Below are positions 1-64,000 of a stretch of DNA of 64,000 bases, in pieces. Source of the stretch: Leptogranulimonas caecicola. GTDB lineage: Bacteria > Actinomycetota > Coriobacteriia > Coriobacteriales > Atopobiaceae. How positions within the stretch are numbered: position 1 is the stretch's first letter; each line of letters opens with the position of its first letter. Location: NCBI RefSeq assembly GCF_023168405.1, contig NZ_AP025285.1, forward strand, positions 496,001 through 560,000. Direction: 5' to 3'. The notes under the pieces were generated by a model. The model made no database searches and had not been told where the DNA came from. It saw only the letters and a list, made by a program, of their open reading frames with translations. Position numbers and translations under genes: made by a program.

Positions 1-248
1 GCCAGGCCTGCCGCAGTGGCGGTATTGCAGGCGATGACCAGCAGTTTTACGTTCTGGCGCTCGAACCAGCGCGAGAGCTGCCCCACGAACTGCCGAACCT
101 CTTTTTGGGAGCGCTCGCCGTAGGGGCACCGAGCCGTATCGCCAAAGTACACGATGGATTCCTGCGGAAGCTCCGTGGCAATGGCGCGGGCCACCGTGAG
201 CCCACCCAATCCCGAATCAAACACTCCAATAGGACGATCGCTTGCCAT
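1..248 (-). CDS. murI: Glutamate racemase, N-terminal part (runs off window)
   Basis: Interconverts L- and D-glutamate to supply D-Glu for peptidoglycan. The reverse-strand translation opens MASDRPIGVFDSGLGGL, the family's DSGxGGL motif, followed by YFGDTARCPYG (residues 34-44) and VIACNTATA with the first catalytic Cys at residue 74. The frame stays open to the left edge, so about 82 of a usual 260-270 residues are present. The ATG at 248 has a purine-rich GGAGAGAGGCGG stretch ahead of it. It is divergent from rdgB, a frequent neighbour of murI. No alternative family fits. Confidence 0.93.
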   Translation of the reverse strand, partial: MASDRPIGVFDSGLGGLTVARAIATELPQESIVYFGDTARCPYGERSQKEVRQFVGQLSRWFERQNVKLLVIACNTATAAGL

Positions 249-350
249 GTCCGCCTCTCTCCACAGTATCAGGACCCCTATGGTGGCATAGTGACGTGTG
301 GGCTCCGTGGACGGGCAGAGCTCGACGCTTCCCAGCTGCCCGTGTCGGCG

Positions 351-377
351 TTTCTCGGTACCCTTAATGCCGAGAAG
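351..377. repeat. Inverted pair of TTTCTCGG elements, murI/rdgB intergenic
   Basis: TTTCTCGGT at 351-359 faces GCCGAGAAG at 369-377 across 9 bases. A third copy, GCCGAGAAG, lies at 426-434, just before the rdgB ribosome binding site. The same core recurs in other intergenic regions of this window. It could be an operator for the divergent pair or an RNA hairpin; the function is unknown. Confidence 0.6.
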
Positions 378-465
378 TCCGCACGCCTCACCCTGTTCTT
401 TTGGCGCGCTTCTCACACCTTCCCTGCCGAGAAGACCGCGCCCTCTCACCTAGAAAGGATTCCCT

Positions 466-1062
466 ATGCCCGAGACCATCGTGGTTGCCACCGGCAATCC
501 TCACAAAGTATCAGAGATAGAAGCGATTTTGGCCCCCGTCATGCCTGAGGTGGAGTTCAAGGCCTTAGGGGAGCTGGGGGAGTTCGACGAGCCGGAAGAA
601 GACGGCGACACCTTCTTGGCCAATGCGCTCATCAAAGCCCGGGCGGCAGCGGAGGCTACGGGCTTGCGTGCGGTGGCAGACGATTCGGGCCTGGTAGTGG
701 ATGCGCTGGATGGGGCGCCAGGAATTCATTCGGCCAGGTGGTGCGGCCATCATGGCGACGACGCGGCCAACAACGCCAAGCTGGCCCGTGAGATGGCAGA
801 TGTGCCTGAGCCTGAGCGCACTGCCCGCTTCCATTCCTGCGTGGTGCTGGTCGATCCCGCCGACGGCTCTTATCTGGCTGGCGAGGGCGATTGCGAAGGC
901 GCCATTGGCTATGAGGGGGTAGGGGAGCACGGCTTTGGCTACGACCCTTACTTCTTGCCTGAGGCCACGCCGGGGCTCACCATGGCCCAGCTCACCCCTG
1001 AGCAAAAGAATGCCATCTCCCACCGGTTCAAGGCGCTGCAGGCGCTGGCCGCCCAGCTCTAA
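466..1062 (+). CDS. rdgB: XTP/dITP diphosphatase (RdgB/HAM1 family)
   Basis: Hydrolyses non-canonical purine nucleoside triphosphates such as dITP and XTP to monophosphates, keeping them out of DNA and RNA. The 198-residue protein has the family's usual length. It shows the N-terminal substrate motif ATGNPHK (residues 8-14), the metal/base site ADDSGL followed by GAPGIHSAR, then GFGYDP and a C-terminal SHR. The start ATG follows AGAAAGGA at a normal distance. It is transcribed away from murI; these two cell-maintenance genes are commonly linked. Confidence 0.95.
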   Translation: MPETIVVATGNPHKVSEIEAILAPVMPEVEFKALGELGEFDEPEEDGDTFLANALIKARAAAEATGLRAVADDSGLVVDALDGAPGIHSARWCGHHGDDAANNAKLAREMADVPEPERTARFHSCVVLVDPADGSYLAGEGDCEGAIGYEGVGEHGFGYDPYFLPEATPGLTMAQLTPEQKNAISHRFKALQALAAQL

Positions 1063-1264
1063 GGGGTGGGATCGAGGGCTCGCGCCATCTTAAAATCCTT
1101 GCGCATGCCTGGCGACCTATGCGCATCTCCTGGGTCACTGGGTGCCTTAAAGCCGGTATACCTTTGTCCATTTGTCGATTGCGACAGGCGCGGCGCGGGC
1201 CGTAAGGATTACCGTGCCATACTGGCGACTAAGAGTCCTAGAGTGCGGCTGAACAGGAGAAGCC

Positions 1265-2002
1265 ATGAAGATCATTCGTGTGAAAGACTATGCGGACATG
1301 AGCCGCAAGACGGCCAACATCATCTCTGCCCAGGTCATTCTCAAGCCCGATTGCGTGCTGGGCTTGGCAACCGGCACCACCCCCATCGGCGCCTATCAGC
1401 AGCTTATCGACTGGTACAAGAAGGGTGATGTGGACTTCTCCGAGGTGTCCACCTACAACCTGGACGAGTATCGCGGCCTTACCGGCGACGATCCCCAGAG
1501 CTACCGCTACTTCATGAATCATCAGTTCTTTGATCACATCAACATCGACAAGGCCAATACCCACGTGCCCGACGGCTCCAACATGGACGCTGCCGAGGCC
1601 TGCGCAGACTACGACTCCATGGTCAAGGCCGCCGGCTATGTGGACTTGCAGCTCCTGGGCATCGGCCGCAACGGCCACATTGGCTTCAACGAGCCTGCAG
1701 AGGCCTTTTCCAAGGGCACCCAGTGTGTGGATCTCACCCCTTCCACCATCGAGGCCAACTCCCGTCTCTTCGAGAAAGAGGAAGACGTGCCTCGCCAGGC
1801 CTACACCATGGGCGTGCAGACCATCATGAACGCCCGCATGATCGTGGTGGCTGCCACCGGCGCCGACAAGGCTCAGGCAGTCTATGACATGATCTACGGC
1901 GCCGTGACCCCCCAGTGCCCCGCCTCCATCCTGCAGCTCCACACCAACTGCGTGGTCGTGGCAGACGACGAGGCCCTGTCCCTCTGCCCCCAGGAGGACT
2001 AA
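1265..2002 (+). CDS. nagB: Glucosamine-6-phosphate deaminase
   Basis: Converts glucosamine-6-phosphate to fructose-6-phosphate and ammonia in amino-sugar catabolism in the cytoplasm. The 245-residue product shows the phosphate-binding GLATGTTPIG near residue 38, NLDEYRGL with the catalytic Asp, and LGIGRNGHIGFNEP with the ring-opening His. The start ATG follows ACAGGAGAAGCC. No nagA or nag regulator is adjacent, so it appears monocistronic. It ends just before a very strong hairpin terminator. Confidence 0.95.
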   Translation: MKIIRVKDYADMSRKTANIISAQVILKPDCVLGLATGTTPIGAYQQLIDWYKKGDVDFSEVSTYNLDEYRGLTGDDPQSYRYFMNHQFFDHINIDKANTHVPDGSNMDAAEACADYDSMVKAAGYVDLQLLGIGRNGHIGFNEPAEAFSKGTQCVDLTPSTIEANSRLFEKEEDVPRQAYTMGVQTIMNARMIVVAATGADKAQAVYDMIYGAVTPQCPASILQLHTNCVVVADDEALSLCPQED

Positions 2003-2053
2003 GGCTTCGTCCTTCTAGGAAGGATGAGGCTGATCGAAAACCTGATAAATAGA

Positions 2054-2103
2054 GCGCTAATGAAAAAGTCGCATTCGAAAGGATGCGACTTTTTCATTAG
2101 CGC
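2054..2103. terminator. Perfect 21-bp hairpin terminator after nagB
   Basis: Arms 2054-2074 and 2083-2103 are exact reverse complements around an 8-base loop. The right arm carries an internal run of five T and the left arm a run of five A, so the hairpin can terminate from either side. The stem is unusually long and has no mismatch. Confidence 0.85.
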
Positions 2104-2137
2104 CATAAGAGGCTTATAGGACAAAAAGTGTGCTGTG

Positions 2138-2171
2138 AATTGGGACGTTGACACAGGTCAACGTCCCAATT
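2138..2171. terminator. Second perfect hairpin, possible reverse-strand terminator
   Basis: AATTGGGACGTTGAC at 2138-2152 pairs exactly with 2157-2171 around the loop ACAG. It lies 35 bases beyond the first hairpin and just past the stop of the small reverse-strand frame ending at 2186. It could terminate that frame or be an operator-like palindrome. No long T run follows on the forward strand. Confidence 0.5.
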
Positions 2172-2185
2172 TCTAGCTATCTATT

Positions 2186-2377
2186 CTAAGAGGCTGGTTT
2201 GATTTCGAAGCACATTTGTTTATCTGAACCCCAGACTCTATTTCTAAGAGTCGCTCGGCTCTCTCCGCAAGTGTTACAGACTGTTGACTTTACTATATGC
2301 CCTTGGTTGTAATCGCTGATACGGTCATGGAACCTGACTGCAAATATTGAAAAGCCTGCGCTTTTCAAACCCAGCAA
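2186..2377 (-). CDS. Possible small hypothetical protein with CxxC motif
   Basis: This is a 63-residue open frame in the AT-richer stretch between nagB and the peptidase gene. It contains VCNTCGESR, a CxxC that could be half of a zinc site, and a later single Cys. The only start in frame at the 5' end is TTG, and no good ribosome binding site is visible. It may be a gene remnant or a chance frame. I recognise no family. The base composition differs from its neighbours, which would suit acquired or decaying DNA. Confidence 0.2.
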   Translation of the reverse strand: MLGLKSAGFSIFAVRFHDRISDYNQGHIVKSTVCNTCGESRATLRNRVWGSDKQMCFEIKPAS

Positions 2378-2543
2378 TAGAAAAACTCGCCTAGTGTTAC
2401 CGATTAAATATTAGGCCTACATTACTTGGGGCAAGAGTCTTTTGGCACTGTTTCCTCTGAGTTGAGCCCTGTGGTGGGATATGCCCCACCCCTCCTTTTC
2501 GTATCTCAGGGTAAGGAAGCTGCATCAGCTCAGGAGGCGCGGG

Positions 2544-2552
2544 TTTCTCGGC
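2544..2552 (+). repeat. TTTCTCGGC element, 3' of pepQ
   Basis: An exact copy of the 9-base core found in several intergenic regions here, preceded by GCGGG. It sits 7 bases beyond the pepQ stop codon. It is a single copy without an inverted partner nearby. Confidence 0.5.
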
Positions 2553-2558
2553 AAGGCA

Positions 2559-3638
2559 TTACGCCTTGATGCACTCCAAGTCTTTGGGATAGTGGTTGAG
2601 CACCTGGCAGCCGTCCTGGGTGACGATGACCAGGTCCTCGATGCGCACGCCAAAGCGGCCGGGCAGGTAGATGCCGGGCTCGATGGAGAAGCACATGCCG
2701 GGCTCGACGGGATCGTTGTGGGCGCTGGAGACGTCGCCGGGCTCGTGGACCTCCAGGCCAATGGAGTGGCCCAGGCGATGGGTGAAGTAGGGGCCGTAGC
2801 CTGCGTCTTCGATGACCTGGCGGGCAGCGGCGTCGATCTGGGCGAAGGTGACGCCGGGGGCAACCATGGCCTCGGCGGCGCGGTTGGCGGCCACCACGGT
2901 GGCGTGAACGCGCTCGAACTCCTCTGAGGGCTCGCCAAAGAAGAAGGTGCGGGTCATATCGGCGCAGTAGTCGTTGGCGGCACAGCCCACGTCAAAGAGC
3001 ACGCACTGGCCGCGGGTAAGCTTGGTGTCGTCGGGCTCGTGGTGAGGGTCTGCCGCGTTGGCGCCAAAGGAGACGATGGGAGCAAAGGAGTTGCCCCAGG
3101 CACCTAGGCGACGATACTCGGCCTCAAGGCCCTCTGCGATCTGGCGCTCGGTGACGCCCTCGCGAATTTGGGACTCGAGCCATGCCATACCCTGGTCGTT
3201 GATGGCCGAGGCTTCTGCCATAGCTTGCTGCTCGGTGGGATCCTTGTGGGCGCGGGCGTCGTCTACCGCGCTTGAAGCCAGACGATAGGCGCTGGCGGCC
3301 TGGGCGTCCATGAGGGGGAGCAGCCAGCGGGCCTCAAGGCCGCGGTCGATGCCCAGTGGGGCATCGTGGATGCAGAGCTGGGCCAAAGCGTCGATGGGAT
3401 CGTCGGTGTCATCCAGGGTGATGATGGAGTCCACATAGTCCGACGGGTCGGGGAAGAGCTTGTTCACAAAGATTGTTGGCTCGTTATCTGCGGCTACATA
3501 GAGAGCCTGGAAGCGCTCCATGGGATCATTCTTGTAACCGGTGAGGTAGGCGATGGAGACGGGGTCCACAATGACCATCTGGTCGAGGTCCATAAGGCGC
3601 AAATTGCTTCGTACCTGCTGAAGGCGCTGTTCATTCAT
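2559..3638 (-). CDS. pepQ: Xaa-Pro aminopeptidase/dipeptidase, M24 family
   Basis: Cytoplasmic metallopeptidase that cleaves peptides at Xaa-Pro bonds. The N-terminal creatinase-like domain (residues 1 to about 130) is followed by a pita-bread M24 catalytic domain. Metal ligands appear in order: Asp in VLFDVGC, Asp in CADMTRTFF, His in HRLGHSIGLEVHE, Glu in FSIEPGIY and Glu in VRIEDLVIV. I start it at the ATG at 3638 (MNEQRLQQV), which follows AGAGAAGGTTAC, giving 359 residues. A longer frame upstream lacks a site. PepQ and PepP cannot be told apart with certainty. It is divergent from veg. Confidence 0.88.
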   Translation of the reverse strand: MNEQRLQQVRSNLRLMDLDQMVIVDPVSIAYLTGYKNDPMERFQALYVAADNEPTIFVNKLFPDPSDYVDSIITLDDTDDPIDALAQLCIHDAPLGIDRGLEARWLLPLMDAQAASAYRLASSAVDDARAHKDPTEQQAMAEASAINDQGMAWLESQIREGVTERQIAEGLEAEYRRLGAWGNSFAPIVSFGANAADPHHEPDDTKLTRGQCVLFDVGCAANDYCADMTRTFFFGEPSEEFERVHATVVAANRAAEAMVAPGVTFAQIDAAARQVIEDAGYGPYFTHRLGHSIGLEVHEPGDVSSAHNDPVEPGMCFSIEPGIYLPGRFGVRIEDLVIVTQDGCQVLNHYPKDLECIKA

Positions 3639-3858
3639 AGATGTAACCTTCTCTCGATAGGTGAGGTGCAAGAGCTGCAACGAAGGTTTATTGCCCCTCA
3701 GGCCTTAGGATATGCGTGGTCGGTGGAGTACTTTCTCCTTTTGGCGCAAAGAGTTAGTATAGATCCTTGCTAATCATCATTGGCCGCAATATGGCCTTTT
3801 GGTGCCCAGCGGTTTTGAGGCGCCTGCGAAGGGCCGGGCCTAAGTTTGGAGTGAAGGC

Positions 3859-4161
3859 ATGGAGAACGAAATTCCGTCCGTAAACCGCGTAGACCAGATT
3901 CATAAGTCTCTGGCTCATCTCACGGGTTCCCGCATCAAGGTGCGCGCCAACATGGGCCGCTCCCGCATTGTCGAGCGCACGGGCACCTTGGTCTCCGCTC
4001 ATCCGTCGCTGTTTATGGTCGAGGTAGAGGAGCGTCGCGGCCGCAAGGCCCGCCAGAGCTACCAGTATGTGGATGTGCTTACCGGCACCGTGGAGCTTTT
4101 TGATACCGAGTCCGGCGATCCCCTCTTTGACTTTGTGGGCGAGCAGCAGGCGCAGGAGTAA
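3859..4161 (+). CDS. veg: Veg family protein
   Basis: Small conserved protein; in Bacillus subtilis, Veg influences biofilm-related regulation, but its biochemical role is unclear. The 100-residue product has the compact SH3-like fold expected for the family: a central MVEVEERRG strand region and basic GRKARQSYQY. It starts at the ATG after GTTTGGAGTGAAGGC. The veg-ispE order is the same as in Bacillus and supports the call. A possible TAGTAT -10 lies at 3755-3760. The C-terminus is about 14 residues longer than in Bacillus and acidic. Confidence 0.85.
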   Translation: MENEIPSVNRVDQIHKSLAHLTGSRIKVRANMGRSRIVERTGTLVSAHPSLFMVEVEERRGRKARQSYQYVDVLTGTVELFDTESGDPLFDFVGEQQAQE

Positions 4162-4236
4162 TTTACAAGCAGCAAGAACCATTGGGGCGGCTGTCAGGGG
4201 ATACCCTTGGAGCCGCCCTCGCGCAATGGAGGGGCT

Positions 4237-5142
4237 ATGGCTATCCAGCGTATCGTGGTGCAGGCACCGGCTAAGATCAATCTTTATCTGGGAGTGAGCT
4301 TGCAGCGCACGCTTGTGGGATACCATCGCCTCTCCACTCTTATGGGCACGGTAGGTCTTTATGACCAAGTGACCCTTGAGCCCTCAGACCGGCTTTCCTT
4401 GATCTGCCGACCCTCGGTGCGCACCTCTATGGAGAACAATACGGCCTCCATGGCTGCCCTCTTTTTTGCCGAGGCCCTGGATCGCCCCGCAGATGTGGCC
4501 ATCACCCTCGACAAGACCATTCCCGCCCAAGCCGGCCTAGGCGGCGGCTCTGCCGACGCTGCCGCCGTCTTGTTGGGCCTTTGTGCTGCCTGGGGCATCG
4601 ATCCTTTCGACCCTCTGGTCCACGGAGTGGCAGCCTCCGTTGGCGCCGACGTCCCCTTCTTCTTGACCGGCGGCCTTGCGCTAATGGGCGGTGCAGGCGA
4701 CCAGCTTGAGGAGACCTTCTCGGCAGTGCCGTTCCATGCGGTCCTGGTGCGCCCTGGGGGAGTGGGCGTGAGCACGCCCCGAGCCTATGAGGCCTTTGAC
4801 GCCCATCCAGAGCCGGCTGCCCCGCTGGAGCCCCTGGTGGACGCCGTCGCTGCTGCCAATGTAGATGCCATGGCCGCAGCCTGTGCCAACAACTTGGAGC
4901 CCGCTGCCTTCGAGCTTTTGCCTGCGACCCGTCAGGTGGCGCAGTTTTTATCGGCCCAGCCAGGAGTGTTAAACGCCCTGGTCACAGGCTCGGGGAGCTG
5001 CGTGTTTGGGCTTTGCCGCGACGCTGGCGCCGCCGACGTCGCAGCCACCGAGGCCGCCCGTCTTGGCTGGTGGTCCAGGGCCGTGTCTTCCACCCCTTAT
5101 GGCTGCCGCATCGTCGAGGACGGCTGGCGCGCCCTGCCGTAG
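4237..5142 (+). CDS. ispE: 4-diphosphocytidyl-2-C-methyl-D-erythritol kinase
   Basis: Phosphorylates CDP-methylerythritol, the fourth step of the MEP isoprenoid pathway. The 301-residue GHMP kinase starts MAIQRIVVQAPAKINLYLGV and carries the ATP-binding loop QAGLGGGSADAAA near residue 95 and a C-terminal GSGSCVFGL motif. I choose the ATG at 4237 because GGAGG precedes it directly; an in-frame upstream codon at 4207 lacks a site. ispD and ispF, two more steps of the pathway, lie at 25.5-26.8 kb. Confidence 0.95.
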   Translation: MAIQRIVVQAPAKINLYLGVSLQRTLVGYHRLSTLMGTVGLYDQVTLEPSDRLSLICRPSVRTSMENNTASMAALFFAEALDRPADVAITLDKTIPAQAGLGGGSADAAAVLLGLCAAWGIDPFDPLVHGVAASVGADVPFFLTGGLALMGGAGDQLEETFSAVPFHAVLVRPGGVGVSTPRAYEAFDAHPEPAAPLEPLVDAVAAANVDAMAAACANNLEPAAFELLPATRQVAQFLSAQPGVLNALVTGSGSCVFGLCRDAGAADVAATEAARLGWWSRAVSSTPYGCRIVEDGWRALP

Positions 5143-5269
5143 GCATCGAGGCGTTTTGCTTCGCAGTCTCAAGTGGCGTGCGTGTCGGTTGTTCTGTCTG
5201 GTGAGTTTGCTCAGAAGCGCAAGTTTAGGCTGCGCGCGGGTCGCCGACGTGTTAGAATTTTCACCCGTT

Positions 5270-5346
5270 CGGGTTGTGGCTCAGCTTGGTAGAGCGCTGC
5301 GTTCGGGACGCAGAAGTCGCTGGTTCAAATCCAGTCAACCCGACCA
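5270..5346 (+). tRNA. tRNA-Pro (CGG)
   Basis: A 77-base cloverleaf with acceptor CGGGTTG (5270-5276) pairing CAACCCG (5336-5342), discriminator A and encoded CCA. The anticodon loop TTCGGGA sits in a CTGCG/CGCAG stem and reads CCG. The T arm contains GGTTCAAATCC. A TAGAAT box at 5253-5258 is a likely -10. Confidence 0.95.
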
Positions 5347-5355
5347 GTCAATGAC

Positions 5356-5390
5356 AGCCGGAGGCCCTGTAAGGTCTTCGGCTTTTTTAT
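5356..5390 (+). terminator. Intrinsic terminator after tRNA-Pro
   Basis: AGCCGGAG pairs with CTTCGGCT around a short loop, followed directly by TTTTTTATTCTT. It ends the tRNA-Pro transcript. Confidence 0.8.
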
Positions 5391-5429
5391 TCTTCGATAC
5401 GTGAAGGCTCCATGGGGAGCGCCTTACAG

Positions 5430-5438
5430 GCCGAGAAA
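5430..5438 (-). repeat. TTTCTCGGC element (reverse), upstream of addBA operon
   Basis: GCCGAGAAA here is an exact reverse copy of the recurring 9-base core, with AAGGG on its 5' side as read in the TTTCTCGGC orientation. It lies between the tRNA-Pro terminator and the 5581 operon. A separate palindrome GTACA-N6-TGTAC lies at 5483-5498. Confidence 0.5.
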
Positions 5439-5580
5439 CCCTTAGCTATTTGAGCTGCTAGAGCGCGGGTGTCCCGTAGTAAGTACAAACAAATGTACGG
5501 TAACAGGACTTGCTGAGAGATATATTGGCTATAGTGAGTGGTAATGAGGAGCGCGTTATCTTTGGGAGGGGGGTCGCGAT

Positions 5581-6927
5581 ATGACAGAAGCTGGTTATGA
5601 AAACGGTGCTCAAGAAGCATCTGCTCGCGATAGGTCCAAAAAACCGCTTCTACCTGCAAAAGACCCTCTATTTGCCAGTGCGGGCCCCTTTGGTGCTCGC
5701 CCCTGGACAATAAAACTATTGCTGGCCCCCAAAGCGCCTGTAGCGAGTCCGCTGGAGGTGGACTGGCCTCAAAACCTCGAAAAGTTTTTGATAGGGCAGC
5801 CAGAAGAAGCATCAGCTCGCACAACCACTGACTACGAAGTCCTTGAGAAGCGCGCGAGCGAGATCTCCCAATGGCTTTCAGAGCAGCTGAGCCGCACGCA
5901 AAAATCGCTGGCTTCTCAAAGACCGGGATCTGCCAAAGAAGAGGAAGCTCAGGAGGCGGGCTCTTCTCGGCCAGAGCTGGAGTTCCAAAGCTTTGGGGAG
6001 GCGCTTGAAAGCGTCTCTGCCTCGTTTTATGGACAACAGACAGCTCAAGAGGAGGCTCTGCGAGAGGCAGTGCGCAAGGCTGTGGCTCAGGAGCGCCGTG
6101 CGGCTAAAGTGCGTGAAGATGCGGCGGTGGATGTTGCTCGACGCGAAGTGCGCCAAGAGCTTTTGGAACGCACGCGCATGGCAGAGGCTCAATATCGAGA
6201 AGCTCAGCAGGCTTTGCAACAGGCAGAAATCGCAGTGGCTGCAATGACAGAAGAGCTAGAGCAGCTGCGAGACGCCGGCGACCAGCTGGAGCAGGAGCGT
6301 GCGGCCAGAGAGGCTCAAGATCGAGCTCATGCCATTCAAATTTCTACTCTAGAAAATGAGGCGAGAAGGCTCAGGGCGTCGTTGGCTCAGGCGGGTCAAG
6401 AAGACGAGGTGGACATAACTCCGGTGGCAGGGCCTCTGGACGTGATTCGTACGCTGCCCACCAACCTCGAAGAGTGTGTGCGGCTGTTTGCGGGGCTTCA
6501 AGACCGGGTGGAGTTTCTTGAGAGCGCCTATGAGTCTGCTCGCAATTATCGCGGAGGCGATTTGGACCGCTATTGGAGAAGCCTCTTGTCTCTGCACGAT
6601 GTGCTCTGGCCTCTGCGTGCCACCAATCGCGAGTACGGTGTCGATGTGGCACGGGAGTTTCGCAATAAGAGCGGGTTTGAGTACGCCGCCAATGAGTCTC
6701 AAGAGACGCTGGCCATCGAGGAATGCAGGCGGGCGCGCACCTTTAGGTACCAGGGCAAAGACCAGCTTATGGTCAATCACATCAAGGTAGGCAACTCTGG
6801 CAACATTCAAGAGGGTGCCATGCGCATCTATCTTCTTTACGATGCAGATCGTAAAAAGATTATTGTGGGACATATCGGCAAGCATCTACCTACCAAAACG
6901 GTGCCTGGATCGCTGGGGCGCAGGTAG
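5581..6927 (+). CDS. Unrecognised coiled-coil protein with conserved-looking C-terminal domain
   Basis: Unknown function. The 448 residues fall into a Pro/Ala-rich, probably disordered N-terminus (about 1-75), a linker, a long highly charged coiled coil rich in Glu, Gln, Arg and Ala (about 140-280), and a globular C-terminal domain (about 295-448). The last part contains YWRSLLSLHDVLWPLR, FRNKSGFEYAANES, HIKVGNSG and RIYLLYDADRKK with IVGHIGKHLPT. I have seen this general pattern at the ends of actinobacterial coiled-coil proteins but cannot name it; the last strands vaguely recall RelE/HigB toxins, which is only a guess. It starts at an ATG after GGGAGGGGGGTCGCGAT. It precedes addB by 105 bases on the same strand, suggesting a role linked to DNA end processing. 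Confidence 0.75.
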   Translation: MTEAGYENGAQEASARDRSKKPLLPAKDPLFASAGPFGARPWTIKLLLAPKAPVASPLEVDWPQNLEKFLIGQPEEASARTTTDYEVLEKRASEISQWLSEQLSRTQKSLASQRPGSAKEEEAQEAGSSRPELEFQSFGEALESVSASFYGQQTAQEEALREAVRKAVAQERRAAKVREDAAVDVARREVRQELLERTRMAEAQYREAQQALQQAEIAVAAMTEELEQLRDAGDQLEQERAAREAQDRAHAIQISTLENEARRLRASLAQAGQEDEVDITPVAGPLDVIRTLPTNLEECVRLFAGLQDRVEFLESAYESARNYRGGDLDRYWRSLLSLHDVLWPLRATNREYGVDVAREFRNKSGFEYAANESQETLAIEECRRARTFRYQGKDQLMVNHIKVGNSGNIQEGAMRIYLLYDADRKKIIVGHIGKHLPTKTVPGSLGRR

Positions 6928-7032
6928 CTATCGAGAGTTTTGAGATTTCACGCGTCAGGATTGTTAAGGCTTAGGCTCAGGCAATCTAGGGGCTGCAACG
7001 CAGGAAGTTCTTTATGGCTTGGGAGGACATTC

Positions 7033-10017
7033 GTGGCGCTTTATAACTATCTTGATCATGATGGTCAGGTGCTCGGCACTGCAGCTATGGGGCTTATTAG
7101 ACAGGCTGCTCAAGAAAAAGAGCCCTGTGTGCTGCTGGTACCCTCCTCAACCATTGCGCTTCGAGTGCGCAAAGAGTTGGCAGATCTGGGATTAGCGTTC
7201 AATATTGATGTTCAGACGCCTCTTGCATGGGCTCAGGGACTCTGGGCACGCGTGGGCGACGGCAGAAAACCCGCAACTTTAGGCGATGCGCGATTAGCCG
7301 CCTGGAAAGTGCTGGGTCTTGAAGCCTCCCGAGGCTATGTGGCTCTCATAGCAAACCTTGCCCAACGAGCATCTGGACTGCTACGCAAGCATGACTATCA
7401 GGACGATTTACTTTCAGAGCAACAAAAAGAAGCAGTGGCGAAAGCCCAGGAAGCGACGAGCCTTCTTGAGTCGCAGCAGCTCATCACCCGCTCTGATCTG
7501 TATGCCGCAATTCCTGCTGCGTTGGGTGAGGATAGTACGGAACCCATCTATTGTATGGTGGCCACTGGATTTTCCAACATTGATCCTTTAACTGCGGGGC
7601 TACTGGGCCAGCTTGCGAGCGTTCGGGATCTGCACTATGCCTGTTCTGCGCCAGATAATCCTGCAGGGAGCGCCGCCCTTTCCAGTGCTGGTTTGGTAAG
7701 TCGTAGCGCGAATCAGGCAGGTGCTCAAGTAGGGGCTCTGCAAGAGGTGCCAAGTCGTGTGGCCCTTGATTTGCGCACTCCTGAGCTTGCCCAGCTGGTT
7801 CGCAATGCCTTTGGCGAAGAAGGTGCCCGCATCGATCCCCAGGGTTCGGTTGTGTTGTTGGAAGCAGCAGGCCCTGAAGCGGAGGCGGAGCTTATGGCTC
7901 GCGCGCTGGTAGAAGTAGCCGATGAGGGCGCCGACCACATATTGGCCATTACCCAAGACGTCGAGCATCTTTGGGATTTGCTATCATCAAAACTTGCAGC
8001 TCGCGGTCTTGGTGTTCGAGCGTCGTGGGTCGCCCCTGCGGCTCAAAACAAAGCAGTTAACATCTTTTTGGGATTCTGCATCCAAGTGAGTCAGCTCCTG
8101 GCTCTTAAAGACCATTGGCAATGGGCCCAAAAGAAAGAGTCTTCCTCTGTGGATGAGGAGGCGGCCCGTCTTTTGGAGGAGTCTGCAGAAGCCGACAGGC
8201 GCTGGTGGCCACCCCGAGACGTCGTGGACTTCTTGCTCTCTTCATTCTCTGGAGTAGATCAAACTGAGGCGTACAAAGCCGATCAGGTCTGGCGTGGTTT
8301 GCGCACATTGGCTCCCGCCCAAGTCTTGGAAGACCTCCATGCGCTGGCGGCCCATAATCTTCCGCTGAAAGCTGCCCTCGAAGCCCTTGGAGAGAACAAT
8401 TGGGTGCAAGCAGCTGCAGTGATGCAGGCAAATGCCAAGAATGCCAAGCAGCCTGAGGTGTTTTCTGCCCTTGGCTTGGTAGCTCAAGCAGCCTACGAGT
8501 TAGAAATTGCAGACATCGTCCCCGATGATCCTCAGACCCACGCAGCGCTCATCCTGTCGCTCTTAGAGGTGAAAAACCTTCCTTGCTCCTTTGAACGCGG
8601 CGTGTTTGAGGGAGATGTGCGCTGTCAAGTAGAGATGATCAATCCAGCTGCAGCCGAAGCTTGGGCTCCCCAAACTGTAGGGACTGTGCTCTGGAGTGGA
8701 CAAACTTCTGCCGAGAATCCCGTGTCGTCTCCTCGTGGAGCTCTGCCTGAGTTGTTGGCTCTTCTCGGCATGCCCGAAGGCGTGGCGCCAGACGAGGTGG
8801 TGAGGTCGCAGGCCTTTACCATCTGGGCTATTCCTACTCACCGCCTGTTGATTGAAAGAAGCCTTAGAGATACCGAGGCTATGCCCACTCATCCTTCTCC
8901 GGCGCTCTCAGAGCTTCTGTCGCTTTATAAGGAGAAGCCAACGTCGGTAAAGCGCGGAGAGGATCTGGTGGCGGCCAACCTATCGCTTAACGGTTTTGAG
9001 CCGGAGCCAAGCCTGGTGGAGGAATCTTCAGGCCCCGAGTTACTTAAAGGTGAGACCTTGGAATTGGCGCTCAAGAAGCGTGGGCAGCAAACCGATGTAC
9101 CCGTACTGTCACCTACTGCACTCGAGCATTATATGGCGTGCCCTAGGCGATGGTTCTTCGAGTATGGACTGCCTACCAATACGCTGGATGCAGAGTTCTC
9201 TCCGCTGGAAAAGGGCAATTTGGTTCATAAGACCTTGGAGAGGACTGTTCGCTCAGCGGTGCAAGAGGGCATCAAAGACGAGCAATCTATGATCGAGACT
9301 CTTAAGCATTGTTTTGCTGAGGCGGTCACAGAGGGGATGTTGGGTGAGTCTGATAACACCATGCCCATCCCACACAGTTATGCAGAAGAGCAGGATCTGG
9401 CCTTTACTGAGACCAATCTTGAGAAACTTGTGACAGACAACTGGCTCTTCTTTGAGGGCTTTACCCCTCAGGCTTTCGAGTACCGGTTTGGCTTTGAAGA
9501 TCAAGTCATTACCTATGGAGGAACTCGTTTTCGCGGATACATCGATCGCATCGATGTGGATGGCGAGGGGCATGCATTAGTAATTGACTACAAGAGCAGC
9601 TCTGCTGCTGGCAAGTATCTTTTGCCTTCAAGGAAACAGGATGCTCCTCCCATAGCACTGGAGGAGTGGCAACCCCGATATATTCAGGCATTTCTTTATG
9701 CATCGGTCTTAAAGCAGCTCTTCCCTGAGCTTACTGCCGTAGGCGGCCTCTATCTCATGACGGGATCAAACCCGGGACAAGAGGGCATGGCAGATATGGC
9801 TCTGGTGAGATCCTCTCTGCATCCGATGTATGAGGGTAGCTATGCTCGCATGAATCCAAGAACTCTTTCTGCGACTTTCGATGAGGTGCTCGGTCGAGCT
9901 GAAGAATGTGCTGCTCAAGCTATCAACGGCATGTTCGCTGGTGATGTATACGCCAAGCCTGTTGATAGCAATGCTTGCAAGAATTGTCCGGTGCTCGGCT
10001 GCGATAAGAGGAAATAA
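7033..10017 (+). CDS. addB: AddB/RexB-type nuclease subunit of the AddAB helicase-nuclease
   Basis: Partner of AddA in resecting double-strand DNA ends for RecA. The 994-residue protein has a degenerate helicase-like N-terminal part and a C-terminal PD-(D/E)XK nuclease. Its nuclease residues appear in GNLVHKTLE, RGYIDRIDVDG and LVIDYKSSS (about 705-870). Cys in HYMACPRRW (about residue 703) and a final CKNCPVLGC give the four Cys of the AddB-type iron-sulfur cluster. No GxGKT P-loop is visible at the N-terminus. I start it at the GTG at 7033 (next residues ALYNYLDHD) because GGGAGGAC precedes it. An in-frame codon at 6940 has no site. It is separated from addA by 2 bases. Confidence 0.9.
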   Translation: MALYNYLDHDGQVLGTAAMGLIRQAAQEKEPCVLLVPSSTIALRVRKELADLGLAFNIDVQTPLAWAQGLWARVGDGRKPATLGDARLAAWKVLGLEASRGYVALIANLAQRASGLLRKHDYQDDLLSEQQKEAVAKAQEATSLLESQQLITRSDLYAAIPAALGEDSTEPIYCMVATGFSNIDPLTAGLLGQLASVRDLHYACSAPDNPAGSAALSSAGLVSRSANQAGAQVGALQEVPSRVALDLRTPELAQLVRNAFGEEGARIDPQGSVVLLEAAGPEAEAELMARALVEVADEGADHILAITQDVEHLWDLLSSKLAARGLGVRASWVAPAAQNKAVNIFLGFCIQVSQLLALKDHWQWAQKKESSSVDEEAARLLEESAEADRRWWPPRDVVDFLLSSFSGVDQTEAYKADQVWRGLRTLAPAQVLEDLHALAAHNLPLKAALEALGENNWVQAAAVMQANAKNAKQPEVFSALGLVAQAAYELEIADIVPDDPQTHAALILSLLEVKNLPCSFERGVFEGDVRCQVEMINPAAAEAWAPQTVGTVLWSGQTSAENPVSSPRGALPELLALLGMPEGVAPDEVVRSQAFTIWAIPTHRLLIERSLRDTEAMPTHPSPALSELLSLYKEKPTSVKRGEDLVAANLSLNGFEPEPSLVEESSGPELLKGETLELALKKRGQQTDVPVLSPTALEHYMACPRRWFFEYGLPTNTLDAEFSPLEKGNLVHKTLERTVRSAVQEGIKDEQSMIETLKHCFAEAVTEGMLGESDNTMPIPHSYAEEQDLAFTETNLEKLVTDNWLFFEGFTPQAFEYRFGFEDQVITYGGTRFRGYIDRIDVDGEGHALVIDYKSSSAAGKYLLPSRKQDAPPIALEEWQPRYIQAFLYASVLKQLFPELTAVGGLYLMTGSNPGQEGMADMALVRSSLHPMYEGSYARMNPRTLSATFDEVLGRAEECAAQAINGMFAGDVYAKPVDSNACKNCPVLGCDKRK

Positions 10018-10019
10018 CT

Positions 10020-13000
10020 ATGCCCACGCTTGATAATGCTCAACAATCTATTGTGGACACTCTCGGCAGAGGCCTTTTTGTAGAAGCGGGTGCCGGATCT
10101 GGCAAGACATTTACACTCGTGCAGCGATTGGTTCATGCGCTTACTCCTGATCCAGAAACCGGAAGAGCCTACCTAGATGACTTGGATCAAGTGCTTATCA
10201 TTACATTCACCAATAAGGCGGCTTCTGAGATTCGCGAACGTGTACGCGAAGAATTCGTCTCACGAGGGATGCATCAAGCGGCTTTTGAAGTTGATCGAGC
10301 ATGGATCTCAACCATTCATGGCATGTGCGAGCGCATCCTGCGCGAGAGTGCGCTTGAAGCCGGCATAGATCCCAGCTTTGAGGTAGTCCAAGGTCATGAG
10401 CAGAGCTATCTGCTTTCTCGGGCTGCGAGCGATGTTGCAAGTGTTACTCGTTCTGATCCGGAGTTTGCAGAGCTTTATAGGCTCTATGGCAGTGCTATGA
10501 ATGCTGCTTCAGAAGAAGGCGTTGCTGAAGAGTCTAAATCCGGCAGTAACAACACGCCTTCTGCGCTAGAGATGGCGCTGGCTATTGCAGAGCTAGCGGC
10601 TTCTTCTCCTGAAGGCTTTTCTGGCATCCGTTTTCCTGGAGAGGCGCCTTCTCTCCGCTATCTTGTGACCCAGTGCTCTTTGGCATTACAGGATCTACTG
10701 GCTGTATGGAGACCTAATAAAGGTACTGCGGGTTATAAGAAGATGCCTTTGGTCACTCAACTGGCAGAAGAATTGGCATTGTTGGCTGACATGCCAGAGG
10801 TAAAAAAAGAGGGATTGATTGACTTCTGCGAGAGGTTTCTAGAGGCAGATCTTAAAGCTGGCTCTTTTTCAAAGGATGCCAAGGCGCTGTTTTATACTTT
10901 TAGAGGACAACTTGGTGATGCGCTTATGCAGGTTGCCTATGAACCCTTACGTCAGCAGGAGAATAATCTTCTAAAACTTGCACAGCTTATTGGTGGACGA
11001 TATAACCATCTTAAGGTAGAACGTGGTGTTGTAGACAACAACGATTTGCTTTCTCTTACGCTTAGGGCTCTTGAGAGTAACCCAGTTATTGCCAAGCGTT
11101 ATGCCAATAGATTCCGACTGGTGATGGTCGACGAGTCCCAAGACACAGATCCTCAGCAGCTCAAAATAGTGCGGCTTCTCGCAGGCGGAGATGACCATAT
11201 TTGCTATGTGGGTGATGGACAACAGTCGATCTATGGATTCCGAGGCGCCGACGTTGAAGAATATCGACGGGTTCGCGATAGGTCTTTAGATCGTCTGGTG
11301 CGCATGAATCACAACTATCGAAGCCATGACGACATACTTCGCTTTGTAAAGCATTCGTTAGGGGATTCTGGAATCCTGGAAGGATTTATGGATTTGGAAG
11401 CCTTCGACGAAAGGAAAGATGGCTATCCTCCTGCGGAAGAGCCCCGTGTGGTGATAGAACACACAGCTAATTACGGGGCAAAAAAGAGTCTTGCTATAAA
11501 GTCGGTGGCAGATCAGATAGCGAATCGTTTCCAGATTCTTCATAAGCAGGGTGTATCCGTAGGTTCCATGGCGCTCTTATTACGCGGCCTTAATAATGTG
11601 GATATTTATATTAAGTCGCTGCGAGAACACGGCCTGGAAGCCTTAGTGACTGCTGGCTCTTCTTTTGCCCGTTCTCTTGAGGTCCACGTCATTCAAGCCC
11701 TTTTATGGACCTTAGCCAATCCGCGCGATAGCTATAGAGGAACGCTGCCTCTATTGCAGAGTCCCATGTTTGATTTGAGCGACGAAGATCTCCTGTTTTT
11801 ATCGAAGGGGGGACGTGCCAAAGGTTTTGCCGACGCTCTGCTTACTCCAGCTCCCGATATAGAACGAGTGTTAGGAAGAACCCCTTCTCCACGTTTGATG
11901 AATGCAATTGCGGTGTTGCAAAAAGCCAGGGAAACCATGGCTTCAAAGCCCGTGTCTCAAACAGTAAGAGACGTGTGTGAGCAATCTGGATGGTTGGCTC
12001 GTTTGGGCCACGAAGGCCCTCAAGGCCTCGCAAGGCAGGCTAACCTTCTGGAGTGTGTTCGTTGCATAGATGAGATCATAGACAAGCGAGGTCTCGGCTA
12101 CAGTCGTGCTCCAAAGGTTTTTTCAGATTGGTTGAGCGTAGCGAAGAAAGGTCCTTCAACCCTCTCTACTGAAAATGCGGATGCGGTTCAGATAATGACC
12201 ATTCATGCTTCGAAGGGCCTAGAGTTTCCCGTAGTAGCAATCGCTGAGGCCTTTGATGACAGTTCAGGTGATAAAAGAAAACGCCTGTTAGCCTGTTCAA
12301 GTCAGGGAATCCATAGTCTTGCATTAAGCTATGATCCAAAAACTTTAAGCAAGCTTACTGGTCTTGATGAGGGGATTATAAGCAAAGCAAAGAGTTGGGC
12401 CGAAGGCAATCTTGCAAAGGTTGGCTATGAAAAAGACCAGATAAAGACCGGTCTTGATTGGCGCCTAAGCCTAGAGGAAATAAAAGAAGATAGGGATCGC
12501 CAGGAAGCTGCGCGCCTACTTTACGTGGCCCTTACGCGTGCTCGTGAGGCATTGGTAATAGGTATAAATACTGATATACATAAGTGTGGTATCTCCCCCC
12601 AGTTGGCAGCCTATTATTTGTCCTCCTTAGTTGGCGAAGTGCCAAAAGAACTGGGTGTGACTCGATTTGATTTTGGCGGTCAAGAGGAGGGTGTGATTGA
12701 GACTGTAGTAATAGAGAAAAAAGACACAGAGGATGAGCCGGAGATAGAAGAGGTACCCGCTGCTCAGCGTTTTGCTATGTACGAAGCACTCAAACCCGCA
12801 GCCCCTCTCCGTCGTTGGAAATCCAGCGACGACATCCATAGTTACACCTCTGACCGCCATCAAGCAGAGACTCTCGAGGCTTTGGCTGCTGAGGACGACG
12901 TGCAGAATATGCAAGAGTCTTACACCCCTTGGGCACCACCTCAAAGCACAGGGGAAGATCCGTTGTGCTTTGGTGATGCATTCCATGAGCTGGCGCGCAT

Positions 13001-13526
13001 AGCGGCTAATCTGCGCGCAAAGCCTTCCCGACAGCGTATTTTGGCAGTAGCAAAAAGCCGGGAGCTAAACGAGCAGGCCACGGATCGTTTATCGCTCGCA
13101 CTGGACAACTGGCTTGCAAGCCCGCTCTGTAACGAGGCATTCGGCTATCCAATTGTGCAAGGGGAGGCTCCGTTCTTCTCTGCAGAGGGAAACGAAGAAT
13201 ACCTGGACTCTTCAGAAGGTAAAGCAGGATACCTCACGGGCTCCATCGATTTGCTGTGTACAGATGGCTCAAGGGACGCGTTGGTGGTTGATTACAAAAC
13301 CGGCGAGCGAACGTTGAGCGAACATGAAGCACGCGAGCTTCATGAAATGCAGGCACGCTACTACGCCCATGTGCTCATGAAGCAAGGTTTTGAAAGGGTG
13401 GAAGCAGCGTTTGTGCTGGTCGAGAATGTCGACTCAGAAGGCCCGCTCACTGTGCGATTCACCTTTAAAGGCGAGCCCCCAAAACTTGGAGCCATTACTG
13501 AGCCGGTCAAGGAAACGAGTAAGTAG
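10020..13526 (+). CDS. addA: AddA-type UvrD-family helicase-nuclease subunit
   Basis: ATP-driven 3'-5' helicase and nuclease subunit of AddAB. The 1168 residues show all UvrD motifs: Walker A AGAGSGKT (23-30), TFTNKAA, Walker B VDESQDTDPQQ, VGDGQQSIYGFRGAD, NHNYRS, TIHASKGLEFP and LLYVALTRARE. The C-terminal nuclease has GYLTGSIDLL and LVVDYKTGE. The family size matches. It begins 2 bases after the addB stop, so translation is probably coupled. GC content drops in the middle of the gene compared with the ribosomal genes. Confidence 0.95.
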   Translation: MPTLDNAQQSIVDTLGRGLFVEAGAGSGKTFTLVQRLVHALTPDPETGRAYLDDLDQVLIITFTNKAASEIRERVREEFVSRGMHQAAFEVDRAWISTIHGMCERILRESALEAGIDPSFEVVQGHEQSYLLSRAASDVASVTRSDPEFAELYRLYGSAMNAASEEGVAEESKSGSNNTPSALEMALAIAELAASSPEGFSGIRFPGEAPSLRYLVTQCSLALQDLLAVWRPNKGTAGYKKMPLVTQLAEELALLADMPEVKKEGLIDFCERFLEADLKAGSFSKDAKALFYTFRGQLGDALMQVAYEPLRQQENNLLKLAQLIGGRYNHLKVERGVVDNNDLLSLTLRALESNPVIAKRYANRFRLVMVDESQDTDPQQLKIVRLLAGGDDHICYVGDGQQSIYGFRGADVEEYRRVRDRSLDRLVRMNHNYRSHDDILRFVKHSLGDSGILEGFMDLEAFDERKDGYPPAEEPRVVIEHTANYGAKKSLAIKSVADQIANRFQILHKQGVSVGSMALLLRGLNNVDIYIKSLREHGLEALVTAGSSFARSLEVHVIQALLWTLANPRDSYRGTLPLLQSPMFDLSDEDLLFLSKGGRAKGFADALLTPAPDIERVLGRTPSPRLMNAIAVLQKARETMASKPVSQTVRDVCEQSGWLARLGHEGPQGLARQANLLECVRCIDEIIDKRGLGYSRAPKVFSDWLSVAKKGPSTLSTENADAVQIMTIHASKGLEFPVVAIAEAFDDSSGDKRKRLLACSSQGIHSLALSYDPKTLSKLTGLDEGIISKAKSWAEGNLAKVGYEKDQIKTGLDWRLSLEEIKEDRDRQEAARLLYVALTRAREALVIGINTDIHKCGISPQLAAYYLSSLVGEVPKELGVTRFDFGGQEEGVIETVVIEKKDTEDEPEIEEVPAAQRFAMYEALKPAAPLRRWKSSDDIHSYTSDRHQAETLEALAAEDDVQNMQESYTPWAPPQSTGEDPLCFGDAFHELARIAANLRAKPSRQRILAVAKSRELNEQATDRLSLALDNWLASPLCNEAFGYPIVQGEAPFFSAEGNEEYLDSSEGKAGYLTGSIDLLCTDGSRDALVVDYKTGERTLSEHEARELHEMQARYYAHVLMKQGFERVEAAFVLVENVDSEGPLTVRFTFKGEPPKLGAITEPVKETSK

Positions 13527-13532
13527 AACAAA

Positions 13533-13564
13533 GGCACCCCTGAAATGACCTTTTCGGGGGTGCC
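13533..13564 (+). terminator. Terminator hairpin after addA
   Basis: GGCACCCCTGAAA pairs with TTTCGGGGGTGCC around a six-base loop. Only a weak AGTTTA follows, so it may act with partial efficiency. Confidence 0.7.
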
Positions 13565-13639
13565 AGTTTATGACAAGAAGCCTATGGGTTACTGAGCATC
13601 TCTTATTTTTGAATGCTTTGTGAACCGCTATTTTGGAAT

Positions 13640-13655
13640 TCGAACATATGTTCGA
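13640..13655. promoter_or_regulatory. LexA (SOS) box upstream of ogt
   Basis: TCGAACATATGTTCGA is a perfect 16-base palindrome. It contains CGAAC-N4-GTTCG, the known LexA operator of Bacillus and actinobacteria. It lies 42 bases before the ogt start and overlaps the likely promoter (candidate -10 TATCCT at 13661-13666). Binding here would repress ogt until DNA damage. Confidence 0.82.
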
Positions 13656-13696
13656 TTGTGTATCCTAATAGCATGTTACCTAGTTAAGGAGGGACA

Positions 13697-14257
13697 ATGA
13701 ATCAAGACCGCATCAAGTACTGGCAAGTGTTCGATACTCCTTGGGGCCCTGTGACTGCAGTGGGGGCAAACAAGCTCAGTGCAGTGCTTCTGAGGGAGCC
13801 TTCTGACCAAGAGAAGGCTGTATTAGGCCAAGAAGTCACTAAAATGCAGGCAGTCGATAGCAACGAGGAGCCAGTTTCTTTTGGTGGATTTGGTGCATGG
13901 CTTGATGCCTATATTCAAGGGGACGGCCCCTCGTCGGCTTTGGTACAGGTGGAATGGCCGGAAGATGCAACAGCTTTCTGTTTATGGGTGTGGCAATCGT
14001 TGGCTGAAGTACCCCAAGGCACTACTGTCACCTACGGGCAATTAGCTCGCAAATGGGAGGAAGAGCGCGGTGGGCGCATGGCTGCGCAGGCAGTTGGAGG
14101 GGCCTTACGACGCAATCCGCTACCGCTGGTGTATCCCTGTCATCGTGTTCTAGGGGCAAATGGATCAATTATCGGTTATGCGGGTGGCACTAGGTTTAAG
14201 CATGACTTGTTGGTCCATGAGAATGTGCTTGATCACGTACGACCTTCCGAGCGATAG
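13697..14257 (+). CDS. ogt: Methylated-DNA--protein-cysteine methyltransferase (Ogt/MGMT type)
   Basis: Suicide repair enzyme that moves alkyl groups from O6-alkylguanine to its own Cys. The 186-residue protein has TTVTYGQLA followed by the DNA-binding helix with the Arg finger region (AAQAVGGALRRNP). The active site is LVYPCHRVLG and the final stretch IIGYAGG. It starts at an ATG after TTAAGGAGGGACA, a strong site. The LexA box upstream predicts SOS control. The N-terminal half (about 90 residues) is divergent. Confidence 0.93.
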   Translation: MNQDRIKYWQVFDTPWGPVTAVGANKLSAVLLREPSDQEKAVLGQEVTKMQAVDSNEEPVSFGGFGAWLDAYIQGDGPSSALVQVEWPEDATAFCLWVWQSLAEVPQGTTVTYGQLARKWEEERGGRMAAQAVGGALRRNPLPLVYPCHRVLGANGSIIGYAGGTRFKHDLLVHENVLDHVRPSER

Positions 14258-14461
14258 AGCTCCCAAGCGATAGCGATCTGTGAAGCGAGGCCTTGGCAAA
14301 GAGCGCTGATTGGGAGGGTTAGATCTTCAAGGCTTTCAAAAACGTCAGTTAGATGTCACGAAGATCCATGGAAGCTAAAAGTCTCTTTTGCGAGGATACC
14401 TACGACTGTCTGTCTATGGCAGCTTTTCTTAGAAGAATTCTATGCAGAGAGGCGTCACCCT

Positions 14462-15565
14462 ATGCTTCATGCATTTTCTGGCCCATTTCGAATGGCTATT
14501 ACCTTATGGCCGTTCATATCCGCTCTTCTTACCATTCCGGTTTTGGCACTGATTTACCATCGCTGCGGCCGACTCACGCTTTCGGCTCTAGTTTGGAGCT
14601 ATCTTGCGGTTCTCTATGCGCTTGGACTCGGTTGCTTCACGTTATATCCCATGCCTCAAGGCAGCTCTGGTTTGGGCATTACTTACGGCGTTGCCCCTCA
14701 GCTAAATCCGTTTGCATTCATTGGTGACATTCAAAAAGACGGGGTAAGAGCCGTCTTTCAAATAGTTGCTAATGTGGCGTTGTTTGTGCCGTTGGGCTAC
14801 ATGCTTTGTAGGGGATTGCAGTGGAGGTGGCTAAAGGTACTTTTGGCTGGCCTTGCAGTTTCCCTGCTTATTGAGACGGCGCAGCTTACAGGCTTTTTTG
14901 GGCTCTACCCTTATGCCTATCGCACCTTCGACGTGGACGACCTTATGTCAAATACCTTGGGTGCCTTAGTGGACCTGGGCTTTGCCCGATTGGTAGGAGT
15001 CATCCGGCCAAAATCTGCCTATGAGGTGCCACCGATTACGTATCAGCCCAGCTTTGTTCGTCGGTGCATAGCAGCCATCATCGACTTTCGTCTTTGCCAG
15101 ATTTGTTCCCTATTGGTTGTGGGCTTCTATGCTGCTCTGATCTACATACTCGAGCGCCATGGCTTAGTAGAAATGATGGGAGCTCAGCCACAGCTCACCT
15201 TAGCCAGCCATGGACTATCTGGATATCTGCCCCTGGCTAAAGCAGACGATATAGCTTGGATTACTTTCTGGATCTGCCTTGTCATCTTTGAGCTGCTGGT
15301 GCCGGTGACCCGTGGAGGGTCGACCTTGGGTGGTTCTTTTATCCGCATGAGCTGTGAGACTAAAAAGCGTAAAGGAGCGATGCGTGCGCTCTTCTATGGA
15401 GTGCGGTCCCTGGTGTTATTCTGCGTATTTTCACCTTCGATTTTTGAAGGAGCTGCAATGTGGATTCCACTTATCTGTATCCTTGCCTACCCCTTCTGTC
15501 ATGGCATGCCCTATGACCTTCTGCCAGGTAGTCCCCAGATACCCGGGGTGGAACAAGGGGTATAG
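14462..15565 (+). CDS. VanZ-like membrane protein with C-terminal RDD domain
   Basis: The 367-residue polytopic membrane protein has two parts. Residues 1 to about 185 are VanZ-like, with helices around LFVPLGYML and the conserved SLLIETAQL and RTFDVDDLMSNTLGALVG-like stretch. The rest resembles an RDD domain, with RRCIAAIIDFRL in the first helix and RGGSTLGGSFIRMS. VanZ proteins are linked to low-level teicoplanin tolerance and envelope functions in some Gram-positives, but the substrate is unknown here. The start ATG has AGAGAGGCG at about 10 bases. A TDT transporter follows after 79 bases. Confidence 0.75.
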   Translation: MLHAFSGPFRMAITLWPFISALLTIPVLALIYHRCGRLTLSALVWSYLAVLYALGLGCFTLYPMPQGSSGLGITYGVAPQLNPFAFIGDIQKDGVRAVFQIVANVALFVPLGYMLCRGLQWRWLKVLLAGLAVSLLIETAQLTGFFGLYPYAYRTFDVDDLMSNTLGALVDLGFARLVGVIRPKSAYEVPPITYQPSFVRRCIAAIIDFRLCQICSLLVVGFYAALIYILERHGLVEMMGAQPQLTLASHGLSGYLPLAKADDIAWITFWICLVIFELLVPVTRGGSTLGGSFIRMSCETKKRKGAMRALFYGVRSLVLFCVFSPSIFEGAAMWIPLICILAYPFCHGMPYDLLPGSPQIPGVEQGV

Positions 15566-15644
15566 CTTCCTTCGTCAACAGAGATGTATCGATGCGTTCG
15601 AAGACAATCGGCCCTTGAATGGATCGGTGCGAGAAGGAGCTTCA

Positions 15645-16703
15645 ATGTTTAAGGACGCTATCGAACGGATCCCGTTTCCTATATGTGGAGTGGCTCTCGG
15701 TACCATAGCTCTCGGTAACCTGCTCAATGGATTTATTCCTGGAATCCGTTATGTAGGCGCCGCGCTAGCCGCTTTGATGCTGGCTTTGTTAGTAGCAAAA
15801 TGCGTGATGGTGTCTGACTTCTTCCATGAGAATATGGAAAACCCCATTTCTGCATCGGTGTCTGGCACATTCCCCATGACAATCATGCAGCTCATGGCGG
15901 TGGTGGTACCTTGGTGGGGTCCTGTAGCAACAGTCATTTGGGGTGCTGCAGTTGGAGCGCATATGGCCCTTATCGCATTCTTTACCTGGCGCTTTGTGGT
16001 CCACTTCCAGCTTGATCAAGTATTTGCGACTTGGTTCATCGCCTACGTGGGCCTCGCAGTGGCTTCGGTAACCGCTCCTGCCTTTGGTTTCATTGCTTTT
16101 GGCGAAGGCGTGTTCTGGTTTGCGCTCATCGCTCTGCTGGTGTTGGTGGTGCTGGTCACTGTCAGCTATCTGGCACGTCGTGGCCGTCCTGAAGCCACAC
16201 TGCCCCTGATATGCATCTATGCAGCCCCTTTCAATCTTTGCATCGTGGGCGCAATTAATTCCGCCCCTTCTGCAAGCCTTCATCTGTTGGTGGCCCTTTG
16301 GGGCGTAGCCTGCCTGATGTATGTGATCGCTGCGGTCAATGCAGTGCTTTGCTTGCGTCGCCAGTTCTATCCCAGCTTTGCTGCCTTTACCTTTCCCTTT
16401 GTAATCGCTGCTATGGCCAGCCAGCTGTTGGCAGGAGAGCTCGCGCTCTCTGGTAACGCATTTGCACCCATGGAAGTCATTGCAGTGATTCAGACCATCA
16501 TTGCAACGGCCCTGGTGGTCTATGTGATCTCTCGTTACGTGGTCTTTGTGGCAACGCCTACTGTGGTTCATGCAGTGGAGGAAGAGGCTTGGGACGAGGT
16601 TTCTCTTACGGATGTGCCTGAAGAAGAGAACCTTATCGGCTATCCTCGCGATGTAGCCGAGGAAGCTGAGCGCGAGCTTCATGAGGACGACATGGCTGTC
16701 TAG
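15645..16703 (+). CDS. TDT-family (TehA/SLAC1-like) membrane transporter
   Basis: An integral membrane protein with about ten helices, resembling the tellurite-resistance/dicarboxylate transporter family. The N-terminal FPICGVALGTIALGNLL matches the family's opening helix, and SVSGTFPMTIMQL lies in the second repeat. The ATG at 15645 follows GAAGGAG, giving 352 residues; an upstream extension of the frame overlaps the VanZ-RDD gene and is rejected. The last 45 residues are acidic and cytosolic. The substrate is unknown. It converges on cstA across a shared terminator. Confidence 0.75.
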   Translation: MFKDAIERIPFPICGVALGTIALGNLLNGFIPGIRYVGAALAALMLALLVAKCVMVSDFFHENMENPISASVSGTFPMTIMQLMAVVVPWWGPVATVIWGAAVGAHMALIAFFTWRFVVHFQLDQVFATWFIAYVGLAVASVTAPAFGFIAFGEGVFWFALIALLVLVVLVTVSYLARRGRPEATLPLICIYAAPFNLCIVGAINSAPSASLHLLVALWGVACLMYVIAAVNAVLCLRRQFYPSFAAFTFPFVIAAMASQLLAGELALSGNAFAPMEVIAVIQTIIATALVVYVISRYVVFVATPTVVHAVEEEAWDEVSLTDVPEEENLIGYPRDVAEEAERELHEDDMAV

Positions 16704-16741
16704 GAACGGCGCCCACCGTCCTTCAAGACGATTGAGACACA

Positions 16742-16784
16742 AAGAGACCTCCTAGGTAGTGAGAATCACCTAGGGGGTCTCTTG
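16742..16784. terminator. Bidirectional terminator between TDT gene and cstA
   Basis: Arms 16742-16757 and 16768-16783 form a 16-pair stem with one G-T pair, around a ten-base loop. Both genes end towards it. Confidence 0.82.
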
Positions 16785-16818
16785 TTAATGCGGTCTTAGA
16801 GAGCTATTCGGATGAGTG

Positions 16819-18681
16819 CTACTCGCTATCGGTTGCGGGGACCACTTCAGATTCATGAGAAGCGAGACCTTGGGAGACCACATTGCGACGACCGGTTTCA
16901 GTCCACAGGGGAGCCTCGTCGGGCTTGGAGCCAGGCTCGCAGTGAACCAGCTGGCTTAGGCAGTGGCGGGCAACAATGACGCCCAGCACCATCAAAAGCA
17001 CAGCGAAAACAAACTGGAGTCCCTTGGTGGCAAGAGTGGCGAAGCTTGCATCGGCGGCAAGAGCGGTAACACAGCCCCACGCAGAGAGCCCCAAGCTGGT
17101 GAAAGTGCATACCAGCAGGAATGCGACGGGCACATAGAGCATCCAGCCTTTACGGCCAGTGGCCTTACAAAAGACGGCCAGGCAGATCATAGTCATGCCA
17201 CCCAAGAGCTGGTTGGAGGCTCCGAAGAGGGGCCAAATGTTGAGGTATCCGCCAAAGGTGAGCGCCAAACCGAAGGCGAGGGTGAGGAAGGTGGAGAACC
17301 AGACATTGGTCACTACGCGTCCAGCCAGAGAAGTGGGGACAGTTACCTCACCGGTCTCCTTGTCCTCGAAGAAGAATTCCTGGAAAGAGGTACGGGCGAT
17401 ACGGGCCACCGCATCAAGAGAGGTGAGTGCCAATGCAGATACATTCATGGTCATGAAAACGGTAGCTACGGTGTTGTCGAAGCTCATAGCGGTCATACCG
17501 CGAGCAATGCCTGCAGCAAAGATCTGGAAGGGGGTGCTTGCGACACCTGCATTGAGAGCGCCGGTACCGGCAGTGTTCATGTCGCCAAACATGATGCCGG
17601 CGACCACGATGGCCAGAACGCCTACAAAAGACTCGATGACCATAGCGCCAAAGCCAACGGGAAGAGCGTCAGTCTCGTTAGCGAGCTGTTTAGAAGAAGT
17701 GTTAGAAGATACGAGGCTGTGGAAGCCAGAGAGTGCGCCACAGGCTACAGAGACAAAAAGCACGGGGAAGATGTAGTCGCCATTCTCGGCAAGCTTGTCG
17801 AAGGTAGCGGCGTCTACGATCATGGGTGCAGTCATGGTGGCTTGACCGTTGAAGGCGAGCACTGCGATGCCAGCAACTGCACAGAGGATCATGGCCATCA
17901 TCATGATGACAGTGAGGTAGTCGCGGGGCTGCTTAAGGGTTTGGATGGGCATGGCCGCAGCAAAGACCAGATAGACCATGACTACAGCTACCCAGCCCAC
18001 GGTGTTGAGATAGATAGGCATAGCCATGCCAGCGGCGAACATGCCAAGGATAAGAGCGCAACCCAAGGCAAACTGCTTGACGCCAGTGAGGGAGAAGCGA
18101 CGGCACGCCCAACCAAATGCGATGGCTACAAAAGTGAAGAGCACAGAGATGGTGCCTGCGACGCCGCCAGCATAGGAGCGGGTGAAGTCTACAAGGCCAT
18201 CAGGACCATCGACGGTGGCAAAGGTGCCGGCTACCATAGAGGTGAAGGCAGCGATGACGATGATGCAGAAGAGCCAGGAGAACAGAAGGAAGAGGCGGCG
18301 ACCTGTGCGGCCAACGTACTTCTCTAGCAATTGAGCCAGCGATTTGCCGTTGTTCTTCATGGAGGCGTAGAGGGCGCCAAAGTCATGGACTGCGCCCATG
18401 AACACGCCGCCTACCAGCACCCAAAGAAGCACAGGGAGCCATCCAAACATCATGGCCACGATGGTGCCGGTAACGGGCCCTGCGCCGCAGATCGAGCTAA
18501 ATTGATGGGCGAAGGCCGTAAAGCGCGAGGCGGGAGTGTAGGACTGTCCGTCCTCCATGCGGCGTGCGGGGGTGAGAGCGTCGGGATCTACGCCCCAGGT
18601 GTGAGCGAGCCATCGACCATAGAGCAGGTAGCCGGCAGCTAACGCCACCGCTACTAAAACTACGAGCACTAATCCGTTCAT
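16819..18681 (-). CDS. cstA: Carbon starvation protein A, peptide/pyruvate-type transporter
   Basis: CstA proteins take up peptides or pyruvate under starvation. The 620-residue membrane protein has the CstA N-terminal signature SRFTAFAHQFSSICGAGPV, then VHDFGALYASMKNNGKS, and in the second half LVSSNTSSKQL and NIWPLFGASNQLLGG. It has about 16 predicted helices and an acidic C-terminal tail. It starts at the ATG at 18681, after AGAAAGG at a rather long distance. No ybdD-like small partner is next to it. Expression is probably set by the leader-peptide attenuator upstream (18743-18885). Confidence 0.93.
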   Translation of the reverse strand: MNGLVLVVLVAVALAAGYLLYGRWLAHTWGVDPDALTPARRMEDGQSYTPASRFTAFAHQFSSICGAGPVTGTIVAMMFGWLPVLLWVLVGGVFMGAVHDFGALYASMKNNGKSLAQLLEKYVGRTGRRLFLLFSWLFCIIVIAAFTSMVAGTFATVDGPDGLVDFTRSYAGGVAGTISVLFTFVAIAFGWACRRFSLTGVKQFALGCALILGMFAAGMAMPIYLNTVGWVAVVMVYLVFAAAMPIQTLKQPRDYLTVIMMMAMILCAVAGIAVLAFNGQATMTAPMIVDAATFDKLAENGDYIFPVLFVSVACGALSGFHSLVSSNTSSKQLANETDALPVGFGAMVIESFVGVLAIVVAGIMFGDMNTAGTGALNAGVASTPFQIFAAGIARGMTAMSFDNTVATVFMTMNVSALALTSLDAVARIARTSFQEFFFEDKETGEVTVPTSLAGRVVTNVWFSTFLTLAFGLALTFGGYLNIWPLFGASNQLLGGMTMICLAVFCKATGRKGWMLYVPVAFLLVCTFTSLGLSAWGCVTALAADASFATLATKGLQFVFAVLLMVLGVIVARHCLSQLVHCEPGSKPDEAPLWTETGRRNVVSQGLASHESEVVPATDSE

Positions 18682-18742
18682 GAGAAAACCAACCCTTTCT
18701 TAATGCGGCGTGACACGCCCGGTTCCGCTGTGGGTGGCCATG

Positions 18743-18773
18743 AAAAAAGCCGCCCGGTGATACCCAGCGGCTT
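18743..18773 (-). terminator. Attenuator terminator in the cstA leader
   Basis: On the reverse strand AAGCCGC pairs with GCGGCTT around a 17-base interior that holds GGT/ACC pairs, and TTTTTT follows. It lies between the leader peptide and cstA, so it would stop transcription before the gene. An upstream GCGGCTT copy (18793-18803 region) can pair with its first arm instead. Confidence 0.7.
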
Positions 18774-18837
18774 ATAACATTCGTACTCAATGAAAGCCGC
18801 CCCAGATGAGCCCGGGGCGAGTTTGCTGCACCCCGAG

Positions 18838-18885
18838 CTAGCTAATAATTAGGTTGCTAAGAATGAGGGCGGCAGCTACGAACAT
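18838..18885 (-). CDS. Putative leader peptide for cstA
   Basis: A 15-codon frame, MFVAAALILSNLIIS, with a strong AAGGAG eight bases before its ATG. It has three Leu, three Ile, three Ala and one Val. The tandem Ala codons 4-6 (18868-18876) are complementary to GGCGGC in segment 2 at 18793-18803, which in turn can pair with the first arm of the terminator. That is the arrangement of a translation-coupled attenuator sensing aliphatic aminoacyl-tRNA. The peptide itself need have no function. Confidence 0.6.
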   Translation of the reverse strand: MFVAAALILSNLIIS

Positions 18886-19100
18886 GGGCGTTACTCCTTA
18901 ACCAAGGCTCCTCGCAAATGACCCTTTGTCATAGGCGGGTGTGTGCCTTTGCTTAGGTAGGCATTGTGCGCAGCTTAGGGCGAGGGATAAAGAGGGGAGG
19001 AGTAACGTTAATAAAAAAGAAATGAATAAGAAGCCTTAAAGAAAAGCAGGCCTGCTGATGAAGTGATGTGCAGAATTATTTCAGGGGACTGGTGGTGGGT

Positions 19101-19129
19101 TTGTGATTTCAATGAATGGCGCTTATACT
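19101..19129 (+). promoter_or_regulatory. Sigma-A promoter for tatA
   Basis: TTGTGA at 19101-19106 and TATACT at 19124-19129 are spaced by 17 bases. The stretch between the cstA leader and this promoter (18900-19100) is A/T-rich and probably holds the reverse-strand cstA promoter, which I could not place with confidence. Confidence 0.6.
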
Positions 19130-19204
19130 CTTCCGAGTAATTCGTTTGACTCACCTGCCGCTGACTTCTTAAGAGATGCGCGGCTCACTATCTAGGAGGT
19201 CCCC

Positions 19205-19429
19205 ATGTTAGGTGGTTTGGGTCCGGCAGAGCTTATCATCATCCTCGTCATCGTTTTGGTCATCTTCGGGCCCAAGAACCTCCCCAAGCTCGGTGCCTCT
19301 CTGGGCAAGACCGTCAAGAACATTCGCGAGGGCATGGAGAGCGAAGACTCCAAGGACGCCAAAGATCCCAAGAAGATCGAGGCAGAGGATGTCGACGTGG
19401 TGGACGAGGACAAGGACGACCAGGAGTAA
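19205..19429 (+). CDS. tatA: Sec-independent protein translocase TatA
   Basis: Forms the export channel of the twin-arginine pathway. The 74-residue protein has one N-terminal membrane helix (about residues 7-22), the [10 protein letters not shown] hinge, an amphipathic helix and a Lys/Asp/Glu-rich tail. The start follows TAGGAGGTCCCC. It stands alone; tatC is not in the window and must be elsewhere if the pathway is active. Confidence 0.93.
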
Positions 19430-19482
19430 CTGGCTCTTTTGCTTTGTCCACACAGGCCTGAGCGCCCTTTAGTGCATTATCT

Positions 19483-19523
19483 TGAGAAGACGGGGAATCT
19501 CTGAAGAGGCCCCCGTCTTCTCA
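19483..19523. terminator. Hairpin after tatA
   Basis: TGAGAAGACGGGG at 19483-19495 pairs exactly with 19511-19523 around a 15-base loop. No T run follows, so it may be a weak terminator or an RNA 3'-end stabiliser. Confidence 0.55.
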
Positions 19524-19600
19524 TGGCCCGAGTATCATAGGGCCTTGGGTAACCGGCGTTGCCCCTATGTGTTGTGTCTTACTAAGGAAAGGTTTTGCCC

Positions 19601-20080
19601 GTGGCTACTTCTCAGGTCCAGCTCACTCCCGAAGGCCGTCAGAAACTCGTAGATGAGCTTGCGTGGCGCGAAGGAGAACATGCCAAGGAGATCACTGAGG
19701 CTATCAAGACGGCCAAAGACTTTGGCGACCTCTCCGAGAACGCAGAGTATGACGCCGCTAAAGAGGAGCAGGCTCGCAATGAGGCTCGTTGCAATGAGAT
19801 TCGCCAGATTCTCGCCAACGCCATCACCATCGAGTCTTCTGCACTGGGCGACATGGTGTCTATCGGCTCCAAGGTCACCGTTCTCGACAAGGATTCAGGC
19901 AAAACGCTTACCCTGGCTATCGTAGGTACCACAGAGACCAATTCGTTGGAGCACAAGATCTCAACGGAGTCCCCGGTAGGCGCTGCCCTTCTCGGCCACT
20001 CCAAAGGCGAGACCGTGACTGTCACCTCTCCCAACGGTATGACCAGGACTTATCAGATTGACGATATCGAGCGCCTCTAA
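19601..20080 (+). CDS. greA: Transcription elongation factor GreA
   Basis: Binds the RNA polymerase secondary channel and stimulates cleavage of backtracked transcripts. The product is about 159 residues. The N-terminal antiparallel coiled coil ends in the acidic tip FGDLSENAEYDAA, and the C-terminal FKBP-like domain has SPVGAALLGHSKGE and VTSPNG. I choose the GTG at 19601 because AAGGAAAGG lies nine bases before it; the TTG at 19595 is too close to the site. lysS follows after 105 bases. Confidence 0.95.
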   Translation: MATSQVQLTPEGRQKLVDELAWREGEHAKEITEAIKTAKDFGDLSENAEYDAAKEEQARNEARCNEIRQILANAITIESSALGDMVSIGSKVTVLDKDSGKTLTLAIVGTTETNSLEHKISTESPVGAALLGHSKGETVTVTSPNGMTRTYQIDDIERL

Positions 20081-20185
20081 TCTGATAGCAATTCATAGGT
20101 GCGAGCGTCCTGTCTTGGGAATACCTGGGGCAGGCGCTTTGCGTTAATGGCACTTCACTAATCCCTCCACCATCAAGGAGCAACC

Positions 20186-21685
20186 ATGGCTGAGAATACG
20201 GACACCCAAACCACCACCGACGAGCGCACGCTGCGCCGTGCCAAGCGCCAGGCCATGCTGGATGCAGGAGTGAGTCCTTATCCGTCTCACTTTGAGCCCA
20301 CCGCGTTCTCCGCAGATCTTGAAGTGCGTTATAAGGACTTGCCTGACGGCGAGTTCACCGACGATGTGGTAACCATGGCTGGCCGCGTGCGCGCCATTCG
20401 CAACCAGGGCAAGATCGCCTTCTTGAGCTTGCAGGACCGCCAGGGTCAGATCCAGCTGTTCTTCCGCGTCAACAACCTCTCCGAGTCAGACTGGGAGCTG
20501 CTCAAGACGGTGGACTTGGGCGATATCATTGGAGTTACCGGGCCGGTGATGCGCTCCCGCCGCGGCCAGCTCTCTGTGGCGCCCCACAGCCTGGTGATGC
20601 TTTCCAAGGCCCTGCGTCCTCTTCCCGAGAAGTTCCACGGCCTCTCGGATAAAGAGACACGCTATCGTCAGCGCTACGCCGACATGATCGTGAATCCGGA
20701 TGTGCTGGAGACCTTCAAGAAGCGCTCTCGCATGATCGCCGCAGTGAGACGCTATATGGACGGCGAGGGTTACTACGAGGTGGAGACCCCCATCCTGCAG
20801 TACACCCTGGGCGGCGCCAATGCCCGTCCCTTCATCACCCACCACAATGCGCTGGACATGGACTTCTACCTGCGCATCGCCACTGAGCTGCACTTGAAGC
20901 GCCTCATCGTGGGCGGTATGGACCGCGTCTACGAGATCGGCCGCCAGTTTAGGAACGAGGGCATGGACCAAACCCATAACCCCGAGTTCACCACGCTGGA
21001 AGCCTATCGTGCCTATAGCGACATCGAGGGTATGAAGGAGCTGGCTGAAGGCATCTTCAAGGCTGCCTGCCATGAGATCTGCGACAGCGAGCAGATCGTC
21101 TACCAGGGTACCCAGGTCGATCTTTCTGGCACCTGGCGCTCGGCTACCATGGCCGAGCTGGTAAGCGAGGTGTGCGGTCGCGAGCTCTCCATCGACAGCT
21201 CTTTAGAAGAGCTTCGTGCCGAGAATGACAAGCACTCCTTGGCTTGGGAGCCCTCGTGGGGCGCAGGCAAACTGTTGTTCAATCTCTACGACGAGTTGGT
21301 AGAGCAGACTATCGTGAACCCCACCTTTGTCTGCGACTATCCCGTCGAGGTGTCGCCTCTGGCCAAGCGCAAGCCTTCCGATCCTCGCCTGACGGACCGC
21401 TTCGAACTGGTGATTTGCGGCCACGAGTACGCGAATGCCTTTACCGAGCTCAACGACCCGGTAGATCAGGAGTCTCGCTTCGCCGACCAGGTAGCTGCCA
21501 AGGCAGCCGGCGATGACGAGGCTATGGAATACGACCAGGACTACGTCCGTGCTCTCGAGTACGGCATGCCGCCCACCGGTGGCATTGGTATTGGTATGGA
21601 CCGCATGGCCATGCTGCTATGCGATCAACCCTCCATCCGCGACGTGCTGCCCTTCCCGCACATGCGGCCGGAGATTTTCGACTAA
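20186..21685 (+). CDS. lysS: Lysyl-tRNA synthetase, class II
   Basis: Charges tRNA-Lys. The 499-residue protein has an N-terminal OB anticodon-binding fold (about 55-160) and a class II catalytic core. Core motifs are motif 1 YYEVETPILQ, motif 2 FRNEGMDQTHNPEFTTLE and motif 3 GIGIGMDRMAMLL. The start ATG follows AAGGAGCAACC. It is followed by clpC after 17 bases, the pairing seen in actinobacteria. The C-terminal PFPHMRPE is typical of LysS. Confidence 0.97.
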   Translation: MAENTDTQTTTDERTLRRAKRQAMLDAGVSPYPSHFEPTAFSADLEVRYKDLPDGEFTDDVVTMAGRVRAIRNQGKIAFLSLQDRQGQIQLFFRVNNLSESDWELLKTVDLGDIIGVTGPVMRSRRGQLSVAPHSLVMLSKALRPLPEKFHGLSDKETRYRQRYADMIVNPDVLETFKKRSRMIAAVRRYMDGEGYYEVETPILQYTLGGANARPFITHHNALDMDFYLRIATELHLKRLIVGGMDRVYEIGRQFRNEGMDQTHNPEFTTLEAYRAYSDIEGMKELAEGIFKAACHEICDSEQIVYQGTQVDLSGTWRSATMAELVSEVCGRELSIDSSLEELRAENDKHSLAWEPSWGAGKLLFNLYDELVEQTIVNPTFVCDYPVEVSPLAKRKPSDPRLTDRFELVICGHEYANAFTELNDPVDQESRFADQVAAKAAGDDEAMEYDQDYVRALEYGMPPTGGIGIGMDRMAMLLCDQPSIRDVLPFPHMRPEIFD

Positions 21686-21702
21686 AAGGAGGCCCGACCT
21701 CT

Positions 21703-24282
21703 ATGTTTGACAAGTTTACCGAGAAGGCCCGCAAGGTCATGAGCCTCGCTCAAGACGAGGCGCGCGAACTGGGCCAAATGTATGTGGGCACCGAGCACCT
21801 GCTGCTTGGCCTCATCAAAGAGGGCGACGGCATCGCTGCCCAGGCCATGGCAGGCTTAGATGTGTCCTATGACGAGACCATGGCCATCGTGCGCGAGATT
21901 ACCCGCCGCGAAGCCGAGCCCGTGCCCGGCGGGCACATCCCCTTCACCCCTCGTGCCAAGCGTGTGCTTGAGGGCGCCTACCGCGAGACCATCTCTCGCG
22001 GCCAAACCTATATTTCTACCGAGCACCTGCTGTTGGGCATCGTGCGCGAAGGTAACGGCGTGGCTATGGAAGCCCTCTCTCGCATGGGCGTCTCCGGCGA
22101 TGCCGTGCGCAACGCCGTCAACAGCCTTATGAACGAGAACCCCGATCCTCGTAGCCGCCCTGCCATGGCAGATGTGCGTACGGGATCTGACATCATGGGC
22201 GGCCCTTCCAGCGTGGATGGTTCCATGCTTGAAGAGTACGGCCGCAACCTCACCAAGTCTGCCCAGGAGGGCAAGCTGGATCCGGTCATTGGCCGCGACT
22301 CCGAGGTAGAGCGTGTTATGCAGGTGCTGGCACGCCGCCAAAAGAACAACCCGCTCATCCTGGGCGACCCCGGTGTTGGCAAGACTGCCATTGCCGAGGG
22401 GCTCGCTCAGCTCATCGCCAACGGAGCGGTGCCCGAGGTCCTGCGCAACAAGCAAATCTGGACGCTGGACATGGCCGCGCTGGTGGCCGGCTCCAAATAC
22501 CGCGGTGAGTTCGAAGAGCGCCTTAAGAACGTGGTCAACGAGGTCATGGAGTCTCAGGACGACATCCTGTTCATCGACGAGATCCACACACTCATTGGCG
22601 CCGGCTCTGCCGAGGGCTCCATCGACGCCGCCTCCATCTTGAAGCCGCCCCTGTCTCGCGGGGAGATCCAGGTCATTGGCGCCACCACCATCGACGAGTA
22701 CCGCAAGCACATCGAGAAGGACTCAGCCTTCGAGCGCCGCTTCCAGCCGGTCTACATCAACGAGCCCTCCGTGGCAGACACTGTGGTGATCCTCGAGGGG
22801 CTGCGCGAGCGCTACGAGAAGCACCATCATGTGCACTATACCGACGAGGCCCTGACCTCGGCTGCCGTGCTCTCCAGCCGCTACATCCAGGATCGCTTCC
22901 TGCCTGACAAGGCCATCGACGTCATCGACGAGGCCGGCGCCCGCACCCGCGTCCACCGCGTGGTGGTGCCCGAGGAGATCCTGGCCTGCGATGCTGAGCT
23001 GGCTCGCATCAAAGAAGAGAAGGCCGCGGCTGCCAAGGCCCAGGAGTTCGAGCAGGCCGCTCTTCTCCGCGACAAGGAGAAGGAGCTGGGAGAGCGCCGC
23101 GAGCAGCTGGAAGAGAAGTGGCACGAAGAGTTGGACTCAGTCTGCGTCGAGGTGGGCGCTCAAGACATCGCCGACGTGGTGAGCTTCATCACCGGCGTGC
23201 CGGTTTCCAACCTCACCGAGGAAGAGGCTTCCAAGCTTCTCCGTGCCGAGAAGGTCCTCCACGAGCGGGTGATAGGTCAGGAGGAGGCCGTGTCCTCTGT
23301 GGCTCGAGCCATCCGCCGCAGCCGCTCGCCTCTCAAAGACCCGCGCCGTCCTGGCGGCTCCTTCATCTTCCTAGGCCCCTCCGGCGTGGGTAAGACAGAG
23401 CTCGCCAAGTCCCTGGCGCAATTCCTTTTCGGCAGCGAAGACGCGCTGATCACCTTCGACATGAGCGAGTTCATGGAGAAGTTCGCCGTCTCCAAGCTGG
23501 TGGGCGCGCCTCCGGGATACGTGGGCTATGACGAGGGCGGCGAGCTCACCAAGGCCGTGCGTCGCAAGCCCTACTCGGTGGTGCTGTTCGACGAGATCGA
23601 GAAGGCGCATCCCGATGTCTTCAACATCTTGCTGCAGATCCTGGATGAGGGGCGTCTCACCGACGGGCAGGGTCGCAAGGTGGACTTCTCCAACACCGTC
23701 ATCATCATGACCAGCAACATCGGTGCCCGCGAGATCGCCACTACCGCGCCCATGGGCTTTGGCAACAACGCCGGGCTCTCCGACTCCGATATCAAACAGC
23801 GGGTGACCGCCGAGCTCAAGCGTCAGTTTCGTCCGGAGTTCTTGAACCGTGTGGACGAGATCGTGGTCTTCAAGTCGCTCTCCAAGGAGCAGTTGCGCGA
23901 GATCGTCGATCTCATGGTGGCCGACCTTCGTCGACGCTTGGTGATGGAGGGCATGTCCATCGAGCTCACGGATGCTGCTCGCGACTTTGTGGCTCAAGAG
24001 GGCACCGATGCCATCTATGGTGCCCGTCCTTTGCGCCGCGCCATCCAAACCCTCATCGAGGACCCTCTGGCCGAAGAGCTCTTGGAGGGTGGCTGGTCGG
24101 CAGGGGAGATCGTCCTGGTGGACTTTGATGAAGAGGGCCATAAGCTCTCCTTTACCCACGGCACCGGTGACATCCCTGCCCCCGAGTTCTCGTCGGGCTC
24201 CAAGGGCCTGCCTTCGGGCTCCGCTTCTTCTCGTCGAGGACCCATCGCTGCGGGTACCGGCTCTGCTGAGGCCGGTGCCTAA
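21703..24282 (+). CDS. clpC: ATP-dependent Clp protease ATPase subunit ClpC
   Basis: Hexameric unfoldase that feeds substrates to ClpP. The 859-residue protein has two N-terminal Clp repeats ([16 protein letters not shown] onward, to about 145). The first AAA+ module has Walker A GDPGVGKT near residue 220. A UVR-type middle region follows ([19 protein letters not shown]), then the second AAA+ module with [10 protein letters not shown]. The ATG at 21703 follows AAAGGAGG. ctsR, mcsA and mcsB, its Bacillus partners, are absent; the gene follows lysS instead. The Ser/Gly-rich tail after residue 830 is lineage-specific. Confidence 0.96.
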
Positions 24283-24296
24283 GCCCCAAGTCTTTC

Positions 24297-24330
24297 AAGC
24301 GCTCGCCTGTGTGGGGCGAGCGCTTTTTTC
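24297..24330 (+). terminator. Intrinsic terminator after clpC
   Basis: AAGCGCTCGCC pairs exactly with GGCGAGCGCTT around a seven-base loop, and six T follow. Confidence 0.9.
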
Positions 24331-24433
24331 TTCAAGGTCGCGGGCCGCTAAGAGGCTCCAGCTTTGCTAGGGTAAGAACAGCGCCGAGGGCGAAGGCTGC
24401 CAGCGGGCGGCCATAGGCAGAAGAGGGTGAGTT

Positions 24434-25501
24434 ATGGGCGAGCATCAAGAAACGCAATCCCTAGACCAACGCATGGAGCGCGCCATGCGAGAAACGGCCC
24501 CTGGCACCGCTCTGAGACGCGCGCTCGACATGATCATCGCCGGTCGCCTGGGCGCTCTTATCTGCGTGGGCGATCAAGAGGCGGTGCTTGCGGCAGGAAA
24601 CGACGGCTTCCCGCTCAACATCTCCTTTACGGCCAACCGCCTCTTCGAGCTCTCGAAGATGGACGGCGCCATTGTCATCGATCGCGACCTCACCCAAATC
24701 TTAAGGGCCAATTTCCACTTGAACCCCGACCCTTCGCTGCCCACCAGCGAGACGGGCATGCGTCACCGTACCGCAGCCCGCATGAGCTTGCTTACCAATG
24801 CCATGGTGATCTCGGTCTCCGAGCGCCGGCAGGTGGTCAACGTGTTTTTAGGAGGCCGCTCCTTCGAGATCAAGACCGTGGCAGAGCTCATGACCATGGT
24901 CAACCAGCTGCTGGTGACCCTTCAAGCCACGCGCCAGTCGCTTGACCGCAACCTGTTGCGCCTGACCACCCTTGAGCTGGACAACTATGTCACCCTGGCA
25001 GACATCTCCAAGATCTTCTTCTACTTCGAGGTGCTCATGGTGGCCACAGAAGAGCTGGACGACCTCATCGACCAGCTGGGCACCGAGGGCCGCACCATCG
25101 CCATGCAGCGCGAGCAGCTGGTGGGCGACATGGATGAGGAATACACCCTCATGATCCGCGACTACGCCCACGATTCCTCCGAGGAAAACGCCCTCAGGGT
25201 GCGCGAGCTCTTCCATAACGTGGAAGCCTCCTCGCTTCACTCCGCCAAAAAGGTGGGCACGCTTTTGGGTTACGAGGGCCTCAATGAGGACTCCATCATG
25301 GCGCCTCTGGGCCTGCGCACCCTTTCTCGCATCTCGGTGGTGCGCGAGGGTATGGCCGACAAGATCGTCGACGAGTACGGCAACCTCCAAGAGCTCATGG
25401 ACGACATCGAGAACAATCCAAGCCGCCTAGACGACATTGGCGTCCAAAAGCCCGGCATCTTGGCCGACAGCCTTTACCGCATGTGGGGTCGAAAGGAGTA
25501 G
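24434..25501 (+). CDS. disA: DNA integrity scanning protein, diadenylate cyclase DisA
   Basis: Makes the second messenger c-di-AMP and scans DNA for branched lesions. The 355-residue protein has the N-terminal DAC domain with KMDGAIVID (catalytic DGA, about residue 77) and GMRHRTAARMS (RHR motif). A helical spine and a C-terminal helix-hairpin-helix region (LGLRTLSRIS) follow. Its length matches the family. It starts an operon-like run into ispD with a 2-base gap. radA, its common upstream neighbour, is missing here. Confidence 0.95.
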   Translation: MGEHQETQSLDQRMERAMRETAPGTALRRALDMIIAGRLGALICVGDQEAVLAAGNDGFPLNISFTANRLFELSKMDGAIVIDRDLTQILRANFHLNPDPSLPTSETGMRHRTAARMSLLTNAMVISVSERRQVVNVFLGGRSFEIKTVAELMTMVNQLLVTLQATRQSLDRNLLRLTTLELDNYVTLADISKIFFYFEVLMVATEELDDLIDQLGTEGRTIAMQREQLVGDMDEEYTLMIRDYAHDSSEENALRVRELFHNVEASSLHSAKKVGTLLGYEGLNEDSIMAPLGLRTLSRISVVREGMADKIVDEYGNLQELMDDIENNPSRLDDIGVQKPGILADSLYRMWGRKE

Positions 25502-25503
25502 CC

Positions 25504-26268
25504 ATGGGGCTCTGTCAGACGGCCCCTAGCGCCTGCCACCTCAAAGCATGCGGGGCCCAAAGCGACGTGGCGGTGGTCATAGTGGCCGGTGGCTCAGGGG
25601 AGCGCTTTGGCGATCCCCGAGGCAAGGCGCTGGTCCCCATCGCAGGACGCCCTCTGTTGGCCTGGTCGCTTTTAGCTGCAGATAAGGCCCAATCCACCCT
25701 ATCCCTTACCTTGGTGTGTCGTCCGCAAGATCGCCTCGCCATGGTTGAGGCAGTGGCAGCTCTCGATCTTTCCCATCCGGTGATGCTGGTGGACGGTGGC
25801 GCCACCCGTCAAGAAAGCTGCCAGGCGGGCATTATGTGCGTGTCGCCGCAAATCCCCTTCATCTCAGTGCAAGATGGGGCGCGTCCTCTCACCACCCCAG
25901 AGACCTTCGATGCAGTGGCTCGACGCGTGCGGCAGGATGAGAATTTGGCCGGGGCCATTGCCGGCTGGCCTGTCACAGACACCATCAAGCGGGCTCACGA
26001 CGGGATCATCGAGTCTACCCAAGACCGCTCCTGCCTGTGGAGCGCCCAGACGCCCCAGCTCTTCAGGGCGCCTTTGCTGCGCGAAGCCTACCGGCAGGCC
26101 GCTTACCATAGACTCTCGGTGACCGATGACGCCTCTGTGGTGGAGGCCATGGGTTTATCGGTAGCATTGGTAAGCGCCCAGCGCATCAATCCCAAGCTCA
26201 CTGTGCCAGATGATTTTGCGTTTATCGAGGCAGAGCTAGGAGCCCGAAGTCTCAGAGGAGTGTGCTAG
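25504..26268 (+). CDS. ispD: 2-C-methyl-D-erythritol 4-phosphate cytidylyltransferase
   Basis: Third step of the MEP pathway, joining CTP and methylerythritol phosphate. The 254-residue protein has the nucleotide loop VAGGSGERFG followed by GKALVPIAGRPLL, then the DGGATRQES, VQDGARPL and TDDASVVE motifs. The ATG at 25504 follows AAAGGAGTAGCC and lies 2 bases after disA. The first 22 residues, with two Cys, precede the usual start of the fold. The ispF gene begins at the next base after its stop. Confidence 0.95.
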   Translation: MGLCQTAPSACHLKACGAQSDVAVVIVAGGSGERFGDPRGKALVPIAGRPLLAWSLLAADKAQSTLSLTLVCRPQDRLAMVEAVAALDLSHPVMLVDGGATRQESCQAGIMCVSPQIPFISVQDGARPLTTPETFDAVARRVRQDENLAGAIAGWPVTDTIKRAHDGIIESTQDRSCLWSAQTPQLFRAPLLREAYRQAAYHRLSVTDDASVVEAMGLSVALVSAQRINPKLTVPDDFAFIEAELGARSLRGVC

Positions 26269-26751
26269 ATGCTCAGGATAGGCCATGGATACGACGTCCA
26301 TAGATTCCAAGAGGGCCGCCCCCTGGTGTTGGGAGGCGTCGCCATTCCTTGCGGGCGGGGGCTTTTGGGCCACTCGGATGCCGACGTATGCGTTCATGCC
26401 CTGATGGATGCGATCTGCGGGGCAGCGCGGCTAGGGGATATCGGGCAGCTGTTCCCTGACACGGACCCCGCCTATGAAGGAGCCGATTCCTTGGGACTGC
26501 TCGCCCAGGTGATGGATCGGGTTCGCGCCCTGGGTTATGAGCTTTTGGACTGCGACTGTACCATCGCCGCCCAGGCTCCTAAGCTGGCCCCCTATCGTCA
26601 GGCCATGCGCCAGGCGATGGCAGGCGCCCTCAAGGTCCCCGTCGACTCTGTGGGTCTCGCAGCCACTACCACAGAGCGTTTGGGTTTTGTGGGCCGTGAA
26701 GAGGGTATGGAGGCTTGGGCGGTGTGCCTTCTCGAAAGCCGTCCCTGCTAA
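26269..26751 (+). CDS. ispF: 2-C-methyl-D-erythritol 2,4-cyclodiphosphate synthase
   Basis: Fifth step of the MEP pathway. The 160-residue protein has GHGYDVHRF with the zinc-binding DxH, GHSDADV, DIGQLFPDTDP and the C-terminal ATTTERLGFVGREEG. The ATG begins directly after the ispD stop with no gap, so the two are probably translationally coupled. Length is normal for the family. Confidence 0.97.
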   Translation: MLRIGHGYDVHRFQEGRPLVLGGVAIPCGRGLLGHSDADVCVHALMDAICGAARLGDIGQLFPDTDPAYEGADSLGLLAQVMDRVRALGYELLDCDCTIAAQAPKLAPYRQAMRQAMAGALKVPVDSVGLAATTTERLGFVGREEGMEAWAVCLLESRPC

Positions 26752-26765
26752 CGATTGGATCTCCT

Positions 26766-27569
26766 TTGTTTGCTCGACTAAAAGAAGATATCGAAGCTTT
26801 TCGCGCTCATGATCCCGCCGCTACCTCAACCGTCTCTATCCTGCTTAACTCTCCGGGCATGCGGGCCATCTGGGCCTATAGGCGCCAGCATTGGCTCTGG
26901 ACTCATGGCCACCGGCTCTTGGCCCGGTGCCTCTCTACGCTCTCCCGTCACCGTTTTGGCGTGGAAATCCACCCGGGAGCCACCATTGGGCGCCGTTTCA
27001 TCATCGACCATGGCATGGGCATCGTTATCGGCGAGACTTGCATCATCGGCGATGACTGCATGGTGTATCAGGGGGTGACTCTGGGTGGCACTGGCAAGCA
27101 GACGGGCAAACGCCATCCCACGTTGGGCGACCGTGTGACGGTAGGCGTGGGGGCTGCCGTGCTTGGCGACATTACCTTGGGCAACGACTCCAAGGTGGGC
27201 GGCGGTGCCGTGGTGGTAAAAGACGTGCCGGAAGGTTGCACGGTGGTGGGCATCCCCGGCCATATCACCACCCGTTGCGGCGTGCGGGTTCACAGAGGCG
27301 CTGCCGCCAACGACGGCCGTCGTCGCTCCTATCTGCCAGACCCTGTCGAGCAAACCATGGACATCCTGAGCGCACGCATCGCTCAGCTGGAGGAAGAAGT
27401 GGCGGAACTGCGCGCTCAGTCTCCCCAGCCGCCAACGAAGCTTGAGACCTCAAAGACGATCTTGCGCCAATCCGGTTCGGCCGCCGCGCCTTTAGCGGAT
27501 GCGGTACTATCCCAAACAGCCCAAAAGCCAAAGGCACAGGCAAACGATGCCGACGCCTCCAAGGAGTAG
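26766..27569 (+). CDS. cysE: Serine O-acetyltransferase with long C-terminal extension
   Basis: Acetylates serine in cysteine synthesis. The start is most likely the TTG at 26766 (then FARLKEDIEAF), matching usual CysE N-termini; its site is weak. The hexapeptide-repeat beta-helix contains GVEIHPGATIG, DHGMGIVIGET, GVTLGGTGKQTGKRHPT and GAAVLGDITLG. After the core (about residue 195) comes a coiled-coil segment (QTMDILSARIAQLEEEVAEL) and an Ala/Pro/Gln-rich tail to residue 267, both unusual. The cysE-cysS pair follows the Bacillus order. The gene begins 14 bases after ispF. Confidence 0.9.
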   Translation: MFARLKEDIEAFRAHDPAATSTVSILLNSPGMRAIWAYRRQHWLWTHGHRLLARCLSTLSRHRFGVEIHPGATIGRRFIIDHGMGIVIGETCIIGDDCMVYQGVTLGGTGKQTGKRHPTLGDRVTVGVGAAVLGDITLGNDSKVGGGAVVVKDVPEGCTVVGIPGHITTRCGVRVHRGAAANDGRRRSYLPDPVEQTMDILSARIAQLEEEVAELRAQSPQPPTKLETSKTILRQSGSAAAPLADAVLSQTAQKPKAQANDADASKE

Positions 27570-27571
27570 CC

Positions 27572-29053
27572 ATGCTCATCTACAACAGCCAGACTCACAA
27601 GAAGCAGGAGCTCGTGCCCGTCGAGCCGGATCATATTTCCATGTATGTCTGCGGCCCCACGGTCTACGACCAGATTCACATTGGCAATGGCCGTACCTTC
27701 CTGTCCTTCGACGTGATTCGACGCTACCTCATCTATAAGGGCTATCAGGTGACCTTCGCCCAAAACCTCACCGACGTTGACGACAAGATCATCCAACGAG
27801 CTTCCGAGGAGGGCGTCTCTGCCGCCGAGCTGGCCCGCACCTACTCCGACGCGTTCATCGAGCAGATGGACCGCCTGGGCGTCCTTGCCCCCGACATCCG
27901 CCCTCGTGCCACCCAAGAGATCGACGCCATGATCGACATGATCTCAGGCCTCATCGATCAGGGACATGCCTATTCTGCCGACAACGGAGACGTGTACTTC
28001 TCGGTACGTAGCTGCGAAACCTACGGCAATCTCTCGGGCCGCAATGTCGATGAGCTTTTGGTGGGCGCTCGCATCGAAGAAAATACCGATAAGAACGACC
28101 CTCTGGACTTTGCGCTGTGGAAAGCCGCAAAACCTGGCGAACCGGCTTGGGAATCTCCTTGGGGGCTTGGGCGTCCTGGCTGGCATACCGAGTGCTCGGC
28201 CATGGTCCATCGCTACTTGGGCACTCCCATCGATATCCATGGCGGCGGCTCTGACCTTATCTTCCCGCATCATGAGAACGAGTGCGCGCAGGCCACCTCC
28301 TGCTGGCATGAGCCGCTGGCCAATCTTTGGATGCACACGGGCATGCTGAGGGTGGACGGTGAGAAGATGAGCAAGTCGCTGGGTAATTTTTACACCCTCA
28401 AAGAGGTGCTGGACCGCTATCCCGCCGACGCCCTGCGCTTGCTGATGCTGCAAACCCACTATCGCTCGCCGTTGGATTTCTCCTTCAGCCGGCTTGAGGG
28501 CACCTGCCAGAGCCTGGAGCGTCTACGCGGGACCGTCAAGAACCTCAAGTGGGCCGCCGAGCAATCCGAGGACGCCTCTGGGCAAGATGCCCAAGCTGCG
28601 CAAGAGTTGGCCGCAGCCATCGACGAGGCGCGCTCAGCCTTTGTGGGCGCCATGGACGACGATTTCAACACCTCGGCGGCACTGGCTGCCATCTTTGCGC
28701 TGGCCACCAAGGCAAACACCTATCTTGACCAGGCGAAAAACCAGGTCTCCACCTCGGTGACCTTGCGGGCCATGGATACTCTCATCGAGCTTCTGGGCGT
28801 CTTGGGCGTAGAGTCTGTGCGCCCCGCCGATAATGAATATCCTTTAGAAGTTGTCGAACTGGCCCGCGAGGTGGCCGGCTATGAGGGTAATGACCCTACA
28901 GAAGCGGTATCTGCGCTCATTGAAGCCCGCGCACAGGCGCGCCAGGAGAAGAACTGGGCGACGGCCGATGCTATTCGTGACGGTATCAACGCGCTGGGTC
29001 TCGTAGTAGAGGATACGGCTGCCGGTACGCGTATTACGCGCCAGCAGGCCTAA
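27572..29053 (+). CDS. cysS: Cysteinyl-tRNA synthetase
   Basis: Charges tRNA-Cys. The 493-residue class I enzyme has MYVCGPTVYD with the first zinc Cys, the HIGNGRTFLSFDV signature, GWHTECSAM and FPHHENE zinc ligands, and KMSKSLGNF. It starts an ATG 2 bases after the cysE stop, preceded by AAGGAGTAGCC. The C-terminal DALR-like domain is complete. Co-transcription with cysE links cysteine supply to its tRNA charging. Confidence 0.97.
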   Translation: MLIYNSQTHKKQELVPVEPDHISMYVCGPTVYDQIHIGNGRTFLSFDVIRRYLIYKGYQVTFAQNLTDVDDKIIQRASEEGVSAAELARTYSDAFIEQMDRLGVLAPDIRPRATQEIDAMIDMISGLIDQGHAYSADNGDVYFSVRSCETYGNLSGRNVDELLVGARIEENTDKNDPLDFALWKAAKPGEPAWESPWGLGRPGWHTECSAMVHRYLGTPIDIHGGGSDLIFPHHENECAQATSCWHEPLANLWMHTGMLRVDGEKMSKSLGNFYTLKEVLDRYPADALRLLMLQTHYRSPLDFSFSRLEGTCQSLERLRGTVKNLKWAAEQSEDASGQDAQAAQELAAAIDEARSAFVGAMDDDFNTSAALAAIFALATKANTYLDQAKNQVSTSVTLRAMDTLIELLGVLGVESVRPADNEYPLEVVELAREVAGYEGNDPTEAVSALIEARAQARQEKNWATADAIRDGINALGLVVEDTAAGTRITRQQA

Positions 29054-29160
29054 ACAGGCTCACTTTTCTGCCGGCCTTCAAGAGGAGCTCTTGGGAGGCA
29101 CGGCTTTTGAGGGCAGGCAGGGGGAGCGTCAAGGCAGCGGCGCGGGTCGAAAGGATAGTC

Positions 29161-30294
29161 ATGGCACAGCACATGCAAGGACGCGGAGGCTCTCGAGGAG
29201 CCCAGTCTGGCCGCTCGGGTCGCGCCCAGGGTTTTGGGTCTTCAAAAAAGAACTCCAAGCCGCAAGGAACCAGAGCCTGGAGCAGCGAGGACGGCCGCCA
29301 GTGGCGAAGCCCGGACGGCCGCAAGGCGGGCATCGCCGGTAAAGTGGCTGCCTCTCCCAAGAAGGGCACAAATAAGGCAGGTCGAGGCGGCAAGGGTTTC
29401 TCGGCCCGCGGGGCCAAGGGAAGCAACAGCCCCCGCATCTCCTCTGTCGACAGCAAGAACTTGGTCGAAGGCCGTCGCGCGGTGGACGAGGTGCTGGCAG
29501 CCAATATCCCTATCAAACGGGCGCTCATTGCGGTGAGCAAGGGCAACCAAGACCCCAAGCTGGCGCGCATGGCGGCGGAGTTTGAGGCCGAGGGCATCCG
29601 TGTGGACCGGGTGTCCAAAGCTCGGTTGGACGGCCTGTCGAGCCACGGCGCCCACCAAGGCATCATGGTGGAGCTCGCAGCCTTTCCCTATGCAGACATC
29701 GAGGACATTGTCGCTGCCGCCGGCGATGGAGACGCCTTGGTAGTGGTGCTCGACCACGTGGTGGACGAAGGCAACCTGGGGGCTATCGTCCGCTCTGCCG
29801 AGGTCGTGGGCGCCTCCGGCGTTATCATCGCTCGAGACCGCGCTGCCTCGGTGGGAGTGGGAGCCTATAAAACCTCTGCAGGGGCCGTGTTCCATGTGCC
29901 CATCGCCCAAGTGCCCAATATCGCCAAGGCGGTGGACCGCCTCAAGGAAGCTGGGTTCTGGGCCGGAGCAGCCTCAGAGCACGCTGCTGATACCCTGTGG
30001 AGCGCCCCCATGGGCGGTCGCTTCTGCCTGGTCATGGGCTCTGAAGGCGATGGTGTGAGCCGCCTGGTGATGGATCGTTGCGACTTCTCCTGCCGCCTGC
30101 CTCAGCGCGGCCAGGTGGAGTCTCTCAATGTGGCCCAAGCGGCCACGGTCATGGCCTACGAGTGGCTGCGTCGCACCACCGGAGGCGCCGACACCGCCGA
30201 TCTCGAGGAGGCGAAGGCCCAGGATACCTTTGATCCGCTGGGCGACGATACGGGCATCGGCTCGTTTGGGGCGGCCGAGAAGATCAATGGCTAA
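29161..30294 (+). CDS. rlmB: 23S rRNA guanosine-2'-O-methyltransferase RlmB, SpoU/TrmH family
   Basis: Methylates a guanosine in the 23S peptidyl-transferase loop. The 377-residue protein has a basic Gly/Arg/Ser-rich, probably disordered N-terminal 95 residues. A substrate-binding domain follows (LVEGRRAVDEVL) and then the SPOUT knot with GNLGAIVRSAEVVGASG, LVMGSEGDGVS and ESLNVAQAATVM. I start it at the ATG at 29161 after GAAAGGATAGTC. It overlaps the next gene by 8 bases. The position after cysS matches Bacillus, but mrnC is missing between them. Confidence 0.93.
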   Translation: MAQHMQGRGGSRGAQSGRSGRAQGFGSSKKNSKPQGTRAWSSEDGRQWRSPDGRKAGIAGKVAASPKKGTNKAGRGGKGFSARGAKGSNSPRISSVDSKNLVEGRRAVDEVLAANIPIKRALIAVSKGNQDPKLARMAAEFEAEGIRVDRVSKARLDGLSSHGAHQGIMVELAAFPYADIEDIVAAAGDGDALVVVLDHVVDEGNLGAIVRSAEVVGASGVIIARDRAASVGVGAYKTSAGAVFHVPIAQVPNIAKAVDRLKEAGFWAGAASEHAADTLWSAPMGGRFCLVMGSEGDGVSRLVMDRCDFSCRLPQRGQVESLNVAQAATVMAYEWLRRTTGGADTADLEEAKAQDTFDPLGDDTGIGSFGAAEKING

Positions 30295-30847
30295 GCGCTC
30301 ATCTTTACCTTTGCTCGTGGTAGATGGCTACAACGTGCTCTATGCAGACCCTCGCTATGAGGCGCTCTTCGACAAAGAGGCTCCTCAGAGCCGTCTGGGA
30401 AATGATCCTTTCAATCGGGCGCGCCAGGCGCTCCTTGCCGACGTGGCTGCCTTTGCTCAAGGCTCTTTTGACCCCGTGATCGTCTATGACGGCGCCAACA
30501 ACCAAAGCGACGAGAGGCCGGAGACAAGAGCCGCAGGGGTGAGGGTTGTCTTTTCTCGGCGAGGGGTGTCTGCAGACTCTGTCATTGAAGAGCTGGTGAC
30601 CCAAGCCCGCGAAACTGGACGTCTTGTCACCGTGGTGACCGGTGACGCCACCATTCAAGCCACGGTGGAAGGAGCGGGTGTCACCCGCATGTCCAGCCGA
30701 ATGATGGTCCATGAGGTGCAAGTGATGAACGCTGGCATCGAGGCGGAGCGCCAAGAGCGCTCTCTATCCAAGATGACCTTGGCAGATCGCATAGATCCAG
30801 CCACGCGCGCCAAACTAGATGCCCTTTTGGGCAGACGAAAAAGCTAG
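30287..30847 (+). CDS. rae1: NYN-domain endoribonuclease, Rae1/YacP family
   Basis: In Bacillus, Rae1 cleaves mRNA in the ribosomal A site. The 186-residue protein has the NYN/PIN core: LVVDGYNVLYAD at residues 9-20, YDGANNQ and VTGDATIQ with acidic catalytic candidates. The ATG at 30287 overlaps the end of rlmB, which supports translational coupling and this start. A longer frame upstream runs inside rlmB and is rejected. sigH, next in Bacillus, is absent; tRNA genes follow. Confidence 0.88.
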   Translation: MAKRSSLPLLVVDGYNVLYADPRYEALFDKEAPQSRLGNDPFNRARQALLADVAAFAQGSFDPVIVYDGANNQSDERPETRAAGVRVVFSRRGVSADSVIEELVTQARETGRLVTVVTGDATIQATVEGAGVTRMSSRMMVHEVQVMNAGIEAERQERSLSKMTLADRIDPATRAKLDALLGRRKS

Positions 30848-30927
30848 AAGGCTAACAACAGAGCCAGATTGGGTTCTTGGCGACGGTAGAGCCTTGGGCA
30901 AGGTTGGGTTAGAATGTCTTCCGTGTC

Positions 30928-31003
30928 GCTGATGTAGCTCTAACGGTAGAGCAGCTGACTTGTAATCAGCCGGTTGCAGGTTCGAATCCTGTCATCAGCT
31001 CCA
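30928..31003 (+). tRNA. tRNA-Thr (TGT)
   Basis: Acceptor GCTGATG (30928-30934) pairs with CATCAGC (30993-30999), then T and encoded CCA. The anticodon loop CTTGTAA reads ACA. A TAGAAT at 30910-30915 is a likely -10. It has its own terminator. Confidence 0.95.
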
Positions 31004-31012
31004 GGCAATTGC

Positions 31013-31049
31013 GTGCCCACAGTACCCTAAATAGGTAGTGTGGGCACTT
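31013..31049 (+). terminator. Terminator after tRNA-Thr(TGT)
   Basis: GTGCCCACA pairs with TGTGGGCAC, with inner TACC/GGTA pairing, followed by TTCGTTT. It separates the first tRNA from the Tyr-Thr-Met-tuf unit. Confidence 0.7.
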
Positions 31050-31092
31050 CGTTTACCTGGGGTTTTATGCCACCTGTGAAGAACTAATGGGA

Positions 31093-31148
31093 GGGATACG
31101 CCCGGCTCAGGGGAATACGTTGACATCTTTCTCCGTAGGTCGTAGTAT
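31093..31148 (+). promoter_or_regulatory. Promoter of tRNA-Tyr/Thr/Met-tuf unit with GGGATACGCCCGG box
   Basis: TTGACA at 31120-31125 and TAGTAT at 31143-31148 are 17 bases apart, a near-consensus sigma-A promoter. The 13-base GGGATACGCCCGG at 31093-31105 starts 27 bases upstream of the -35. The same box and the same -35/-10 hexamers occur ahead of rpsL, so the two units may share a regulator. Confidence 0.75.
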
Positions 31149-31194
31149 TCTTTCCGCGTTGCAGGGCCGCGAGCCTTGCATTGCTTGAAAACTT

Positions 31195-31278
31195 GGGGAT
31201 ATGGCACAGCGGCAACTGCGGCGGACTGTAAATCCGCTCCCTCTGGGTTCCTTGGTTCGAGTCCAAGTATCCCCACCA
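31195..31278 (+). tRNA. tRNA-Tyr (GTA)
   Basis: An 84-base class II tRNA with acceptor GGGGATA pairing TATCCCC, discriminator A and encoded CCA. The anticodon loop CTGTAAA gives GTA, and a long variable arm follows. Confidence 0.95.
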
Positions 31279-31279
31279 T

Positions 31280-31355
31280 GCCCGTGTAGCTCAGTCGGTA
31301 GAGCACTTCGTTGGTAACGAAGAGGTCACCGGTTCGAATCCGGTCGCGGGCTCCA
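31280..31355 (+). tRNA. tRNA-Thr (GGT)
   Basis: Acceptor GCCCGTG pairs with CGCGGGC with one G-T pair, then T and encoded CCA. The anticodon loop TTGGTAA reads ACC/ACT. It begins one base after the tRNA-Tyr CCA, so both come from one precursor. Confidence 0.95.
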
Positions 31356-31365
31356 TTTCAAGCAC

Positions 31366-31442
31366 GGCGGTGTAGCTCAGTTGGTCAGAGCACGCGGTTC
31401 ATACCCGCGGCGTCACTGGTTCGAATCCAGTCACCGCTACCA
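31366..31442 (+). tRNA. tRNA-Met (CAT), elongator type
   Basis: Acceptor GGCGGTG pairs with CACCGCT with a terminal G-T, then A and encoded CCA. The anticodon loop is TTCATAC. It lacks the three G-C pairs and the 1:72 mismatch of initiator tRNA. A lysidine-modified tRNA-Ile2 cannot be fully excluded. It lies 105 bases before tuf. Confidence 0.88.
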
Positions 31443-31547
31443 GCGTTCAAGCGGCACGGGCCTTCTAGGCGCGTGCCGTTAGGCATATAAAGTTAGGCAT
31501 CATTGGCTGCGAAACAGAGAACCCTGTTTCCAGAAGGAGGAACTCAC

Positions 31548-32738
<1,191 letters not shown>

Positions 32739-32759
32739 CTTCTCTCTTTGATTTTTGTG

Positions 32760-32796
32760 AGCCCGGCGCATCTTTTCCAGATGCGTCGGGCTTTTT
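32760..32796 (+). terminator. Intrinsic terminator after tuf
   Basis: AGCCCGgCGCATCT pairs with AGATGCGtCGGGCT around a short loop, followed by TTTTT. Confidence 0.9.
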
Positions 32797-32965
32797 AATG
32801 GCTGCGCCACACGCCCTCTAGAGGAGGGTCAATTGCGGCCAATCCGTGTATCGATGGATTTCGCACTATCTACCATTGACGGACCGTCGCAATGATGGTA
32901 GCGTAATCACTCGCGCCGTGACTCTGCATGCTCATCGCGGCCTGCACCTCTGGAAGGACTTATTC

Positions 32966-33115
32966 ATGCGTACTCTCGTCACCCTCGCCTGCAGCGATTG
33001 CAAGCGTCGCAACTACACCACCTATAAGAACAAGAGCACTCATCCTGAGCGTATGGAGCTCAAGAAGTACTGCCGTTGGTGCGGTCACCATACGGTGCAC
33101 AAAGAGACCCGCTAA
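32966..33115 (+). CDS. rpmG: 50S ribosomal protein L33, zinc type
   Basis: A 49-residue large-subunit protein. It has two CxxC pairs, ACSDCKRR near the N-terminus and YCRWCGHH near the C-terminus, so it is the zinc-binding form. The start ATG follows GGAAGGACTTATTC. It is followed by tRNA-Trp and secE, the common rpmG-(trnW)-secE-nusG order. Confidence 0.95.
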   Translation: MRTLVTLACSDCKRRNYTTYKNKSTHPERMELKKYCRWCGHHTVHKETR

Positions 33116-33133
33116 GATAAGAGGGTCACTCAC

Positions 33134-33209
33134 AGGCCAGTAGCTCCAATGGTAGAGCGGCGGTCTCCAAAACCGTTTGTTGTGGGTTCGAGTCCTACCT
33201 GGCCTGCCA
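33134..33209 (+). tRNA. tRNA-Trp (CCA)
   Basis: Acceptor AGGCCAG (33134-33140) pairs with CTGGCCT (33199-33205), then G and encoded CCA. The anticodon loop CTCCAAA reads TGG. It lies between rpmG and secE, a widespread arrangement. Confidence 0.96.
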
Positions 33210-33218
33210 GCTATTACC

Positions 33219-33253
33219 ACCGGCCCTCCCTCAAGGGACGGGCCGGTTTTTTT
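33219..33253 (+). terminator. Terminator-like hairpin between tRNA-Trp and secE
   Basis: ACCGGCCC pairs with GGGCCGGT, with an inner TCCCT/AGGGA stem, followed by seven T. It would limit read-through into secE-nusG. I could not place a separate secE promoter. Confidence 0.85.
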
Positions 33254-33287
33254 ATCTGTCTACACTGATTCTCGGAGGATGCCGTCC

Positions 33288-33638
33288 ATGGCAAACAAGG
33301 AGCGCAACAAGCGAGCTGCTCGTAAGGCACGTCAGGCTGAGCGTCAGCGCGCCGAGGCTCAGACACTGGCGCAAAAGCAGACGCCTGCAGCCCCCGCCAA
33401 GGATACGAGCACTAAGGCTGTGAAGAAGAGCGGCAAGCCTGGTTTCTTCCAGCGTGTGCGCAACTACTTTGGCGATGTCCGCTCAGAGATGCGCCGCGTC
33501 TCTTGGCCCACTCCTGCCGATCTCAAGAGCTACACAGTGGCTGTCATTGTGATCCTGGTGATCTTTGGCGTTGCGACCTGGCTCATCGATTCTGGCGTTG
33601 TGGCTGCCCTTATCGGCTTCTCTGGCTTGAGGGGCTAA
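33288..33638 (+). CDS. secE: Preprotein translocase subunit SecE
   Basis: Essential clamp of the SecYEG channel. The 116-residue protein has a Lys/Arg/Ala-rich cytosolic N-terminus, the conserved amphipathic segment SEMRRVSWPTPADLKSYT and a single membrane helix (about 85-108). I start it at the ATG at 33288, eight bases after CGGAGGA; an ATG at 33279 overlaps that site. nusG begins one base after its stop. Confidence 0.94.
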   Translation: MANKERNKRAARKARQAERQRAEAQTLAQKQTPAAPAKDTSTKAVKKSGKPGFFQRVRNYFGDVRSEMRRVSWPTPADLKSYTVAVIVILVIFGVATWLIDSGVVAALIGFSGLRG

Positions 33639-33639
33639 C

Positions 33640-34182
33640 ATGGCCAAGCATTGGTACGTCATCCACACCTACTCCGGTTACGAGAACAAGGTCAAGAACG
33701 ACCTTGAACGTCGAATCGAGTCCTATGGCTTGGGCCGTCAAGTGACTGACATCCAGATCCCCGTAGAGGAGGTCACGGAGGTCAAGGAGGGCGGCAAGCG
33801 CGAGACCAAGGAGAACAAAGTGTTCCCGGGTTACGTGCTTGTGCGCATGGAGGCAGACGACAATTCCTGGTCTGTAGTGCGTAACACCCCGGGCGTGACC
33901 GGCTTCGTGGGCATTGACGGCAAGCCCGCGCCTCTTACTCGCGCCGAGTTCAAAAAGATGATGGGCCATGGCGCCAAGGAGGGCGAAGCAGCTCCTCGCC
34001 GTACCGTCACTGATTTTGAGCCCGGTCAAGCGGTCCATGTGGAATCTGGCCCCCTGGCAGATTTCGATGGTACGGTATCCGAGGTCAATCCGGAGACTGG
34101 CAAGCTCAAGGTCATGGTCATGATCTTTGGGCGCGAGACTCCGGTGGAAGTAGATGCCGACCAGGTGTCTATCATCCACTAA
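33640..34182 (+). CDS. nusG: Transcription termination/antitermination factor NusG
   Basis: Binds the RNA polymerase clamp and couples it to Rho or the ribosome. The 180-residue protein has the NGN domain starting [18 protein letters not shown], with FPGYVLVRM and [12 protein letters not shown]. The C-terminal KOW domain has [18 protein letters not shown]. There is no large insertion. It is followed by a hairpin and then rplKA. Confidence 0.97.
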
Positions 34183-34191
34183 CCATAGCTT

Positions 34192-34227
34192 TGCCTAAGG
34201 CGCGAGGATACCCTGGCGCCTTAGGCA
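34192..34227. terminator. Perfect 12-bp hairpin after nusG
   Basis: TGCCTAAGGCGC pairs exactly with GCGCCTTAGGCA around a 12-base loop. No T run follows, so it may be a weak terminator, a processing site or part of the rplK leader. Confidence 0.55.
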
Positions 34228-34326
34228 TGACTACAAGGCTTCTTTGATGCCCTTCGTTTTGGTGAGAAACGCTTCTGTGGGGCATCTTGGATAGAGCATT
34301 GCAACAACGTACGAAAGGCACTAACG

Positions 34327-34758
34327 ATGGCCCCTAAGAAAAAGGTCGCTAAGTTCATCAAGCTTCAGATCCCCGCTGGCGCTGCCAACCCCGCTCCTCC
34401 GGTAGGCCCCGCCCTGGGTGCTGCCCAGGTCAACATCATGCAGTTCTGCCAGGCGTTCAATGCTGCCACCAAGGATCAGGCTGGCGACATTATCCCTGTG
34501 GAGATCTCTGTCTACGAAGACCGCACCTTCGACTTCGTGTGCAAGACCCCTCCCGCAGCCAAGCTCATCTTGAAGGAGCTGGGCATCAAGAGCGGTTCTT
34601 CCGTCCCTCAGCGCGACAAGGTCGGCCAGCTCACCGACGAGCAGCTCACCAAGATCGCTGAGATCAAGATGCCCGACCTCAATGCCAACGACATCGACCA
34701 TGCCAAGCGTATCGTTGCCGGCACCGCCCGTTCCATGGGCGTCACCATCGTCGAGTAG
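34327..34758 (+). CDS. rplK: 50S ribosomal protein L11
   Basis: Part of the GTPase-associated stalk base. The 143-residue protein has [23 protein letters not shown] at its N-terminus (the thiostrepton-contact Pro region) and the RNA-binding C-terminal domain ending RSMGVTIVE. The start ATG follows CGAAAGGCACTAACG. Confidence 0.97.
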
Positions 34759-34787
34759 CCTCATCAAGAGGAGCTCTTTGTCCTGTA

Positions 34788-34824
34788 GCGCACCTCAGGT
34801 GCGCGGCTCTGCAGACCGCAGAGC
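34788..34824 (+). other. Tandem hairpins between rplK and rplA
   Basis: GCGCACCT/AGGTGCGC (34788-34804) and GCTCTGC/GCAGAGC (34806-34824) stand side by side in a 117-base gap. No T run follows. They may be an mRNA processing site or an L1 autoregulatory target; the sequence alone does not decide. Confidence 0.45.
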
Positions 34825-34875
34825 AACGATGTGGGAGGACGCCATTGCGCCCGTTGACCACAGGAAGGCATTCCT

Positions 34876-35580
34876 ATGCCCAAGCACGGAAAGCAGTATC
34901 GCGACGCAGAGGCCAAGATCGAGAACCGCCTCTACACCCCCAAGTCTGCCATGCAGACTGTGAAGGACCTCTCCTTCGCCAAGTTCGATGAGACCGTCGA
35001 GGCCTCCATTCGCCTGGGTGTCGACACTCGTAAGGCTGATCAGAACGTTCGTGGCTCCATCTCCCTGCCCCATGGCACCGGCAAGTCTGTGCGCGTCGCC
35101 GTCTTCGCCGAGGGCGAGAAGGCCCGCGAGGCCGAGGAGGCCGGTGCCGATGTGGTGGGAGGCGACGATCTGGTAGCCGCCATCCAGGCTGGCAACATCG
35201 ACTTTGATGCCGCTATCGCCACGCCTCCCATGATGGCCAAGGTCGGTCGCATTGGTAAGATCCTGGGTCCCCGTGGCCTCATGCCCAACCCCAAGCTGGG
35301 CACCGTCACCATGGATGTGGCCAAGATGGTGAGCGAGCTCAAGGCTGGTCGTGTGGAGTATCGTGCCGACCGCTACGGCATCGTGCATGTCCCCATGGGC
35401 CGCGTTTCCTTCTCCTGCGAGGACCTCACCGAGAACTACGCCGCCCTCATCACCGAGCTCATTCGCGTCAAGCCCTCTTCTGCTAAGGGCAAGTATGTCA
35501 AGAGCGTAGCCTTTTCCTCTACCATGGGCCCGGGCGTCAAGGTTGACCCCACCATGATCCGCAACCTCCTGGAGGATTAG
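34876..35580 (+). CDS. rplA: 50S ribosomal protein L1
   Basis: Forms the mobile L1 stalk and in many bacteria represses its own operon. The 234-residue protein has the family signature [21 protein letters not shown] and the closing [12 protein letters not shown]. Its start follows ACAGGAAGGCATTCCT. A strong terminator ends the rplKA unit. Confidence 0.97.
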
Positions 35581-35624
35581 GGATCCATCTGACGGCCACT
35601 TTGCCGTCCCGCCATCGCACGTGT

Positions 35625-35656
35625 AGCGCCCTGCTCACCACAGGGCGCTTTCTTTT
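35625..35656 (+). terminator. Intrinsic terminator after rplA
   Basis: AGCGCCCTG pairs exactly with CAGGGCGCT around a seven-base loop, followed by TTCTTTTT. Confidence 0.9.
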
Positions 35657-35658
35657 TA

Positions 35659-35712
35659 CCGAGAAACCCTCACCCAGGAGGCGGATACCGGTGGGTAGGA
35701 AAGGTTTCTCGG
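35659..35712. repeat. Inverted pair of TTTCTCGG elements upstream of rplJ
   Basis: ACCGAGAAACC at 35659 onward faces GGTTTCTCGGC ending at 35712, so the cores point away from each other with 36 bases between them. They lie between the rplA terminator and the rplJ promoter. Confidence 0.6.
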
Positions 35713-35792
35713 CAAGGTTGGAGCCTGTAAGCATCTGTGAGCTGAGGGTTCGTGGAAGCTCCGTGAACAAGCTAGTCACAGGAGGCTTGCGC

Positions 35793-35820
35793 TTGACAGG
35801 GAGTGAGAAACGTCCATACT
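35793..35820 (+). promoter_or_regulatory. Promoter of rplJ-rplL
   Basis: Consensus TTGACA at 35793-35798 and CATACT at 35815-35820 are spaced by 16 bases. It lies just before the L10 leader. Confidence 0.7.
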
Positions 35821-35835
35821 AGCAACGTCATGCCA

Positions 35836-35962
35836 TCGCATGTCCGCTGCCAGAGACAGCCGGCGCCGCCCTTGCGGCTTAATGGGATATCCCGCCTGCC
35901 GAGGTGGTTCTCGATACATCGCATTCGGGGCCCCGTCTGGTTTTCGGACGGGGCTTTCTTTG
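35836..35962 (+). ncRNA. L10 leader with attenuator terminator
   Basis: The 5' untranslated region of rplJ has the features of the ribosomal L10 leader: a CTGCCAGAGACAGCCGG stretch that can form the L10(L12)4 binding site, then CGGCTTAATGGG and GAGGTGG. A terminator at 35930-35954 (GCCCCGTC/GACGGGGC) follows with TTTCTTT. Excess L10 would bind and favour termination. The assignment is from pattern and position, not from a covariance model. Confidence 0.75.
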
Positions 35963-36025
35963 TGGAGCAGAGAGGTCCCGTGCTCGCACGGATATGCCCG
36001 ATCCGCCCATAAAGGAGGTGTACCT

Positions 36026-36559
36026 ATGCCGTCTAAGAAAAACGTGGAGATGCTTCAGGAGGTCAACAACTCCCTGGACTCCTCCAAGGGTCTGTTTGTC
36101 ATCGATTATCGCGGCCTTACCGTAAAGGAAGCCCAGGAGCTTCGCCGCAAGCTTCATGAGGCCGACGCCGAGATGAAGGTGTACAAGAACAACATCGTCA
36201 AGATCGCTTTGGCTGAGCACGATATGCCCAATATCGACGAATATCTCGAGGGCACCACGGCTTGCGTGTTCTACGCCGTGGATCCCGTAGAGGCTGCCAA
36301 GGCCATCAAGACCACGTCTAAGGAGCTCAACAAGGTCGAGTTCCTGGGTGGTATCTCTGATGGACAGGCTATCAACGCCGACCAGGCGCTGGCCATCGCA
36401 GACCTTCCCTCTCGCGAGGAAATGCTGGCTCGTCTGGCTGCAGCTTGCGCTGCTCCGCTCACCGGTATCGCCCGTGTGTGCAACGGTCCTATGCAGGGTC
36501 TGGTTACCGCGCTCACGGCTGTCGCCGAGAACGCAGAGTCTGGTCAGCAGGCTGCCTAG
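36026..36559 (+). CDS. rplJ: 50S ribosomal protein L10
   Basis: Stalk base protein that anchors L7/L12 dimers. The 177-residue protein has FVIDYRGLTVKEAQELRRKL near the N-terminus and the C-terminal helix that carries L12. I use the ATG at 36026, after AAAGGAGG; an upstream extension of the frame runs through the leader RNA and is rejected. Confidence 0.96.
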   Translation: MPSKKNVEMLQEVNNSLDSSKGLFVIDYRGLTVKEAQELRRKLHEADAEMKVYKNNIVKIALAEHDMPNIDEYLEGTTACVFYAVDPVEAAKAIKTTSKELNKVEFLGGISDGQAINADQALAIADLPSREEMLARLAAACAAPLTGIARVCNGPMQGLVTALTAVAENAESGQQAA

Positions 36560-36688
36560 CCTGTCTGCTCGATCAGGCGCCCGCACGCCAACCGCATGGT
36601 TGGCCCGCACTGTCTTTCAGGGGTCTAATCAGACCCATTCGTTGGGGGACATCATCTGTGTCCCGCTTACTTAAGAAGGAGATCAGCA

Positions 36689-37069
36689 ATGGCTGTCACC
36701 AAAGATGAGATCATTGAGGCCATTAAGGCCATGCCCGCCCTGGAGCTCTCTGAGCTCGTGAAGGAGCTCGAGGAGACCTTCGGCGTCTCCGCCGCCGCTC
36801 CCGTCATGATGGGCGCTATGCCCGCCGCCGGTGGCGCCGCTGAGCCCGCCGAGGAGAAGACCGAGTTCGACGTCATCCTCGAGGGCTTCGGCGACAACAA
36901 GATCGCCGTCATCAAGGAGGTCCGTGGCCTCACCAAGCTCGGCCTCAAGGAGGCCAAGGAGCTCGTGGAGTCTGCTCCCAAGCCCATCCTCGAGGGTGTC
37001 AAGAAGGACGAGGCCGAGGCCGCCAAGGAGCAGCTCGAGAAGGTTGGCGCTGCCGTTACCGTCAAGTAA
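36689..37069 (+). CDS. rplL: 50S ribosomal protein L7/L12
   Basis: Stalk protein that recruits translation GTPases. The 126-residue protein has an N-terminal dimer domain ([18 protein letters not shown]), an Ala/Pro/Gly hinge and the C-terminal domain with [19 protein letters not shown]. Start ATG after AAGAAGGAG. A terminator follows before rpoB. Confidence 0.98.
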
Positions 37070-37117
37070 CTGGTGCCTTATCTCTAGGCCTTAGCTTTTA
37101 GTTTTCATAAAGAGCTT

Positions 37118-37156
37118 GCGGGTCCTCTTCTTTTGGAGAAGGGGGCCCGCTTTTTT
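37118..37156 (+). terminator. Intrinsic terminator after rplL
   Basis: GCGGGTCC and CTTC pair with GAAG and GGGCCCGC around a TTTTGGA loop, followed by six T. It partly separates rplJL from rpoBC, which has its own promoter. Confidence 0.88.
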
Positions 37157-37168
37157 GGCATAAAAGGA

Positions 37169-37215
37169 GTGGATGATTTTCTCGGCGTCAATTCTGGCCG
37201 AGAAAAGCCATCCAC
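37169..37215. repeat. 47-bp imperfect palindrome with TTTCTCGGC arms upstream of rpoB
   Basis: GTGGATGATTTTCTCGGC (37169-37186) faces the near-exact reverse complement of GTGGATGGCTTTTCTCGGC (37197-37215), ten bases apart. No T run follows. It lies about 90 bases before the rpoB -35 box. It is the longest match among the TTTCTCGGC pairs and could be an operator for rpoBC. Confidence 0.7.
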
Positions 37216-37305
37216 ATAATCTTCATATATTAAGATCACAAGACCCCAGGTCAGAGCCTAAAGTGCTGTAGTTTATCTGAATCTGTTCTGATGTCAATAG
37301 TTGCA

Positions 37306-37334
37306 TTGACTCAGCTTTGTTTCTTGGCTAGATT
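37306..37334 (+). promoter_or_regulatory. Promoter of rpoB-rpoC
   Basis: TTGACT at 37306-37311 and TAGATT at 37329-37334 are spaced by 17 bases, about 50 bases before the rpoB start. Confidence 0.72.
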
Positions 37335-37386
37335 ACTAATTTGCGACAATTGCCGCTATATGCCGTTTCAAAGGAGGAAATGCCTG

Positions 37387-40300
37387 GTGCGTACCGCAAA
37401 CTCTCCCGTCACCTCCACAGACGCTACGGGCCGCGTGAGCTTCAGCAAGATTAGCCCTGCGATGGAGCTGCCCAACCTCATCACCGTCCAAAAGGAATCT
37501 TTCGAGCGTTTCATGGGGGAGGGGCTCGCGAATGCCTTCGCAGAGAGCTCTCCTATCGAAAACAACGCTGGCACTATGGAGATTACCTTTGGCACCCACG
37601 AGTTTGGCGATCCGGCCCATACTTTGGCCGAGTGCCGCGCCAAAGACCTCACCTACCAGGCCCCTCTTTTGGTGGAGGTTCGCTTCACCAACAAGGAGAC
37701 CGGTGAGATCAAGGAGCAGCTGGTGTTCATGGGCGACTTCCCGCTTATGACAGACCGCGGCACCTTCATCATCAATGGCACTGAGCGCGTGGTGGTATCC
37801 CAGCTCGTACGTTCCCCCGGTGTCTACTTCTCTAAAGAGCTCGACAACAATGTCGACGTCTACAAGGTGCAGTTCATTCCTGCACGTGGCGCTTGGCTCG
37901 AGTTTGAGATTGACAAGAAGGGCAAGCTCATCGTCTCCGTTGACCGCAAGCGTCGTCAGAGCGCCACCTTGATGCTTCGCGCTTTGGGCCTCGCTGAGAC
38001 CGACGAGGAGATCACCGAGCTTCTGGGCGAGTCTGACGTGTTGGCTGACGCTCTGGCCTCTGATACTGCTAAGACCCGTGAAGAGGCGCTCATCGAACTC
38101 TACAAGCGTCAGCGCCCCGGCGAACCTGCCACAGTGGATGCTGCCCGTTCGCTTTTGGACAGCCTGTACTTCAATCCTCAGCGCTACGACCTGGCTCGCG
38201 TAGGTCGCTACAAGATCAACAAGAAGCTCGATCTTGATGTGGCTGAAGGCGTCAACGTGCTCACCCCAGAGGATATCGTGGCTGCCCTTCGTTACCTGCT
38301 GGCTCTGCGTGACGGCGATGCCACCAAGAAAGTGGACGACATCGACCACTTTGGCAATCGTCGCGTGCGTACCGTGGGCGAGCTGGTGCAAAACCAGTTC
38401 CGCATCGGTATGAGCCGTATGGAGCGCGTGGTGCGCGAGCGCATGGCATCCCAGGATCCCGATGACATCACGCCTCAGTCTCTCATCAACATTCGCCCCA
38501 TTGTGGCAGCTATCAAAGAGTTCTTTGGCTCTTCTCAGCTGTCGCAGTTCATGGATCAGGCCAACCCCCTTTCTGGCCTTACTCACAAGCGTCGTCTCTC
38601 TGCCTTGGGACCTGGTGGTCTGGCGGGCCATAAGTCTGGCTCCAGCCGCCGCACCAACGTGCCTACCGCAGTGCGCGACGTCCACAACTCCCACTATGCA
38701 CGCATGTGCCCCATCGAGACGCCCGAAGGCCCCAACATCGGTCTTATCGGCACGTTGGCGCTCTTTGCCCACGTGAACGAGTACGGCTTCATCGAGACGC
38801 CCTACCGTCGCGTGGTGGACGGCTGCGCCACCGACATCATCGACTGGATGACGGCAGACGAGGAAGAGGATCACATCATTGCCCCTGCCGATACTCCCAT
38901 CGACAACAAGACCGGCCGCTTCGTGGAGTTGGATCCCTCGGGCAAGCTGGTAGAAGCCGAGCGTGTCGTAGCCCGTACCCGCGACTATGACGGCTCCTTT
39001 GGCGCCCCTGCCGAGACTCCCGTGACAGACATCGACTACATGGACGTGTCGCCTCGCCAGATGCTCTCTGTAGCTGCCACCCTCATTCCCTTCCTGGAGC
39101 ATGACGATGCAAAGCGTACCCTCATGGGCGCCAACATGCAGCGTCAGGCAGTGCCCCTCATCCGTCCTGTGGCCCCGCTGGTGGGTACCGGCATGGAGTA
39201 CCGCGCCGCTCTGGACTCCGGCGAGTTGATCTGCTCGGCACACGACGGCACCGTAGTAGAGGTAGACGCCGCTCACATCGTGGTCGATGCCGGCGACGAG
39301 GGCCTTGAGCGCTACGACCTGCCCAAGTACGAGCGTTCCAACCAGTCCACCTGCATCAACCATCGTCCTATCGTCGAGGTGGGCGAGCACGTGGTAGCAG
39401 GGCAGCCCCTGGCTGACTCCACTTCTGTGGACCACTCCGAGCTGGCGCTGGGCGCTAACCTCACGGTGGCCTATATGCCGTGGGAGGGCTTCAACTACGA
39501 GGACGGCATCGTCATCTCTGAGCGCGTGGTGCAAGAGGACCTGCTAACCTCCATCAACATCTCCCGTCATGAGATCGACGCCCGCGACACCAAGCTGGGC
39601 TCTGAGGAAATCACCCGCGAGATCCCTAACCTCTCCCAGGATATGCTGGCCAATCTGGACGCAGACGGCATCATCCGTATCGGCGCCGAGGTAGGCCCGG
39701 GCGACATCTTGGTGGGCAAAGTGACGCCTAAGGGTCAGACTACCCCCACGGTGGAGGAGCGCCTGCTGCACGCCATCTTTGGCGCTAAGGCCCATGACGT
39801 GCGCGACACCTCCCTCAAGATGCCTCACGGCGCCTATGGTCGAGTGGTAGACGTGGTGCGCTTCGCACGCGAGAACGGCGACGAGCTGCCTCCCGGAGTC
39901 AACGAGATGGTGCGCGTCTTTGTGGCCCAGCGCCGCAAGATCCAGCAGGGTGACAAGATCGCCGGCCGTCACGGCAACAAGGGCGTGGTCTGCAAGGTGC
40001 TGCCTGTGGAAGACATGCCCTACATGGCCGACGGCACCCCCGTAGACGTCCTTCTGGACCCCCTGGGCGTACCTTCCCGTATGAACGTGGGCCAGCTGCT
40101 CGAGTGCCACATCGGTTGGTGCGCCGCCAATGGCTGGGATACCGAGAACGCCAACTCTGAGACCTATGTGCCCGGTCCCATGCCGGTCTCTACGCCCGTC
40201 TTCGACGGCGCCACTGGCGACGAGGTGGCTGAGTGCATCCGTCGTACCAACACCAATCTCATCAACCGCGCTAAGGAGGAGTACGGCGACGCCATGATGG

Positions 40301-40869
40301 AGTCCTTCGTGCCTCAGCTCAACTCCTTTGGCAAGACCACCCTTTATGACGGCCGCACCGGCGAGCCGTTCAACGACAAGATCACCGTGGGCACCAGCTA
40401 CATCCTCAAGCTGGGCCACATGGTCGACGACAAGATCCACGCCCGCTCCACTGGTCCTTACAGCCTCATCACCCAGCAGCCCCTGGGTGGCAAGGCGCAG
40501 TTTGGCGGCCAGCGCTTCGGCGAGATGGAGGTCTGGGCCCTCTATGCCTATGGTGCGGCCAACGTCCTCCAGGAGATCCTCACCATCAAGTCCGACGACA
40601 CCAACGGTCGCGTGAAGGCCTACGAGGCCATCGTCAAGGGCGAGAACGTGCCCGACGCCTCTATCCCCGAGGCCTTCAAGGTGCTGGTGAAAGAGATCCG
40701 TTCGCTCGCCCTGGATATCGAGCCTATTGTCTACAAGACCGAGGAGGCGCCTTCCCAGGTGCCCGCTCAGGTCACCGAGGATGCCGTAGACGTGTTTGCT
40801 GGTGCAGACGACCTTATTGGCGCCCCCACCGTAGACCTCGTTGCCGACATCGATTCCGAGAAGGAGTAG
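37387..40869 (+). CDS. rpoB: RNA polymerase beta subunit
   Basis: Forms half of the polymerase active centre. The 1160-residue protein has [14 protein letters not shown], the rifampicin pocket [21 protein letters not shown] (wild-type-like), [30 protein letters not shown] and the C-terminal [20 protein letters not shown] start it at the GTG at 37387, nine bases after AAAGGAGG; an in-frame ATG at 37363 lies before that site. Odd point: the fork-loop-2 region after ALGPGGL (residues 413-429) is eight residues longer than, and unlike, the usual TRERAGFEV. rpoC follows after 4 bases. Confidence 0.97.
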
Positions 40870-40873
40870 CCTC

Positions 40874-45292
<4,419 letters not shown>

Positions 45293-45311
45293 GACTCAGT
45301 AAGTCTCAAGA

Positions 45312-45361
45312 CACATAAAAAAGGGAGTCAGGTTCGCGTAGAAACTGACTCCCTTTTGTGT
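45312..45361 (+). terminator. Intrinsic terminator after rpoC
   Basis: AAAAGGGAGTCAG pairs with CTGACTCCCTTTT around a 13-base loop, flanked by CACA/TGTG that lengthens the stem. It ends the rpoBC transcript. Confidence 0.85.
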
Positions 45362-45518
45362 GAAATGGGATTCTATCCGCTCTATTTTGCATTGGCTTGC
45401 AATATAAGGTTTCACACGGGTAACCATTCATCAGCAACGTTCGATTACCTGAACTAACTTGCGAAACTGGGGGATAAGCCCCTGGCGTGCAAGCGTCAAA
45501 AAGTAACGGGGTGGGATT

Positions 45519-45734
45519 ATGCAAACCGGAGCTCAGCGCAACTCGTACACTTACGAGACTAAGCTCAAGGCCGTCGAGGATCATCTGGATCGCGGTATGA
45601 CGGCAAGCGACGCCATGCAGAGCCACGGTGTGGCTTCCAAGAGCGCATTCTTCCGTTGGTGTGCCTCTTATCGTGACGGCGGTGCCGCGGCACTGCGCCC
45701 CAAGAAGCGCGGCCGTCCTCGCAAGAACGCTTAA
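45519..45734 (+). CDS. Small helix-turn-helix protein, IS3-type OrfA-like, AT-hook tail
   Basis: A 71-residue protein with a single HTH of the InsJ/OrfA transposase type: YTYETKLKAVEDHLDRGMT, then SHGVASKSAFFRWCASYRDGG. It ends in KKRGRPRKNA, an AT-hook-like GRP core. No OrfB, terminal repeats or target duplication are seen, so it looks like a domesticated DNA-binding protein, not a live insertion sequence. The codon use resembles its neighbours. The ATG has GGGGTGGG ahead. It lies between rpoC and rpsL, where Bacillus has an L7Ae-family gene. Function unknown. Confidence 0.8.
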   Translation: MQTGAQRNSYTYETKLKAVEDHLDRGMTASDAMQSHGVASKSAFFRWCASYRDGGAAALRPKKRGRPRKNA

Positions 45735-45788
45735 TTGTGCGCTATGGGATGAGCGGCGCCTTGTGATGCGCTTCTAAACGTCGTAATT

Positions 45789-45797
45789 GCCGAGAAA
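45789..45797 (-). repeat. TTTCTCGGC element (reverse), upstream of rpsL
   Basis: GCCGAGAAA here is an exact reverse copy of the recurring core; read in the TTTCTCGGC orientation it is preceded by GAGTG. It lies between the HTH gene and its terminator, 164 bases before the rpsL -35. Confidence 0.5.
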
Positions 45798-45836
45798 CAC
45801 TCGCATAGGTGCTCGTGAGTTCCTGTTGAAAAGAAT

Positions 45837-45867
45837 GCCTCCCTTTGAAAGGAGGCTTTCTTTTTAT
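45837..45867 (+). terminator. Intrinsic terminator after the HTH gene
   Basis: GCCTCC pairs with GGAGGC around an eight-base interior that can pair further (CTTTGAAAG), followed by TTTCTTTTT. Confidence 0.8.
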
Positions 45868-45935
45868 GTGTGGATACCGTGTAAGGGTAGGGGGAGGGCT
45901 TTTCAGGAAGGGCTTCCGTGGAGGCCCAGTGAAAT

Positions 45936-45989
45936 GGGATACGCCCGGGCCGGTGTGCAATTGACATCGAATAAAACCAGTCATAGTAT
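45936..45989 (+). promoter_or_regulatory. Promoter of rpsL-rpsG-fusA-rpsJ with GGGATACGCCCGG box
   Basis: TTGACA at 45961-45966 and TAGTAT at 45984-45989 have a 17-base spacer. The box GGGATACGCCCGG at 45936-45948 starts 25 bases before the -35. The layout closely matches the promoter at 31093-31148. Confidence 0.78.
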
Positions 45990-46079
45990 TCTCACTTGCG
46001 CCGATCCAGGCGATGTTGTGCTGCGTCGCCTCTTACATACGGTCGATGTGAGTGTCAAAAGGTACGAAGGAGAAAAAAC

Positions 46080-46448
46080 TTGCCTACCATCAACCAGCTG
46101 GTCCGTCAGGGCCGCAAGAGCACCAAGGCTAAGTCCCAAAAGCCCGCACTTCAGGGCAATCCCCAGAAGCGTGGCGTATGCACCCGTGTGTTCACCACCA
46201 CCCCTAAGAAGCCTAACTCCGCACTCCGTAAGGTCGCCCGTGTGCGCCTGGTAAACGGCATCGAGGTTACGGCCTATATCCCTGGTGAGGGCCACAACCT
46301 CCAGGAGCACTCCATCGTGCTCGTGCGCGGCGGCCGTGTACGCGACCTGCCTGGTGTGCGTTACAAGATCATTCGTGGCGCTTACGACTGCGCAGCCGTG
46401 CAGAACCGCAAGCAGTCCCGTTCTCGCTACGGCGCCAAGCGCTCCTAG
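46080..46448 (+). CDS. rpsL: 30S ribosomal protein S12
   Basis: Decoding-centre protein. The 122-residue protein starts at a TTG (46080, then [12 protein letters not shown]), placed after GAAGGAG; no ATG fits. It carries [12 protein letters not shown] with the unmutated Lys linked to streptomycin sensitivity, and [14 protein letters not shown]. First gene of the str-type operon. Confidence 0.97.
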
Positions 46449-46488
46449 CACCCGCTCCCGTCACTAAAGCACATTTAAGGAGATTTAT

Positions 46489-46959
46489 ATGCCGCGTCGT
46501 GCAGCTGCAACCCGTCGCGAAATCGCGCCCGATGCCGTCTACAACAACCGTTTAGTCACTCAGCTCATCAACAAGGTTCTCCTCGACGGCAAGAAGTCCG
46601 TCGCTGAGCGCATTGTCTACAGCGCCTTCGATCAGGTCGCCGAGAAGACCGGCCAGGATCCTCTGACCGTCTTCAAGAAGGCCATGGACAACGTGCGCCC
46701 CACCCTCGAGGTCAAGCCAAAGCGTGTGGGTGGCGCCACCTACCAGGTACCCATGGAGGTAAACTCCCGTCGTTCCACTACGCTTGCCATCCGCTGGATC
46801 GTGGGCTTTTCTCGGTCCCGCAAGGAGAAGACCATGGCCGACCGTCTCGCGAACGAGATCATCGACGCCTCCAACGGCGTTGGCGCCTCGGTGAAGAAGC
46901 GCGAGGACGTCTTCAAGATGGCCGAGGCCAACCGTGCTTTCTCGCACTACCGCTGGTAA
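46489..46959 (+). CDS. rpsG: 30S ribosomal protein S7
   Basis: Organises the 3' domain of 16S rRNA. The 156-residue protein starts [15 protein letters not shown] and has [17 protein letters not shown] and the closing FSHYRW. Start ATG after AAGGAG. It lies 40 bases after rpsL and 30 before fusA. A TTTTCTCGGT inside it at 46808-46817 is a coding-region match to the intergenic element. Confidence 0.97.
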
Positions 46960-46989
46960 CCCACACAGCCTAGAGGAGAGCTAATACCT

Positions 46990-49086
46990 ATGGCCAAAAG
47001 TAAGTACACGCTAGAAAACATGCGCAACATCGGCATCATGGCCCACATCGATGCTGGTAAGACCACCACTACCGAGCGCATTCTTTATTACACCGGCAAG
47101 ACCCACAAGATCGGCGAGGTCCATGACGGTGCTGCCACCATGGACTGGATGGTTCAGGAGCAGGAGCGTGGCGTAACCATTACCTCCGCCGCCACCACCT
47201 GCTTCTGGAAGGATCATGTCATCCAGATCATCGACACCCCTGGCCACGTGGACTTCACCTCTGAGGTCGAGCGTTCCCTGCGCGTGCTCGATGGTGCGGT
47301 GGCCGTCTTTGACGCCGTGGCCGGCGTGCAGCCCCAGTCTGAGACCGTGTGGCGCCAGGCTTCTACCTACAACGTCCCCCGTATCGCCTTCATCAACAAG
47401 TACGACCGCGTGGGTGCCGACTTCTTCAATGCCATCGAGACCATGAAGGATCGTCTCTCTGCTCCTGCGGTGGCCGCTCAGGTCCCCATGGGTGCCGAGA
47501 ACAACTTCTGGGGCATCATCGACTTGGTCACCATGACCGCCTGGGACTTCAAAGAGGACGCCAAGGGCATGATCTATCCCGAGCCCCTGGATTCCATCCC
47601 CGACGAGTTCGCTGAGCTGGCCGAGGAGAAGCGCGGCGAGCTGGTAGACGCTGCCGCCGACTACTCCGACGAGCTCATGGAGTTGGTCCTGGAGGACGAG
47701 GAGATCCCCGTAGACGTCCTCAAGGCCGCTATCCGCGCTGCCGTTCTTGCCAATGGCATGAACCCCGTATTCGTGGGCTCCGCCTACAAGAACAAGGGCA
47801 TTCAGGAGCTCTTGGACGCCGTCATCGACTATCTGCCCAGCCCCCTGGACATTCCTCCCGTGGAAGGCGTCAACCCCAAGACCGGCGAGACCGAGATCCG
47901 CAAGCCTTCCAATGACGAGCCCTTCTCGGCTTTGGCCTTCAAGATCATGACCGACCCCTACGTGGGCAAGCTCACCTATGTGCGCGTCTACTCGGGCGTC
48001 GCCGAGTCCGGTAGCTATGTCTACAACTCCGTGAAGGAAGATCGCGAGCGCTTTGGCCGCATCCTCGAGATGAACGCCAACGACCGCGTGGACCGCGAGT
48101 CTTGCTCTACCGCAGACATCGTCGCCGTGGTGGGTCTCAAGAACACCACCACCGGTGAGACCCTTTGCGACCAGCATCATCCCATCATCCTGGAGTCCAT
48201 CGAGTTCGCCGATCCCGTCATCGACGTGGCCGTGGAGCCCAAAGACAAGGCTAACCAGGAGAAGATGAGCGTGGGTCTGGCCAAGCTGGCCGAGGAAGAC
48301 CCCACCTTCAAGGTGCACACCGATCCCGAGACCGGCCAGACCATCATCGCCGGCATGGGCGAGCTGCACCTGGAGATCATCGTCGACCGCCTGCGTCGCG
48401 AGTTCAAGGTGGAGTGCAACGTAGGCAAGCCTCAGGTGGCCTACCGCGAGACCGCTGGCCAGCCCGTCAAGCATGCCGAGGGCAAGTTCGTTCGTCAGTC
48501 CGGTGGCCGTGGTCAGTATGGTCACGCCATCATCGACCTGGAGCCCCAGGAGCCCGGCGCCGGCTACGAGTTTGTCAACGCCATCGTGGGCGGTGTGGTG
48601 CCCAAGGAGTACATCCCCTCCATCGACAAAGGCATCCAGGAGGCCCTGGAGTCTGGCGTGGTCGCCGGCTACCCCGTCGTAGACGTCAAGGTGACCCTTA
48701 CCGACGGCTCCTACCACGAGGTCGACTCCTCCGAGGCTGCCTTTAAGATCGCCGGTTCCATGGCCATCAAGGATGCCCTGCGCAAGTCCAAGCCCGTGCT
48801 GCTGGAGCCCATCGAGGCCGTCGAGGTCGAGACTCCCGAGGAGTACATGGGTGACGTCATGGGCAACCTGTCCTCCCGCCGCGGCAAGATCGAGGGCATG
48901 GAGGACCGTCGTAACACCAAGGTCATCAAGGCCAAGGTGCCCCTGGGCGAGATGTTTGGCTACGCTACCGACCTCCGCTCGCAAACGCAGGGTCGCGCTA
49001 GCTATACCATGCAGTTCGCCGAGTACGAGCCGGTGCCCAAGGGCGTCGCCGACGAAATCATTAGCAAAGCCGGCGGCAACGCCTAA
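46990..49086 (+). CDS. fusA: Elongation factor G
   Basis: GTPase for ribosomal translocation. The 698-residue protein has [13 protein letters not shown] (residues 18-30), [18 protein letters not shown] and the domain IV stretch [16 protein letters not shown]. Length is normal. It is followed by rpsJ, not tuf, because tuf is upstream with the tRNAs. Confidence 0.98.
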
Positions 49087-49127
49087 AGATAACCGCGGGC
49101 ATTACCGCTCACCAATGGAGGTACCAA

Positions 49128-49442
49128 GTGTCTAGCCAAAAGATCAGGATCCGTCTGAAGGGATTCGACCACGAGCTGGTGGATCAGTCCTCTAAGCAGA
49201 TCGTCGAAACCGCTCAGAAGACCGGCGCTCGCGTGTCCGGCCCCATTCCCCTGCCCACCGAGCGCAACGTCTACTGCGTCATCCGCTCGCCCCACAAGGA
49301 CAAGGACTCCCGCGAGGAGTTCGAGATGCGCACTCACAAGCGCCTCATCGACATCCTCGATCCCCCCTCCGAGACCGTCGACTCCCTCATGCGTCTCGAC
49401 CTTCCTGCTGGCGTGGAGATCGACATCAAGCTCGACGCCTAA
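49128..49442 (+). CDS. rpsJ: 30S ribosomal protein S10
   Basis: Ribosome assembly protein that also binds NusB in antitermination. The 104-residue protein starts at a GTG (then [20 protein letters not shown]) after GGAGGTACCAA, and has [19 protein letters not shown] and the closing [11 protein letters not shown]. It ends the fusA operon with a terminator and is cut off from rplC by 396 bases. Confidence 0.97.
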
Positions 49443-49491
49443 GGCCTGCGCATCCCAGATAAGCTCGTAATTCACTGGTTACTGCACAGTT

Positions 49492-49528
49492 AGCGCTCCC
49501 TTCCAAAGCCAGGAGGGGAGCGCTTTTC
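49492..49528 (+). terminator. Intrinsic terminator after rpsJ
   Basis: AGCGCTCCC pairs exactly with GGGAGCGCT around a 15-base loop, followed by TTTCTT. It splits the S10 gene cluster after its first gene. Confidence 0.88.
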
Positions 49529-49562
49529 TTGCCCAAAGAGGCCGCTGTGAGCAAGGAGAGCT

Positions 49563-49593
49563 TTTCTCAGCAGCTCTTTTCAATGCCGAGAAA
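49563..49593. repeat. Inverted pair of TTTCTCGGC-type elements upstream of rplC
   Basis: TTTCTCAGC (49563-49571, one mismatch) faces GCCGAGAAA (49585-49593, exact) across 13 bases. The exact copy reads GTGGGAGTG before its core, like the GTGGATG arm at rpoB. Confidence 0.55.
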
Positions 49594-49736
49594 CACTCCC
49601 ACCTCTCATAGAAGTGATATGCAGGGTTTTTGGGCTTCAAAAAAAGATTTGGGAGAAGTCGTGGATACGGCTTCTAGGCCCTATACTGGTCAAGCTGTCA
49701 ATTTGGGTCTTTCTGTGCTGCGACTATACCACGGCA

Positions 49737-49749
49737 CCGGGCGTATCCC
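49737..49749 (-). promoter_or_regulatory. GGGATACGCCCGG box (reverse) upstream of rplC
   Basis: CCGGGCGTATCCC is the exact reverse complement of the box found at the tRNA-tuf and rpsL promoters. It lies 90 bases before rplC. A TATACC at 49725-49730 could be the -10, but I found no good -35, so the promoter itself is unproven. The rest of the 49443-49838 gap holds the terminator and repeat above; a 95-codon open frame there looks spurious. Confidence 0.6.
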
Positions 49750-49838
49750 TATTGGCATATTCCCACAGGATGTGGTCCGCTGGGGACAGGCACAAACAGC
49801 GCCTGCGGTCCCATGACCACCAAAGGTAAGGAATACGT

Positions 49839-50459
49839 ATGGTCAACACGATTCTCGGCCGCAAGATCGGGATGACTCAGGTGTGGGACGAGGACGATAA
49901 CGTCGTTCCCGTGACGGTCGTTCAGGCCGGCCCCTGCGTTGTCTCCCAGGTCAAGTCTGAAGCCACTGACGGCTACGACGCCGTGCAGATTGGTTTTGGC
50001 GAGATCAAGCCTTCCCGCGTGAATAAGCCCATGAAGGGCCATTTCGCCAAGGCTGGCGTAGAGCCTATGCGCTACCTGCGCGAGGTGCGCGTGGACAACG
50101 CCGCCGATCACAAGGTGGGCGACGTGGTTACCGTGGCTGATTTTGCAGAGGCTGCTGCGGTAGATGTCACCGGTACGTCCAAGGGCAAGGGCTTCCAAGG
50201 CACCATCAGGCGCTGGAACTTCGCTTGCGGCCCCATCACCCACGGCTCCCGCAACCAGCGCAAGCCCGGCTCCATTGGTCAGTGCGCCTATCCCGCTCGC
50301 GTGCGCAAGGGTCTGCACATGGCCGGTCACATGGGCGACGAGCGCGTCACGGTCAAGAACCTCAAGCTGGTCTCCGTCGATCCCGAGCAAAACCTCATGC
50401 TCATCAAGGGTGCGGTACCTGGTGGCAAGAACGCGCTGGTTCAGATCCGCATGGCCTAA
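49839..50459 (+). CDS. rplC: 50S ribosomal protein L3
   Basis: Early assembly protein near the peptidyl-transferase centre. The 206-residue protein starts [18 protein letters not shown] and has [14 protein letters not shown] and the QRKPGSIG and GHMGDERVT loops. Start ATG after AAAGGTAAGGAATACGT. First gene after the split from rpsJ. Confidence 0.97.
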
Positions 50460-50506
50460 GGGCCCTTATCTCTAGTAGAACCTCTTAGGCTATTCAAGGA
50501 GTGAAG

Positions 50507-51133
50507 ATGTCCAACATCGAAATCAAGAACGCAGAGGGGCAGGCGGTTCGCACGGCCGAGCTCGACTCTCGCGTCTTTGGCATTGAGCCAAATATCCCGG
50601 TGATGCACCTGGTCGTGAAGAACTACCTCTCTTCGCTGCGTCAAGGCACCCACGACACCAAAGGCCGTTCTGAGGTCTCCGGTGGCGGCAAGAAGCCCTG
50701 GCGTCAGAAGGGCACCGGTCGTGCCCGCCAGGGTTCCATTCGTGCCACCCAGTGGGTAGGCGGCGGCGTGCCCTTTGGCCCCACCCCTCGCACTCACAAC
50801 AAGCGCACCAACAACAAAGAGGCCAAGCTGGCTATGCGTTCGGCCCTCTCCGCCAAGCTGGCCGACGGCGAGCTCCTTGTGGTAGACGAGATGGCTTTCG
50901 ACAAGCCTTGCACCAGGCAGGCTAAGGCCTTGCTGGCTGCTCTGGGCGTTGCCGACAAGCGCGTCACTGTGGTACTCCCCAATGACGCCGTGGAAGCCTT
51001 CCTGTCCTTCCGCAACCTTCCCAAGGTACGTGTCATTGGCGTGCGCGAGGCTAACACCCACAATCTCGTTGACAACGCTGCCCTGGTCATGCCTGAGGCC
51101 GTTGTTACGACCCTTGAGGAGGCGCTCGTCTAA
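50507..51133 (+). CDS. rplD: 50S ribosomal protein L4
   Basis: Lines the exit tunnel; in E. coli it also represses the S10 operon. The 208-residue protein starts MSNIEIKNAEGQ after AAGGAGTGAAG and has the tunnel loop KKPWRQKGTGRARQGSIRA. Its TAA overlaps the rplW ATG by one base. Confidence 0.96.
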   Translation: MSNIEIKNAEGQAVRTAELDSRVFGIEPNIPVMHLVVKNYLSSLRQGTHDTKGRSEVSGGGKKPWRQKGTGRARQGSIRATQWVGGGVPFGPTPRTHNKRTNNKEAKLAMRSALSAKLADGELLVVDEMAFDKPCTRQAKALLAALGVADKRVTVVLPNDAVEAFLSFRNLPKVRVIGVREANTHNLVDNAALVMPEAVVTTLEEALV

Positions 51134-51429
51134 TGAACTCCGTCTACAACGTCATCATTCGCCCTGTCGTGTCTGAGCGCACCTTCGATCAGATGGGCGA
51201 GAACAAATACACCTTCGAGGTGGCCCCCCAGGCCCCCAAGGAGGAAATCGCTCAGGCTGTCGAGAAGATCTTTGACGTCAAGGTCACCAAGGTGAACACC
51301 GCCTGGGTCAAGCCTAAGACCAAGCGCGTGCGCTATGTCGCTGGCAAGACTCGTCGCTGGAAGAAGGCCATCGTCACGCTGGCCGAGGGCGACTCCATTG
51401 AGATCTTCGGCCAATCGGTCGCTGAGTAA
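51133..51429 (+). CDS. rplW: 50S ribosomal protein L23
   Basis: Tunnel-exit docking site for SRP and trigger factor. The 98-residue protein starts MNSVYNVIIRPVVSERTFDQ and has KYTFEVAPQAPKEEIAQAVE. Translation is coupled to rplD through the TAATG overlap. Confidence 0.96.
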   Translation: MNSVYNVIIRPVVSERTFDQMGENKYTFEVAPQAPKEEIAQAVEKIFDVKVTKVNTAWVKPKTKRVRYVAGKTRRWKKAIVTLAEGDSIEIFGQSVAE

Positions 51430-51473
51430 CCACCGTCAATGCCAGGCTCTGCAACCACTGAGGGCCTGCCTTT

Positions 51474-51504
51474 ACGGCTCTGCTATGGATACGCGCGGAG
51501 CCGT
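51474..51504. other. Hairpin between rplW and rplB with a near-copy of the GGATACGC box
   Basis: ACGGCTC pairs with GAGCCGT across a 17-base loop that contains TGGATACGCGCGG, an 11 of 13 match to GGGATACGCCCGG. The gap of 167 bases is long for this operon. No T run follows. Confidence 0.4.
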
Positions 51505-51596
51505 GGTAATCCGGCGTCACAGGTGTTTGGGCTTATCGGTAGCCCTCTTCCCTTAGAAGCCTGTGGCCATCGGAACATACGAAAGGGAATCTAACT

Positions 51597-52430
51597 ATGG
51601 GAATCAAGCACCTCAAGCCGACGAGCCCCGGCAGGCGTTTCCAGACGATCTCGGATTTCTCTGAGGTCACCTGCACCACGCCCGAGAAGTCCCTTCTCGA
51701 GCCGCTGCCCGTCAAGGCCGGTCGCAACAACACCGGTCGCATCACCACCCGCCATCAGGGCGGCCGTGTGAAGCGCAAGTTCCGCAAAATTGACTTCAAG
51801 CGCAACAAGGACGGCGTACCTGCCAAGGTTGCCACCATCGAGTATGACCCCAACCGCTCTGCTCGCATCGCCCTGCTCCACTATGCAGACGGCGCCAAGG
51901 CCTACATTCTGGCCCCTCGCGGCCTTAAGGTTGGCGACACCGTACTGAGCGGCCCCGATGCCGACATCAAGCCTGGCAATGCACTGCCTCTGGCCAACAT
52001 CCCCGTGGGTACTCTTGTCCACGCCATCGAGTTCCAGCCGGGCAAAGGCGCTGCCATCGCCCGATCTGCCGGCACCTCGGTGCAGCTCATGGGCAAGGAG
52101 GGCAATTACGCCGTGCTGCGCATGCCTTCCTCCGAGATGCGTCGCGTGCTCATCACCTGTCGTGCCACTGTAGGCGAAGTGGGTAATGCCGAGCACTCCA
52201 ACATCACCATCGGCAAGGCCGGCCGCAACCGCTACAAGGGCGTACGTCCCACCGTCCGTGGTACCGTCATGAACCCTGTGGACCACCCCCACGGCGGCGG
52301 CGAGGGCAAGAACCACACTTCTGGTCGTCCCTCTGTGTCCCCCTGGGGCAAGCCTTCCAAGGGCGCCAAGACCCGCGATCCCAAGAAGGGTTCGAACCGC
52401 CTCATCATCCGTCGTCGCAAGACGAAGTAG
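51597..52430 (+). CDS. rplB: 50S ribosomal protein L2
   Basis: Binds the peptidyl-transferase region. The 277-residue protein starts [15 protein letters not shown] and has [20 protein letters not shown] and the C-terminal [13 protein letters not shown] with the conserved His. Start ATG after GAAAGGGAATCTAACT. Confidence 0.98.
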
Positions 52431-52460
52431 CGCATCCGCGAGAAGTAGGAGTCATCACTT

Positions 52461-52718
52461 ATGAGCAGGAGTCTCAAGAAGGGCCCGTACGTCGAGACCC
52501 GCCTCCTCCAGCGCGTGGTCGCGCAGAACGAGGCTGGCACCAAGGAGGTCATCAAGACCTGGTCTCGTGCCTCCACCATCTTCCCCGACATGGTGGGCCA
52601 CACCATTGCCGTGCACGACGGCCGCAAGCACGTGCCCGTGTACATTACCGAGTCCATGGTCGGGCACAAGCTCGGCGAGTTCGCCCCGACCCGCACCTTC
52701 CGCGGGCACAAGGCTTAA
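52461..52718 (+). CDS. rpsS: 30S ribosomal protein S19
   Basis: Small-subunit head protein of 85 residues. It starts [19 protein letters not shown] and has [20 protein letters not shown] and [16 protein letters not shown]. It lies 30 bases after rplB, in the standard order. Confidence 0.97.
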
Positions 52719-52735
52719 AGAGGGGATGAACAGGC

Positions 52736-53098
52736 ATGAAGCATTCCGATAACGCGTCGCACGTTTCCGCGACCGCCAAGTACGTTCGCGTTGCCCCCCG
52801 TAAGGCACGCCTGGTCGTAGACCAGATTCGCAACAAGTCCGTGGCCCAGGCCGTGGAGATTCTTCAGTTCTCCAACCGTGCAGTAGCCGTGGACGTCGAG
52901 AAGGTCCTGCGCTCTGCTGTGGCCAACGCCTATGAGAACAAGGGTTTCCGTCCCGACGATCTCGTAATCGTTGAGAGCTATGTGGACGAGGGTCCCACCC
53001 TCAAGCGCATCCGTCCTCGCGCCAAGGGTTCGGCTTCGCGCATCAACAAGCGCACCAGCCACATTACCGTCACCGTTGCTCCTCGAAAGGAGGCGTAG
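52736..53098 (+). CDS. rplV: 50S ribosomal protein L22
   Basis: Exit-tunnel protein of 120 residues. It has [17 protein letters not shown] and the tunnel hairpin [20 protein letters not shown]. It starts 17 bases after rpsS at an ATG behind AGAGGGGATGAACAGGC. Confidence 0.96.
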
Positions 53099-53105
53099 CA
53101 GATCC

Positions 53106-53812
<707 letters not shown>

Positions 53813-53813
<1 letters not shown>

Positions 53814-54238
53814 TGCTGGCTCCTAAACGCGTCCTTCACCGTAAGGTTCAGCGTGGCTCTATGAAGGGCCACGCCAAGGGTGGCACCAAGCTCAACTTTG
53901 GTTCCTGGGGCATCCGTGCCGAGGAGGCTCACTGGATCACCAACCGCCAGATTGAGGCTGCCCGTATCGCCATGACCCGTCAGATGAGGCGTGGCGGTAA
54001 GGTTTGGATCACCATCTTCCCCGACAAGCCCATTACCAAGAAGCCCGCTGAGACCCGCATGGGTTCCGGTAAGGGTAACCCCGAGGAGTGGGTGGCCGTC
54101 GTCAAGCCCGGCCGTATTATGTTTGAGATCGACGGCGTGAGCGAAGAGGTTGCCAAGGAGGCTCTGCGTCTGGCGCAGCACAAGCTTCCCATCCGCACCA
54201 AGATCGTCTCCCGCGCCGACCAGGCCGAGGAGGAGTAA
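53813..54238 (+). CDS. rplP: 50S ribosomal protein L16
   Basis: Helps form the A-site of the large subunit. The 141-residue protein starts [19 protein letters not shown] and has [16 protein letters not shown] and [19 protein letters not shown]. The ATG shares a base with the rpsC stop (TAATG). Confidence 0.97.
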
Positions 54239-54243
54239 TCCCT

Positions 54244-54453
54244 ATGAAGTCCAAAGAGATTCGCGAGCTTACTGACGAGCAGCTCGCTTCGAAGCTCGAT
54301 GAGGCCCGCGCGGAGCTCTTCAACCTCCGCTTCCAGATGGCCACGAGCCAGCTTGACAACACTGCCCGTGTGTCCAATGTCAAGCGTGACATTGCTCGTA
54401 TTCAGACCGAGATGCGCGCCCGCGAGATCGCGGCCGCCAATGCTGCAAACTAG
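54244..54453 (+). CDS. rpmC: 50S ribosomal protein L29
   Basis: Tunnel-exit protein of 69 residues. It starts [20 protein letters not shown] and has [16 protein letters not shown] and a two-helix fold. It lies 5 bases after rplP. Confidence 0.96.
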
Positions 54454-54475
54454 ACGCGAGGGGAGAAGAAGAAAC

Positions 54476-54736
54476 ATGAGCGATTCCCGCAATTCGCGCA
54501 AGGTTCGCACCGGTGTCGTGTCGTCCATCTCCGGCGACAAGACCATCACGGTCCAGATCACCGAGCGCAAGCCGCACTCCAAGTACGGCAAGATGATCAC
54601 CGTCTCCAAGAAGCTCCACGCCCATGACGAGAACAACGAGGCTGGCCTCGGCGACACCGTCACCGTAATGGAGACTCGTCCCTTGTCCAAGACCAAGCGC
54701 TGGCGCCTCGTCGAGATCGTCGAGAAGGCCAAGTAG
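54476..54736 (+). CDS. rpsQ: 30S ribosomal protein S17
   Basis: Early 16S binder of 86 residues with an OB fold: [24 protein letters not shown]-like PHSKYGKMI and [13 protein letters not shown] start it at the ATG at 54476 behind AGGGGAGAAG; the longer frame lies inside rpmC. Confidence 0.96.
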
Positions 54737-54820
54737 CCACCCGCAATATGGCCCAGAAGACCATGTGCGTCGCACGCCAGGGCGCACCTCTGGTACTTTT
54801 AAGGCACGGAGGATAGAAAC

Positions 54821-55189
54821 ATGATTCAGCAGGAGACCATGCTCACCGTCGCCGATAACTCCGGCGCTCGTAAGGTGAAGTGCATTAAGGTCCTCGGCGG
54901 CTCCAAGCGCCGTTACGCCGGCATCGCCGACGTCATCGTTGCCGCTGTGCAGGAGGCTACTCCTGGCGGCAACGTGAAAAAAGGCGACGTAGTACGTTGC
55001 GTCGTCGTGCGCACCGTCAAGGAGAACCGTCGTAAGGACGGCAGCTACATTCGTTTCGATCAGAACGCTTGCGTTCTGATCGATAAAGACGGCAATCCCG
55101 TAGGTACTCGTATCTTTGGGCCCGTCGCCCGCGAGCTGCGCGACCACAAGTACATGAAGATCGTCTCGCTCGCACCCGAGACGCTGTAA
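54821..55189 (+). CDS. rplN: 50S ribosomal protein L14
   Basis: Inter-subunit bridge protein of 122 residues. It starts [19 protein letters not shown] and has the [14 protein letters not shown] and [13 protein letters not shown] signatures. Start ATG after CACGGAGGATAGAAAC. Confidence 0.98.
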
Positions 55190-55204
55190 GAGGAGTGAGA
55201 CGAC

Positions 55205-55522
55205 ATGCCTAAGATGAACATCAAGAAGGGCGACCTCGTCGAGGTCCTCTCCGGCAAGGATAAGGGTGCCCGCAGCCACGTGCTGCGCGCTCTTCCCGCC
55301 GACGGCAAAGTCGTGGTTGAGGGTGTTGCGCTGGTCAAAAAGGCTCAGCGTCCCACTCAGACCAACCAGCAGGGCGGTTTTGTAAGCCAGGAGGCTGCCA
55401 TCGATGTGTCTAACGTCGCTTTGGTATGCCCTTCCTGCGACAAGGCCACTCGCGTTGGCCATGCCGTCAACGACGAGGGCAAGAAGGTCCGCGTGTGCAA
55501 GAAGTGCGGCAATCAATTCTAA
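55205..55522 (+). CDS. rplX: 50S ribosomal protein L24
   Basis: Assembly initiator of 105 residues. It has the KOW motif [20 protein letters not shown] and a C-terminal pair of CxxC motifs ([11 protein letters not shown] and CKKCGNQF) that could bind zinc. It is the last gene before an internal terminator. Confidence 0.96.
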
Positions 55523-55543
55523 GCACACACCCTTAATGTGGTT

Positions 55544-55581
55544 AAGCGCCTCGATGTTTTGGTATCGAGGCGCTTTTTCTT
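55544..55581 (+). terminator. Intrinsic terminator between rplX and rplE
   Basis: AAGCGCCTCGAT pairs exactly with ATCGAGGCGCTT around an eight-base loop, followed by TTTCTTTT. It is a strong terminator inside the normally continuous spc cluster. A 198-base gap up to rplE then presumably holds a new promoter, which I could not fix. Confidence 0.92.
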
Positions 55582-55779
55582 TTGAACGAGGCTCAGATGG
55601 CCAAAGCATGAATGCGGCTACACAAAGAGAATTTCTCGTTCTAATTACCCTTGCTATGGCCTATGATTTGGAATTGCACTGTGTCTGGCCCCACTACCTT
55701 TATGCCAATAGGTTGTGGGGGCGCGAGGATCTTGGGCTACCAAGACACCCCGCGCTGAAAAACCCCAAAGGAGTTTTAC

Positions 55780-56346
55780 ATGGCAGAAGAGAAGTATGTT
55801 CCTCGTCTCAAGACCCGCTATGAGGAAGAGGTTCGTCCCAAGCTGGTAGAGCAGTTTGGCTACACCAACCCCATGACCGTTCCTCAGATTGAGAAGATCG
55901 TAGTCAATATGGGTGTGGGCGAGGCCGCTACCGATGCTAAGGCTATAGACGCCGCTGTGGCTGACCTACGTCAGATCACTGGTCAACAGCCCATGGTAAC
56001 CCGTGCTCGTAAGTCCATCGCCACCTTCCACCTGCGTGCCGGTATGCCCATTGGCGCCAAAGTCACTCTGCGCAAGGACCGTATGTGGGACTTCCTGGAC
56101 CGCCTTATTGACATTGCCACCCCTCGTATCCGCGACTTCCGTGGTTTGCCAGTCAAGAGCTTTGACGGTCGTGGCAATTATTCACTGGGCGTCACTGAGC
56201 AAACCATCTTCCCCGAGATCGATTTTGACAAGGTCGATCACGTGCGCGGTATGGATATCACCATCGTTACTACCGCCAAGACTGATGAGGAGGGCAAAGC
56301 CCTGCTTGAGGGCTTCAACTTCCCCTTCAAGAAGAACGGCAAGTAA
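55780..56346 (+). CDS. rplE: 50S ribosomal protein L5
   Basis: Binds 5S rRNA in the central protuberance. The 188-residue protein has [33 protein letters not shown] and [15 protein letters not shown]. Start ATG after AAAGGAGTTTTAC. It restarts the cluster after the terminator. Confidence 0.97.
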
Positions 56347-56418
56347 CTTTATAAGCGTCAACAGGTTTCAATCTTTGTTGCCCCAGAAAAGCGAGGGCTG
56401 CAATGTGAAGGAGGATTT

Positions 56419-56604
56419 GTGGCTAAGACTTCGATGATCGTCAAGTCCCAGCGCACGCCCAAGTACTCGACGCGTCTTCAGCGCCGTTGTCAGCGCTGCG
56501 GTCGTCCGCACTCGGTGTACCGCAAGTTTGGGCTGTGCCGTGTCTGCCTGCGTGAGCTGGCGAACAAGGGCGATCTCCCTGGTGTCCGCAAGGCCAGTTG
56601 GTAA
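56419..56604 (+). CDS. rpsN: 30S ribosomal protein S14, zinc type (type Z)
   Basis: A 61-residue small-subunit protein with the zinc ligands in [10 protein letters not shown] and [10 protein letters not shown]. It starts at a GTG (then [16 protein letters not shown]) behind GAAGGAGGATTT. The short zinc form is typical of Gram-positive lineages. Confidence 0.97.
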
Positions 56605-56711
56605 TTTCTGCTGCCTCTAAGACCTCAAGGAGAACCCGCATTTAGGCGTCTGTGCCACGGGTGCAGACGAACCGCATGCAGGGATTTCATCTGGTACGAA
56701 GGAGAATCTCA

Positions 56712-57110
56712 ATGAACGTGAACGATCCCATCAGCGATATGCTCACACGCATTCGCAACGCCAACAGCGCAGGCAAGGCAGATGTTTCTATGCCTTCCAC
56801 CAAGGTGCTGGTTGAGGTTGCCCGCGTGTTGGCCGAGGAGGGCTACATCGAGGGCTATGTCGTAAACGACACCAAGCCTCAGAAGACCCTTGTCATTACG
56901 CTCAAGTATGGTAAGAAGCGCGCTCGTGTCATCAAGGGCATCAAACGTATTTCTAAGCCTGGTCTGCGTAAGTATTCTGCAGCCGCTGATCTGCCCCGTG
57001 TGTTGGGCGGATTGGGCACTGCCATCATTTCCACCTCTAAGGGCATGATGTGTGACCGCGATGCTCGTACCCAGGGCATCGGTGGCGAGATCATCGCCTA
57101 CGTTTGGTAA
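56712..57110 (+). CDS. rpsH: 30S ribosomal protein S8
   Basis: Central-domain 16S binder; in E. coli it also represses the spc operon. The 132-residue protein starts MNVNDPISDMLTRIRNAN and has RVIKGIKRISKPGLR and STSKGMMCDRDARTQGIGGE. The ATG at 56712 follows GAAGGAGAATCTCA; the in-frame upstream extension is rejected. Confidence 0.97.
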   Translation: MNVNDPISDMLTRIRNANSAGKADVSMPSTKVLVEVARVLAEEGYIEGYVVNDTKPQKTLVITLKYGKKRARVIKGIKRISKPGLRKYSAAADLPRVLGGLGTAIISTSKGMMCDRDARTQGIGGEIIAYVW

Positions 57111-57134
57111 CCGGCAGGACTGAAAGGAGCTACC

Positions 57135-57671
57135 GTGTCCCGTATCGGTAAAATGCCTGTCCAGATTCCAGCCGGAGTCACCGTGACAGTTGACAACAAG
57201 ACTGTGACTGTAAAAGGTCCTAAGGGCGAGCTGGTTCGTACCTTCTCTCCTCTGGTGAGCTTTGAGGTCAAGGACAACGAGGTTGTTGTCACCCCTGAGA
57301 ATGAGGAGAAGGAAGCCAACGCCCAGTGGGGTCTTTCCCGTACCCTGGTGCACAATATGGTGCTAGGCGTGTCCGAAGGCTTTGAGAAGCGTTTGCAACT
57401 GGTTGGCGTTGGTTACCGTGCCACCCTTAAAGGCCGCGACCTGGATCTTTCTCTGGGCTACTCTCATCCTGTGATTATGCCCGCCCCTGAGAACATCACC
57501 TTCGAGGTGCCTGATAACACCCATATCGTAGTGAAGGGCATTTCCAAGGAGCAGGTGGGCCAAGTGGCTGCTGAGATTCGCGCCAAGCGTCCCCCCGAGC
57601 CTTACAAGGGCAAAGGCATCCGCTATATAGATGAGCATGTCCGCCGTAAGCTCGGCAAGGCTGCTAAGTAG
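57135..57671 (+). CDS. rplF: 50S ribosomal protein L6
   Basis: Near the sarcin-ricin loop. The 178-residue protein starts at a GTG (then SRIGKMPVQIPAGVTV) behind GAAAGGAGCTACC and has the C-terminal PPEPYKGKGIRYIDEHVRRKLGK-type signature at residues 153-175. Confidence 0.97.
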   Translation: MSRIGKMPVQIPAGVTVTVDNKTVTVKGPKGELVRTFSPLVSFEVKDNEVVVTPENEEKEANAQWGLSRTLVHNMVLGVSEGFEKRLQLVGVGYRATLKGRDLDLSLGYSHPVIMPAPENITFEVPDNTHIVVKGISKEQVGQVAAEIRAKRPPEPYKGKGIRYIDEHVRRKLGKAAK

Positions 57672-57735
57672 CGATTCTGCCTCTAAAAGACCGCTACCCC
57701 GTCAGGTGGCGGCGTGAAAGAAGGAGTAAGTCCGC

Positions 57736-58104
57736 ATGAACAAGCAGAAGGCGAAGAAGCTCGGGCTCAAGCGCCGCGAGCGTCGCGTCCGTAGCAAAAT
57801 CACCGGTACCGCTGAGCGTCCCCGTCTCTCCGTGCACCGCACTAACGCAAACATCTATGCGCAGGTCATCGATGATGTCGATTCTAAGACCGTCTGCACC
57901 TGCTCTACCCTTGATCCCGAGTTCCGTGCCACCGGTAAGCTCGGTTCCAACAAGGAAGCTGCCGAGCTCGTGGGCGAGCTTATCGGCAAGCGCGCTCTGG
58001 ACAAGGGCGTTACCACCGTCACCTTCGATCGTGGCGGTCGCATCTACCATGGCCGTGTTAAGGCCCTCGCTGATGGTGCCCGCAAAGCGGGCCTGAAGTT
58101 CTAG
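57736..58104 (+). CDS. rplR: 50S ribosomal protein L18
   Basis: 5S rRNA binder of 122 residues. It starts [20 protein letters not shown] and has [18 protein letters not shown] and the closing [20 protein letters not shown]. Start ATG after AAGAAGGAGTAAGTCCGC. Confidence 0.97.
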
Positions 58105-58116
58105 GAGGTATTGCAG

Positions 58117-58638
58117 ATGGCTCGTAATCCTAAGCAGCGCGACGCCTCCGATCTTCAGGAGCGCGTTGTCTTCATTCACCGTGTGTCCAAGGTAGTTAAG
58201 GGCGGTCGTCGTTTCTCCCTGGTCGCATTGGTAGTCGTAGGCGACGGCAAGGGCAACGTGGGTCTTGGCATGGGCAAGTCCGCCGAGGTGCCTCTGGCTA
58301 TCCAGAAGGCCGTCGACGATGCCAAGAAGAATATGTTCCATGTTCCTGTGACTGACGAGGGCTCTGTGCCCCACGCCGTGACTGGCCACTTTGGCGCCGG
58401 TCGTGTACTTATTCAGCCAGCTATCGAGGGTACCGGTGTCATCTCCGGTGGCTCCGTGCGTCCTCTCTTCGAGCTGGCTGGCATCAAGAACGTTATGTCC
58501 AAGTCCCTCGGCACCGCTAACTCCATGAACGTTATCAAGGCCGCCGCAGAGGGCCTCAAGCAACTGGAAAGCCCCGAGCAAGTCGCTGATCGTCGTGGCA
58601 TCACCGTTGCCAAGATGTTCGGCACGAAGGAGGCCTAA
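58117..58638 (+). CDS. rpsE: 30S ribosomal protein S5
   Basis: Helicase-like mRNA entry protein. The 173-residue protein starts MARNPKQRDASDLQERVVF and has RRFSLVALVVVGDGKGNVGLG and the C-terminal loop GTANSMNVIKA. I use the ATG at 58117, seven bases after GGAGG; a TTG two codons upstream is less likely. Confidence 0.96.
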   Translation: MARNPKQRDASDLQERVVFIHRVSKVVKGGRRFSLVALVVVGDGKGNVGLGMGKSAEVPLAIQKAVDDAKKNMFHVPVTDEGSVPHAVTGHFGAGRVLIQPAIEGTGVISGGSVRPLFELAGIKNVMSKSLGTANSMNVIKAAAEGLKQLESPEQVADRRGITVAKMFGTKEA

Positions 58639-58640
58639 CC

Positions 58641-58826
58641 ATGGCGAACACCCTCAAGATTAAGCTCGTGAGGAGCGCCGTCACCCAGGTGAAGCAGGAC
58701 CAGACTCGCACCGCTCGTGCCCTGGGTCTCCGCCGCATTGGCGACGTTGTCGAGCAGCCTGATAACGAGAGCATCAGGGGCATGATCTTCAAGATCAAGC
58801 ACCTGGTCGAGGTGGAAGAGAACTAG
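58641..58826 (+). CDS. rpmD: 50S ribosomal protein L30
   Basis: A 61-residue large-subunit protein: LKIKLVRSAVTQVKQDQTRT, then GLRRIGDVVEQPDNESIRGM. It lies 2 bases after rpsE and 12 before rplO. Confidence 0.96.
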   Translation: MANTLKIKLVRSAVTQVKQDQTRTARALGLRRIGDVVEQPDNESIRGMIFKIKHLVEVEEN

Positions 58827-58838
58827 GAGTAAATAGCA

Positions 58839-59279
58839 ATGCAACTCAATGATCTTCGCCCCGCCGAGGGCTCCCGTAAGAATCGCAAGCGCGTGGGCCG
58901 CGGCAATTCTTCCGGTAACGGCACCACTGCCGGCCGCGGCACCAAGGGTCAGCTTTCACGCTCCGGCGGCGGCAAAGGCGCTGGGTTTGAGGGCGGCCAG
59001 AACCCTCTAGCTATGCGCCTTCCTAAGCTCCCCGGCTTCACCAATCACAATCGTATTCAGTATGCGCCTGTAAACATTGCTCGCCTTGAGGCCTGCTTCA
59101 ACGACGGCGATGTGGTAGATGGTGCCACTCTGGTTGAGAAGGGCGTCATCAAGAAGGCCACTCAACCGGTGAAGGTTCTCGGCGACGGTGAGCTGACCAA
59201 GGCCCTTACTGTCAAGGTAGACAAGGTGTCTGCCTCCGCCCAGGCCAAGATCGAGGCCGCAGGAGGAAAGGTCGACTAA
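58839..59279 (+). CDS. rplO: 50S ribosomal protein L15
   Basis: A late assembly protein of 146 residues with the glycine-rich N-terminal tail [19 protein letters not shown] and [19 protein letters not shown]. The start ATG follows AGGAGTAAATAGCA. secY begins 2 bases after its stop. Confidence 0.97.
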
Positions 59280-59281
59280 TC

Positions 59282-60571
59282 GTGCTCAAAGGTATTGCCA
59301 ACGCGTTCCATGTCAAGGAGCTCCGTGACAAGATCCTGCTGACGATCGGCATCCTCGTGATCTATCGCATCGGTGCTTATCTACCGGTGCCTGGTATTCC
59401 CTTCCAGGGCATGCTGAACCAGTTTCAGACTGCCCTGGATGACCAGAGCGCGCTCGCTCTCCTGAACTTGTTCAGCGGCGGCGCGCTCGCGCGCGTATCG
59501 GTGTTCGCTCTGGGCATCATGCCCTACATCACTGCCCAAATCATCATGCAGATGCTCCAGGCCGTGATTCCTTCTCTGGGCGAGATGGCCAAGGAGGGCG
59601 ACGCCGGTCAGCGCAAGATCACGCAGTACACCCGTTACGTCACTGTGGGCCTGGCACTGCTCAATGCCATCGGGTATCTCTTCTTATTCAAGAGCGATGC
59701 CTACGGTATCGATTTCTCTGCCATTGCTGCCCCTGCATGGCTGCTGGACACCATGGTGGTGCTCACCATGCTTGCTGGCGCCATGATCATCATGTGGCTT
59801 GGCGAGGTTATCACCCAGCGTGGTGTAGGCAACGGTATGTCTCTCATTATCTTTGCCAACATCATGAGCGGCTTGCCAACGGCCATCTTCAGCTCGGTGT
59901 CCTCTTCTGAGAACGGTGTGGTTATGACCGTGCTGGTGATCCTTGTGATCCTGGCGGTTATTCCCTTCATCATTTATATCGAGCGTGGTCAGCGTCGCAT
60001 CCCGGTGTCGTATGCAAAGCGTGTCTCCGGTCGCCGTGTGATGGGTGGTCAGTCCACCTATCTGCCTGTAAAGGTGAGCACTGCAGGCGTTATCCCCATC
60101 ATCTTTGCCTCGGCTATCCTTTACTTCCCTGCACAGATCGCTGTGTTCTTCCCCACGGTGGGATGGATGCAGGTCTTTGCCAATGCCGTATCTGCAGGTT
60201 GGCTCAACTGGGTCCTGTCTGTAGTGCTCATCGTGGTCTTCGCCTATTTCTACACCTCTATGGTGTTTAATCCTGAAGAGACTGCAGATCAGCTTCGCAA
60301 GCAGGGCGGCTATATCCCTGGCGTGCGCCCTGGTGCCACTACTGCCGCCTATATCAAGAGCGTTCTGGATCACATTACTCTGCCGGGCGCCATCTTCTTG
60401 GCCCTTATAGCAGTGGTTCCCTCGATCTTGTTCACGTTCACCTCTAATACCCTCATTCAAGCCTTCGGAGGAACATCCATCCTCATCATGGTGGGTGTTG
60501 CTCTAGACACTCTGACTCAGGTTCAGAGTCAGCTTGAGACCCATAACTACGAGGGCCTGTTCATTCGTTAA
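59282..60571 (+). CDS. secY: Preprotein translocase subunit SecY
   Basis: Channel-forming subunit of the Sec translocon. The 429-residue protein has ten membrane helices. It carries the family motifs GALARVSVFALGIMPYI, GEVITQRGVGNGMSLIIF, ERGQRRIPV and the C-terminal IPGVRPG. It starts at a GTG (then LKGIANAFHVKELR), 2 bases after rplO, with AGGAGGAAAGG ahead. Confidence 0.97.
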   Translation: MLKGIANAFHVKELRDKILLTIGILVIYRIGAYLPVPGIPFQGMLNQFQTALDDQSALALLNLFSGGALARVSVFALGIMPYITAQIIMQMLQAVIPSLGEMAKEGDAGQRKITQYTRYVTVGLALLNAIGYLFLFKSDAYGIDFSAIAAPAWLLDTMVVLTMLAGAMIIMWLGEVITQRGVGNGMSLIIFANIMSGLPTAIFSSVSSSENGVVMTVLVILVILAVIPFIIYIERGQRRIPVSYAKRVSGRRVMGGQSTYLPVKVSTAGVIPIIFASAILYFPAQIAVFFPTVGWMQVFANAVSAGWLNWVLSVVLIVVFAYFYTSMVFNPEETADQLRKQGGYIPGVRPGATTAAYIKSVLDHITLPGAIFLALIAVVPSILFTFTSNTLIQAFGGTSILIMVGVALDTLTQVQSQLETHNYEGLFIR

Positions 60572-60612
60572 TGTCCGGTGGGCTTAGGTGCCCCGAAGTG
60601 AGGAGAACTTCC

Positions 60613-61239
60613 ATGAATATCGTCCTACTCGGGGCGCCTGGCGCCGGTAAGGGTACTCAGGCTCAGATGCTGGTTGAGCGTTATGGTCTTGATCACATCT
60701 CTACTGGTGACCTATTGCGTGCCGCTGTGAAAGCAGGGACACCTTTGGGCCTTGAGGCCAAAAGCTATATGGATGCAGGTCAGCTCGTGCCTGATTCTGT
60801 TGTAATTGGTCTTGTGAAAGAGCGTCTCGCTACTCCAGCTGCACAAAAGGGATTCATTCTTGATGGTTTCCCTCGCAACACTGCTCAAGCAGAAACTTTG
60901 GATACCGAGCTTGAGGGTATGGGGAAGAAGCTTGATGCGGCACTTCTTGTCGACGTCGCACCCGAGGTCATCATTGATCGTTTGAGCTCTCGTCGTGTGT
61001 GCCGTACTTGTGGTTATACCGGTACCGCTGCCGATAAGGTCTGTCCACGCGATGGTGGCGAAATGTATCAGCGTGATGACGACAAGCCTGAAACCATTAA
61101 AAAGCGCTTGGATGTCTATGAAGAGAAGACTGCTCCTCTGGTGGATTACTACCGTGAGAGTGCCATCCTTCGCGAAGTGGACGGCGATCGACCGCAGGCC
61201 GAGGTCTTTGATGACGTCGTCGCCCTCCTGGGCCTCTAG
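60613..61239 (+). CDS. adk: Adenylate kinase
   Basis: Balances AMP, ADP and ATP. The 208-residue protein has the P-loop GAPGAGKGTQA (residues 7-17), the DGFPRNTAQA motif and a LID domain with CRTCG and a later CPRDGG that suggests a bound zinc. The ATG at 60613 follows GTGAGGAGAACTTCC. map follows after 11 bases. Confidence 0.97.
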   Translation: MNIVLLGAPGAGKGTQAQMLVERYGLDHISTGDLLRAAVKAGTPLGLEAKSYMDAGQLVPDSVVIGLVKERLATPAAQKGFILDGFPRNTAQAETLDTELEGMGKKLDAALLVDVAPEVIIDRLSSRRVCRTCGYTGTAADKVCPRDGGEMYQRDDDKPETIKKRLDVYEEKTAPLVDYYRESAILREVDGDRPQAEVFDDVVALLGL

Positions 61240-61250
61240 GGATTATCTCT

Positions 61251-62039
61251 ATGATCAAATTTAAAACATCGGCAGAGATTGAGTCGATGAAAGCAGCCGG
61301 GGCCGTTTCTAAAGCGGCCCTGCGTTGCGTTGGAGCGGCAATTGTCCCAGGAGTGAGAGCTCTTGATCTAGACAGGATCGCAGAGTCTGTCATACGAGCC
61401 AATGGTGGTGTTCCTGCTTTCAAAGGGTATATGGGCTTTCCGTCCTCTATCTGTTGTTCTGTCAACGACCAGATAGTTCATGGTATTCCCACTGATGATG
61501 TCGTGGTTAAGAACGGCGATATCGTTTCTATAGATACCGGCGCCATTGTCAACGGTTGGGTAGGGGATAACGCCTGGACGTTCTTTTGCGGCACTCCTAG
61601 TCTTCAAGATAAAGAGCTCTGCGAAGTCACTCGTGACTGTTTGAAGATTGCCATTAAGCAAGCTGTGCCAGGAAATCACCTAGGTGACATTGGCCATGCA
61701 GTTCAAGAGCACGCGGAACGTCATGGTTTTGGAGTCATTCGCGACTATGCAGGTCATGGTATAGGCCGTGAGATGCACGAAGAGCCTTCTGTAAGGAATT
61801 TTGGCCATAAAGGTCGAGGCATCAAGATTCAAGAGGGTATGGTATTGGCTATCGAGCCAATGATCGTGCGAGGCGCTTACCAAACTCAAGTCGAGCGCAA
61901 TCGTTGGACGGTAGTGAGTCGTGACCATTCTACGGCAGCCCATTATGAGAACACGGTGGCTGTAACAGCAGATGGTCCAGTGATCCTCACCTCAGACGGG
62001 AAGGGTCCTTGGTGTCCTCTGGAGGGTGGAGTAGCTTAG
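61251..62039 (+). CDS. map: Methionine aminopeptidase, type I
   Basis: Removes the start Met from new proteins. The 262-residue enzyme has the metal ligands in VSIDTGAIVNGWVGDNAWT (two Asp), the His in YAGHGIGREMHEEP, and the Glu in VLAIEPMIV and the region ending HYENTVAV. Its GC content is lower than that of the ribosomal genes around it. It sits in the normal adk-map-infA order. Confidence 0.96.
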   Translation: MIKFKTSAEIESMKAAGAVSKAALRCVGAAIVPGVRALDLDRIAESVIRANGGVPAFKGYMGFPSSICCSVNDQIVHGIPTDDVVVKNGDIVSIDTGAIVNGWVGDNAWTFFCGTPSLQDKELCEVTRDCLKIAIKQAVPGNHLGDIGHAVQEHAERHGFGVIRDYAGHGIGREMHEEPSVRNFGHKGRGIKIQEGMVLAIEPMIVRGAYQTQVERNRWTVVSRDHSTAAHYENTVAVTADGPVILTSDGKGPWCPLEGGVA

Positions 62040-62120
62040 CGTGCCGGGATTGCATGAAGCATTCATAGGCGGTAAGCCTGTACTTCTACAACGCATATAA
62101 ATGAATGTGCTGTGTGGTCT

Positions 62121-62182
62121 TTTCTCGGTAGGGGCGAATTGAGCTTTCGAGCATGGACTCACACAAAACCATGAGATAGACT
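62121..62182 (+). promoter_or_regulatory. TTTCTCGGT element and candidate promoter upstream of infA
   Basis: TTTCTCGGT at 62121-62129 lies 33 bases before a TGGACT (62154-62159), which is 17 bases from TAGACT (62177-62182). The pair resembles the rpoB promoter hexamers. It would drive infA-rpmJ-rpsM-rpsK-rpsD. Confidence 0.5.
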
Positions 62183-62218
62183 GATTAGCTGCTGTTCGCT
62201 GTGAAGAGAGGTAGTTGC

Positions 62219-62437
62219 GTGAGCAAACAAGACGCAATCGAACTGGAGGGCAAGGTGCTTGAGCCGCTGCCCAATGCCATGTTCAATGTGGAGCTGGAGA
62301 ATGGACACACGATTCTCTGCACCATTTCAGGCAAGATCCGTATGAACTACATTCGTATTTTGCCAGGTGACCGCGTGGTAGTGGAGATGTCTCCCTACGA
62401 CCTTACGCGTGGTCGCATTACCTACCGCTACAAATAG
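62219..62437 (+). CDS. infA: Translation initiation factor IF-1
   Basis: Binds the A site of the small subunit at initiation. The 72-residue OB-fold protein starts at a GTG (then [19 protein letters not shown]) behind AGAGAGGTAGTTGC. It has [20 protein letters not shown] and the closing [13 protein letters not shown]. Confidence 0.97.
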
Positions 62438-62585
62438 CAGTGTTTGAGGCGACAACGTCCAGTGGTTGCCTTGAAGATTGTGAAGCGATACAAGCCGGCC
62501 CTCTTATAAAGAGTCGGCCACAGCTGTGGATATAACCGCCAGCGGCTGGGCGAAGATATAGAAAGCATCAATGGAAGGAAGACAG

Positions 62586-62699
62586 ATGAAGGTCCGTCCC
62601 TCTGTCAAGAAGATGTGCGACAAGTGCAAGATCATTAGGCGCCATGGCAAGGTGCTCGTAATCTGCGAGAACCCCCGCCACAAGCAGCGTCAGGGTTAA
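62586..62699 (+). CDS. rpmJ: 50S ribosomal protein L36, zinc type
   Basis: A 37-residue protein: [20 protein letters not shown], then [17 protein letters not shown]. The ligands Cys, Cys, Cys and His of the zinc site are all present. Start ATG after GGAAGGAAGACAG. It lies between infA and rpsM, its usual place. Confidence 0.97.
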
Positions 62700-62722
62700 A
62701 GCAGAACGAGAGGAGCTACAAG

Positions 62723-63094
62723 GTGGCCCGTATTAACGGTGTCGACCTCCCGCGCGAGAAGCGCGTTGAGATCGGTCTTACCTATATCTATGGCATCGGC
62801 CGCACTACAGCCGAGAAGATCTGCGCCGCCACTGGCGTGGACCCCGATACCCGCGTCCGCGACCTCACTGATGAAGAGGTTGCCAAGATGCGTGATTACA
62901 TCGACGCTCACTACACCGTCGAAGGCGATCTCCGTCGTGAGACTCGTCAAAATATCGCCCGCCTGATGGAGATCGGCTGCTATCGCGGTCTTCGCCATCG
63001 CAAGGGTCTTCCTGTCCGCGGTCAGCGCACCCATACTAACGCTCGCACCCGTAAGGGTAAGAAGCGCCAGATCGGTGCCAAGAAGAGGGGCTAA
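62723..63094 (+). CDS. rpsM: 30S ribosomal protein S13
   Basis: Head protein contacting the large subunit. The 123-residue protein starts at a GTG (then [20 protein letters not shown]) behind AGAGGAGCTACAAG. It has [13 protein letters not shown] and [20 protein letters not shown]. Confidence 0.97.
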
Positions 63095-63103
63095 GGGAGA
63101 CAG

Positions 63104-63505
63104 ATGGCTCAGAAGAAGAACGCTAAGACGACGCGCATCCGTCGCGCCGAACGCAAGAACATTGCTGTGGGTCAGGCCCACATCAAGAGCACGTTCAATA
63201 ACACGATTATTTCCATCACCGATCCGCAGGGCAACGTCATTGCTTGGCAGTCTGCTGGCACCGTGGGATTCAAGGGCTCTCGCAAGTCCACCCCCTTTGC
63301 CGCCCAGATGGCCGCTGAAGCCTGTGCCAAGACCGCTATGGAGCACGGCATGCACTCTGTAGCCGTCTTCACCAAGGGCCCTGGCTCTGGCCGTGAGACT
63401 GCTATTCGCTCACTCCAGGCCGCTGGCCTTGAGGTGAAGAGCATTCAGGACAAGACGCCCATTCCGCACAACGGTTGCCGTCCGCGCAAGCGTCGTCGCC
63501 AGTAA
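63104..63505 (+). CDS. rpsK: 30S ribosomal protein S11
   Basis: Platform protein near the Shine-Dalgarno helix. The 133-residue protein has [20 protein letters not shown] and the closing [13 protein letters not shown]. It lies 9 bases after rpsM. Confidence 0.97.
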
Positions 63506-63529
63506 TCAGGATCAGGAAGGATAGCTAAC

Positions 63530-64000
63530 ATGGCAGTTGATAGGACTCCTGTCCTGAAGCGCTGCAGGGCTTTGGACATCGACCCCATCGTGATGGGCAT
63601 TAACAAAAAGTCCAACCGTCAGCCCAAGCGCCAGCGTCGGCAGGAGAGCGAATATGGTCGTCAGCTTCGCGAGAAGCAGAAGGCCAAGTTCATCTATGGC
63701 GTGCTCGAGAACCAGTTCCATGGCTACTATGAGCAGGCTCTTAAGGTCGAGGGCATCACCGGCGACAACCTCATGAGCATTCTTGAGACTCGCCTGGACA
63801 ATGTGGTGTTCCGCCTTGGCTTTGCCCGCACCCGTAAAGAGGCTCGCCAGACCGTGCGTCACGGCCACATTCAGGTCAATGGCAAGCGCGTGGACATTCC
63901 CTCTTACCGCGTAAAGGCCGGCGACGTGGTTTCTGTCGCCCCCAAGTACTCTGACCTGCTCCCCATCAAGGAGGCCATCATCGCTTCTGAGCACATGGCC
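63530..64000 (+). CDS. rpsD: 30S ribosomal protein S4, N-terminal part (runs off window)
   Basis: Primary 16S binder and assembly nucleator. The frame starts [19 protein letters not shown] behind AGGAAGGATAGCTAAC. It has the S4 RNA-binding region [20 protein letters not shown] and [18 protein letters not shown]. The frame is open at the right edge with 157 of about 200 residues present. rpoA would be expected next. Confidence 0.95.

Follow-up and report, generated by a model that had tools for sequence, protein, structure and literature searches.

A probable isoleucine-reading leader-peptide attenuator upstream of cstA in Leptogranulimonas caecicola and other Coriobacteriales

The attenuators of the trp, leu and ilv type are ribosome-mediated amino-acid attenuators, and they resemble the element described here, which lies ahead of cstA in Leptogranulimonas caecicola. 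Like them, it has a short leader ORF with regulatory codons, a competing antiterminator and terminator, and a strand inside the ORF that would lock the antiterminator when the leader is untranslated. Unlike them, it precedes a transporter gene and not a biosynthetic operon, and its stop codon is the site of a hairpin, the 3' arm of which (strand b) can capture antiterminator strand c when the ribosome is at the stop. In Actinobacteria, the leaders of ilvB and ilvBNC are likewise described, in the accessible parts of the sources, as having branched-chain codons in the leader peptide together with a terminator, and the C. glutamicum leader model includes a terminator, an antiterminator and an anti-antiterminator (PMC1262725; PMC11857589). 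These leaders differ in preceding other genes in another clade, and the comparison with them is by published description, not by sequence. The genome list of the 2005 survey, in its available text, names no Coriobacteriia, and cstA is unnamed there (PMC1262725).

Both peptide transport and pyruvate transport have been ascribed to CstA (PMC5847655; PMC7730263, both in their accessible parts). According to the same partial sources, the pyruvate system of E. coli comprises CstA and YbdD (PMC5847655), CRP and CsrA control E. coli cstA, which encodes a transporter of the same family, and Salmonella mutants have been reported to be defective in dipeptide use (PMC7730263). The main text of PMC7730263, as far as available, contains no words beginning with "attenuat" or "leader". 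The element was not found among the matches listed in the literature on cstA control, Coriobacteriia leaders and branched-chain attenuation, as covered by titles and the starts of abstracts, with subscription journals mostly outside.

The window, i.e. the whole analysed stretch of 64,000 nucleotides from the L. caecicola contig NZ_AP025285.1, carries the leader and cstA on its minus strand (Table 1). The first-pass annotation had placed here a leader-peptide attenuator with four competing segments, and its coordinates and strand were exact to the base: the ORF, the Shine-Dalgarno sequence and the segments GCTGCCGCC (18876-18868, codons 4-6), GGGGCGGCTTT (18803-18793), AAGCCGCT (18773-18766) and GGGCGGCTTTTTT (18755-18743) are all as described. 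The three proposed pairings of segments 1:2, 3:4 and 2:3 are also present, as s1:c, d:e and c:d, respectively, although the leader has five helices, not three: the first-pass annotation had missed a:b, a hairpin located at the stop codon, and b:c, which competes with it. Within s1, GCCGCCCT (18873-18866) pairs with GGGGCGGC (18803-18796) in c. Strand a (18838-18829) pairs with b (18819-18810), and positions 18819-18812 of b pair alternatively with the 5' part of c (18805-18798). The antiterminator c:d and the terminator d:e with its U run are mutually exclusive. The peptide contains three Ala, three Leu, three Ile and one Val, the Ile codons being codons 8, 13 and 14, all ATT. The cstA product scored only 192.1 bits with the NCBIfam model for the pyruvate/proton symporter CstA, the cut-off of which is 1188. 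Five plus-strand tRNA genes are found within 2.3 kb at 30928-33206 of the window.

Table 1. Positions of the leader, its pairing strands and cstA in the window
Feature	Position	Strand	Remarks
Shine-Dalgarno AAGGAG	18894..18899	-	8 bases ahead of the leader ATG
Leader ORF, MFVAAALILSNLIIS and stop	18838..18885	-	15 sense codons from the ATG at 18885, with the TAG ending at 18838; relatives have an Ile-rich ORF in frame at the equivalent place
Strand s1	18866..18876	-	Codons 4-6 and two bases of codon 7; folds, swap test
Strand a	18829..18838	-	5' arm of the hairpin starting at the last base of the stop codon; folds, a:b covariation
Strand b	18810..18819	-	Alternative partners a or c; folds, b:c covariation
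Strand c	18789..18805	-	Core GGGGCGGCTTT at 18803-18793; partners b, s1 or d
Strand d	18762..18773	-	5' arm of the terminator; antiterminator partner of c
Strand e	18743..18755	-	3' arm of the terminator and T run; terminator-helix covariation
cstA, gene presumed controlled	16819..18681	-	620 aa; PF02554, 453.9 bits

We consider it very probable, judging from sequence comparison and folding models, that the element is a ribosome-mediated transcription attenuator which reads the supply of isoleucine through its leader peptide and controls cstA. With no translating ribosome, s1 would pair with c and a with b, so that c is locked, the d:e terminator forms and transcription ends ahead of cstA. When charged Ile-tRNA is plentiful, the ribosome would reach the stop codon and cover a, b would then capture c, and termination would again follow. 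When charged Ile-tRNA is short, the ribosome would wait just downstream of s1, where the first Ile codons lie, and in that position it would cover s1 and leave a free; a:b would form, and the unlocked c would pair with d, blocking the terminator and allowing cstA to be transcribed. The pausing of the ribosome at Ile codons, the function of the terminator and the induction of cstA on isoleucine shortage are what we infer from this arrangement. Most likely the element represents an isoleucine-responsive attenuator family with a known mechanism and new targets.

The leader fold of the window was more stable than all of 200 dinucleotide shuffles (z -4.03). A simple terminator scan of the leader returned one site, the b:c hairpin at 18820-18797, and did not pick up the terminator at 18773-18743; as this is no excess over the shuffle mean of 0.7, the case rests on comparison among relatives. 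The CstA relatives came from the window's family, where 61 of 140 genomes had a match, and from 59 named loci of Olsenella, Parafannyhessea, Tractidigestivibacter, Collinsella and unnamed MAGs. Olsenella sp. KGMB02461 is the closest of them, its CstA being 97 % identical; Olsenella belongs to the Atopobiaceae and Collinsella to the Coriobacteriaceae, both of the order Coriobacteriales. When loci identical in the last 220 bases were merged, 88 distinct regions upstream of CstA-family genes were obtained, and 36 of them were found by reading to contain an Ile/Leu/Val-rich ORF of 11-16 codons. This ORF lies 158-205 bases from cstA, or 278 bases in one copy of Collinsella provencensis, and 32 of the 36 leaders passed a loose four-letter Shine-Dalgarno test. 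Naive ORF calls in the GC-rich neighbourhoods gave many antisense frames, which were excluded. The C. provencensis genome contains two cstA copies (L091, L043), each with its own diverged leader.

The peptides diverge among the relatives (MFTHQLNIISVVII, MGVSTLAEVIIS, MRQTSLVIRLIIS, MFLAELAIIAIVI), and the conservation in frame by which the first-pass annotation had proposed to judge the leader was found: the frame is kept despite an otherwise changed peptide. From the 36 leaders 26 were laid out, ten near-identical ones from C. aerofaciens being left out, and 24 were aligned; 20 entered the first swap test and 21 the cstA fold model. The 26 have one layout in common: the stop codon opens a hairpin, a GGGCGG strand is present, and GCCG lies in the 5' arm of the terminator. 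Three families of the order have the element ahead of cstA, with differing peptides; in the window's family ten genomes do.

A first covariance model, built from the 24 aligned leaders, matched 24 of 140 genomes of the family at E <= 1, several of these being chance matches, and 90 of 396 genomes of the class at E <= 0.05, short terminator-only matches included. Among 296 genomes sampled across the phylum it matched 11 at E <= 0.01, all within the window's order. Of 395 genomes of the order, 92 were matched at E <= 0.01 by a second model, built from 55 matches; those of G002, G108 and G354 look like chance. As far as both models reach, the element is confined to the order. Weak or partial matches (L140 of G002, L139, G108, G354 and the second matches of G164 and G055) were not used, and other partial matches and antisense terminator-only matches were likewise set aside. 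When the 53 CstA-family loci marked as having no convincing leader were searched with the model, none matched, the window alone being matched of 54 sources; many cstA genes therefore manage without the element.

The pairings were examined in the 55 matches, the alignment of which had been fitted to the a:b and d:e structure. In this alignment 92.0 % of the a:b and d:e cells were paired, compared to 74.9 % when shuffled and at most 52.3 % when slid, changes on both sides occurred in all 18 pairs, and the covariation score was 0.578, compared to 0.241 shuffled and at most 0.158 slid. The competing helices b:c and c:d are outside the modelled structure. For b:c, 94.2 % of cells were paired (24-53 % when slid) and five of six pairs had changed on both sides. 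For c:d the paired fraction was 96.6 % (9-56 % when slid), and double changes were few, found in two of six pairs and equalled in 121 of 500 shuffles.

In a swap test each strand was paired with partners from other genomes, using 51 leaders from which the near-duplicates L136, L138, L189, L191, L193, L205, L217, L219, L222 and L224 had been excluded. The native partner was better for a:b and b:c (p = 0.00005 each), c:d (p = 0.0002) and s1:c (p = 0.00035), with relatedness ignored in these p-values. With the first 20 leaders the values, again ignoring relatedness, were 0.00005 for a:b and b:c and 0.0003 for s1:c, or 0.020 with a narrower c segment, and the c:d signal was absent (p = 0.90). The co-variation of segments that had been suggested as a check is thus seen, with weaker support for c:d. 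Taken with the in-frame leaders, the co-varying pairings support the logic of an amino-acid attenuator as originally suggested.

In the fold model the leaders were folded to the end of d with the ribosome masked codon by codon. Averaged over 21 cstA leaders, the antiterminator probability was 0.07 in the ribosome-free state, rose to 0.64 with the first Ile codon in the A site and was 0.09 with the ribosome at the stop; over all Ile codons it averaged 0.38. The antiterminator switched by more than 0.5 in 11 of the 21, compared to 33 of 840 shuffles in which c and d were preserved; the other ten, including the window (0.33), do not switch to this extent. In a wider set of 50 leaders, which omits L208 because of its misplaced terminator arm, 24 switched (10 of the 20 used before and 14 of the 30 new ones), compared to 36 of 1000 shuffles, and with two alternative footprints 27 and 24 of the 50 did so. 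The 30 new leaders averaged 0.35 with no ribosome, indicating a higher unlocked baseline, 0.80 at the first Ile and 0.26 at the stop; several leaders (L186, L199, L203, L211, L223, L134) had a high antiterminator probability in every state. Anatomy, conservation and covariation are directly seen, and for about half of the leaders the fold model gives a three-state switch.

For the window the antiterminator probability was 0.01 with no ribosome, 0.99 with Ile-8 in the A site and 0.66 at the stop codon. The small size of its switch is due to the stop-codon state and improves with another definition of d: when the terminator arm was defined by folding, the probability with Ile-8 was 1.0 whichever of 16 footprint settings was used, and that at the stop codon was 0.15-0.28 for 14 settings and 0.86-0.88 for the other two. 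The minimum-energy structure of the full-length window leader contains the terminator even when a ribosome occupies Ile-8, so read-through would need c:d to form before e is made. In other attenuators, too, the antiterminator forms ahead of the synthesis of the 3' arm of the terminator. In the model the window leader reads through with the ribosome stalled anywhere from codon 2 to codon 11, or to codon 12 with some footprints, and the window alone therefore cannot separate Ile from Leu.

The amino acid was approached through the 51 leaders, in which Ile accounts for 204 of the 661 codons after the start, compared to 5.1 % in 23 long ORFs of the window; leaders were selected partly by content (at least two Ile, or at least four Ile/Leu/Val in the last nine residues) and the covariance models themselves contain Ile codons, so this enrichment is not independent of selection. 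All 41 model matches examined gave an Ile-bearing in-frame leader ORF; these exclude L204, which has no leader, and L196, L197, L198, L212 and L214, which were already represented. ATT is the preferred Ile codon of the leaders (133 of 204), whereas 73 % of the Ile codons of the long window ORFs are ATC. The start codon is TTG in two of the 51 leaders, and in L202 and L203 the ORF continues into strand a, its usual stop having been replaced. In the leaders of relatives the Leu codon CTA is often found as CAG CTA just ahead of Ile codons.

The first-pass annotation had named aliphatic residues as the signal; isoleucine is among these, and the leaders point to it, more than to the aliphatics in general, as the amino acid sensed. 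Only Ile, of the 20 amino acids, is present at least twice in all 51 leaders, Leu being present at least twice in 20 and Val in nine. The same attenuator could nevertheless be multivalent, as in the ilvGMEDA-type leaders: Leu and Val would count besides Ile, and rare CTA Leu codons would add a further pause. Leu is present in 47 of the 51 leaders, the window peptide has as many Leu as Ile residues, in family f2 the leaders of cstA are rich in Leu (MLIGLLDILVLVIS), and CTA makes up 41 of 81 Leu codons in the leaders, compared to 3.9 % in the 23 long window ORFs. On the other hand, some leaders of MHS transporters have neither Leu nor Val (MFQATMHEHIEITSIS), and CTA in the cstA leaders is often within CAGCTA adjoining s1, so its conservation may be partly structural. 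We regard multivalency as a serious possibility, though one short of an even chance; it overlaps with the isoleucine reading, since both read Ile, and the two are not exclusive.

That the Ile-rich C-terminus itself stalls the ribosome in response to a small molecule, as a nascent-peptide arrest, is improbable. Hydrophobic arrest peptides of similar look exist, and Ile is found in the last three residues of 49 of the 51 leaders; however, the remaining residues vary, most of the switching leaders read through at the first Ile cluster and terminate at the last codons or the stop in the fold model, and the targets are transporters and enzymes of the 2-oxo-acid type, not resistance genes. More improbable still is a plain terminator with a chance ORF and no translation-dependent switching. 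The result of the simple terminator scan and the half of the leaders that fail to switch would agree with this, but leaders kept in frame, covarying s1:c and b:c, and switch counts far above those of shuffles argue against it. Moreover, the gene upstream of the leader, which we take to be GreA-like, is divergent (plus strand, from 19595), and no long minus-strand ORF lies between it and the leader, the only one being an 81-aa GTG frame (19208-19453), so that no minus-strand gene needs a terminator here. A known Rfam cis-regulatory element was also considered and rejected, as the window and the loci of 14 relatives match tRNAs alone at the gathering threshold; the best sub-threshold match over the leader was trpB (RF04312), with 22 bits against 59. 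Collinsella-1 (RF01700), a name found in a table of PMC2864571 in its accessible part, was likewise set aside, the C. aerofaciens cstA locus L055 having no Rfam match at threshold.

The element is not found at cstA alone. It precedes, with an Ile-rich leader, an MHS-type MFS transporter gene at 13 loci in two families (L134, L135, L136, L137, L186, L191-L195, L238, L240, L241), a 2-oxopent-4-enoate-hydratase-like gene at three loci (L148, L149, L200), with a PanE-like gene after the hydratase-like one at L200, and a PanE/ApbA-like gene at one locus (L199). One representative of each kind of target was typed and the names hold at the family level only: the MHS representative scored 401.1 bits with the TIGR00883 metabolite/H+ symporter model, below the cut-off of 443.45; the hydratase-like one scored 54-60 bits with hydratase models, far under their cut-offs, and had no Pfam family; the PanE-like one was above the cut-offs of PF02558, PF08546 and TIGR00745. 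The leader of L138 (G121) is also of the MHS type, and genome G208 carries three elements. Genome G087 (L179) has two on one strand, about 4.3 kb apart (5171 and 9504), before a hydratase-like gene and before cstA, and the frame of the hydratase-like gene appears to be interrupted about 90 codons in. Six regions around ilvC, scanned for Ile/Leu/Val-rich leaders with a Shine-Dalgarno sequence, yielded no convincing candidate: a single GTG frame was seen, which was weak and lacked a T run.

The host genome (99.34 % complete) has no match to the KARI (IlvC), IlvD or YbdD families, and in the absence of KARI and IlvD the organism probably cannot make branched-chain amino acids. A KARI match was found in 43 of 63 element-bearing genomes and none in the other 20, compared to 14 with and three without among 17 CstA-bearing genomes that lack the element; these 80 genomes were hand-chosen, not random, and a few KARI matches are partial. 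With KARI in 43 of the 63, the switch is not tied to auxotrophy, and the presence of IlvC does not explain the distribution of the element.

Control by isoleucine fits a role of CstA in supply, and an isoleucine-reading leader at cstA is independent evidence on how the cell uses CstA. Tentatively, and as an idea we hold to be rather unlikely than otherwise, the targets may form an isoleucine-starvation regulon of the Coriobacteriales, in which CstA, the MHS-type carrier, the hydratase-like enzyme and the PanE-like 2-oxo-acid reductase would serve the uptake of peptides that yield isoleucine, or of branched 2-oxo or 2-hydroxy acids for conversion to isoleucine. If this were true, CstA would here be a transporter for isoleucine supply rather than a carbon-starvation pyruvate carrier. 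Such a regulon would give common gut Actinobacteria, such as Collinsella and Olsenella, a defined amino-acid regulon with further targets.
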